In this document: positions 1-37,587 of the stretch, one piece after another
Layout of the letters: each line of letters starts with the position of its first letter
Position numbering within the stretch: the first letter of the stretch is position 1
Origin: Candidatus Brocadia sp. WS118
Lineage (GTDB): Bacteria; Planctomycetota; Brocadiia; Brocadiales; Brocadiaceae
Direction: 5' to 3'
DNA length: 37,587 nt
Assembly (NCBI GenBank): GCA_007618135.1
Contig: PHFX01000168.1
Coordinates: forward strand, 1-37,587
Notes under the pieces: model-generated
The model's input: the letters and a program-made list of their open reading frames with translations, nothing else
Databases searched by the model: none
What the model was told of the DNA's origin: nothing
Translations under genes and position numbers: made by a program

Positions 1-137
1 TTGACCTTTCCCTCAACCTTATACGGCGCACTCACGGAATTCCCCTTGAATCCAGCCATCTTATAAGCATCATGCAAGGACTTGCCGGAATTGCGAAGTA
101 TTTGAAATGTCTCTGTTTTTTTTGATATTTTGCCCAT
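1..137 (-). CDS. Partial small ORF at left edge, possible DNA-binding protein of an integrated element
   Basis: An open frame starts at the ATG at 137 and runs off the window after about 45 codons, so only the N-terminus is visible. It begins MGKISKKTETF and carries a helix-turn-helix-like stretch, GKSLHDAYKMAGF. That stretch loosely resembles the 'NATQAAIRAGY' segment of phage terminase small subunits; this is a resemblance only. A weak AAGATG ribosome site precedes it. It lies inside the presumed integrated element, next to the phased repeats and the half-tRNA. The family is not recognised, and it could be a chance ORF. Confidence 0.4.
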   Translation of the reverse strand, partial: MGKISKKTETFQILRNSGKSLHDAYKMAGFKGNSVSAPYKVEGKV

Positions 138-309
138 ATTTTACATCTTTTTTATATGGTCTTATACCCCTTTTTATGATGTTTATCAAGCCGATTCCAA
201 AAAAATTACCCGCACTTTAGAAGGCATCTAATAGTATGTATCAGTCAGGTGGTGCCTAATAGGGGGTAGGGGTATCTGTCCCCCATGCCAGGTCTCATTT
301 TCATTAACT

Positions 310-380
310 GTAGTCAAATTGTAGTCAAAACGTAGTCAACTCCATCGGAAACGGTCGGAATCCACAGGAATAGGCAGGAA
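310..380. repeat. Two sets of helically phased short direct repeats (possible integrase arm sites)
   Basis: GTAGTCAAA occurs at 310-318 and 321-329, and GTAGTCAAC at 332-340, giving an 11-bp period. It is followed by four GGAA-ended units (347-350, 357-360, 367-370, 377-380) with an exact 10-bp period. Repeats spaced by about one helical turn beside an attachment core are typical of arm-type binding sites for tyrosine recombinases and excisionases. The role is inferred from position, about 100 bp from the half-tRNA. Confidence 0.5.
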
Positions 381-475
381 ATGAATTTGTGTTGCAAGTT
401 ATCTCAAAACAAGATATTATAATCATAAAGGACACTCTTCCGGTCACTTGTAAAAATAGTAAAAAAATACAAAAA

Positions 476-522
476 TGTCATTCGTAATGATGAGGTTGTC
501 GGTTCGACTCCGATCGCGGGCT
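476..522 (+). other. 3' half of a tRNA (Thr, CGU-like): probable attR of an integrated element
   Basis: The T arm is complete: stem GTCGG (498-502), loop TTCGACT, stem CCGAT (510-514). It is followed by a 3' acceptor strand CGCGGGC (515-521) and one more base. Upstream, TTCGTAA can be read as an anticodon loop with anticodon CGT (Thr), with a wobbly five-pair stem. No D arm or 5' acceptor strand GCCCGCG lies upstream, and no CCA is encoded, so this is not a functional tRNA. Elements that integrate into tRNA genes leave such a 3' duplication at one end. With this orientation the element, and the intact tRNA, would lie to the left of the window. Confidence 0.6.
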
Positions 523-643
523 TTTATTCTTGTCAGAGAAGAGATAGCAAACTAACCCTCCGAACATTAGTAAAACCGGACAAAACACACTTTTCATGCG
601 ATGTATCGGGATTTTTCATTTCATATAAAATAATACGTGAGTC

Positions 644-676
644 AACTCTGTCAGGGTTTTAAACCCTGACAGAGTT
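644..676. repeat. Perfect 33-bp palindrome (16-bp arms, 1-nt centre)
   Basis: AACTCTGTCAGGGTTT (644-659) is followed by one T and its exact reverse complement (661-676). It sits 22 bp before the ATG of the next gene and has no T-run behind it, so it looks more like a dispersed palindromic repeat than a terminator. As RNA it would form a strong hairpin in the leader of the phosphodiesterase gene. Confidence 0.7.
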
Positions 677-698
677 AATTGTCTATCTGTGCATTTTT

Positions 699-2087
699 AT
701 GGTGATTAACAAAAAAAAGGTATTTGTGTTAGGTCTGGACTCCGTGCCTCCCGAACTATTTTTCGATCGTTGGCTGGATCAGTTGCCGAATATACAACGG
801 CTGATTGCTCACGGCAGGTACGGTGAGATGAAAAGCACGATTCCCGCCATCACCTGTCCGGCCTGGATGTCCATGATGACAAGCGCTAACCCAGGCAGGC
901 TGGGAATCTATGGGTTTAGAAACCGGTCGAGTTACGATTATGAGGGGCTATCGTTTGCAAATTCAAAGGCTGTTACTGTGGATACCGTATGGAATATCCT
1001 GTCAAGATTGGGAAAAAAGGTTGTAGTAATTGGGGTACCCATGACATATCCGCCCCAGCCGGTCAATGGATGTATGGTCACCTGTTTCATGACACCTGAC
1101 ACGAAAGGAGAGTATACGTATCCCCCCGGGCTGAAAGCAGAGGTAGAGGCCGTTTCCAAGGGCTACATCCTTGATGTGGATGAGTTCAGGAGCGATAACA
1201 AGGAATCCATCTTAAAAGATATCTATGCCATGACGGAGAAACGGTTCAGGCTCACGAGACACTTTATCCGTTCAAAAGAATGGGATTTTTTTATGATGGT
1301 TGAAATGGGGCCCGACAGGATACATCATGCCTTTTGGAAACATTTTGATCAGGACCATCCTAAGTATATGCCTGGTTCAAAGTACCAGAATGCCATTCTG
1401 AATTACTATAAATATCTCGATGAGGAAATCGGCGAGACCTTGAAGCTTTTTAATGATGACACCATGACCCTTGTTGTGTCCGATCACGGAGCCAAGAAGA
1501 TGATGGGTGGCATCTGTATCAATGAATGGCTCATCCAGAACGGTTACCTGAAATTAGTGCACTATCCTGCAGAGTCTACGCCTTTCAACAAACTCATCGT
1601 CGACTGGGAAAATACGATGGCATGGGGTGAGGGTGGTTATTATGGACGGCTGTTCATGAATGTAAAGGGCCGTGAACCCAAAGGGGTTATTGCACCCCAG
1701 CACTATGAGCACGTGAGGAATGAACTGATAAAAAAGCTGGAAGATTTGAGGGATGAAAGGGGTAATAATATCAATACGAAGGTCTTTAAACCTGAGGATA
1801 TCTATTCAGCATGCAACGGCATACCACCGGATTTAATTGTATATTACGGAGACCTTTTCTGGCGCTCTATTGGCAGTGTTGGCACCAGGACGATATGGGC
1901 AAGCGAAAACGATACGGGTCCCGATGATGCAAACCACTCCCAATATGGTATCTTTATCATGCAAAATGGGAAAGGTCTTGATGGAAAGCGACTGAGTGGA
2001 GTAACGTTATATGACATTGCCCCGACAATACTGTCTTACATGGGCGTCACGGTACCCGAAGACATGGAAGGAAAGGTTATTCCGTAG
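699..2087 (+). CDS. Alkaline-phosphatase-superfamily phosphodiesterase / nucleotide pyrophosphatase-like protein
   Basis: This 462-residue protein is a type I phosphodiesterase/nucleotide pyrophosphatase-like member of the alkaline phosphatase superfamily, expected to bind two metals and hydrolyse phosphate or sulfate esters. The first metal ligand is in VLGLDSV (D14). The likely nucleophile is T52 in PAITCPAW. Further ligands are D206 and H209/H210 in GPDRIHHAFW, D262-H263 in VVSDHGAKK, and H413 in DDANHSQYG. No signal peptide or membrane segment is seen, so it is probably cytoplasmic. The start ATG has no clear Shine-Dalgarno sequence. An APS kinase follows 147 bp downstream on the same strand, hinting at a role in nucleotide or sulfate-ester chemistry. 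The substrate cannot be told from sequence. Confidence 0.85.
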   Translation: MVINKKKVFVLGLDSVPPELFFDRWLDQLPNIQRLIAHGRYGEMKSTIPAITCPAWMSMMTSANPGRLGIYGFRNRSSYDYEGLSFANSKAVTVDTVWNILSRLGKKVVVIGVPMTYPPQPVNGCMVTCFMTPDTKGEYTYPPGLKAEVEAVSKGYILDVDEFRSDNKESILKDIYAMTEKRFRLTRHFIRSKEWDFFMMVEMGPDRIHHAFWKHFDQDHPKYMPGSKYQNAILNYYKYLDEEIGETLKLFNDDTMTLVVSDHGAKKMMGGICINEWLIQNGYLKLVHYPAESTPFNKLIVDWENTMAWGEGGYYGRLFMNVKGREPKGVIAPQHYEHVRNELIKKLEDLRDERGNNINTKVFKPEDIYSACNGIPPDLIVYYGDLFWRSIGSVGTRTIWASENDTGPDDANHSQYGIFIMQNGKGLDGKRLSGVTLYDIAPTILSYMGVTVPEDMEGKVIP

Positions 2088-2108
2088 TGGTTAGCGCCCC
2101 CTCTCAAT

Positions 2109-2124
2109 CCCCTCTTGGGAGGGG
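2109..2124. repeat. CCCCTC-TTGG-GAGGGG hairpin, degenerate copy of a CCCCTC/GAGGGG repeat family
   Basis: A 6-bp GC stem with a TTGG loop lies 22 bp after the phosphodiesterase stop. Flanking C-rich and G-rich runs extend the pairing. Related sequence occurs near 24000 and inside the palindromic core at 33573-33619. It has no T-run, so it is a poor intrinsic terminator. Confidence 0.5.
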
Positions 2125-2234
2125 ACTCAGGGGTGGGTATTGTGAAGGTGGATTCGTTGTAAAAACCAACGCCTTAATCCACTTATACCTTAAAATGTGA
2201 ATGTACGACGATATCTTGAAAGAGGATACAATAA

Positions 2235-2843
2235 ATGAATAAGGGTTTTACCGTTTGGTTTACGGGATTATCAGGCGCCGGAAAGTCCACCCTCTCCCAA
2301 CTTCTTGGAAAAAAACTGCAGGAATGGGGACGAAGCGCTGAAATGCTTGATCGTGACACGGTCAGAACCAACCTCTCCCAGGGACTGGGTTCCAATAAGC
2401 ATGACCGTGATATCAGCATCCAAAGGATTGCTTTCGTCTGTAAGTTACTAACAAGAAATGGTGTGGCTGTTCTGGCTCCCACCATTTCTCCTTACCGGGG
2501 GGCCAGAGAAATGGCTCGGAAGGAGATAGGGAATTTTGTTGAGGTCTACGTAAAATGTCCCCTGGAGGTATGTATTGAGCGAAAAGTGGAGGGTATATCC
2601 GAGAGGGCGCTAAAAGGTGAAATTGCGGGTTTTGACGGGATTTCAGATCCGTATGAAGAACCGCTCAACCCTGAGGTTGTGGTAGAAACTGATAAAGAAA
2701 CCGTTGAAGAGTCCGTGAACAAGATAGTGCAAAAATTGCTAGAGCTTGGTTACGTAAGCCAAACCGGGTCGGCTGGACATGTCTATTCTCCTGAAGAAGA
2801 AGACAAGATTAAGGAAAGGTTGTCCAGGCTGGGGTATATTTAG
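2235..2843 (+). CDS. cysC: Adenylyl-sulfate (APS) kinase
   Basis: This 202-residue P-loop kinase phosphorylates adenosine-5'-phosphosulfate to PAPS with ATP, in the cytoplasm. The Walker A motif GLSGAGKST is near residue 13. The family motif LDRDTVR follows, then ISPYR with GAREMAR, and the C-terminal GFDGISDPYEEPLNPE element typical of CysC. A GAAAGAGGATA ribosome site precedes the ATG. After the normal kinase end there are about 30 extra residues finishing in a charged helix, EEEDKIKERLSRLGYI. No sulfurylase (cysN/cysD or sat), PAPS reductase or sulfotransferase is in the window. The product could feed sulfation or reduction. Confidence 0.93.
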   Translation: MNKGFTVWFTGLSGAGKSTLSQLLGKKLQEWGRSAEMLDRDTVRTNLSQGLGSNKHDRDISIQRIAFVCKLLTRNGVAVLAPTISPYRGAREMARKEIGNFVEVYVKCPLEVCIERKVEGISERALKGEIAGFDGISDPYEEPLNPEVVVETDKETVEESVNKIVQKLLELGYVSQTGSAGHVYSPEEEDKIKERLSRLGYI

Positions 2844-2875
2844 CGGCATGGTTCACCACCGAGAAACAGGAAATT

Positions 2876-2957
2876 GAGAGGTTAAGAGGTTGGGAAGTTG
2901 AGAGGTTGCGCTTTTTCCCGATTTCGAGGCTTCTCAACTTCTCAGCTTCTTACTTTA
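2876..2957. repeat. Degenerate GAGAGGTT/AACTTCTC inverted repeat
   Basis: Several copies of GAGAGGTT or GGGAAGTT lie on the left and CTTCTCAACTTCTC on the right of a short centre. As RNA this folds into a long imperfect hairpin between cysC and the convergent gene downstream. The units also repeat directly, like a low-complexity dispersed repeat. It may act as a bidirectional transcription barrier, although no T-run is evident. Confidence 0.45.
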
Positions 2958-3006
2958 TTCCCTGCGCTGCATTTCCTGCTATTAAAGTTTCTAGAATGCC
3001 GTGTAC

Positions 3007-3666
3007 TCACTTTTTTGTGCTTTGTTTCTCTGCATAGGCTGCTTCGACCACCTTTTTTGTCTTCATTGCAAGCTTTGCAATAAGTTTATCTAGCTTCGGG
3101 TTCAGGATAGGGCTTGCCGCCTTTGCAATAAGGCCGAGAAAGGCATTGTCGAACTTCAAATGAACAGCCGTATTTACCTCTTCATAAGCGCCTCCCTCAT
3201 CATTTTGTGTTGAGTAGTCAACCTTTAATACAATAGAGCCTGAAAAGCTAAAGAAAATGGATGCATTGCCGTGCCCCAGATAGGTAGCTTTCTGGGACTG
3301 CCGTTCCAATAGCTCAAATTCCCCGGTGATGTGTTTTGACGGCATCTCTATGCCATAGCGTCCATTCCCTCTGACCTCAAGGATCAACTCTTTCTTTTTA
3401 AAATCCTTTCCATGTTTCGTGAGTTCCTCTACGTGTTCGATAAAATATTCAAGGGTTTCTCTATCGGAGCGAACCGAGAGGGGTTTCTGAACCCGGGTGA
3501 TGGTGCTGTTGTCGATGATATCTCGCACCCTATCGTTTTGTACGGATGCTGAGTACAAAGGGCTGGTAAGTAATATGAATATGAGAAACGTCAGGGTAGA
3601 TACAGGCAAACAAGTTTGTTGTTTGACTGTTTGTTCACAACGAAGTCCACGCCACCTATTACTCAT
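3007..3666 (-). CDS. Exported protein of unknown function, possibly SRPBCC-like
   Basis: This protein of up to 219 residues has an N-terminal hydrophobic segment, STLTFLIFILLTSPLYSAS (roughly residues 23-41), consistent with signal-peptide export. The first 20 residues are basic and the true start could be downstream of the ATG at 3666. The mature part alternates strands and ends in a long amphipathic helix. Its pattern (HLKFDNAFLGLIAKAASPIL, then repeated lysine-rich helix) vaguely resembles the C-terminal helix of SRPBCC lipid-binding folds. That is a guess; no motif fixes a function. It converges with cysC and has no same-strand neighbour. A structure prediction would be the useful test. 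Confidence 0.65.
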   Translation of the reverse strand: MSNRWRGLRCEQTVKQQTCLPVSTLTFLIFILLTSPLYSASVQNDRVRDIIDNSTITRVQKPLSVRSDRETLEYFIEHVEELTKHGKDFKKKELILEVRGNGRYGIEMPSKHITGEFELLERQSQKATYLGHGNASIFFSFSGSIVLKVDYSTQNDEGGAYEEVNTAVHLKFDNAFLGLIAKAASPILNPKLDKLIAKLAMKTKKVVEAAYAEKQSTKK

Positions 3667-3778
3667 GAAATTCTTAAATATACAATTTTTATCAAAGTAT
3701 AAAATTTAGATTCTACAAGGCAATGCTGTCAATATCAACAAACAATCACGAAGTTACGCAGGTATTGTATTACGGTGA

Positions 3779-3858
3779 GTAGTCGCAGGCTTCCAGCCTG
3801 CGTGGAACAGTTGACAAACTGAGCATGGCACACCACGCAGATTAACGTCTGCGGCTAC
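3779..3858. repeat. 80-bp imperfect palindromic repeat (REP/MITE-like)
   Basis: The left arm (3779-3805) starts GTAGTCGCAGGC and ends CCTGCGTGG. The right arm (3833-3858) starts CCACGCAG and ends CTGCGGCTAC. The arms are inverted copies with nested palindromes, around a 27-bp centre. No coding potential is seen. The layout is that of a small non-autonomous repeat. Confidence 0.65.
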
Positions 3859-4060
3859 CAAATACCAAATAACCCACAAAATAAAATGAAATTCCATATA
3901 CAGTCAAGATAGTTTTATGAAAACAAGGTCAAAAAAAGCCTCGTTACGGGTAGTCTATGAATAAAAACTTATTCTATTTTTTTTGACAGAAAATTTTGTC
4001 CTGTTATATTGTTCAACCATTGTAAACTCATTTTGCTGAGCAATGAAAATACAAAGACAG

Positions 4061-4146
4061 ACGACAAGGGCAAACCCGGAGTGATCCGGGGGCGCAAAGT
4101 AACAGGGTCTTTCAGCGTACAGGGAAATATGCGGGGATGACGGTTT
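4061..4146 (+). promoter_or_regulatory. c-di-GMP-I (GEMM-I) riboswitch aptamer
   Basis: The core matches the GEMM-I consensus in order: AGGGCAAACC (4067-4076), a P1b hairpin CCGG-AGTGAT-CCGG, the invariant GCGCAAAG (4092-4099), then AACAGGGTCT, and a closing strand TGCGGGGATGACGG (4130-4143) equivalent to the GCGGGGUUACCG end of known aptamers. This class binds cyclic di-GMP and switches transcription or translation of the gene behind it. A strong intrinsic terminator follows about 40 nt later, so an OFF/ON transcription switch is likely. No gene begins until cobS at 4545, so the target is unclear. The enzyme at 35-37 kb may make the ligand. Confidence 0.82.
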
Positions 4147-4184
4147 CAAGCCCTTTAATACACGGAACTAGTTTTGATAAAGAT

Positions 4185-4238
4185 AGCCTTACTGCCGAAG
4201 ATGTTTTTCCATAAACATTTTTGCAGTAAGGCTTTTTT
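4185..4238 (+). terminator. Intrinsic terminator, expression platform of the c-di-GMP riboswitch
   Basis: AGCCTTACTGC (4185-4195) pairs perfectly with GCAGTAAGGCT (4223-4233), followed by a run of T. The loop contains a second short pairing (ATGTTT with AAACAT). It starts about 40 nt after the aptamer closing strand, the usual distance for a switch terminator. Confidence 0.85.
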
Positions 4239-4261
4239 GTTTGTATCACGTGAGCGGTAAG

Positions 4262-4404
4262 GTTGGGTTGAATGAAATGAAACCCAACGGGATTATGTAA
4301 ATGTGAGGTAGGAGACTACTTTGTTTAAAGGGAGGCCAAAGGCCTCCCTTTTTTGTTTTTATGTAACAGTTGGGTTTCACTCACGTTCAACCCAACCTAC
4401 TGGT
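4262..4404. repeat. Inverted pair of GGTTGGGTTGAA...TGAAACCCAAC repeats
   Basis: A copy at about 4262-4289 reads GGTTGGGTTGAATGAAATG and then AAACCCAAC. The copy at about 4369-4402 is the same unit inverted, starting GTTGGGTTTCACTCACG. Each unit is itself an imperfect palindrome. Together they bracket an 80-bp segment holding the second terminator. This places a small repeat cassette between the riboswitch and cobS. Confidence 0.6.
4327..4354 (+). terminator. Second intrinsic terminator upstream of cobS
   Basis: AAAGGGAGGCC-AAA-GGCCTCCCTTT followed by further T forms a perfect GC-rich stem with a U-tract. It can work on either strand because the 5' arm is A-rich. Lying between the riboswitch terminator and cobS, it should isolate cobS from the riboswitch transcript unless antiterminated. 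Confidence 0.8.
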
Positions 4405-4544
4405 ATTCTCATGGAATATCAGAAATAAAAATTTTAAATTGTTGAATCTTTGTGATACACTGATGCGAAAAACGGTGATCTGGAACACAACCCCTAAGGT
4501 TTAAACTTCTCAAGACCATCAACGCGTTTTCTTGATTCAAAAAA

Positions 4545-5351
4545 ATGAGCAACTTTCTATGGGCGCTTAAATTTCTCACGATTATCCCTATTGACAGGGA
4601 AGACAGGATAAAACCAAAGAATTTTAGCCATGTGGTGTACTGGTTTCCCGTGGTGGGTTTCTGCATCGGTATTTTTCTGTGCCTTAGTTATTTGCCATTG
4701 TATGCCTTTTTCCCCCCTCTTGTTACGAACGCCCTGATTATCCTTGTTTCTATTGTTATAACAGGCGCACTGCATCTCGACGGACTTGCCGATACCTGTG
4801 ACGGCATTTGGGGTGGCTGGAACAAGGAAAAACGACTGGAAATCATGAAAGACAGCCGCATCGGCAGCTTTGGGGCAATCGGACTGATTAGTATAATCGG
4901 ACTCAAATACGCCAGTTTCCTGAGCATTGGGGAAATCCCTGCGACAAATATTTCACCCTTCAGTGGATGCATAGCATGCGTTTCCTGCTCTATTTCGCCT
5001 GTCGTAATACATAAGTGTGTTGCGTTGATGGTTATGCCCGTTGTCGGGAGGTGGGCGCAGGTCTGCGCCGCAGGGGTATCGACGTATGCCCGAAATGAAT
5101 CGGGTACCGGGAGTTTTATTACAGGAGGTACAACGCGAATACAGGTGTTCTACGCATCAGTTTTCCCACTAGCTTTATTTTGGTTTTTTTACCATCTGTA
5201 TGGATTTGCGATATTTGCAATAATAATTATTTTCACCTTAGGGTGGATTTGGTATATTAAAAAGAAAATTGGTGGGATGACGGGCGATACTCTTGGCGCT
5301 ACCAATGAGATTGCTGAACTGGTGTTCTTACTAAGTCTGTTGATATTTTAA
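4545..5351 (+). CDS. cobS: Adenosylcobinamide-GDP ribazoletransferase (cobalamin synthase)
   Basis: This 268-residue integral membrane enzyme joins adenosylcobinamide-GDP to alpha-ribazole (or its phosphate) in the last steps of cobalamin nucleotide-loop assembly. The signature HLDGLADTCDGIWGG is at residues 77-91, then KDSRIGSFGAIGL, and the C-terminal GGMTGDTLGATNE motif. Several hydrophobic segments fit the usual multi-span topology, and the length is normal. cobU lies 283 bp downstream, a common pairing, but a palindromic repeat separates them. No cobalamin riboswitch is visible upstream; the nearest regulatory RNA is the c-di-GMP aptamer, behind two terminators. Confidence 0.95.
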   Translation: MSNFLWALKFLTIIPIDREDRIKPKNFSHVVYWFPVVGFCIGIFLCLSYLPLYAFFPPLVTNALIILVSIVITGALHLDGLADTCDGIWGGWNKEKRLEIMKDSRIGSFGAIGLISIIGLKYASFLSIGEIPATNISPFSGCIACVSCSISPVVIHKCVALMVMPVVGRWAQVCAAGVSTYARNESGTGSFITGGTTRIQVFYASVFPLALFWFFYHLYGFAIFAIIIIFTLGWIWYIKKKIGGMTGDTLGATNEIAELVFLLSLLIF

Positions 5352-5491
5352 TGAAAAAGGAAGTAATCATTCTGCATTGAAAATTTTGAAGAGTAGTTAT
5401 AGTATTACTTTGTTAAAACATGTTTTTTTGTAAGTTTTTTTGCAACCTTATTTACCCCTTATCAGGAGGCACCGTTTGTTTATGAGAGAAA

Positions 5492-5580
5492 GATTGCTTC
5501 GCTTTGCTCGCAATGACAACGTACAATATGTCATCAAAGGCATAGCCAGTGTCATTGCGAGGGTCTTTTCCGAAGCAATC
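5492..5580. repeat. Inverted GATTGCTTCG...TCGCAATGAC repeat pair
   Basis: GATTGCTTCGCTTTGCTCGC followed by AATGAC (5492-5517) faces an inverted version at 5551-5580 (GTCATTGCGAGGGTC, then CCGAAGCAATC). This is the widely seen 'CATTGCGAG...GAAGCAATC' dispersed palindrome. It occupies the cobS-cobU gap. Related copies are at about 11200-11285 and 33990-34086. Confidence 0.75.
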
Positions 5581-5634
5581 ACCCGCTTTCACAACGGAGA
5601 ATTGGTTGCGGCTTCGCTGCGCTAGGGTATTCCA

Positions 5635-6201
5635 ATGGCCAAAATAACCTTTGTTCTTGGCGGTGCACGGAGCGGAAAATCTGCCTTTGCAGAGGGACTC
5701 GCCAAAAAGTATAATAATGTGGTTTATATCGCTACCGCAGAGGCTAAAGACGAAGAAATGCGTGAACGGATTCAGTCCCATCGTGCCCGACGCCCCTTGA
5801 ACTGGAAGACAATTGAATCGCCTTACCACGTGGACAGAATTGTATCAGGTTTAAACGGCAAGGCAGACCTTGTTTTAATTGATTGCATTACCCTCTATAT
5901 TACAAACATGCTTTTGAGTGATGAAACAAATAATTCCACTGTTTGTGCTGAGAAGCAGATCGTGAACCCACACCAACGACAGCAGGTGATTCTTTCAGAG
6001 ATTCATAAACTGGGTCAGGTGTGCCGTGAATCTGGATATGATGTGATTCTAATATCGAATGAGGTTGGTTTAAGTATCGTGCCTGATAATGCCTTATCCC
6101 GCGAATTCCGGGATATTGCCGGTTACGCAAACCAAATTCTTGCCGGTGAAGCGAATGAGGTATATTTTATGGTAGCGGGAATTGCCCATAGGATAAAATA
6201 A
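5635..6201 (+). CDS. cobU: Adenosylcobinamide kinase / adenosylcobinamide-phosphate guanylyltransferase
   Basis: This 188-residue bifunctional enzyme phosphorylates adenosylcobinamide and then transfers GMP to it, yielding the substrate of CobS. The P-loop GGARSGKS is at residues 9-16. The histidine that is guanylylated in this family corresponds to H49 in SHRARRP. LVLIDCITLYITNML is the Walker-B-like strand. The C-terminus EVYFMVAGIAHRIK is typical. Its stop codon shares a base with the holA start (TAATG), so the two are probably translationally coupled. Confidence 0.95.
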   Translation: MAKITFVLGGARSGKSAFAEGLAKKYNNVVYIATAEAKDEEMRERIQSHRARRPLNWKTIESPYHVDRIVSGLNGKADLVLIDCITLYITNMLLSDETNNSTVCAEKQIVNPHQRQQVILSEIHKLGQVCRESGYDVILISNEVGLSIVPDNALSREFRDIAGYANQILAGEANEVYFMVAGIAHRIK

Positions 6202-7193
6202 TGGATATTTATCAGTTTAAGACCTTAATGAATAAAGGCAAAAGTTTTCCGGTCTTTGTATTTTATGGAGATGAATCATTTTTTGTCCATGAGGCGCTTT
6301 CTGCAGTAAAGGCTCATGTACTCAAGGGTAGCGATCCCGGCATAGCTTTGATTGAATTCAATGGAGATGAAATATCCGGGGGTATGTTGTTCGATGAATT
6401 AAGGACGGTACCGTTCTTTCCGGGCATAAATAAGCTGGTTCTTGTTGATGAAGCGGATGATTTTGTCGAAAAAAACCGGGGTATCCTTGAAAAGTATTTA
6501 CAAACGCCTGCAAGCCGCGCCCATCTGGTGTTGATATGCAATAAATGGGATAAACGGACGAAGCTGTCTACCCTGGTTGATAAGGTTGGAATTTCCATCG
6601 AGTGCAAAAGGTTAAAAGAGAATTCCTTGCCGGGTTGGGTACAAACTCATGCACGACAATACAAAAAAGAAATCACTGCCCTGGCTACTCAAAAACTGGT
6701 GGAGGATGTAGGTGGCAATCTGGCGATTCTGGATAAACATCTTGAAAAATTATCGGTTTATGTAGACGGGAAAACCACCATTGATGAAAGGGATGTGGAT
6801 GCCCTTGTTGGTGTGGATCGGGACCGGACGGTATTTGAGCTCACGGAGGCCGTTGCACAAAGAAACGTGACGCTGGCGCTGAAAGTATTAATTCAGATGT
6901 TGTCCCATGGCGAAGATTCGGCAAGAATTATTAGTTTATTGGCCTGGCAGATTAAGCGGCTATGGAGGGCAAAACAACTGCTACAGCAGGGAGAAAATGA
7001 GCAAAAGGTTGCTTCCGAGTTACAGCTCATCCCGTTTTTTGCAAAACGGTTTTTTGAACAGGTTAAACGGTATAGTGAAGAAGATCTGGCGAAAAATCAT
7101 GCACTTTTATTAGAAACCGACCTGAAAAGCAAGACCAGTTCTTTGAGCACCCATTTATTACTGGAATTGCTTGTGTATAGATTATGTGCTTAA
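6201..7193 (+). CDS. holA: DNA polymerase III delta subunit (clamp loader)
   Basis: This 330-residue protein is the delta subunit that opens the sliding clamp in the gamma/tau-delta-delta' loader. The N-terminus FPVFVFYGDESFFVHEAL and the segment ELRTVPFFPGINKLVLVDEAD are typical of HolA. The C-terminal collar region contains LSHGEDSARIISLLAWQIKRLWRAKQLL. As expected for delta, there is no functional Walker A. The start overlaps the cobU stop by one base, and the next small gene begins 2 bp after its stop. A replication gene coupled to a cobalamin gene is probably an accident of operon packing. Confidence 0.93.
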   Translation: MDIYQFKTLMNKGKSFPVFVFYGDESFFVHEALSAVKAHVLKGSDPGIALIEFNGDEISGGMLFDELRTVPFFPGINKLVLVDEADDFVEKNRGILEKYLQTPASRAHLVLICNKWDKRTKLSTLVDKVGISIECKRLKENSLPGWVQTHARQYKKEITALATQKLVEDVGGNLAILDKHLEKLSVYVDGKTTIDERDVDALVGVDRDRTVFELTEAVAQRNVTLALKVLIQMLSHGEDSARIISLLAWQIKRLWRAKQLLQQGENEQKVASELQLIPFFAKRFFEQVKRYSEEDLAKNHALLLETDLKSKTSSLSTHLLLELLVYRLCA

Positions 7194-7194
7194 A

Positions 7195-7458
7195 ATGATT
7201 GTAACAAAAAAGATACTTGCAGATAAGCTTATAAAATATATAAACAGAGAAAAGGATTTATCAAGTCTTGTAAACTGGGCAGAGGATATGATAAAAGAAG
7301 GTGATTTTGAAGATGAAAATTTTGAACTTTTAAGAAACATTCTCGCCAGGATTGGACTTGCAAATGTGCGTGAATTTGGTCTGAGTTGGGATGACTGTTA
7401 TGATTATCTTCATAAACTAGGATATGATGTGAAAGTAGAGGTGCCCGAGGCGACCTAA
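7195..7458 (+). CDS. Small acidic helical protein of unknown function
   Basis: This 87-residue protein starts at the ATG at 7195, 1 bp after the holA stop; an earlier start at 7171 would overlap holA. The sequence is mainly helical and acidic (SLVNWAEDMIKEGDFEDEN, ILARIGLANVREFGLSWDD, CYDYLHKLGYDVKVEV). No known motif is recognised. Size and composition resemble small immunity- or antitoxin-type proteins, but no toxin is adjacent. Tight spacing to holA suggests co-transcription. Confidence 0.7.
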   Translation: MIVTKKILADKLIKYINREKDLSSLVNWAEDMIKEGDFEDENFELLRNILARIGLANVREFGLSWDDCYDYLHKLGYDVKVEVPEAT

Positions 7459-7590
7459 CTGTTCTCCTTATGCGAGGCGGAGTGTATTTTCTGTGAAAAT
7501 GTAGCGCCGAACCTTGTGCTTGGCCTTGGTGGATAAACATAGTACCACAAATTATCTTTGAAACAAAATGATTTTGAGAAAGGAAAGAAA

Positions 7591-8238
7591 ATGAAGTTTT
7601 TTATTGATACGGCGGACGTGAAAGAAATTCGTGAGGCTCACAGTTTAGGAATCCTGGACGGAGTGACAACAAATCCATCTTTGATAGCCAAGACGGGAAG
7701 GCCTTTTCGTGAAACGATTGAGGATATCTGTTCCATTGTGAAGGGTCCTGTGAGCGCCGAGGTGGTAAGCCTGGATACGGAAGGTATGCTCAAAGAAGCA
7801 CGGGAACTGGCAAAGATCGCCAGTAACATTGTCGTCAAAATTCCTTTAATAAAAAATGGCCTGAAGGCTGTGAAGCGGTTAACGGAAGAGGGCATTAAAA
7901 CCAACGTGACCCTCTGTTTCTCCTCGAATCAGGCACTTTTGGCGGCAAAGGCCGGCGGCACGTATGTAAGTCCCTTTGTCGGGAGACTGGATGACAGGGG
8001 ACAGGCGGGCATGGAGCTCATACAGGAAATCCGCACCATATATGATAATTATGGCTTTCAAACGGAAATCATTGTTGCCAGCATCCGCAATCCCGTTCAT
8101 GTCCGTGATTCCGCGTTAATGGGGGCAGACGTTGCAACGATTCCCTTTAATGTGTTTGATTTGCTTGTTCAACATCCGCTTACGGATGATGGCGTCAAGA
8201 AATTTCTGGCTGATTGGGAAAAGGTGCCAAAAAAATAA
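7591..8238 (+). CDS. Transaldolase / fructose-6-phosphate aldolase-like (TalC/Fsa class)
   Basis: This 215-residue protein belongs to the short transaldolase family, which transfers dihydroxyacetone units between sugar phosphates in the pentose phosphate pathway (or cleaves fructose-6-phosphate). The Schiff-base lysine is K83 in NIVVKIPL. Other family features are [39 protein letters not shown] and [10 protein letters not shown]. The ATG at 7591 follows GAGAAAGGAAAG, a good ribosome site, and gives the usual length. A TTG 33 bp upstream is less likely. Transaldolase versus aldolase activity cannot be separated reliably from sequence. Confidence 0.93.
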
Positions 8239-8320
8239 ATCCGGAATACAAATAACGAAACTTAAGACAAGGAATACCAGGCTCAGTTCATTGTAAGGAA
8301 TTTCAATTACCCCCCATAAT

Positions 8321-8338
8321 CCCCCCGTTTACGGGGGG
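8321..8338. repeat. CCCCCCGT-TT-ACGGGGGG hairpin repeat
   Basis: A perfect 8-bp GC stem with a two-base loop lies in the gap after the transaldolase gene. The neighbouring GAAACAGGAGGG extends the motif. A related half-copy, CCCTGTTTCCCCCCGTTTAC, occurs near 37425-37444. There is no T-run. Confidence 0.55.
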
Positions 8339-8412
8339 AAACAGGAGGGAAAGTAGCCGAAGTCCTAATTTAAGACTTTTTCAGGGAGTTTTTGTCGAGG
8401 TGGAGCAATACC

Positions 8413-9624
8413 GTGTTTAAACCCACAAAAAGCAAACTCAGTGTCTTTTTTTTGGTCTTGACGTTTTTACCGTTGATAGTCATGCGTTTGGTTGTCTATC
8501 CCATTACTTTTCAAACCCTCAAAGAGGAAATTATCAAAAACCTGGAGATTGCTGTCCACAAACAGGCTGAATTGGTTACACAATGGATGGAAACGTGTAT
8601 CAATGATGCCCAAAGCATCGCACATAATCCTATTATCATTATGGCTATCCAGGCGGCGCAAGGAGAGACAGAACGTGGTGAATTGTTGAAATATCTGGAT
8701 ACCATGGATTATTTCGGCTACCTCTGGAAGGAGTATGGCCAGAAAGAGATTTCTGTTGCAGATCGCAATGGCACGATAAGGATAGCGTCAAAAAAAGAGC
8801 TTGTGGGCACAAATATCTCAACAAAAGATTTTTTCCGCACCGCCATGGAGGGGATTTTTTTTACCTCCAACATCATACCATCAGACATCCCCATTGAAAA
8901 TGAGACAGGCACGCCGGAAACCGGAGTGCCTACCATGCTGGTTGCCGCTCCGGTAAAGGATACCTTGAATACTATTATTGGGGCAGTGTCAATGCGGATA
9001 CCTGTATCTGAAATGAATGCATTGATGCGGAATATTCATCTGGGAAAGACCGGTGAAACGTACCTGGTCAATGCACAGGGATATATGCTAACGGAATCGC
9101 GCTTTACGGAGGATTTAAAGAGGCAACAGCAAATTAAAAACCGATCTGCTCTGGAATTGAAGCTTGTCGATCCGGTGACAGGTGTCATGACAAAGGGCGT
9201 TTCTGAGTGCATCAAAGGCGCAGAAGGATTTCATGCCGACGGATACGCCGACTATCGTGGCATACAGGTCTTGGGATTTTGGCAGTGGATGCCGGATTAT
9301 GGGTGGGGTGTGATTGCTGAGATTGACGTTCAAGAAGGTTACGGAGCGGTTTATACCTTGCGGAATTATATCATGTCCGTCTTTGGAATGGTGGCAATCG
9401 GGGTTATTATTATTGCCTTCTTTCTGGGGAAGAAAATTTCTGCCCCCATTCGCTACCTTACGGGAATTTCAAAAATCATTGCCAATGGGAGTTACCGTAC
9501 AAGGGCTGCTTATCAATCAGATGACGAAGTAGGCGAACTTGCCCATGCTATCAACAAGATGGCGGAGACCCTGGAGAAAAAGTCGCAGATGCCTGAGTCT
9601 ATGACTGGCGAAAAGAGCATATGA
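8413..9624 (+). CDS. Membrane sensor with periplasmic double Cache domain and HAMP, no output domain
   Basis: This protein of about 403 residues has an N-terminal TM segment (LSVFFLVLTFLPLIVM), a large periplasmic dCache-type ligand-binding region (from about residue 40 to 310, with GKTGETYLVNAQGYMLTESRF and the end motif YGWGVIAEIDVQEGY), a second TM (MVAIGVIIIAFFLG) and one HAMP domain (KKISAPIRYLTGISKII to INKMAETLEKK). It then stops. No kinase, GGDEF or methyl-accepting domain follows. The GTG at 8413 has a GGTGGAG ribosome site 7 bp upstream and is preferred to the TTG at 8392. It may signal through a separate partner or be a C-terminally lost receptor. Confidence 0.85.
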   Translation: MFKPTKSKLSVFFLVLTFLPLIVMRLVVYPITFQTLKEEIIKNLEIAVHKQAELVTQWMETCINDAQSIAHNPIIIMAIQAAQGETERGELLKYLDTMDYFGYLWKEYGQKEISVADRNGTIRIASKKELVGTNISTKDFFRTAMEGIFFTSNIIPSDIPIENETGTPETGVPTMLVAAPVKDTLNTIIGAVSMRIPVSEMNALMRNIHLGKTGETYLVNAQGYMLTESRFTEDLKRQQQIKNRSALELKLVDPVTGVMTKGVSECIKGAEGFHADGYADYRGIQVLGFWQWMPDYGWGVIAEIDVQEGYGAVYTLRNYIMSVFGMVAIGVIIIAFFLGKKISAPIRYLTGISKIIANGSYRTRAAYQSDDEVGELAHAINKMAETLEKKSQMPESMTGEKSI

Positions 9625-9715
9625 AACTGCACGATGATAAAAAACCTATAATAAGTGAGAAATCGGCTGTTATGTGGCCTGGCTGGATCCGGTACGGACG
9701 ATGGAGGGGAATTTC

Positions 9716-11062
9716 ATGACACTAAAGAAACTACAAAAAGATTTGTTTGATACAAAGACGCGTGCGATTAAAAAGGCCCCCCTTGCTGACCGGATGAGAC
9801 CGCGGGATTTGAAAGACTTTGTCGGACAGGAACACCTGGTGGGCGACGGCAAGATCCTTCACAGACTTGTGGAAAACAAAGAACTGGTGTCTCTGATATT
9901 TTGGGGACCTCCCGGCGTTGGGAAGACGACGCTAGCCTTTATCATTGCCCAGGCAATGGATGCGCATTTTGTCTCGTTTTCTGCGGTATTATCAGGTGTC
10001 AAAGACATCCGGGGTGTCATTGAAGACGCGAAAGAGCAATTGAAATTTTACGGGAAAAAAACCATCCTCTTTGTAGATGAGATTCACCGGTTTAACAAGG
10101 CACAGCAGGATGCGTTTCTTCATCATGTGGAAGACGGTACGATAACCCTCGTGGGCGCCACGACTGAGAACCCTTCCTTTGAGGTGAATGCCCCGCTGCT
10201 CTCGCGTTGCAAGGTGCTGGTATTGGAACGACTCACCGACGGTCATATCAAGGTTATTATGACAAACGCCCTCACGGATAAAGATCGGGGACTTGGGAAT
10301 CTAAACGTGGAGATACAAAACGACGCATTTGATTTTTTGGCGCGCCTTGCGCAGGGAGATGCGCGGGTTGCCTTAAATTCCCTGGAAGCGGCAGTCATGC
10401 TTGTGAAACCCGATCAGGCAGGTAAGCGGATGGTAACTCTGGAGACGGCCCAGGAGGCAATACAGCGGAAGGCGCTCCTCTACGACAAAGGAGGCGAGGA
10501 GCATTATAACGTCATTTCCGCCTTTATTAAATCCATGCGAGGGAGTGACCCTGATGCAGCCCTTTATTGGCTGGCGCGGATGCTGGATGCGGGTGAAGAC
10601 CCGCTCTTTGTTGCGCGTCGCATGATCATATTTGCCTCAGAAGATATCGGAAATGCAGATCCGCATGCTATTCAACTGGCAATTGCCGTTAAGGATGCAT
10701 TTGACTTTATCGGTATGCCAGAAGGGTGGATACCCCTTGCCCAGGGCGTCACCTATCTTGCCTGCGCGCCAAAAAGCAATGCATCATATATGGCTTATCT
10801 GACGGCATTGAAAGATGTCAGGGAAAAAGGCGCATTGCCCGTGCCGTTTCATATTCGCAATGCCCCCACACCATTAATGAAAGACCTTGGATATGGCATG
10901 GGGTATAAATATCCGCATAGCTTTGGTGGATATACAGAGCAGGTTTCTCTGCCAGACGAACTGCAAGACAGAGAATACTACAAACCAACGGAAAATGGAT
11001 TTGATAAGGAGATCAAAGAGCGTCTTATCCGGTTTAAAAAAAACCGCAACCTGATAAAATAA
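9716..11062 (+). CDS. rarA: Replication-associated recombination protein A (AAA+ ATPase)
   Basis: This 448-residue clamp-loader-like AAA+ ATPase of the RarA/MgsA/WRNIP1 family acts at stalled replication forks. N-terminal PLADRMRPRDLKDFVGQEHL is the family signature. Walker A is GPPGVGKT (residues 64-71), Walker B is ILFVDEIHRFNKAQQD, and the sensor region is LVGATTENPSFEVNAPLLSR. The C-terminal tetramerisation part contains ASEDIGNADP and LKDVREKGALPVPFHIRNA. The ATG at 9716 follows GGAGGGG with 6-bp spacing and is preferred to the GTG at 9674. It sits between the two Cache genes, with no functional link apparent. Confidence 0.95.
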   Translation: MTLKKLQKDLFDTKTRAIKKAPLADRMRPRDLKDFVGQEHLVGDGKILHRLVENKELVSLIFWGPPGVGKTTLAFIIAQAMDAHFVSFSAVLSGVKDIRGVIEDAKEQLKFYGKKTILFVDEIHRFNKAQQDAFLHHVEDGTITLVGATTENPSFEVNAPLLSRCKVLVLERLTDGHIKVIMTNALTDKDRGLGNLNVEIQNDAFDFLARLAQGDARVALNSLEAAVMLVKPDQAGKRMVTLETAQEAIQRKALLYDKGGEEHYNVISAFIKSMRGSDPDAALYWLARMLDAGEDPLFVARRMIIFASEDIGNADPHAIQLAIAVKDAFDFIGMPEGWIPLAQGVTYLACAPKSNASYMAYLTALKDVREKGALPVPFHIRNAPTPLMKDLGYGMGYKYPHSFGGYTEQVSLPDELQDREYYKPTENGFDKEIKERLIRFKKNRNLIK

Positions 11063-11110
11063 AGCAATTTTATCCCCTAAAAAGATAACTCATTAAAATG
11101 TTTAATTATT

Positions 11111-11138
11111 TTGAATTTAAAAAAATTTAAGGTATAAT
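11111..11138 (+). promoter_or_regulatory. Sigma-70-type promoter candidate
   Basis: TTGAAT (11111-11116) and TATAAT (11133-11138) are separated by 16 bp in an A/T-rich stretch after rarA. The next gene starts at 11462, leaving a 5' leader of about 310 nt that contains a palindromic repeat. Confidence 0.55.
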
Positions 11139-11199
11139 GTTAACGCATGTTCTTTTTGATTATAGTAAGCGCAGTAAATACGTATACATGCACCTGTCA

Positions 11200-11285
11200 T
11201 CATTGCGAGGGCGGTAGCCCGAAGCAATCTCTACGGTATGGATTGCTTCGCGGAGTTTACACTGAGCAAAGAGAATATGCTCGCA
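11200..11285. repeat. CATTGCGAG...GAAGCAATC palindromic element, variant with GAGTTTACACTGAGCAAAG
   Basis: CATTGCGAGGGCGG and then GAAGCAATC (11200-11229) face GATTGCTTCGCGGAGTTTAC and sequence ending GCTCGCAA (11240-11285). The inserted GAGTTTACACTGAGCAAAG block is shared with the element at about 34022-34068, so these two are copies of one subfamily. Confidence 0.7.
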
Positions 11286-11461
11286 AGGCACATTTTTATG
11301 TTTACTATAGTCTTGGGTAGAAAGGGGAAGTCTTATGCTAAAAATGAGTGAAAGGAAGAGAAACAACAGAGTTCTTACTACATTACTTTATGGTTGTATC
11401 GATATTTGGTCACAACAAGGCCGAAGGAATCTATGTTATTTTTTCATAAGGAGGAAAAACA

Positions 11462-13237
11462 ATGATTAAAACAACCAAAGCAACCATAGCCGCACTCATT
11501 TCATGTTCCTTGTTGTCAATCTTTGTAGTTAAAATGGCTTTTCCTGACACCCTCAGTATCATTCGGGAGGGTATTGTAAGGGACTTGCAAGGTATCACAC
11601 GAAAGCAAGCTGATATTATTACGGCCTGGGTTGATGCCCGAAAGAAAGATATACGGGTTACCGCCCATAACTTACCTGCATACCGTAGTTCCGTAATCCA
11701 GGAGAACATGGAACCGGATTTTTCCAAACCCCTTGAATATCTCACTTTTATAAAAAATGTGTACCATTACAAGGAAGTTTTTATTACAAACCCTATGGGT
11801 GTAATAATTCTTTCAACGGACAAAAACAACGTAGGGATGGATGTCTCCACTGCACAATATATTCAAGAGGCATTAAAGGGGAAAACGTTTTTTTCTGACA
11901 TGATGCCTTCTACCCTACCTATTGAGAATGAATTTGGCGAGCTGGAGGTAGGGCTACCCACGATGTTTGTATCAAGCCCTGTTACGAATGGGAAAATGAA
12001 TCTCTTAGGGGTATTGGTCTTCAGGCTTGATGTGAATGAACTCATAAAGCTGATACTACCCATGAAAGCTACAGAATCAGGAGAAATTTATTTAATTAAC
12101 AGAAATGGACTCATGCTTACAGAATCCCGTTTCGCAGCCGATCTCAAGAAAAACGGTTTTATAAAAAAACGGGTGCCATTAGAGTTGAAGGTGGTAAATC
12201 CCAAGACGGGGAACCAGACCCTGGCGGTCCAGCAATGTTTGAAAGGAATGGAAGGATTCAATGACACGGGCTATCTCGACTATCGGGGTACCAGTGTGAT
12301 CGGTTACTGGACATGGCTGCCGTATCTGAATTGGGGGCTTATTGCCGAAATTAACGTGGATGAGGCGTGTAACGAGGTCCGTAAATTTTTTCAGGATACC
12401 ATGATTAAGAATCTGCGCGGACTTATGCACCGGCAGGTCAACCTGGTGAAGATGTCCATGGAAGGGCATAAGAACAATGCGAAAGCAATTGCCCGTAAAC
12501 CACAAACAATTCATTATACAAAGGGCGTTGGATCTGTCGATGAGTTTGTCAGCGCGCTCAACTATTTGGAGTTCATCAGGGATGAATATGGGTATAAAGG
12601 CATCTTTATCTGTGACTCAGCAGGGGTTATAAAGTTAGCTACCGAGAAAAATTTGGTGGGTATGGATGTTTCCGGAGAAGACTATTTTGTTGAAGCAAAA
12701 AAACACGAGGTCTTTGTGAGCGATGTAAAGCCTTCAACAACCCCCATCCTCAGTGAATTTGGTAAGATTGAACGTAACATCCCAACGCTGTTTGTATCCT
12801 CAGTAATCCAGGAAGGCAATGGGGCTTTTGCCGGTATGCTGGTACTTCGGGTTGATATGATGGAGTTGAATAAACTCATGCATAGTATTGAGATTGGAGA
12901 AAGTGGCGAGACATATCTTATCAATTCGGATGGTGTTTTTATCACAGAGTCGCGATTTACCATTGAACTTAAACGGAATGGCATGATAAAAGACAGAACT
13001 GCCCTGGAGCTGAAAGGAATCAATCCCAAATCGGGAAGGTTAACAAAGGGGATTGCCGAATGTCTGAATGGAGGCGAGGGATACGATGTCACCGGTTATC
13101 CTGACTATCGAGGGGTGCCCGTATTAGGAACGTGGTGCTGGATTCCGGAATACGAATGGGGTGTAGTTGTCGAGATCGACCTTGACGAGGCATTTCGTAA
13201 AAGTTCCGCCTTTTGGGGTATTAAACAGTATTTCTAA
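11462..13237 (+). CDS. Membrane-anchored protein with two tandem double-Cache sensor modules, no cytoplasmic domain
   Basis: This 591-residue protein has one N-terminal TM or signal anchor (IAALISCSLLSIFVVKMAF) and then two full Cache modules: about residues 38-305 and 315-583. They match each other along their length: QADIITAWVDARKKD versus QVNLVKMSMEGHKNN, NKNNVGMDVS-like versus EKNLVGMDVSGEDYF, ESGEIYLINRNGLMLTESRF versus ESGETYLINSDGVFITESRF, and GYLDYRGTSVIGYWTW versus GYPDYRGVPVLGTWCW. Each ends in a W-G-x3-EI(N/D) motif. There is no second TM, HAMP or output domain. AAGGAGGAAAAAC is a strong ribosome site. Modules like these bind small ligands. How a signal would cross the membrane is unclear. 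Confidence 0.9.
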   Translation: MIKTTKATIAALISCSLLSIFVVKMAFPDTLSIIREGIVRDLQGITRKQADIITAWVDARKKDIRVTAHNLPAYRSSVIQENMEPDFSKPLEYLTFIKNVYHYKEVFITNPMGVIILSTDKNNVGMDVSTAQYIQEALKGKTFFSDMMPSTLPIENEFGELEVGLPTMFVSSPVTNGKMNLLGVLVFRLDVNELIKLILPMKATESGEIYLINRNGLMLTESRFAADLKKNGFIKKRVPLELKVVNPKTGNQTLAVQQCLKGMEGFNDTGYLDYRGTSVIGYWTWLPYLNWGLIAEINVDEACNEVRKFFQDTMIKNLRGLMHRQVNLVKMSMEGHKNNAKAIARKPQTIHYTKGVGSVDEFVSALNYLEFIRDEYGYKGIFICDSAGVIKLATEKNLVGMDVSGEDYFVEAKKHEVFVSDVKPSTTPILSEFGKIERNIPTLFVSSVIQEGNGAFAGMLVLRVDMMELNKLMHSIEIGESGETYLINSDGVFITESRFTIELKRNGMIKDRTALELKGINPKSGRLTKGIAECLNGGEGYDVTGYPDYRGVPVLGTWCWIPEYEWGVVVEIDLDEAFRKSSAFWGIKQYF

Positions 13238-13274
13238 AGATTCTGATGGAATGCCGTTTTTTGTTTTTTGAAGG

Positions 13275-13302
13275 CAGGGGTGAATGTCCGTTCGCCCCTG
13301 TC
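13275..13302. repeat. CAGGGGTGAA-N6-TTCGCCCCTG hairpin
   Basis: A ten-base-pair stem (one G-T wobble) with loop TGTCCG lies about 40 bp after the tandem Cache gene. No T-run follows on the plus strand. It could be a dispersed palindromic unit. The rest of 13303-13502 shows nothing convincing. Confidence 0.5.
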
Positions 13303-13502
13303 ATCAAATATTGCCTGGAGTACGAAACTGCAACCAAATCTCCAGTCCTCCCCCTTTATCCCATAGGTGTAAAGTTAAACGGTTTTCTGATCGTATGGAC
13401 AAACTCCGTTTGTCCATGATTGCCCCTTGTGACTTACAACAGTATGAAAACAATCGGAAATGCGACGGGAGTTGTCCACTGCCGACATCTTCTTGTTGTC
13501 CC

Positions 13503-13814
13503 TTAACATAACTGGATACCTCTACCCACAGCTTTTGCCACGGCTACCTTTCCTGCAAAAATATTTGAAACACCTTCATTATCCCTCATTTTTCTGAAGA
13601 CATCCCATGCAGATTTCAGTTCTTTCGGTTTACCCTCAGCATTCGTACCTTTAGCTTTTCCTATCAATTGAGGAAAAAGCGCTGGGGTTTCATCAATAAG
13701 TTTCTTTACCGTTGCCCTGCATCCCTCTTGCTTTGTCTTATCGCTTTCTCCAAGCATGGAAACAAGTGCGGTTCTTGTATCCACAAGCTTCGTCTCAAGG
13801 TCATTGTGTATATT
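13503..13814 (-). pseudogene. Remnant of a four-helix-bundle (4HB) chemoreceptor-type sensor domain
   Basis: A reverse-strand frame opens after an in-frame TAG at about 13824-13826. It reads DLETKLVDTRTALVSMLGES, then AWDVFRKMRDNEGVSNIFAG, then KVAVAKAVGRGIQ before a stop at 13503-13505. The last part follows the 4HB_MCP pattern, in which a helix with W-x2-(F/Y)-R-x2-R-x-N-E leads to an A-G-(K/D)-x2-x-A-K-A-x3-G-I-Q turn. There is no start codon in a sensible place (GTG at 13784 is mid-helix), no TM and no signalling domain, so this is a leftover piece. The 4HB match is by eye. Confidence 0.45.
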
Positions 13815-13859
13815 TAATTCCGTCTATTGTCAAAAGTTGATTTGAAATCAAGAAAGATC

Positions 13860-13876
13860 GCGACCAGTCTGGTCGC
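13860..13876. repeat. GCGACCAG-T-CTGGTCGC palindrome
   Basis: A perfect 8-bp stem with a one-base centre lies in the gap between the 4HB remnant and the lhgO-like gene. Apart from this, 13827-14032 shows no gene that can be supported. Confidence 0.5.
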
Positions 13877-14032
13877 CTTACAATGTGGAGAGCATAAAGT
13901 CACTGCCATAGTCAGCTTGATTTCGGGAATTTCAAAGTTGAGGTACTTCGGTTGTTTTAGCTTCCTTCGCCTTACTCAGGATATGCTCTCAGTTGGAAAT
14001 TTTTTCCATAAAACTAAATAGCTACAAAAACC

Positions 14033-15244
14033 CTAGCGTTTCGTGCTCAGTTCTATTCTCTTTTCCACTTCATCAATGATAAATTTACTAAATGAAAAGG
14101 CTGAGGTGAACGCGGGTGATACAGCATTTAATATGTGCGTGGAATTTTCTCCGTGTTCGACAACAAAGTCCATCACTAATTTCATGGTTTCCGTGTCTAA
14201 TAACTGTGCCCGGATGCCCGGATTCAGGTAGTTGCCAAACTTGTTTATGTCTATCTTCTTTACTAAATGTACTGCCTGCTGTATAAAATAATTCCGATAA
14301 TATTTTTTCATTTCCTCAAAGGCTAAACTTCTAAAATGAAAGGCATTGGTGACAAAAAGCTTTGTTTCATGAAATAACACCTCAAAGAATTCATTTAAAC
14401 GAAAATTCGAAAGGCCCTGATAATTTTCTCTCCACAAGGCTGGGATTGCCGTTGGCCCTATCTTAATTTTCCCGGCGGCAGTTATGGTAAAATGGACGCC
14501 CAGAAATGGATTTTTTAAATTGGGCACAGGATAAATATGTTTGCAAATCAAAGAGGTGTCTTTATATTCCAGGTATAGACCTTTGAAAGGGATTAAGGTG
14601 TACTTTTGCCCGATGCCAAATTGATGGGCAATTTTATCTGCATATAAACCTGCCGAGTTGATTAAATATCTAAATTTTATTTTTTGTGTATTTGTGCAGA
14701 CGGTGGAGTTGTCTTCTCTTTTTATAAACTTCTCGTTGAGTAAGATTTTTACACTCCCTTTTAAACTATGAGCGATATGTTCGACGACTTCTGTGGGATT
14801 TACTACGGATGTTGTCGGTGAATATAACGCCTTATCAAAAGTCCTGGCATTGGATTCAAGTACGGTTAATCTTTTCTCATCTACTATTTCTAGTTCTACG
14901 CCGTTTTTATCCCCTCGTCTTTTCAGCTCAAAAATGCCTCCAAGTTCCTTTTCGTCCTTTGCTACCACGATTTTCCCGCATCTATTTATCGTGAGATGGT
15001 GTTTTAAACAGTAATCAGTTAAGAGCCTGTTCCCCTCCACGGTAAACTTTGCCTTAAGACTGTCGGGTGAATAATAAAAACCGGCATGAAGTACCCCGCT
15101 ATTCCTCCCGCTTGCATGACGGGCTACAGATGCTTCTTTTTCAATTACGATAATGTTTAAATCCGGATGTCTGCTGGTAAGTTCTTTAGCAATAGATATA
15201 CCAACTATTCCACCTCCGACGATCAATATATCTGTTGTTATCAT
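14033..15244 (-). CDS. lhgO: FAD-dependent L-2-hydroxyglutarate dehydrogenase/oxidase-like protein
   Basis: This 403-residue FAD oxidoreductase of the DAO/LhgO family is expected to oxidise L-2-hydroxyglutarate to 2-oxoglutarate and pass electrons to a quinone. The dinucleotide-binding motif IVGGGIVGISIAKEL is near residue 8. The family signature RHASGRNSGVLHAGFYY follows at about residues 42-58. Other features are YLINSAGLYADKIAH and, at the C-terminus, HILNAVSPAFTSAFSF. Length is normal. It stands alone on its strand with long gaps either side. Related glycerol-3-phosphate-type oxidases are possible, but the N-terminal signature favours LhgO. Confidence 0.85.
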   Translation of the reverse strand: MITTDILIVGGGIVGISIAKELTSRHPDLNIIVIEKEASVARHASGRNSGVLHAGFYYSPDSLKAKFTVEGNRLLTDYCLKHHLTINRCGKIVVAKDEKELGGIFELKRRGDKNGVELEIVDEKRLTVLESNARTFDKALYSPTTSVVNPTEVVEHIAHSLKGSVKILLNEKFIKREDNSTVCTNTQKIKFRYLINSAGLYADKIAHQFGIGQKYTLIPFKGLYLEYKDTSLICKHIYPVPNLKNPFLGVHFTITAAGKIKIGPTAIPALWRENYQGLSNFRLNEFFEVLFHETKLFVTNAFHFRSLAFEEMKKYYRNYFIQQAVHLVKKIDINKFGNYLNPGIRAQLLDTETMKLVMDFVVEHGENSTHILNAVSPAFTSAFSFSKFIIDEVEKRIELSTKR

Positions 15245-15509
15245 GGTTATTTATTCAATTGACTATGAATCTCCTTGATGAGTTTAGGATTAAACTTTTG
15301 TTCCTGGCATTACGAATAAAAGGCGTATGGTGTATCACTAACGAAAGTTTAAGAAAAGATAAACGGATCATAGAATAGTGGGTATTTTATGATCTGCATG
15401 CATGTTAAATACCTCATTTTTGAGATTGACCAGATATTATATTTCATGTACTATAACAAAGCGAGAAGAAAGGTTCAAGGGCGTAGATTCAGAAATACCA
15501 AGGGACAAT

Positions 15510-15662
15510 ATGCATATCGTGTCTCAAACCGAAAAAGACCGCATAACATCTCTCATTCCGCATGAGCTTGATAAAGACCGGGAATTGAGGACTGATTTTA
15601 TAGAACGGATATCAGATCAATACCGGGTTAATTATTTTATTCTTGACGAGACGTATCGATGA
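15510..15662 (+). CDS. Small ORF overlapping the HepT-like pseudogene start; possible toxin-antitoxin partner remnant
   Basis: About 50 codons run from the ATG at 15510 (an upstream ATG at 15402 would give 86). The sequence is charged and helical: QTEKDRITSLIPHELDKDRE and then FIERISDQYRVNYFILDETY. Its TGA overlaps the ATG of the HepT-like frame (ATGA), the arrangement common in MNT-HepT pairs. However, it lacks the GSx(9-10)DxD nucleotidyltransferase motif. If it was an antitoxin, only a C-terminal piece is left. The family is not recognised. Confidence 0.35.
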   Translation: MHIVSQTEKDRITSLIPHELDKDRELRTDFIERISDQYRVNYFILDETYR

Positions 15663-16074
15663 ATATTGAAAAAAACGTTTTACTCAATATCTTCACGATA
15701 TCCTATCGAATACAAAAGATATAGAAACCCTCTTAAAAGAGTACGGAGGTTATGAGATTATTCGTAATAAACATCTTTTTAAAAGCCCGAAATACTCACT
15801 TCTCGAAATATCTGAGGCAATGTCACTTGTTCTGCAGCATACCCTTGCAAAACAGCATGGGATTCCCGTCAAAGGGTACCTGGATACTATGAAAAAGGCA
15901 TCTGATTATAGCGTCATTTCACAGAGACTTTCCATATCCCTTAAACCCTTTTTCGATTTTTGAAACGCGTTCGTTCACAGGCACTGGACAATTGACGATA
16001 AGATACTCTTGAATAATTGTAAATTCGGTCTAAAAGTCTTCTTTACATTCATCGAAACGATAAAAAGTTACTGA
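15659..16074 (+). pseudogene. HepT-like (DUF86, HEPN) toxin pseudogene with stop codon at the catalytic Arg
   Basis: The frame MNIEK (from 15659) shifts by one base at the A-run 15669-15675. It continues in another frame as RFTQYLHDILSNTKDIETLL, then LEISEAMSLVLQHTLAKQHG, then SISLKPFFDF. It meets TGA at 15961-15963, and the same frame goes on NAFVHRHWTIDDKI to a final stop at 16072. This is the DUF86/HepT pattern. Its RNase motif is R-N-x3-H, so the TGA replaces the expected R (one C-to-T change from CGA). The gene thus has a frameshift and a nonsense mutation exactly at the catalytic residue and should be inactive. Family assignment is by eye but rests on several conserved segments. Confidence 0.72.
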
Positions 16075-16087
16075 GCGGTATTGAAAC

Positions 16088-16861
16088 ATGATCCTTGTGC
16101 TATCAGGTACAGAAGAAGGCAAAGAAATCGTCAGAAGACTCCATGAGGAGGGATTGAGTCTGGTAACGACCGTTGCGACGGAATACGGCAAAAAGATGTT
16201 TGAGCAGATGGGACTTGAGGCAGTCTGTTTGCAAGGCCGTTTGGATGCATATGGATTTTCTCAGCTAATCAGAGAAAATGGCATAGACACTGTGATAGAC
16301 GCCACACACCCTTATGCAATAGCGGTATCTCAGAATGCCATGGATGCCTGCAAAATGACAAACATCCGATATCTACGTTTTGAACGGCCGGAGATAGAGA
16401 TTCCAGCACACCCTTTGATTCACAAGGTTAAGACGATGGCAGAGGCCGTTGACAAGTCCAGGATCCTTGGGAATAAAATATTTCTGACAACGGGTATATC
16501 GAGTATCGCTAAATTTATTATCCTGAAGGATGAAAAAGAATTGTATGCACGCATCCTCCCTATTCCTGATCATATTACTTTATGTCTGGATATGGGGATT
16601 TCACCTACTCACATCATTGCCATGCACGGCCCATTTTCAGAGGATTTAAACAGGGCCATGTTCAGACAGTATCATATTAATACCATGGTGACCAAAGACA
16701 GTGGTGAGGTTGGAGGTTTTCTTGAAAAGATCCATGCGGCACTCAGCGAAGGCATAGACACGATCGTCATCGAGAGACCAAGACTAGAGTTCCTTCAAAA
16801 ATACTCGTCCCTTGATGATGTGGTAGAGGTAGTAAGAATAAAAAATGAAAATGTAAAATGA
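16088..16861 (+). CDS. cobK: Precorrin-6A / cobalt-precorrin-6A reductase
   Basis: This 257-residue protein reduces (cobalt-)precorrin-6A to precorrin-6B with NADPH in corrin-ring synthesis (CobK in the aerobic naming, CbiJ in the anaerobic). MILVLSGTEEGKEIVRRL begins the nucleotide-binding part. DTVIDATHPYAIAVSQNA, LRFERPE, FLTTGISSIAKF and AMHGPFSEDLNRAMF are family motifs in order, and ending TIVIERP is typical. An anaerobic host would make CbiJ the better name. It lies away from cobS and cobU and shows no cobalamin riboswitch in the 500 bp upstream. Confidence 0.93.
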   Translation: MILVLSGTEEGKEIVRRLHEEGLSLVTTVATEYGKKMFEQMGLEAVCLQGRLDAYGFSQLIRENGIDTVIDATHPYAIAVSQNAMDACKMTNIRYLRFERPEIEIPAHPLIHKVKTMAEAVDKSRILGNKIFLTTGISSIAKFIILKDEKELYARILPIPDHITLCLDMGISPTHIIAMHGPFSEDLNRAMFRQYHINTMVTKDSGEVGGFLEKIHAALSEGIDTIVIERPRLEFLQKYSSLDDVVEVVRIKNENVK

Positions 16862-16929
16862 CAGATTAAAAATTTGATATCTCTTTTTGATTTTTTACCT
16901 TTGATTTTTGATTTCTAAAAGAGTTCTCC

Positions 16930-18459
16930 ATGGAATATATCGTTCTCAACGGTAATGGCCTTACCCTCGATCAGTTCATTCAGGGAGTGCGGGGTAAAAA
17001 GCAGGTTATGCTGAGCGAGACTGCAGAGGTAAAGGTGATTAGGTCACGTGAAACCGTAGAGCGTGCATTAAACTCCAAACAGGCCATCTACGGGCTAACA
17101 ACCGGTTTTGGCGCCCTGAGCGACGTGGTTATTTCGAAAGAACAAACAAAACAATTGCAAAAGAATATATTGATGAGCCATGCGGCTGGAGTTGGGGATT
17201 TTCTGGATGAAGAGACTGCCAGAGGCACATTGCTTCTCAAGATTCACGATCTGGCGAAAGGTCATTCAGGGATCAAACTGGAGACGCTGAAGACACTTGT
17301 GGAGATATTTAACAAGGGTGTATATCCCCTAATGCCTGAAAAAGGTTCTGTGGGCGCCAGTGGCGATCTTGCACCGCTTGCCCATATGGCCCTGGTCTTG
17401 GTTGGACAGGGACAGGGACGGTTTAAGGATAGAATTTTGAACGGAAAGGTTGCAATGGCAGAGGCGGGCATTCCATTACTTGATCTTGATGCGGGAGAGG
17501 GATTGGCCCTCATAAACGGGACACAGGTCATGACGGCCATCGGCGCCATCACCGTCTGTAACGCCATGAACTTACTCAAAACGGCCGACATCGCTGCTGG
17601 TATGAGTTTAGAGGTCTTGCTGGCATCAAATGTTGAGTTGGACAAGAAAATCCATGACGTAAGACCACATCCGGGACAGATCATTAGTGCAGACAATCTC
17701 CGGCGCATTATTCTGAACAGCGAGATCGTCTCATCGCATAAGGATTGTTCCCGTGTGCAGGATGCCTATTCCATCCGATGCTCTCCGCAGGTACACGGCG
17801 CATCCGTTGACGCCCTTCATTATGTAAGGAGGGTGATAGAAATTGAGATGAATGCGGCGACCGACAATCCTTTGATTTTCCCTGAGACAGACCAGATTAT
17901 TTCTGGTGGAAATTTTCATGGCCAACCTGTGGCACTGGCGTTAGATTTCCTTGCCATTGCCCTGTCAGAAATCGCCAATATCTCCGAGAGACGTACCGAG
18001 CGCCTGGTAAACCCTCAGCTGAGCGGCCTACCGGCATTTCTTATCAAAGACGCCGGTCTCAACTCAGGTTTTATGATAGCGCAATATACGGCTGCGGCAC
18101 TCGTTTCTGAAAACAAGGTGCTTGCCCACCCTGCCAGTGTCGATTCAATTCCAACATCGGCCAATAAGGAAGACCATGTAAGCATGGGGACAATTGCCGC
18201 GAGGAAATGCCGTGAGGTACTGAAAAATGCTGAGCATGTGATTTCCATTGAATTACTGTGTGCAGCTCAGGCGATGGACCTGTTTACCAATCTCAAGGCA
18301 GGTGTGGGAACCATGGAGGCATACCGTATTATTAGAAAACACATTTCTCACATGGAACAAGACCGCATCCTGTCTGATGATATAAATACGATGTATAAAC
18401 TGGTACACGAGGGCAAAATACTCAATGCAGTAGAAAACAAGATTGGCTTGCTGAATTAA
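16930..18459 (+). CDS. hutH: Histidine ammonia-lyase-like enzyme of the MIO aromatic amino acid lyase family
   Basis: This 509-residue enzyme forms the MIO cofactor from Ala-Ser-Gly, here A143-S144-G145 in KGSVGASGDLAPLAH. It would deaminate histidine to urocanate. YGLTTGFG (Y54) provides the catalytic tyrosine. The selectivity position is NILMSHAAGVG (S83-H84), the serine-histidine of histidine lyases, not the HL or FL of tyrosine or phenylalanine lyases. ATDNPLIF and GGNFHGQPVALALD are conserved core segments. No hutU, hutI or hutG is in the window, so a full Hut pathway is not shown. A different amino acid or a mutase role remains possible. Confidence 0.88.
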   Translation: MEYIVLNGNGLTLDQFIQGVRGKKQVMLSETAEVKVIRSRETVERALNSKQAIYGLTTGFGALSDVVISKEQTKQLQKNILMSHAAGVGDFLDEETARGTLLLKIHDLAKGHSGIKLETLKTLVEIFNKGVYPLMPEKGSVGASGDLAPLAHMALVLVGQGQGRFKDRILNGKVAMAEAGIPLLDLDAGEGLALINGTQVMTAIGAITVCNAMNLLKTADIAAGMSLEVLLASNVELDKKIHDVRPHPGQIISADNLRRIILNSEIVSSHKDCSRVQDAYSIRCSPQVHGASVDALHYVRRVIEIEMNAATDNPLIFPETDQIISGGNFHGQPVALALDFLAIALSEIANISERRTERLVNPQLSGLPAFLIKDAGLNSGFMIAQYTAAALVSENKVLAHPASVDSIPTSANKEDHVSMGTIAARKCREVLKNAEHVISIELLCAAQAMDLFTNLKAGVGTMEAYRIIRKHISHMEQDRILSDDINTMYKLVHEGKILNAVENKIGLLN

Positions 18460-18465
18460 ATAGTT

Positions 18466-18801
18466 TTTGGACACAGATAGATACGGATGAACACAGATCG
18501 CGAGGAGATTGAATATAAAGAACTGACAGATAGGATTATTAAAATCTTCTATAAGGTTTATAACAAACTTGGTTATGGTTTTTTAGAAAAGGTTTATGAG
18601 AATGCAATGATGATAGAATTTAAAAGCTTCGAAGAATTTAGCAGTAGGGAATGAAGCACAGTTACTGAATTATCTAAAGGCTACTGATATTGAAGTTGTG
18701 CTTTTACTTAATTTCAGCCCTAAACCGGCTATTAAACGGAAGATATACGATAATTGCAGGAAATAAATATCTGTGTTTATCTGTGAAAATCTGTGTCCGA
18801 A
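18466..18801. repeat. Inverted repeats bracketing the GxxExxY remnant
   Basis: The left end (18470-18498) contains GGACACAGAT, then GAACACAGAT. The right end (18767-18799) is its imperfect inverse, ATCTGTGTTTATCTGTG and then ATCTGTGTCC. About 30 bp at each end are therefore inverted copies around the broken gene, as if gene and ends form one cassette. Confidence 0.55.
18487..18766 (+). pseudogene. GxxExxY-family protein gene with internal deletion
   Basis: From the ATG at 18487 the frame reads EIEYKELTDRIIKIFYKVYN, then LGYGFLEKVYENAMMIEFK, showing the GxxExxY motif (G-F-L-E-K-V-Y). It then terminates at 18651-18654. A different frame from about 18620 reads NLKASKNLAVGNEAQLLNYL, then KATDIEVVLLLNFSPKPAIK, ending at TAA 18764-18766. 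Intact members are about 120-130 residues and carry a central acidic/ExK segment between these parts. Here that middle third is missing and the frames are joined out of phase. The gene is dead. Confidence 0.75.
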
Positions 18802-18819
18802 TATAATTTGGGAGGAGAG

Positions 18820-19479
18820 ATGAAGATTATTTCTTTTGGCGACATTCATGAAGATACCAGTAATCTTGTAAAGATAAAATCCGACCTGGAAACGGCGGAT
18901 TTGATTGTGCTGTCCGGTGATTTGACAAATTGCCATGGAAAGACCGAGACGAAAAAAGTATTAGACGCAATAAATAAATATAACAACCACCTGCTTGTGC
19001 AATATGGTAATATGGACATGCCGGAGGTGGATGGTTATTTAACCAAAGATGGGATAAACCTGCATGGAAATGGCTATATCTTTGGAGACATCGGCATATT
19101 TGGGTGTGGCGCCTCGAGTCCAACACCCTTTCATACCCCTTCTGAGATAAGCGAGTCAGAGATCGGACGACTCTTGACAAATGGTTATAATAAGGTAAAA
19201 GACACCAAGTGGAAGGTCATGGTCTGTCACACACCACCTAAAGATACAGAGACAGACGTCATTCTAAGCGGCATGCATGTGGGGAGTCAAGCGGTTAGGG
19301 ACTTTATTCTCAAATACAAGCCTCATGTCTGCATCACGGGTCACATTCACGAATCGAGGGCAAGGGACAAATTAGGCGATACGGTGGTGTTAAATGCCGG
19401 CATGTTCAGGGATGGGTGGTATATCGAGGTTGTTATTGATAAAAATGGCCTAACTGCAATGCTGAAATCTGTTGCTTAA
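18820..19479 (+). CDS. Calcineurin-like metallophosphoesterase
   Basis: This 219-residue protein shows all five metallophosphoesterase motifs: GDIH (D8, H10), GDLTN (D34), GNMD (N64), CHTPP (H137) and GHIH (H175, H177). It should bind two metals and hydrolyse a phosphomonoester or diester. GNMD replaces the usual GN(H/C)(D/E). The ATG at 18820 follows GGGAGGAG with ideal spacing and is preferred to an upstream start at 18793 that runs into the repeat. No signal peptide is seen, so it is cytoplasmic. The substrate is unknown, and neighbours are degraded genes. Confidence 0.9.
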   Translation: MKIISFGDIHEDTSNLVKIKSDLETADLIVLSGDLTNCHGKTETKKVLDAINKYNNHLLVQYGNMDMPEVDGYLTKDGINLHGNGYIFGDIGIFGCGASSPTPFHTPSEISESEIGRLLTNGYNKVKDTKWKVMVCHTPPKDTETDVILSGMHVGSQAVRDFILKYKPHVCITGHIHESRARDKLGDTVVLNAGMFRDGWYIEVVIDKNGLTAMLKSVA

Positions 19480-19492
19480 ATTTTATATATAC

Positions 19493-19603
19493 AGGTTATG
19501 TCGACATGAAATACAAGAGCAAGGCATCTTTGGTGAATGGAGGAGCGGAAAGGCACGCCTGCTGCGCATGATAGAAGCCTCACTCGGTAAATATCCTGAT
19601 TGA
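19493..19603 (+). pseudogene. Short fragment of a KAP-like P-loop NTPase
   Basis: One frame reads IQEQGIFGEWRSGKARLLRM, then IEASLGKYPD and a stop. It resembles the start of KAP-family P-loop proteins (GxxGxWGSGKS/T-x-LL-x-MI), with W-G changed to W-R. Without an N-terminal start and with only about 35 codons it is gene debris. Confidence in the family is low because the match is only around the P-loop. Confidence 0.35.
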
Positions 19604-19608
19604 GTAAT

Positions 19609-19833
19609 TCCGTATGGGTGCTATGATATGGCTGGAAAGTCTGGGAACGAGTACTTCGTGGCAGTTCCTGGGGTGACGATCAGGAGTTCGTGCGCGCCTC
19701 GACCCGGCACAGGGGAGTACCTGCCGCTCGGAATTTCTTCATTGGTTTCCGTGTGGCTCTCTCCGCCCAATACTTTTCTGAGTGCTTAATTTCCATTTTC
19801 TTGTGTTTTGGCGGGTTCAATCTTACAGATTGA
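19609..19833 (+). pseudogene. C-terminal remnant of a formylglycine-generating-enzyme (SUMF1/FGE-sulfatase) protein
   Basis: The frame from 19648 reads RVLRGSSWGDDQEFVRASTR and then HRGVPAARNFFIGFRVALS, stopping at TGA 19831-19833. This is the FGE-family C-terminus (RGGSW, then R-x2-R, then N-x-GFR). Just upstream, in another frame, YDMAGKSGNE recalls the family motif YDMAGNVWEW, so a frameshift and a deletion separate the two pieces. The N-terminal two thirds are absent. FGE-like domains modify sulfatases or bind metals, but this copy is inactive. Confidence 0.7.
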
Positions 19834-19925
19834 ACCATATATTTGAACGGTACTCTAAAGCATGAACTCGTGCTGTAAGACGGAATCATGCCAAATGTTT
19901 CGGTTCAATCGAGGACGATTGAACC
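19815..19925. repeat. Two GGTTCAATC...GATTGAACC hairpins, 63 bp apart
   Basis: GGTTCAATC-TTACA-GATTGAACC (about 19814-19836) and GGTTCAATCG-AGGA-CGATTGAACC (19902-19925) share the same 9-bp arms with different loops. The first overlaps the end of the FGE remnant. The second lies 23 bp from the mqnC stop and could form a stem in its 3' region. Two units do not make a CRISPR array. Confidence 0.6.
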
Positions 19926-19948
19926 AGCGAAGTATATCAACAAGAGCA

Positions 19949-21025
19949 TCAATATTTCAGTACCTGATAATACAAATCCCTTTGTCTTGCATCATATCCA
20001 AGGTCATTGATCAGCGACTCAATTTCTTTTTTATCCATTTGATAGCTTACCCCGGCTGCCCTGACCACATTTTCCTCGATCATCGTACTGCCCATGTCAT
20101 TGGCGCCAAACTTTAATGAAAGTTGGGCGATTTTGGCACCTTGTGTAACCCACGATGCCTGAATATTTTCAATGTTGTCTAAATAGAGACGCGCGATGGC
20201 AACGGTTCTTAAATAATCATAACTTCCGATTAATGCAGTATCCAATAGGGTATTTTTCGGTTGAAATGTCCATGCAATAAATGCAGTAAACCCACCTGTT
20301 TCATCCTGAAGTCTCCGGATCTTCTCCATGTGTTCGATACGTTCTTCTGTGGTTTCTATATGGCCAAACATCATGGTCGCTGTGGTGCGCATGCCAAGCT
20401 TATGGGCATCTCGCATGACATCGAGCCATTCCCGTGCTGTACATTTATTTGGACTCAAGAGTCTGCGGCATCTGTCAGAAAGAATTTCAGCGCCGCCGCC
20501 GGGGATTGAGTCGAGTCCTGCTGTCTTGAGCCTTTGTATGACACCGCGGACAGAGACGCCATTTAACCTTGAAAAATGTACGATTTCAGGAGGCGAAAAG
20601 GCATGGATATGCACATCAAATTTCGTTTTGATGGACTTTAACAAGTCTACGTAAAAATCTATTTTCAGAGACGGATGCAGGCCGCCCTGCATGAGAATTT
20701 GTCTACCACCAAGGGACAAGGTTTCTTCTATTTTTTTAAACAAGACATCTTTTAGAATAACATAACCGTCGCTGTGTTCAACAGCTTTGTAAAAGGCGCA
20801 GAATTTGCAACCCGACGTGCAGATATTGGTATAATTAACATTCCGGTCGATAATATATGTCCGGTAATTTTCCGGATGTTTTTTCTTGCAGACTTCATCT
20901 GCCGCCATCCCCAGGATGGTAATATCTTTTAGAGAGAAGAGCTTTATACCTTCATAAAGAGACAGTCTCTCACCGTTAAGTGATTTTTGGAGGATATCTT
21001 CAGTCTCACTTGATAGTACGAACAT
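19949..21025 (-). CDS. mqnC: Cyclic dehypoxanthinyl futalosine synthase (radical SAM)
   Basis: This 358-residue radical SAM enzyme cyclises dehypoxanthine futalosine in the futalosine route to menaquinone. The 4Fe-4S motif is CTSGCKFC (C69, C73, C76) within NYTNICTSGCKFCAFY. Further MqnC features are LMQGGLHP, IPGGGAEILSDRCRRLLSP, TTATMMFGHIETTEER and GGFTAFIAWTFQPKNT. MqnE and the F420 enzyme CofH are related, but the GGGAEIL and TATMMFG-x-E-T stretches together fit MqnC best. mqnA lies 42 bp upstream on the same strand, so the two are probably one transcript. mqnB, mqnD and mqnE are not in the window. Confidence 0.9.
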   Translation of the reverse strand: MFVLSSETEDILQKSLNGERLSLYEGIKLFSLKDITILGMAADEVCKKKHPENYRTYIIDRNVNYTNICTSGCKFCAFYKAVEHSDGYVILKDVLFKKIEETLSLGGRQILMQGGLHPSLKIDFYVDLLKSIKTKFDVHIHAFSPPEIVHFSRLNGVSVRGVIQRLKTAGLDSIPGGGAEILSDRCRRLLSPNKCTAREWLDVMRDAHKLGMRTTATMMFGHIETTEERIEHMEKIRRLQDETGGFTAFIAWTFQPKNTLLDTALIGSYDYLRTVAIARLYLDNIENIQASWVTQGAKIAQLSLKFGANDMGSTMIEENVVRAAGVSYQMDKKEIESLINDLGYDARQRDLYYQVLKY

Positions 21026-21067
21026 AATGGTATCTTAACAAAAACATTTTGAGATTTTTAAAAATGG

Positions 21068-21862
21068 TTAAGTTTCATTGAAAACAATATCCACCCCTTC
21101 TGGAGCGAGCCCTAAGGATACCGCATGCTGATAAAATGTCTGAAGACCCTTGATCTCTTTTTTACCCAGATTATATCGGATCGAGTTTGTAAGGTATTTC
21201 AAGCATCTCTCCTGTGTTAATTGGAGACGATGTGATTCGGTAGTTGCTAGTTCTTTAACGCATAGGATACCAGCCTCCTTCGCGCCTTTCAAGAGTTTGT
21301 TTATGCCTGGTATGCGACGGCCCTTCTTAATAACCCAGACGGCAAAAACGAAAGGGAGTCCTGTATACTCAAACCATGCCTGCCCCAAATCCAACGTGAC
21401 GTATTCATTGTCAGTAACCTTCATGGCATTATCACCAATGAGGAGGACGGCGTCAACAGGGGTACCTGAGATGTCATATTGTCCGTTCCATTGTGTGTAA
21501 TGCGGAGTGAGGTGATATTGTTCCTTCAGAATAATCTTTGTAAGTGCGCAGGAGGTCAGGGAACTTTTGTCTAACGCAGCAGTACGTATATCTTGTATGG
21601 GCACCTTGGAAAATATCTTTACGCTCTCAACGGTCCCACACGAAGCGATAGAGATGTCGGGAATGATTGCATAATTGCCGCTCCTGAAATACTCAATAGA
21701 GGGTATAATGGCCACGTCAATCTGATCATTGTTCAGCATGGCTGGCAAAAGGGCAGGTACTTCAAATGACAACTCAATGGAATCCCTATGTTGATTTAAT
21801 CCGTAAATCAAAGGTTTGGCGTTCATATAGGGGACAACGCCAATTCTGAGTTTTTTTATCAT
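21068..21862 (-). CDS. mqnA: Chorismate dehydratase, first step of the futalosine menaquinone pathway
   Basis: This 264-residue protein has a periplasmic-binding-protein type II fold and removes water from chorismate to give 3-enolpyruvyl-benzoate. RIGVVPYMNAKPLIYGL is the family N-terminus. DVAIIPSIEYFRSGNYAIIP, SCGTVESVKIFSKVP, LDKSSLTSCALTKIIL and DAVLLIGDNAM follow in the expected order. No signal peptide is present, so it is cytoplasmic. MqnD is a paralogue, but IPSIEY and SVKIF-S favour MqnA. It is the first gene of the mqnA-mqnC pair and is divergent from the FmdE-like gene. Confidence 0.92.
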   Translation of the reverse strand: MIKKLRIGVVPYMNAKPLIYGLNQHRDSIELSFEVPALLPAMLNNDQIDVAIIPSIEYFRSGNYAIIPDISIASCGTVESVKIFSKVPIQDIRTAALDKSSLTSCALTKIILKEQYHLTPHYTQWNGQYDISGTPVDAVLLIGDNAMKVTDNEYVTLDLGQAWFEYTGLPFVFAVWVIKKGRRIPGINKLLKGAKEAGILCVKELATTESHRLQLTQERCLKYLTNSIRYNLGKKEIKGLQTFYQHAVSLGLAPEGVDIVFNET

Positions 21863-21946
21863 AGGATTCTAAATGCCCTTGCCTAAATAACGCTTCTTGT
21901 ATAAACTATGATTTTGTAATTAATTAAAAGATCAATTGTATATGAC

Positions 21947-21979
21947 TTACCATGATTCTTCAATAAAGAATTATGGTAA
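21947..21979. promoter_or_regulatory. 14-bp hairpin in the mqnA / FmdE-like divergent region
   Basis: TTACCATGATTCTT pairs with AAGAATTATGGTAA (one G-T wobble) around a five-base loop, ending 39 bp before the ATG at 22019. It lacks a T-run. It could be an operator palindrome for a dimeric regulator of the divergent genes or a leader hairpin. Which one cannot be decided here. Confidence 0.5.
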
Positions 21980-22018
21980 CTGTTATGAATTGCTTTCTAT
22001 TGAAAGGGGCGAAAGATT

Positions 22019-22771
22019 ATGAAAGAGGGATTTTACAAGGCTTGCTCATTGAAAGGTCTCGTTACATTCACACTTCTTGTATTCATTACGTATTGTGTCG
22101 GAGCGCAGAAACATATTTGCGCAGAAGGGCAGACGAAATATAGCAAGGATTTTTTCGATACTGCCGAACCGATAAAGATGAAAGACCCCCTGGCTGTTGT
22201 GCTTGGAGCAATGGACAAGGAGGATGTGTTTACGTTTACGTATGCCGATGCGGTAAAATTTGCAGGACATTCCTGCCCTGCAGTTGCCGGCGCCTATAAG
22301 TCTACGCAGTTGGCGCTGAAGGTATTATACGCCGATGAAGTGCCATTACGGGGAAACATAAAGGTTGTCTTTAAAGGTGGTGTTGACTACAAGGTAAATG
22401 GTCCGATATCGCAGGTCGCAACATTCATAACGGGTGCCGCATCAGAAAGTGGATTTAAGGGTTTTGGCGCTGCCGGAAAATATGGAAGATATAATCTGAT
22501 GAGCTTTGATAAGGAGCACACACCTGATCCAAAGGCGACCTGCTCCATGACGTTTCAAAGAGTAGACAGCGGGAAAAAGATAGAAGTAACGTATTGTGTG
22601 GAATCGGCACCGGCAAATGAGCGCATGGACAAACTGATGCCCCTTGTGCTTTCCGGCAAGGTATCTGAAGAAGAATCGAAGGAATTTGGCAATTTGTGGC
22701 AGGAGCGTGTCAAAACAATACTCCTGAACCCGCCGGAAGGTACATTTATCGTAAAAGAAACAAAGGAATAA
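22019..22771 (+). CDS. Exported FmdE-like domain protein
   Basis: This 250-residue protein has an N-terminal hydrophobic signal sequence (VTFTLLVFITYCVGAQKHICA) and then a domain resembling FmdE, the E subunit associated with formylmethanofuran dehydrogenases. The key segment is YADAVKFAGHSCPAVAGAYK (H84, C86), matching the family GHxCPG pattern but with A instead of G after P. Bacterial exported members have no proven function; metal or heme binding through the His-Cys pair is suspected. AAAGGGGCGAAAG gives a ribosome site. Two further exported proteins follow on the same strand, about 200 bp apart each. Confidence 0.8.
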   Translation: MKEGFYKACSLKGLVTFTLLVFITYCVGAQKHICAEGQTKYSKDFFDTAEPIKMKDPLAVVLGAMDKEDVFTFTYADAVKFAGHSCPAVAGAYKSTQLALKVLYADEVPLRGNIKVVFKGGVDYKVNGPISQVATFITGAASESGFKGFGAAGKYGRYNLMSFDKEHTPDPKATCSMTFQRVDSGKKIEVTYCVESAPANERMDKLMPLVLSGKVSEEESKEFGNLWQERVKTILLNPPEGTFIVKETKE

Positions 22772-22963
22772 CTGAGATAAAAGAAGGATGAACTTCCCTG
22801 CCGTTTTATCCTGGTATTCTGGGAATTCTTCACCCTCTTTAACCAGTTCCCTGAGCCATTTCTTCTTATAGGATTGGAATTGGCGTTCTGGGCTATGATA
22901 GCCGGCACTCACCATTACATGTGTAATAGAGCGATTAAATATTATATCTATAATTTTAAGCAT
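22772..22963 (-). other. Possible reverse-strand coding fragment between two exported-protein genes
   Basis: Reading the reverse strand from about 22963 gives SAGYHSPERQFQSYKKKWLR and then ELVKEGEEFPEYQDKTAGKF before the frame enters the FmdE-like gene antisense. The amino acid mix looks protein-like, unlike a random frame, but there is no recognisable family and it lacks its own stop before the overlap. It may be debris of a lost gene. Confidence 0.25.
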
Positions 22964-22974
22964 GAGGTAGATAT

Positions 22975-23946
22975 ATGAAGAAACTATTTATAACCATGAT
23001 TGTTTGTTTCATGAGCTTGTTAAACATGAGATATGTTCATGCGCAACATGAAGAGAAATTACCACAGCCAGAGACATCTGGTAATCTGAGTATGCCGGAA
23101 ACTCATAAATCTGCTGACCCTCAGCATAATGTCTCATCGTATAAATTCGAATACGCGGCTCAGTTTGTTTGTGGTATACAAAAGGAGTCCGAAAATACGA
23201 GGATTGCAAAGGGATTTTACTTAACATCAATCATGATACATAATCCAAATGATACTGATGTAAGGCTTTTTAAAAACCTCGTGCTAACATACCCGCCGGG
23301 AGAGCAAAAGACGGGTAAGGTAATGCCTCTTGGTGAAGATCTCCTGGGATCAGGTGAGGCGATGGAAATAACGGGGGAGGATATTCAAAAGCAGTTGTTT
23401 CCTAACGGCTTTCCAGCATCTTACATAAAAGGAGTACTTGTTGTATGGAGCATGGCAAGTCTTGACGTCGCTGCGCTCTATGAAACAGCGACCGTCAATA
23501 ATGAAAACAAGATTGAGGCGCTCAATGACATCGAAGTTAAACACATTGTTGAGCGTGAAATCATACAAAAGAACCTACCGGATCTTCTTATTCGGGATTT
23601 TGATGCAAACCAACTCTCGGTCGACTGCTATGACTGGCCAGAGACCTGTGTTGCGAGAGTCAATTTTACTGTTGAAAATCGTGGAATAAAAGATGCAGGC
23701 TCATTTACTATCCGGGTTGTCTTTGATCCTGCTCAATCTGTTGTAGTCACTCAGGCGGTAGTGGGTTTGGAAGCTGGCGCATCAAGGATTTTTACTATTA
23801 AAAGCCCGCCCGGTAGAAATTGTTTTGATCCGGACTGTTCTGTTTGTATTACGGTTGATAGCGGAAATACGATTACAGAATCAGATGAAAAGAACAATTA
23901 TCTCTGTGTGACTAAATCCGAAAAAGGTGAACCTAAAGGGAAATGA
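22975..23946 (+). CDS. Exported protein with C-terminal CARDB domain
   Basis: This 323-residue protein has a signal peptide (MKKLFITMIVCFMSLLNMRY, then VHAQ). The first half (YKFEYAAQFVCGIQKESENT to VVWSMASLDVAALYETATVN) is a beta-rich region of the 'FVCG...TSIMIHNPN' type seen in exported proteins of unknown role. The second half, from PDLLIRDFDANQLSV, is a CARDB adhesion-like beta-sandwich: NFTVENRGIKDAGSFTIRVV, then ITVDSGNTITESDEKNNYLC. Four cysteines in the CARDB part (CYDWPETC and CFDPDCSVC) could form disulfides. It is probably periplasmic or surface exposed, and may bind partners in the matrix. Confidence 0.82.
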   Translation: MKKLFITMIVCFMSLLNMRYVHAQHEEKLPQPETSGNLSMPETHKSADPQHNVSSYKFEYAAQFVCGIQKESENTRIAKGFYLTSIMIHNPNDTDVRLFKNLVLTYPPGEQKTGKVMPLGEDLLGSGEAMEITGEDIQKQLFPNGFPASYIKGVLVVWSMASLDVAALYETATVNNENKIEALNDIEVKHIVEREIIQKNLPDLLIRDFDANQLSVDCYDWPETCVARVNFTVENRGIKDAGSFTIRVVFDPAQSVVVTQAVVGLEAGASRIFTIKSPPGRNCFDPDCSVCITVDSGNTITESDEKNNYLCVTKSEKGEPKGK

Positions 23947-23989
23947 GATTTAAGAATTTCACCCTTTTGAATTTCCCACTAAACAGAGG

Positions 23990-24053
23990 GAACATATCCC
24001 TTAGTCCCCTCTCGAGAGGCGCTTTAGGTGTGTAATTTTTTACAACACACCAC
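23990..24053. repeat. Degenerate CCCCTC/GAGGCG repeat with GGTGTGT...ACACACC hairpin
   Basis: CCCTTAGTCCCCTCTCGAGA is followed by GGCGCTTTAGGTGTGT and then AACACACC. It resembles half of the nested palindrome at 33557-33633 (ACACACCCC, then CCCCTC). It fills most of the 216-bp gap between the CARDB and HbpS-like genes. Confidence 0.4.
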
Positions 24054-24162
24054 TGGTCACCCTCCCTCAGAGTAGCAATTATGACTAATACTAAAATCAA
24101 ATTCTAACATAATCAAGTTGAAGAAGAAGCGATGAGAAAAGTGTTGAAAGGAGACTGCTATT

Positions 24163-24930
24163 ATGAAACGTTTTAAAGTAATTATTTATGGGCTTACTAC
24201 TGCATCATTCGTGCTTGTCGTTTTGTCTATACAAGGTGTTTTAGCAAATGGTTTACCTTCTCACACTGAACTCCGGGAATTCCTTAAGACAGTGGTAAAA
24301 GAGAACAATGGCGGATTTGGTTTTCATATGTGGGCAACGGTGGTGGATCGGGACGGTGTGGTAAAAGCAGTGGTGTTTTCCGGAAAAGACCGTGGAGACC
24401 AATGGCCAGGCAGCCGGGTTATTTCGGCTCAGAAGGCCAATACCGCCAATGCATTCAGCCTGCCGGAATTATCGTTGTCTACCGCAAATCTTTTTTCTGC
24501 GGTTCAACCGGGTGGTAGTTTGTTTGGATTGCAGGAGAGTAATCCGGTCTCTCCGGAAGTAGCTTATCAGGGCTCTTCTGAAAAATTTGGTACGGAAAAA
24601 GACCCTCTGGTGGGACATAAAATAGGCGGAGTTAACGTATTCGGCGGTGGATTGGCATTGTATGACAGCGAGGGAAATCTTATTGGCGCTTTAGGGGTAA
24701 GCGGCGACAGCTCTTGCGCTGATCACAATATTGCATGGAAGGTACGTCATAGACTGAATCTGGACTACGTTCCTGCGGGAGTTAGTTCAACAAAAGATGA
24801 TAATATTATCTATGATATAAACAATGGCGTGAGCGCAAGCGGATGGGGTCATCCGCAGTGCTCTCCGGAGGCAGCCAAAATTGCTCAGGAATTTCCAAAA
24901 ACGCATCCGGTAAGCAAGAAGCAATTTTAA
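24163..24930 (+). CDS. Exported HbpS/GlcG-family protein (heme-binding-like)
   Basis: This 255-residue protein has a signal peptide (residues about 1-28, ending VLANG). The GlcG/HbpS domain follows: FHMWATVVDRDGVVKAVVFS, then SRVISAQKANTANAFSLPEL, then GGLALYDSEGNLIGALGVSG with DSSCADHNIAWKVR. Family members bind heme or cobalamin-type ligands in the periplasm or sense redox state. Typical GlcG proteins are about 140-190 residues. Here extra sequence around LFGLQESNPVSPEV and a C-terminal tail (GHPQCSPEAAKIAQEFPKTH) are added. A GAAAGGAGA ribosome site precedes the ATG. Confidence 0.88.
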   Translation: MKRFKVIIYGLTTASFVLVVLSIQGVLANGLPSHTELREFLKTVVKENNGGFGFHMWATVVDRDGVVKAVVFSGKDRGDQWPGSRVISAQKANTANAFSLPELSLSTANLFSAVQPGGSLFGLQESNPVSPEVAYQGSSEKFGTEKDPLVGHKIGGVNVFGGGLALYDSEGNLIGALGVSGDSSCADHNIAWKVRHRLNLDYVPAGVSSTKDDNIIYDINNGVSASGWGHPQCSPEAAKIAQEFPKTHPVSKKQF

Positions 24931-24996
24931 CCATTGCCATAAGATCAATGTATTGGCAACTCAAACTTATGCCGTATTCATTATAAAGGGCTTCCT

Positions 24997-25352
24997 TGGT
25001 GGAGGCGGCGGGAATTGAACCCGCGTCCCTAGACATTTCAGCATAGGCTTCTACGCACATAGTCTATTTTTTAAGTCTCGTCATCCTGAACCCCAATAGA
25101 CAGGGTTTCCGATAACCAGCTGAGTTTAAAAGTTCATTTCGTCCCCACTTAGCAAAAGGACTAAACTAACCTGCTAGTCGTCGTTTCATTACCCACGCAG
25201 GTAAGGATAATAAAACGTGGCTGTTAATTAAGCAGCCATTGCCATTGGATATTCGGCATTTAAATCATTTTGCCAGGTTTTTAATGAGGCCGCCTGACAA
25301 CCTCAATACGCCACCTATACCTCAACTTGTCCGGTCGAATCCTTTCGCCCCC
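24997..25352 (-). ncRNA. ssrA: Transfer-messenger RNA
   Basis: On the reverse strand the 5' end is GGGGGCGAAAGGATTCGACC and the 3' end closes with GGGTTCAATTCCCGCCGCCT then CCACCA, so the acceptor stem GGGGGC/GCCTCC pairs and CCA is encoded. About 356 nt is a normal length. The tag ends in Y-P-M-A-M-A-A followed by TAATTAA (stop at 25228-25230). Reading back from the stop gives NDLNAEYPMAMAA. The expected GCA resume codon is out of frame by one base (see findings). tmRNA with SmpB rescues stalled ribosomes. Confidence 0.97.
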
Positions 25353-25419
25353 TTTCTTGTAATTGTTGTACATTTACCAATATTTCGCCATATAACTTCA
25401 ATATTATTTTACGGTAAAT

Positions 25420-25448
25420 ATTATACCCGTTCAAATATGAAAATGCAA
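25420..25448 (-). promoter_or_regulatory. Promoter of ssrA
   Basis: On the reverse strand TTGCAT (25448-25443) and a perfect TATAAT (25425-25420) are 17 bp apart, ideal for the main sigma factor. The -10 ends 67 nt before the mature 5' end, leaving a leader for RNase P removal. Confidence 0.7.
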
Positions 25449-25827
25449 TCCGACAAAATATATTACGCGACTGGCTAATTTCACAACGAACTTTTCATGA
25501 ACCTGCTTAAATTCTATTGAAAGTTGTAATTCATCATTAGTATTTTATTTCATTCATTATTACATCAACAAGCAGGAAAAATTCAATATCTGCACAAAAA
25601 TGGGCACCGAGTGCCTGCTAAAAATTAGATGGTTTTCTGTAATACATTGACAATTCAATGGTTATGAAAATTAAGCTAATTGTTTGGAAAACGAATCCTT
25701 GCGGAGACACAAGAAATAAAATAGCTATATTCCATTTTTTACCATAAGAGAACTGTTCAGGTATAGAAATCGCTAATATTATGGGTGTGCCTTGTTAGTT
25801 TTATGAAATATTTATAGGAGATGTCAC
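25449..25827. other. A/T-rich intergenic region between ssrA and the next gene
   Basis: No ORF with a ribosome site is seen. The only structure noticed is GGCAC-CGA-GTGCC near 25608-25620, followed by TGCTAAAAATT, a weak hairpin. The region upstream of 25828 contains TAATATTAT but no clear -35. Confidence 0.4.
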
Positions 25828-26163
25828 ATGGTAAACAATATAAATCATACAACATCAAAACTTTTAGAACAGATACAAAGATTAGCGACACACACTACAA
25901 AAAAAGAAGAAAACCATATTGATTTCAAAGATGATATAATAAATTACCAAACTGACAATGCCAGAGAATTGAAAAGAACAAACTTATTGAATTCTATTGA
26001 AAGAACACAAAAAAAAATTAAGTTGTCTACGCAGCCACTCGACAATATCAAAAACGAAGTCTTTTTGAAAAGTGTTCAAACATCAGAATGGCCTAAATTC
26101 GTAGATATGCCCAAAAACAATCGAGAAAAACCTTTAGGATCATTTCTCGATATTTACCTTTAG
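25828..26163 (+). CDS. Small hydrophilic protein of unknown function
   Basis: This 111-residue, Asn/Lys-rich protein has no signal peptide or TM. A clear TAGGAGATGTCAC ribosome site precedes the ATG. It is predicted helical (HTTSKLLEQIQRLATHTTKK, then NARELKRTNLLNSIERTQKK), then a proline-containing tail, QTSEWPKFVDMPKNNREKPL, ending GSFLDIYL. Codon use is A/T-richer than its neighbours, which might mean recent transfer. A perfect-stem hairpin follows 12 bp after its stop. Nothing is recognised. Its compact helical-plus-tail form would suit an adaptor or regulator, but that is speculation. Confidence 0.65.
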   Translation: MVNNINHTTSKLLEQIQRLATHTTKKEENHIDFKDDIINYQTDNARELKRTNLLNSIERTQKKIKLSTQPLDNIKNEVFLKSVQTSEWPKFVDMPKNNREKPLGSFLDIYL

Positions 26164-26175
26164 GGAATAATAAGT

Positions 26176-26224
26176 AGCAAGCTGATTTTCGAAGAAAAGG
26201 AGGAAAGCGAAAAATCAGCTTGCT
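26176..26224 (+). terminator. Long hairpin with an AAGGAGG loop after the small unknown gene
   Basis: AGCAAGCTGATTTTCG (26176-26191) pairs with CGAAAAATCAGCTTGCT (26208-26224). The 16-base loop is AAGAAAAGGAGGAAAG, which contains a perfect Shine-Dalgarno sequence. Only AAAA follows on the plus strand, so as an intrinsic terminator it is better read on the reverse strand. It may instead be an mRNA 3' stabiliser or a regulatory RNA structure. Confidence 0.55.
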
Positions 26225-26294
26225 AAAAGGAGAACAATTGTACCTTTAAAACATAGATACTTTAAAAAAAGTTCCGATATCATTAAAAATTTTT

Positions 26295-26322
26295 TTGTAT
26301 TTGTATATAATTAAATTATAAT
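26295..26322 (+). promoter_or_regulatory. Sigma-70-type promoter for the lipoprotein-htrA operon
   Basis: TTGTAT (26295-26300) and TATAAT (26317-26322) are 16 bp apart. The start ATG lies at 26330, only 7 bp after the -10, so the transcript is leaderless or nearly so, and indeed no Shine-Dalgarno sequence fits. A start further upstream on the DNA is also possible. Confidence 0.5.
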
Positions 26323-26329
26323 TGCAATC

Positions 26330-26785
26330 ATGAAAAAGCATTCAATACGACAGGCATGGATTCTGATACCTATTTTTCTTATCGGATGCAGCGCCACGTC
26401 GCATGAAAAATTAATGAATATTGACCGAAGTGTAAACAAACTTTCTAAAACGAATCAAACATTAGAAAAAAGACTCGATAATTTATCCAGGTCTGTTTCG
26501 TTACTTGTAAATGACGGGAATGACCTGCATAACAAAATGGAAGAGGTACAAGTTTCCGACAAAAACACCGACCAAAAGATTGAGGCGATAGAAACATCGA
26601 TCAAGAATTTAGATGACCACTTGAACCATCTGAAAAAAACATATAAAGAGATGGAAGTGCATCTTAATAAGCAAATAGAAGATATCCAAAAGGCTGAAAT
26701 TGAATTATCCAACCGGCTGGAAATCATGAAATTAGATAAAAAAGAATCATTGAACGAGAAGAGCGAATCCGCGTCTGTTCCTTAG
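26330..26785 (+). CDS. Coiled-coil lipoprotein
   Basis: This 151-residue protein has a lipobox IFLIGC (Cys20) after a basic N-terminus, so it should be lipid-anchored in the periplasm, probably at the outer membrane (serine follows the cysteine). The rest is heptad-patterned coiled coil: NIDRSVNKLSKTNQTLEKRL, then DQKIEAIETSIKNLDDHLNH, then the helix ending NRLEIMKLDKKE. It recalls the N-terminal trimer of CpoB/YbgF or murein lipoproteins without any catalytic domain. It heads a three-gene run with a 2-TM protein and HtrA, and may act in envelope maintenance. Confidence 0.8.
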   Translation: MKKHSIRQAWILIPIFLIGCSATSHEKLMNIDRSVNKLSKTNQTLEKRLDNLSRSVSLLVNDGNDLHNKMEEVQVSDKNTDQKIEAIETSIKNLDDHLNHLKKTYKEMEVHLNKQIEDIQKAEIELSNRLEIMKLDKKESLNEKSESASVP

Positions 26786-26820
26786 AAGGTCAAAGATGGC
26801 TCTCGGTAGATGTGCTACCA

Positions 26821-27039
26821 ATGAAGACATTCAAAAAAATACTTTTGCTCACCGGTATAGGTTTGATCTATATTGTAATGACCTATGTAACCTTTCTCGC
26901 TGTCGCAAAAGTACATAGTACCAAGGATCCTGCCGTTGCGAAAAAGACGGTCATTTTGACTTTTTTTGCAGATCTATTTATGTTTGCTGGTAGTGGATAT
27001 TTAATTTACAAACTGAAACTTCCCCTGGATAAAACTTGA
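26821..27039 (+). CDS. Small two-TM membrane protein
   Basis: This 72-residue protein starts at the ATG at 26821 (an in-frame GTG at 26812 adds three residues). It has two hydrophobic helices: LLLTGIGLIYIVMTYVTFLA and TVILTFFADLFMFAGSGYLI, joined by a short basic loop, VHSTKDPAVAKK. No family is recognised. Its TGA overlaps the TTG start of the protease gene (TTGA), which suggests translational coupling and perhaps a membrane partner of the protease. Confidence 0.65.
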   Translation: MKTFKKILLLTGIGLIYIVMTYVTFLAVAKVHSTKDPAVAKKTVILTFFADLFMFAGSGYLIYKLKLPLDKT

Positions 27040-28547
27040 AACGTTTACGAGATTTAATTTCTTGGTGGACATTCCTTAGTGCCCTGTCCTTATTTTCTAT
27101 CCATCTTGCTTTTGCAGCAAGAAATGACGATATCAACCGGTTGAAGCAAGAACTCCTTGACCTTGAAAAAGTTACAAACCCACTGATTCAAACATTTCGA
27201 AAAGTTTCACAACTCGTCAGTCCCTCCGTAGTGAGTTTAAGCACCGAAAAAAAGGCATTCCAGGATGAAAAAAATGAAATCGAACCATCCCCGCCGTCCC
27301 AAAATTTCCCGCCGAAACATGAGCCTCACGCTGAAACACTGCCGAAAAAAGGCCTTGGTTCAGGAATTATTATTGATGAGCGTGGCTATATTTTAACGAA
27401 CAACCATGTTATCAGCGGTTTTTCTGAAGACGAAATTACGGTAGTTACTTATAACGGCGAGCAATTTGATCATGTTAAAATCGTTGGTGTCGATCCGAAC
27501 ACCGATATTGCAGTCATTAAGATAGAGGGGGAAGATTTCACCCCCATTACCTTTGGTGTATCTGAAGAAGTGCAAGTGGGGGATTGGGTTATTGCCGTTG
27601 GCAGCCCCTTTGGGTATCAGCAAACCGTTTCTGCCGGTATTATCAGCGCCAAAGGAAGAACCCATGTTATCCCTTTCGAACTTCCTTTTCTTTACGAAGA
27701 TTTCTTTCAAACCGATGCAGCCATTAACCCCGGCAACAGCGGAGGGCCGCTGGTAAATCTACGCGGTGAATTAATTGGGGTGAATACCGCCATAGCAACC
27801 AGATCGGGCGGCTTTCAGGGTGTGGGATTTGCCATCTCTGCCAGTATTGTAAAAGAAACCGTAGAAAACATTATGGCCACGGGAACTGTCGTGCGGGGGT
27901 ATTTGGGTGTGGGAACGCACGATATTAATACTGAGTTAGCCCAAATACTTGGCCTCAAAGACAAAAGGGAAATTTCACGCCGGTTTGGCTTGCCATCGGA
28001 GAAGGGGGTGTTTGTTCTTGAGGTGTGGAGCGATACCCCTGCATCAAAGGCCGGCATCTCTCCGGGTGATATCATTTTTGAGATCGGCGGGAAAATAATC
28101 GAGAATACCATAGACCTCCAACATGCTATTCGTCGCGCAAGAGTAGATGAAGTAGTCATTGTAAAGGTTATGCGCAACGGAGTAGAAAGTGCACTGGAAG
28201 TAATGGTGGAGCGTCAACCACAGGACCTTGGAGGCAAAACGTATGTTGCTATCCGGAAACTCGATGAACCCATAAAATTTTCGTTAGGCCTGGTCGTCAA
28301 TGACTTAAATCCGGAAATTGCAAAATCTCTCGGTCTTAAAGATGAGCAAGGTGTATTGGTTGTTGACGTGGAAACAAATAGTCCATCTGAACGAGCCGGC
28401 ATACAACCAGGTGATGTAATTACCAAAGTTGGAACAAAAGAAGTACGGTCAGTTATGGAATTTATGACGTTTATGGAAGAGTTTTTGGAAACAAATAAGC
28501 CTGTAAGTATCTTTATAAAAAATAAGGGTTTTATAACGTTGAAATAG
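27036..28547 (+). CDS. HtrA/DegP-family periplasmic serine protease with two PDZ domains
   Basis: This 503-residue protein has an N-terminal signal or anchor (WWTFLSALSLFSIHLAFAAR), a coiled linker, and a trypsin-like protease domain with the triad H124 (TNNHVI), D157 (NTDIAVIK) and S235 (GNSGGP). Two PDZ domains follow: the first near residues 286-393 (RGYLGVGTHDI, KAGISPGDIIFEIGG), the second near 406-503 (ERAGIQPGDVITKVG). It degrades or refolds damaged envelope proteins. TTG start overlaps the preceding stop. A proline- and glutamate-rich stretch (EIEPSPPSQNFPPKHEPHAE) sits before the protease domain. DegP, DegQ and DegS types cannot be told apart with certainty; two PDZ domains argue against DegS. 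Confidence 0.95.
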   Translation: MKRLRDLISWWTFLSALSLFSIHLAFAARNDDINRLKQELLDLEKVTNPLIQTFRKVSQLVSPSVVSLSTEKKAFQDEKNEIEPSPPSQNFPPKHEPHAETLPKKGLGSGIIIDERGYILTNNHVISGFSEDEITVVTYNGEQFDHVKIVGVDPNTDIAVIKIEGEDFTPITFGVSEEVQVGDWVIAVGSPFGYQQTVSAGIISAKGRTHVIPFELPFLYEDFFQTDAAINPGNSGGPLVNLRGELIGVNTAIATRSGGFQGVGFAISASIVKETVENIMATGTVVRGYLGVGTHDINTELAQILGLKDKREISRRFGLPSEKGVFVLEVWSDTPASKAGISPGDIIFEIGGKIIENTIDLQHAIRRARVDEVVIVKVMRNGVESALEVMVERQPQDLGGKTYVAIRKLDEPIKFSLGLVVNDLNPEIAKSLGLKDEQGVLVVDVETNSPSERAGIQPGDVITKVGTKEVRSVMEFMTFMEEFLETNKPVSIFIKNKGFITLK

Positions 28548-28631
28548 ACCCTGGGTATCCATATGGTATTAAACACCATAGAACATAGGTGTTATCAGGC
28601 AAAGTTAATTCCAGGTATTTTCTATTGTGAC

Positions 28632-29747
28632 TTAAGGCTTTGTCAAAATTCCTCTTTCTAATGCAAGAGGGTAAAATGCCATGCTTTGGCCATAATAGTT
28701 TTGAATCAAGGATTTTTCTCCCAGCCTGTTTTTGAATGAAGTTTTTATTGAATCAGGCTTGCTATTCAATACTTGTGCGATAAAATACGCCATTGCATCT
28801 GCCGCTAAACTGCCATATTCCACAGCCGGTTCTCCCGTATATTGATATACGGCCTTTATTCCTCCTGTATGAGAGATTGCAGTTTGTAAGAATTGATGTA
28901 TCTTTCTTAAAATCTTATTGGCCTCTTCAGTCTTGTACCAGAGTATATCAAGCCCGATCCTCATCGGAATTCTGACCGCCTCCCACCCATAATCAATTGA
29001 TCTGTCTTCAACTTTTAAAATATTTCCCTGCGCATCTACGATACACCAGTCTGGCAGTAAACCACATCCAGTTACCGTATCTAAACGAATACCCGCCTGG
29101 CTAAAGAGCCAATAGCCCGTCTCAATTACCCGCAACCACTGATTATCTTGTGTTGTTTCATAAAAGAGGCGGAATGCTGCGGGGCTGTAATACGAAGGAT
29201 TTTGTATGAGGCATCCATCCCTTTCCCTGCCCCATAATCCTGGCAGGAAAAAAAGTCGATTGTCAAATCCCCGTGCTGTCTCAAGCCTCATGGTATCGTT
29301 GATTACCTGGACGGCTTTTTCACGATATGTATGCCCCTTCCATTGATATGATGCCAGTAATAAGGCAAACGCATAATCACCATCGGCATCTGATGCTGCC
29401 ATCCAGTCGTTTACCTCGCCGTTCTTCCAATGCCACGCAAGGAGGTGATCCCCGTGTTTGCTGCCTCTGCTCAGATGTTCTTCTGTCCACCGGAAGACAA
29501 GATCAAACGTCTCTTTGTCCTTCATAAAAGCAGCGAATATCATCGCGTAGGCTTGCCCTTCACTTACCGTATCGTATTCATGTTCAGGCCGTTGAACGCG
29601 TCCGTCAGGTAGAATAAAGTTGTTTTTATAGGATTTCCACCATGTTTCCAATGGTTTTTCAGGAGGTCTTTTCATATGAGAGCATCCACTGACGAATAAA
29701 CAGATGAGGCCAATTGCATAAGAAATTTTTTTAACCTGCGATACCAT
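28632..29747 (-). CDS. Glycoside hydrolase family 8 lipoprotein (endoglucanase/BcsZ-like)
   Basis: This 371-residue protein has a lipobox LFVSGC (Cys22). It then shows GH8 motifs: EYDTVSEGQAYAMI with the general acid E63, WMAASDADGDYAFALLLA with the base region D120-D124, and YSPAAFRLF and DYGWEAVRIPMRIGLD in the family order. GH8 enzymes cut beta-1,4 glucans, chitosan or xylan; BcsZ trims cellulose during export. It lies 28 bp after the TPR/barrel gene in one transcript. The anchoring suggests it works in the periplasm or at the outer membrane on the polymer passing through that exporter. No synthase gene is in the window. Confidence 0.93.
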   Translation of the reverse strand: MVSQVKKISYAIGLICLFVSGCSHMKRPPEKPLETWWKSYKNNFILPDGRVQRPEHEYDTVSEGQAYAMIFAAFMKDKETFDLVFRWTEEHLSRGSKHGDHLLAWHWKNGEVNDWMAASDADGDYAFALLLASYQWKGHTYREKAVQVINDTMRLETARGFDNRLFFLPGLWGRERDGCLIQNPSYYSPAAFRLFYETTQDNQWLRVIETGYWLFSQAGIRLDTVTGCGLLPDWCIVDAQGNILKVEDRSIDYGWEAVRIPMRIGLDILWYKTEEANKILRKIHQFLQTAISHTGGIKAVYQYTGEPAVEYGSLAADAMAYFIAQVLNSKPDSIKTSFKNRLGEKSLIQNYYGQSMAFYPLALERGILTKP

Positions 29748-29775
29748 GGAAATTCACGTTTCAGCAGAGTTCTCG

Positions 29776-32700
29776 TTAGAAACGAATATTACAGAAAATT
29801 CCGGCCTGTTCTTCCTCAAATACCTTTGACTGTACGGGTCTTATTTCAAATCCTATATTCCACCGTCTCTGGTCATCCCATCCAAATTCAAATCTTGGCT
29901 CAATAAAATCGACACTATCAGAATCGATGCTTTCTCTTAAGGCAAGCTCGTAAAAAAGTTTTGGAGCGCCGCTGAAATGTTCCTTTCCCAGGTAATGCCT
30001 CCAGACAACCCCCCCGATGTATTTCCGATAATCATGAGGAGACCAATATTCATCCCGTCGTGCATGGACATCATATCCATAGGTTTCCACGACAAACTTC
30101 AGGATTTTAGGATACAACGAGAGTTTATAGCCGATGGTTGTGTAGTCCTCGGTGCCATTATTACTGTCATCGTACCAATGCTTTTTGAATTGACTCGAAA
30201 TATCGATGCGCTGAGATATATCCCAGGCAAAACGTCCGCCGGTAAAGTAACGCCCCCTGTTGTTCTCCAGGGTATTGAAATTTTGCAGCACGTCTTCCCT
30301 GCCGCCAAATACCGTAACATCGAACGTGTCAAAAAAACGATAGGCGCCACCGGCTTCAAACTGCACTGTTTCGTGACGGTTTTCGGAATATGTTGATGCT
30401 TCTCCATCCAGATAGGTTGTTATCCCCTGCTCAAAATATTTATTGACCTGTAAGGTAAGATGTTCCGCAACCGAACCGCTGTGTTCCGTGAAATTAAACA
30501 CCGTATTTCCCAGACCTACAGACAGGTCCATTGCCTCAGAGAGTCTCACCGGGGCATATGCAGCGTCTGTTCTGAACATCATGATCTCATAATTTCCAAA
30601 ATCATCACCACTGCCTTTCTGGTGGATATATGATTGTTTCAGCCTTACTGATTGTTTGCGTCTCCACTGTTCTGATTCCCGGGCAAATTGTGCATGGTTG
30701 TGTTCCGGCGCATAGACTAGTAATTTCTGGTACGTATCTTCTGCCGGAGTACTTAGATTAAGCTGAGAGTACATTTGCCCCAAATCAAACAGTATTTCAC
30801 TATCGTCAGGGCGCCGTTCTGCCAATTCACGGTAAAACGATATGGCGGTTCGTTTTCTGCCCAGCCAGTTGTTCCTTTTTGCCTTCCACTCACAGAGGAT
30901 TTCGTCATCTTCTGGATAATCTTTGCAAAGTTTTTGGTACGCCTCGTTTGCCTCACGGGGACGCAAAGCCCAGCCATACACCCTGGCGGCTTCACGGCGC
31001 CGGTCAAAATCCAACGGCCGTTCTCTGAGGTATGCATCGTACCACCTCAATGATTCGTCATATTCATGCCTCCAGGCATTCACCTGCGCCAGCCATCGTA
31101 CACATCTCACATCCGTGGGGTCATTTTTCTGAAGCGCCAGAAACTGCTCACAGGCCAGGTCATAATCGTTGTGTGTGGCCAGCAATTTCGCATATTGATA
31201 CCGGAGTCCTGAATCGCCTGGGAATTGGCCTACCGCCTGTCGCAGCCACTCCTTCGCAAATTCATAGTTTTGACTTTGTCTGCCCCGGTCGAAATATCCA
31301 ATCCTTTCTAAAATTGTCTGAAAACTGGCAAGATTTCCCGGTTGATTTGAAAGGTATTGTTTTACGATCCCATCTGCCATTGCGCGATCGCCGGATTGAA
31401 TATTTGCAATTGCCACAATCGCCTTGACAGAGGTCTTTTGTGAAATATCTTCTGGAAATAGAAACAACTTCGCCGAAAGTTCTTCTTTACTCTTTTTTAA
31501 CTTAACCAGTGCCTCAAAGTAACGGGTTGTTTCTTTTTCCGGCAAACCGGGTAATGGAATCTGATGCAATAGTTTGTTTGCTTCCTCCGGATTATTCTGA
31601 CCCAGGTAACATTCCACCATACCAAGTTTATAGAGCGGGTCTTTTTTCTCTTTTTCCAGTTCCTTGTAGAGCATCACGGATTGCTGATAATTACCGGCTT
31701 TATACTCAGCCTTTGCCCGCTGGGTACTTACTTCCGGATTGCGGTGCAGAGCCATCTCGTCAGCAATTTTCCAGGCGGAAAGTGGCACAGCATCGAGGAG
31801 TTGGGGTCTGACCATCTCAGTTTCCGCTGTAAACCCCTCCAATACCTTACCTAACACCTGATTTGCGTTCTCATATGCTCCTAATTGTCTCTCGGCAGAC
31901 AGTAATAAAACCGTAAGAATTGACGGGCCAGGGTCTTTTTCATCGCTTTTTGATAATAATTCGATTTCTGTACGGGCTTCTTCATATTGTCCTATGCGTA
32001 TTTGGGAAAGAATACGCAGCGTCAACACTTTAGACCTTTCAGCCACTTCCTCGTGAGACAGTTTTTGTAATATTGAGAATGATTTTTTGAGGAGCATTCC
32101 GTCTTTCTCTAAAGCATAGTAGCATTCCAATTCTAACATTCGCAGCCGGAGTCCTGTTTCTTTGTCCCCTTCCAGCGTATGAATTATTGACAGCGCGTCA
32201 TCATATCGGCTTGTTAAGGATAAGATTTCAGCCTTTGTAGCTTCAATAATCGGTTTTGATTGAGGAGAAACAGGATATTTATCCAGGATTTCAAATCCCT
32301 TTCCGGGCATTTCCTGGTAGGTATAGAGAATAGCCAATTTCGCCAGCAGGTGCACCTCAGGAACATAATTGCTGTCAGACACAATCTTTTCAAGGGTATC
32401 CAATGCGGCAGCCAGTTTCCTCTGGGAAAGAAATTTGTCTACGATCATCAAAGCAGAAGCGCTCCAGGTGTCTGATTCTTTGCTGATTGTCTTCCAGATC
32501 TCAATTGCCTTCTCTGATTCCCCTAGAGACAAATGTGCATCAACAAGAAGGGCACGGACATCATCGGTAATTTCAATTTTATCCCTTCCCGCTTGCAAGG
32601 TATCCAAGAGTAAAGGCCACTTCTTTGCCCACGATAACACCTTGATCAGTTGAGACCAGAGTTCACGATTATCCGGAGACTGATGAACCAATTTTTGGTA

Positions 32701-33393
32701 TTTTTCAATTGCTGTATCGTAATTTCCCGACCAAGCATCTATATCAGCGGAGAGTTGCCGTAATTTCAGACTTTTTTCCTCGTCAGGAACTTGAGCAATT
32801 GTTTCTTGAGCTTTGGCATATTTCTTTAAGCCCACGAGAAGATTTATTTTGAGAAGCATTATTACCCGATTGTGTGAATCATGAAGTAAAATCTTGTCAC
32901 AGAGGTCAAGAGCCTCCCCATATTTTTCCTGCCCGGCAAAAACACCGGCTACCTCCTCAGCAAGCGTTAAATCGCCCTCATCAAGTAATAACGCCTGCAT
33001 ATAATATGCTATAGCACGGTCGTCCTTCTTATTCTTGATTGCATTTCGGGCCGCATTGATCAAGAGTTTTTTGGCATAACCATCCTTGCCCCCGGTCGCA
33101 ATTCCCATCTTCTGTATTAAATATTCGTAGTGGACAGCAGCGTTACGGTAGTTTCCACAATCCTGTAGAAAATCTGCATATTCCAACTCAACGGCATAAT
33201 CTTCAGGGTTTATCTTCAGGTAGTTATCATATCGCCGGATAGCTTTTTTCGTCCACCCTGCCTTCGCTGCATTCCGTGCAGCCATCAGGAAGAGTAATGA
33301 TTCTTCCTCTTTTTTTCCCCGTGCATGAAGGGTTACCACAAGAGCAAAAATAATTGAAAGTCCCAGAATAACAGCTATCAACGTTTTTTTCAT
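29776..33393 (-). CDS. Large TPR protein with C-terminal outer-membrane beta-barrel, polysaccharide-export-like
   Basis: This 1205-residue protein starts at the ATG at 33393, after AAGGAGAAAA; an in-frame start at 33438 is less likely. MKKTLIAVILGLSIIFALVV is a signal sequence. Many TPR-like helices follow (for example ALDLCDKILLHDSHNRVIML, then EAYQKLCKDYPEDDEILCEW) to about residue 910. The last 280 residues are alternating beta strands with aromatic ends, closing in GIFCNIRF, as for outer-membrane barrels. This architecture is that of BcsC, PgaA and PelB exopolysaccharide exporters. With the GH8 partner it suggests secretion of a beta-glucan or amino-sugar polymer. Which polymer is not shown. 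Confidence 0.88.
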   Translation of the reverse strand: MKKTLIAVILGLSIIFALVVTLHARGKKEEESLLFLMAARNAAKAGWTKKAIRRYDNYLKINPEDYAVELEYADFLQDCGNYRNAAVHYEYLIQKMGIATGGKDGYAKKLLINAARNAIKNKKDDRAIAYYMQALLLDEGDLTLAEEVAGVFAGQEKYGEALDLCDKILLHDSHNRVIMLLKINLLVGLKKYAKAQETIAQVPDEEKSLKLRQLSADIDAWSGNYDTAIEKYQKLVHQSPDNRELWSQLIKVLSWAKKWPLLLDTLQAGRDKIEITDDVRALLVDAHLSLGESEKAIEIWKTISKESDTWSASALMIVDKFLSQRKLAAALDTLEKIVSDSNYVPEVHLLAKLAILYTYQEMPGKGFEILDKYPVSPQSKPIIEATKAEILSLTSRYDDALSIIHTLEGDKETGLRLRMLELECYYALEKDGMLLKKSFSILQKLSHEEVAERSKVLTLRILSQIRIGQYEEARTEIELLSKSDEKDPGPSILTVLLLSAERQLGAYENANQVLGKVLEGFTAETEMVRPQLLDAVPLSAWKIADEMALHRNPEVSTQRAKAEYKAGNYQQSVMLYKELEKEKKDPLYKLGMVECYLGQNNPEEANKLLHQIPLPGLPEKETTRYFEALVKLKKSKEELSAKLFLFPEDISQKTSVKAIVAIANIQSGDRAMADGIVKQYLSNQPGNLASFQTILERIGYFDRGRQSQNYEFAKEWLRQAVGQFPGDSGLRYQYAKLLATHNDYDLACEQFLALQKNDPTDVRCVRWLAQVNAWRHEYDESLRWYDAYLRERPLDFDRRREAARVYGWALRPREANEAYQKLCKDYPEDDEILCEWKAKRNNWLGRKRTAISFYRELAERRPDDSEILFDLGQMYSQLNLSTPAEDTYQKLLVYAPEHNHAQFARESEQWRRKQSVRLKQSYIHQKGSGDDFGNYEIMMFRTDAAYAPVRLSEAMDLSVGLGNTVFNFTEHSGSVAEHLTLQVNKYFEQGITTYLDGEASTYSENRHETVQFEAGGAYRFFDTFDVTVFGGREDVLQNFNTLENNRGRYFTGGRFAWDISQRIDISSQFKKHWYDDSNNGTEDYTTIGYKLSLYPKILKFVVETYGYDVHARRDEYWSPHDYRKYIGGVVWRHYLGKEHFSGAPKLFYELALRESIDSDSVDFIEPRFEFGWDDQRRWNIGFEIRPVQSKVFEEEQAGIFCNIRF

Positions 33394-33480
33394 TTTTCTC
33401 CTTTTTTGTTCTTCACAGCATAGAAGATAAGGTGTCATCCTTTGAAGGTACTATAGTGAACATTTTAAATAAGCTGGCAT

Positions 33481-33710
33481 GTAACAATTTAGTTTTTTGA
33501 AAAATTTCAGTAAAATGAGGCTTTAACCATCATCGATGGACAAGGTATACCATGAGAAACACACCCCTAAATCCCCTCTTTTTAGAGGGGACTTCTGCTC
33601 TCCCCTCTAAAAAGAGGGGCCGGGGGTGTGTTTGAAACCATCAAACACTTTGTCCGTACCGTAGAACCAAAAACAGATTGAATCTTTTTTTCAAAAAACT
33701 AAAATGTTAC
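33481..33710. mobile_element. Candidate 230-bp MITE with 24-bp terminal inverted repeats
   Basis: Left end GTAACAATTTAGTTTTTTGA and AAAA (33481-33504) and the inverse of the right end (33687-33710) differ at one base in 24. Inside is a nested palindrome: ACACACCCC, then CCCCTCTTTTTAGAGGGG (33573-33590), and an inverted partner CCCCTCTAAAAAGAGGGG (33602-33619), then GGGGTGTGT. No ORF is present. No clear target-site duplication was found. It sits upstream of the TPR/barrel gene. Confidence 0.6.
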
Positions 33711-33914
33711 TTAACTTTTTGAAAATATATTGCAGTTTATTTTTTTTCACCCCCCTTCATAGGGTGGAATTATTTGCAGCTTTGATGTGCAATGATATAT
33801 TGATCGGGTATTAACCCTGAAATTCTCACCCGAAAAAAGAAGGCAATCAAGGCAAATATGTAGGTAGATTATCCAAATAATTTTATGATTGCAAGAATTT
33901 TTATGGAGATACGC

Positions 33915-33980
33915 ATGAAAGGAAGAACGAAAAAAAACTATCTTAGCTATCGTAAACGCTATAAAGAAAGTTTTCATTAG
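33915..33980 (+). CDS. Possible 21-residue basic microprotein
   Basis: The ATG at 33915 follows GGAGATACGC (GGAG, 6-bp spacing) and encodes MKGRTKKNYLSYRKRYKESF then H and TAG. Nearly half the residues are Lys or Arg. The ribosome site is decent, but chance cannot be excluded at this length. It lies alone between the MITE and a palindromic element. Confidence 0.25.
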   Translation: MKGRTKKNYLSYRKRYKESFH

Positions 33981-33989
33981 GAGTGCGTT

Positions 33990-34086
33990 AGCCTGAAGCA
34001 ACCCCTGTTTGAGATTGCTTCGCTGAGTTTACACTGAGCAAAGCGAATGTGCTCAGTGTAAACTCAGCGAATGTGCCCGCAACGAC
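33990..34086. repeat. Palindromic element with perfect 19-bp arms, subfamily of the GAAGCAATC repeat
   Basis: GCTGAGTTTACACTGAGCA (34022-34040) and TGCTCAGTGTAAACTCAGC (34050-34068) are exact inverses around AAGCGAATG. Outside lie GATTGCTTC and a CGCAACGAC tail, as in the 11200-11285 copy. The region from 33711 to 34182 holds otherwise only the possible microprotein. Confidence 0.75.
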
Positions 34087-34182
34087 GATTCCATGTTAAC
34101 GTATTTGAGACATGTATTATAACGAACCAGACCTGCCACACATCACAGGTAAAAGAGGATATGCCTAATCTCGACAACTCCA

Positions 34183-35076
34183 TTAATTCCCAAAGAAGAG
34201 GTTAAATGCCGCTGCCTCTTTTTCGATACTTTCTGCAAATGTTTGCTGAAGTCTGTTCAGGTCAGACGCATCCCATGCTATTCCATACGATTGGGCACGT
34301 TTGATAATATCAGGATACAGGGTTTCTGTTTTAACAGGGTTATCCACTCCACCCACGGTTTGCATCTCGTAGAGATGGGCAAATATATCAGCAATGTGTA
34401 CCACTACCGGTAAAAGAGATTTATTATCTGTTTCCTGGAGGCGATGATGAAACCCAATAGCTGTCAGTAAGCTTTCCGGAAACATCCATTTTTTCAGAAG
34501 CTTCATTCCAACTTCGTCATGAGTCATTCCAAGAATTCCTTTCTCGGTCTCGAAGGCCGTGAATTTCAATTCCAAATGCTTTGCAGCTTCAACCAGTTTA
34601 ATAAATTCATGAGGTAACGTCATGTATATAATCAGCTTCCCTATATCGTGAATGAGACCAGCCACAAAAAATTCATTACTCGCTTTTTTTATCTCGGTTG
34701 CAATAACCTTTGCCGCAAGACCGCAAAGAAATGAATGACTCCAGAATTTCCCAATGTCATAATTTCCCTTTTTCTCAATTTTCATAAAACTCTCAAATAC
34801 AACTGCGGATATAACCAGGTTTCTCACCTCCTTAAAGCCCAAAACCGTTATAGCGTGCTGCAATGAGGTAACCCTCCTTATCGCACCAAAAAATGGGGAA
34901 TTGGCCATTTTAAGCAGCTTTGTGGTAAGGGATATATCAGGGGTAATAACCTTCGTAAGGTCATCTGCAGAACTGTTTGGATCAGCAGTAATATTTATAA
35001 CCTCGCACGCCACGGTTGGTAACGTGGGGATAGAATTTATCTTGGAAATAAGCAGAGAAATTTTATCAAAACTCAT
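34183..35076 (-). CDS. HDOD-domain signalling protein
   Basis: This 297-residue protein starts at the ATG at 35076 with AAGGAAAAATC upstream; a TTG at 35112 would add 12 residues. The HDOD domain spans nearly the whole length: ISKINSIPTLPTVACEVINI, then LTTKLLKMANSPFFGAIRRV, LQHAITVLGFKEVRNLVISA, and FVAGLIHDIGKLIIYMTLPH. It keeps an HD pair (GLIHDIGK), but HDOD proteins usually lack nuclease or phosphodiesterase activity and act as signalling scaffolds. It follows the REC-GGDEF-HD-GYP gene by 169 bp on the same strand, so a joint role in c-di-GMP or stress signalling is likely. Confidence 0.92.
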   Translation of the reverse strand: MSFDKISLLISKINSIPTLPTVACEVINITADPNSSADDLTKVITPDISLTTKLLKMANSPFFGAIRRVTSLQHAITVLGFKEVRNLVISAVVFESFMKIEKKGNYDIGKFWSHSFLCGLAAKVIATEIKKASNEFFVAGLIHDIGKLIIYMTLPHEFIKLVEAAKHLELKFTAFETEKGILGMTHDEVGMKLLKKWMFPESLLTAIGFHHRLQETDNKSLLPVVVHIADIFAHLYEMQTVGGVDNPVKTETLYPDIIKRAQSYGIAWDASDLNRLQQTFAESIEKEAAAFNLFFGN

Positions 35077-35245
35077 ATCACCGATTTTTCCTTTTCTTCC
35101 GTGAGGGTCCAAATCTTATGAATTCACCGATTGTCCGAGAATTGCCATTCTGAACTTGTTTCGAAATCTCACACCCCTTGATGCTTTTCATATCAGGGAA
35201 TTCAGAATGATAAAATGGTGCGACTTCTCTTCCCGGACAGCCTGT

Positions 35246-36880
35246 TCAGGGCTGACATTTTCGCATGGCCTCTCGCACTTTTTCCTTTGCCTTCGCCAAA
35301 ACTGCTTCTGGCACAGAGAGAAGTCCTTGTTTCTCCACAATATCAAAAAACAGAAAAACCAGTTTGGGATCAAACTGACTTCCGGCATTATCGGCAAATT
35401 CTTCAACAACCTTTTCGGGCGGAAGGTTTTTCCTAAAAGGTCGTTCAGATACCATGGCAACCATTGCATCAACTGTAGCAAATATCCTGGCGCCCAGCGG
35501 TATTTCATTACCTTTGAGCCCCACGGGATAACCGGAGCCATCATAATTTTCATGATGATGCTGAAGAATCGATCTTTCATGAGCAAAAAAGTCGAATAAT
35601 CCGGTCAATTCTGCCATCATATCGGGCTGGCTTTCAATCTCTCTCTTTTCGCTGGTACTCAGCCCTGTGCTATTACTGTTCAAGGCTTTTTCCAGCATGA
35701 ATTTGAAGCTGTCATGAAGCTTTGCAGCATTTTTAAAGGACTCCACAATAGAAGGGGGAAGATTAAATCTTTCCCCTATAAGTTCAATATATTGTATGAC
35801 CTGGTGGTTGTGTTTCAGATATTTCGTAGCCCCTATATTTCGAACCATGAGACACAGAGATTGGACAGATGCCTTTTTTGTTTTTTCCAAAAGAGCTGAA
35901 ATGTTTTCTTTTAGGTAACTGAAATCCTCGGCTTTGCTAATCTTATCTTCCCCAGATTTCACGGAAGAATCTTTCAGGTAAATACTGACTCTATTTCTCC
36001 CTTCCGACTTGGAGCGGCAAAGAGCCTTGTCTGCAAATGCTATAAGTTTATTACTTTCAGATGGTTGATGACTTTTTACAGATGCCACACCGATACTCAC
36101 GGTTGCAATTGTTGAATTGGTTCCATCCTCATACACTTTTGATTCGCAGATAGAACGAATTTTTTCCGCTACATCCAGTGCACCGTCAACGTCTGTATTG
36201 GGAAGAAGTGCCATGAACTCTTCTCCACCGTATCGGAAAACAAAGTCATGCATTCTTACTTCTCGTTTTAAACAGTCAGAAAATTCACGCAATACGAAAT
36301 CGCCAAAATTATGTCCAAAAGTATCGTTAATGACTTTGAAATAATCTATATCAAGCAACAGGCAGGATAAATCGGTCTGATGTCTTAATGCGCGGGCATA
36401 CTCCTTCTCAAGGATTTCCTTCATATAATGACGATTATGCAAATCAGTCAACTCATCATAGATGGCCTTTTTACGCAAGACATTGCGTGCTTCCAGCAAC
36501 TCCTTATTCATTTCGACAATCCGTCTTCCGACGTTCAGGCGCACCCTAAGTTCATTTTGATTGAATGGTTTGATGATATAGTCGTCCGCGCCCGCTTCTA
36601 TTCCGGAGACGACATCCTCTTTTTCAGTTTTCGAGGTAAGCAACAGAATATACGCATAAGGCTCTCTGGCCTGTTTCCGAATCCTACGACATATCTCCGT
36701 ACCATCCAAACCTGGCATCATCCAATCGAGGATCAGAAGGTATGGAGCATTTTCAGACTGAATAACCTCCCACGCTTCAAGACCATCCTTGCACGATATA
36801 ACCTCATACTCCATGTCTCCCAAAAACTTCTCTAATCTGTGCCGTGTGATGTTTTCATCTTCTGCTACTAATATTTTCAT
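35246..36880 (-). CDS. Response regulator with GGDEF and HD-GYP domains (c-di-GMP synthesis and breakdown)
   Basis: This 544-residue protein has three domains. REC (1-120): phospho-acceptor D52 in LILDWMMPGLDG, K104 in YIIKPF. GGDEF (about 140-303): active-site RYGGEEF (GGEEF 218-222) and an inhibitory-site RMHD (209-212) five residues before it. HD-GYP (about 340-540): H389-D390 in KLHDSFK, then HHHENYDGSGYP (441-452) and GARIFATVDAMVAM. The GGEEF site looks active. The HD-GYP has HDSFK for the usual HDIGK, but keeps the H, D, K and the GYP loop. One protein could thus make and degrade c-di-GMP under phosphorylation control. An Hpt gene sits directly upstream. Confidence 0.95.
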   Translation of the reverse strand: MKILVAEDENITRHRLEKFLGDMEYEVISCKDGLEAWEVIQSENAPYLLILDWMMPGLDGTEICRRIRKQAREPYAYILLLTSKTEKEDVVSGIEAGADDYIIKPFNQNELRVRLNVGRRIVEMNKELLEARNVLRKKAIYDELTDLHNRHYMKEILEKEYARALRHQTDLSCLLLDIDYFKVINDTFGHNFGDFVLREFSDCLKREVRMHDFVFRYGGEEFMALLPNTDVDGALDVAEKIRSICESKVYEDGTNSTIATVSIGVASVKSHQPSESNKLIAFADKALCRSKSEGRNRVSIYLKDSSVKSGEDKISKAEDFSYLKENISALLEKTKKASVQSLCLMVRNIGATKYLKHNHQVIQYIELIGERFNLPPSIVESFKNAAKLHDSFKFMLEKALNSNSTGLSTSEKREIESQPDMMAELTGLFDFFAHERSILQHHHENYDGSGYPVGLKGNEIPLGARIFATVDAMVAMVSERPFRKNLPPEKVVEEFADNAGSQFDPKLVFLFFDIVEKQGLLSVPEAVLAKAKEKVREAMRKCQP

Positions 36881-36976
36881 ATACCACCTAAAACCTTCAT
36901 TTCACTGCCCATTACCTTCTGTCAACCGTCATGCTGCACTTTGCTCTATAACACATTCATCATTAAAATGCAAGTA

Positions 36977-37375
36977 TTATTTAGATTTAATAAAATTCCG
37001 TAACGCATTTACCAGTCGCGCTGTTTCCCTCGTCAAAGCTCCATAAGCTTCTTCAACATTTTCCAGTCTGTTTTCTCTTCCCATCATCTCCAGGCTCAAT
37101 GCTGCTTTAAACACCGTATTTTTCCCAAAATTGGCAACTGCCCCCTTCAGTTTATGGGCTGATTTTTCCAGGGCATTACTATCACGCCTATGAACGGCAT
37201 CCTTTATTGAAAACGTTTGCTCTGGTAAGCCATCAATAAACATTTCCGCCAGTTCTTTGAGAAATTCCTCTTCGTTAGCATTTATTTCAAGGGCCTCATT
37301 CTTGTCAAAAACCGTCTCATCATTTTCCCACTTTTGTTTCCTGTAATCGGCAATATCATTTGAATTTGCTTTCAT
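36977..37375 (-). CDS. Histidine phosphotransfer (Hpt) domain protein
   Basis: This 132-residue protein starts at the ATG at 37375 after AAGGAGGAATTTTAGA. An upstream in-frame extension to 37480 enters repeat and transposase sequence and is unlikely. The Hpt helix bundle carries the phospho-His H74 in EKSAHKLKGAVANFG, preceded by FLKELAEMFIDGLPEQTFSI. Hpt proteins shuttle phosphate between a hybrid kinase and a response regulator. The REC-GGDEF-HD-GYP gene starts 96 bp downstream on the same strand and is the obvious recipient. The cognate kinase is not in the window. Confidence 0.92.
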   Translation of the reverse strand: MKANSNDIADYRKQKWENDETVFDKNEALEINANEEEFLKELAEMFIDGLPEQTFSIKDAVHRRDSNALEKSAHKLKGAVANFGKNTVFKAALSLEMMGRENRLENVEEAYGALTRETARLVNALRNFIKSK

Positions 37376-37476
37376 TCTAAAATTCCTCCTTACAATTAAA
37401 TTAGGCCTTCGGCGACTTTCCCCCCCTGTTTCCCCCCGTTTACGCTTACAGTTGGACAAATATTTTGCTGGACAAA

Positions 37477-37587
37477 TCATCCATAATCAGATTGAGGTAT
37501 ACCCATTGTAAGGGAAACACCTATCAAAATATCAGCAAGCCTTCGTATTCCCCGCCACATTACTTCCACACCAGGTTCTCTCTCTTT
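37477..37587 (-). CDS. Partial C-terminus of a probable IS4-type DDE transposase
   Basis: A reverse-strand frame enters from the right edge and reads REPGVEVMWRGIRRLADILI, then GVSLTMGIPQSDYG and TGA (37479-37477). The PG-x-x-V-(M/L)-WRG-x-(R/K)RL-x-D pattern is common at the end of IS4-superfamily transposases. Only 36 codons are visible, and the assignment is by eye. Confidence 0.5.
   Translation of the reverse strand, partial: KEREPGVEVMWRGIRRLADILIGVSLTMGIPQSDYG

Follow-up and report, generated by a model that had tools for sequence, protein, structure and literature searches.

The TPR/barrel exporter and the GH8 lipoprotein encoded side by side in the DNA analysed here probably constitute the outer-membrane half of a c-di-GMP-gated, synthase-dependent exopolysaccharide locus that was cut by a contig break and in which a TPR protein stands in the place of BcsB. 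What is unusual about this locus is that BcsB is absent in Brocadia, whereas what had first seemed surprising, the apparent lack of a synthase, comes from the assembly. Brocadia are ammonium-oxidising bacteria of wastewater, and the locus belongs to a cellulose-synthase-like, matrix-polymer type without BcsB. A conserved family that has no BcsB and yet retains the BcsA gating loop along with TPR exporter and glycosidase provides a natural test of the role of BcsB and of the coupling between synthase and exporter; for wastewater biology, the finding singles out one locus, equipped with c-di-GMP genes of its own, as a possible source of a polysaccharide of Brocadia granules. Our literature search found no paper joining anammox, Brocadia and cellulose synthase.

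The window, i.e. the whole stretch of DNA that was analysed (37587 bp), is one entire contig, C231, of a 5.04 Mb genome assembled in 299 contigs. Its GH8 protein is 82%, 81% and 72% identical to the proteins of B. carolinensis, B. pituitae and B. sapporoensis, respectively, and these matches in Candidatus Brocadia genomes identify the source as an anammox planctomycete. Elsewhere in the window lie a tmRNA gene (24997-25352; tag AEYPMAMAA) and, in what is an anammox genome, an aromatic amino acid lyase of the HAL/PAL family (16930-18459; PF00221, E 9e-194).

The preliminary description had reported an exporter and glycosidase pair without a synthase, which is true of the window alone, since the contig ends there; the synthases are located on the adjoining contig C91 of the same genome. 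The last 173 bases of the window belong to a dispersed repeat with five further copies in the genome (94-100% identity over ~142-175 bp), and the repeat, being an ordinary reason for such breaks, is the likely cause of the interruption after position 37587. The unique flank at the end of C231 aligns to positions 6629-7066 of a B. pituitae locus (L101, from a complete genome) and the flank at the start of C91 to positions 7064-7490 of the same locus on the same strand, so that both contig ends border the same site; no exact overlap was found between the end of C231 and the start of C91, and their adjacency rests on these flanks. To judge from this alignment, the missing synthase is an assembly artefact and one locus is split over the two contigs (Table 1). 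The start of the exporter lies ~9 kb plus the repeat away from the nearer synthase copy, with the histidine kinase, Hpt, response regulator and HDOD genes in between.

Table 1. Features of the locus in the window (C231) and on the adjoining contig (C91)
Feature	Contig	Position	Strand	Description
Intact GT2-PilZ synthase	C91	6379-8622	-	747 aa; BcsA-like
Second synthase, broken (L022)	C91	4617-6357	-	~150 residues of the transmembrane part lost, frame changes
Small TPR gene	C91	4159-4599	-	one predicted N-terminal TM, then TPRs; membrane-anchored
249-aa gene	C91	3148-3897	-	from the gene list of C91
Histidine kinase	C91	489-3170	-	from the gene list of C91
Dispersed repeat at contig end	C231	37415-37587		site where the assembly broke; C91 begins on the other side
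Hpt phosphotransfer protein	C231	36977-37480	-	PF01627 E 4.1e-10; order conserved in relatives
Response regulator with GGDEF and HD_5 (HD-GYP-like)	C231	35246-36880	-	Response_reg 3.1e-26, GGDEF 6.5e-44, HD_5 4.5e-21
HDOD signalling protein	C231	34183-35112	-	PF08668 E 6.4e-60
TPR/barrel exporter	C231	29776-33393	-	1205 aa: signal peptide, ~900 residues of TPR, and ~300 C-terminal residues interpreted as an outer-membrane beta-barrel
GH8 lipoprotein, BcsZ-like	C231	28632-29747	-	PF01270 E 2.5e-41; 28 bp downstream of the exporter
HtrA-type protease, convergent neighbour	C231	27036-28547	+	Trypsin_2 8.7e-33 and two PDZ domains

A scan of the genome for GT2 domains gave its best match on C91, where the intact synthase finds its nearest solved structures in E. 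coli BcsA (E 2e-76), is recognised by the Pfam PilZ model (E 1e-11) and resembles PgaC weakly (63 of 422 bits). Against the CelA model TIGR03030 it scores 357 bits (E 1.1e-106), short of the cut-off of 699 bits, whereas the BcsA of Kuenenia reaches 828 bits. The motifs DDG, D-D (DAD), FFxG, TED and QxLRW, together with the gating-loop motif FKVTGKG, are conserved in all aligned Brocadia-type synthases; the second PilZ region keeps both RxxxR and NDhSxxG (here NDVSxxG), and the first is degenerate, with D-N-G for D-S-G. The BcsA feature of Bcs systems, i.e. a processive GT2 with its motifs, gating loop and PilZ, is accordingly present at the sequence level. Two full synthase copies are retained in three relatives (G017, G022 and G041).

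The longest open frame of the exporter (29776-33438, minus strand) includes an upstream ATG at 33438; we place the start at the ATG at 33393, however, because a Shine-Dalgarno GGAG precedes it and the relatives start there, and this ATG is exactly where the pair had been taken to end in the preliminary description. The protein opens with the signal peptide MKKTLIAVILGLSIIFALVVTLHA, its repeats match TPR_19 (E 1.8e-36) and the PgaA model matches its TPR part (E 8.7e-11). The C-terminal domain of ~300 residues is 56-94% identical across the aligned anammox copies and closes with the aromatic terminus ...AGIFCNIRF, which resembles the BAM C-terminal signal; we presume this domain to be an outer-membrane barrel. 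The BCSC_C model, which stands for the 16-strand barrel of BcsC, found no match in the exporter, a profile search of the PDB with the C-terminal domain returned nothing up to E 10, so no solved barrel, and hhalign gave the C-terminus a probability of 1.7% against E. coli BcsC and 0.2% against PgaA. An AF2 model of residues 800-1220 was discarded (barrel part pLDDT ~22), and a strand count by amphipathicity was rejected as evidence, the 16 peaks obtained having to be set against 14 in a helical TPR control. Hence, of the BcsC-BcsZ-type pair described earlier, the TPR exporter and GH8 genes and their family matches stand, and the barrel is kept as a presumption.

The GH8 protein, the sole GH8 of the genome, is BcsZ-like across residues 36-362, with 139 of the 299 bits that the BcsZ equivalog model demands and thus under its cut-off, and in the PDB it matches the endoglucanase CelA (E 1.3e-23). 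That it is a lipoprotein, unlike the soluble BcsZ, had been proposed from the outset and is borne out by a lipobox, VSGC, whose Cys22 is invariant in five aligned sequences and is followed by Ser at +2; the alignment reveals no such lipobox in the BcsZ of E. coli or Kuenenia. Glu63 is aligned with the catalytic acid, BcsZ Glu55 and CelA Glu95. At the position of BcsZ Asp243, the catalytic base, sits Glu256 (window 28980-28982), and the anammox GH8s, those of Brocadia and Kuenenia alike, carry Glu where BcsZ and CelA carry Asp. An AF2 model of the protein (mean pLDDT 43) was not used. The BcsZ-type GH8 component of Bcs systems is thus represented here by a predicted enzyme.

Exporter orthologues occur in 11 of the 11 Brocadia genomes. 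The dN/dS ratio of the exporter is 0.17, exporter and GH8 together range over 0.16-0.24, indicating purifying selection, and once the synthase and the small TPR gene are included the ratios span 0.10-0.27, from which we conclude that these four genes are maintained. The exporter reading frame is in two frames in B. carolinensis (L095 2109-5727) and in G021 (L102 7796-11415), reflecting either sequencing error or real decay.

The relatives show the locus uninterrupted. Synthase, small TPR gene, histidine kinase, Hpt, response regulator, HDOD, exporter and GH8 follow one another on a single contig in four of them (L092, L093, L094 and L095), and in four others (L097, L098, L099 and L102), where the regulators are missing, the synthase is directly succeeded by the small TPR gene, the exporter and the GH8; overall, synthase and exporter share one cluster in at least eight genomes. 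At cut-offs of E<=1e-30 for the synthase and E<=1e-10 for the exporter, both are present in the same 16 of the 33 Brocadiaceae genomes and both absent from the same 17; these 33 genomes share kinship and are not 33 independent trials, so that adjacency is the stronger evidence. The GH8 is found in 14 of the 16, and the other two (G022 and G023) are highly fragmented assemblies. One bearer of the system, G041, is of another genus, and transfer or a binning error may account for it. The co-occurring c-di-GMP-binding glycosyltransferase that the preliminary description had suggested seeking elsewhere in the genome has therefore a counterpart in the BcsA-like GT2-PilZ synthase, which is present in every one of the 16 genomes that carry the exporter.

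These arrangements bear on whether exporter and GH8 might be an orphan pair that serves the synthase of some other system, or takes part in degradation or uptake of foreign polysaccharide, the linkage to the GT2-PilZ synthase being incidental. In B. pituitae the nuo (complex I) operon is inserted within the locus, separating the HDOD gene from the exporter (L100 6941 to L101 3626), and Kuenenia has one more member of this exporter family with no adjoining synthase, both of which would fit such a pair; the perfect co-occurrence of synthase and exporter, their direct adjacency in the four compact loci and the fact that in other planctomycete families, too, exporter and glycosidase genes are paired with a related synthase nevertheless make it very improbable. 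Against our preferred reading of one split locus stands an intergenic gap of ~790 bp upstream of the exporter, across which co-transcription is only a possibility. This long intergenic region contains an inverted repeat with arms CCCCTCT...AGAGGGG (window 33583-33629), and scans for promoters and terminators returned no more than chance.

From the sequences compared, then, the component missing from the Brocadia locus is BcsB rather than the synthase. E. coli BcsA depends on BcsB for its activity, BcsC is tethered to BcsB through the first TPR of BcsC, and secretion calls for an active BcsZ (PMC11379886). The BcsB model PF03170 found no match in any of the 11 Brocadia genomes, and among the 33 Brocadiaceae it matches in four, i.e. 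three genomes of genus g6 and one of genus g9 (E ~1e-105, 350-365 bits), in which the canonical order of synthase, BcsB, GH8 and exporter is observed and BcsA exceeds the CelA cut-off. One of the g6 genomes, G031, presumably represents Kuenenia stuttgartiensis. The Kuenenia-type genomes (L103, L104, L105 and L106) carry, besides the canonical bcsABZC, a further exporter that belongs with the one of Brocadia (~47% identical) and that in G031 (L106) lies away from the bcs cluster with no synthase adjoining, a truly orphan exporter.

A canonical Bcs cellulose system whose very divergent BcsB had escaped the searches, with nothing unusual about it, would account for the Bcs counterparts that synthase, exporter and GH8 each have, and there is precedent in other groups for divergent BcsB proteins that need sensitive HMMs and for a BcsAB fusion (PMC7112194). 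Yet PF03170 finds nothing in the 11 Brocadia genomes and in nine other planctomycete genomes while scoring 350-365 bits in the Kuenenia type, no BcsB-sized gene lies between synthase and GH8 in the four compact loci, and the 747-aa synthase consists of GT2, transmembrane and PilZ regions only, with no BcsB portion; we accordingly give this explanation a slim chance. The Brocadia system would work much as Bcs does, but it lacks BcsB, a defining feature, so we would not class it among the Bcs cellulose systems.

The signalling genes that separate the two halves had been noted as c-di-GMP genes nearby, and the response regulator with GGDEF and HD domains, the HDOD gene and the Hpt gene were indeed found. 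The GGDEF and HD_5 domains of the response regulator point to c-di-GMP turnover, its placement between synthase and exporter is conserved in relatives, and the HDOD gene occupies the same position in seven loci (L101, L108 and L109 in addition to L092, L093, L094 and L095). Four relatives have a locus devoid of kinase, response regulator and HDOD genes, which implies that the regulators are not obligatory. The HtrA-type protease adjoins the GH8 in L092, L093, L097 and L102 and lies outside the proposed machine.

With the genes ordered from C91 into the window as two tandem synthases, small TPR gene, histidine kinase, Hpt, GGDEF/HD response regulator, HDOD, exporter and GH8, the mechanism we propose would run as follows. 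The response regulator would make or remove c-di-GMP locally; c-di-GMP would bind the PilZ of the synthase and open its gating loop, a form of gating that the retention of both the loop and a complete PilZ motif renders likely. The synthase would then polymerise a UDP-sugar and thread the chain across the inner membrane, the inner-membrane TPR protein might dock the synthase to the periplasmic TPR solenoid of the exporter, the chain would exit via the barrel, and the GH8, tethered to the outer membrane, would trim misdirected chains. The product may be beta-glucan-like, as is suggested by a GH8 or GH5 partner. The transmembrane TPR protein is the sole conserved candidate for the link between synthase and exporter. 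The earlier idea of a c-di-GMP-linked variant of matrix-polymer secretion in an aggregate-forming bacterium is therefore retained as to the BcsC/BcsZ-like pair, the anammox host and the c-di-GMP genes at the locus, and abandoned as to the want of a synthase.

Relatives of this machinery extend beyond anammox bacteria. Synthases of three non-anammox families (f37, f61 and f65) are 33-36% identical to that of Brocadia over approximately residues 6-702 (E 1e-111 to 1e-138), a closer match than that between the synthases of Brocadia and Kuenenia (E ~1e-66), and PF03170 was not found in any of the nine non-anammox planctomycete genomes tested. Four of the five non-anammox loci read encode a synthase of 1167-1208 aa with a C-terminal transmembrane segment plus TPR repeats, and a TPR exporter-like protein and a protein of the GH5 cellulase family, the N-terminus of which looks lipoprotein-like by eye, adjoin it. 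The small TPR protein of Brocadia, encoded immediately downstream of the synthase, has the layout of this fused tail (TM, then TPRs). As a whole protein it matches three fused synthases at E 1e-12, 2e-11 and 4e-8, and two exporters at 3e-7 and 6e-5; because part of the match to the fused tail is no better than what TPRs give in general, homology is only suggestive, and so is the reading of the small protein as a split-off counterpart of that tail. A tree of synthase cores, in which the Brocadia and TPR-fused types fell outside the BcsA group (branch support 91/67, several long branches), was not relied on. We tentatively propose, as an idea perhaps a little likelier to fail than to hold, a distinct planctomycete class of synthase-dependent secretion in which a periplasmic TPR arm anchored in the membrane would take over from BcsB. 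In other planctomycetes this arm would be the tail at the C-terminus of the GT2-PilZ synthase, and in Brocadia it would have become a small gene of its own; in either form it would dock directly on the exporter's TPR solenoid, GH8 or GH5 lipoproteins would serve interchangeably as trimmers, and in Brocadia the system would supply a polysaccharide of the anammox granule matrix.

Compared with known systems, the Brocadia locus is akin to Bcs in having a BcsA-like GT2 that carries a gating loop and PilZ, a TPR exporter with a presumed barrel, a GH8 and a c-di-GMP context; it differs in having a small TM-anchored TPR protein instead of BcsB, often tandem synthases, two PilZ-like regions, a lipoprotein GH8, a synthase at about half the CelA cut-off and an exporter without a BCSC_C match. 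The PgaABCD system of PNAG shares the TPR exporter, whose barrel is presumed in Brocadia, and PgaB is likewise a lipoprotein polymer hydrolase; PgaB, however, combines a deacetylase with a beta-1,6 hydrolase and is not a GH8, and the Brocadia synthase is BcsA-like. The NfrB-NfrA-YbcH system, which makes the N4 receptor glycan of E. coli, dispenses with BcsB and relies on a processive, c-di-GMP-binding GT2, an outer-membrane pore with TPRs and a periplasmic helper or scaffold anchored in the membrane (PMC8669469), so that one might regard the Brocadia locus as a system of this kind making a non-glucan polymer. We assign this reading only a very small probability, given that the solved structures closest to the synthase are those of BcsA, that it carries PilZ instead of MshEN, which the domain scan of the synthase did not find, that a GH8 or GH5 partner suggests a beta-glucan-like chain, NfrBA having no GH8, and that the NfrA family has no match among the window proteins; the resemblance is general only. 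A further parallel to the Brocadia locus is offered by cyanobacterial XcsA (type IV bcs operons), where a PilZ-bearing cellulose synthase and an endoglucanase occur without BcsB (PMC12430437) and an HlyD-like adaptor plus TolC are found where Brocadia has the TPR arm and the TPR/barrel exporter. The bcsB losses reported for Zymomonas are BcsAB fusions (PMC7112194), unlike Brocadia, whose synthase carries no BcsB. BcsB-less synthase systems with other adaptors are already known, both from cyanobacteria (PMC12430437) and from NfrBA of E. coli (PMC8669469).
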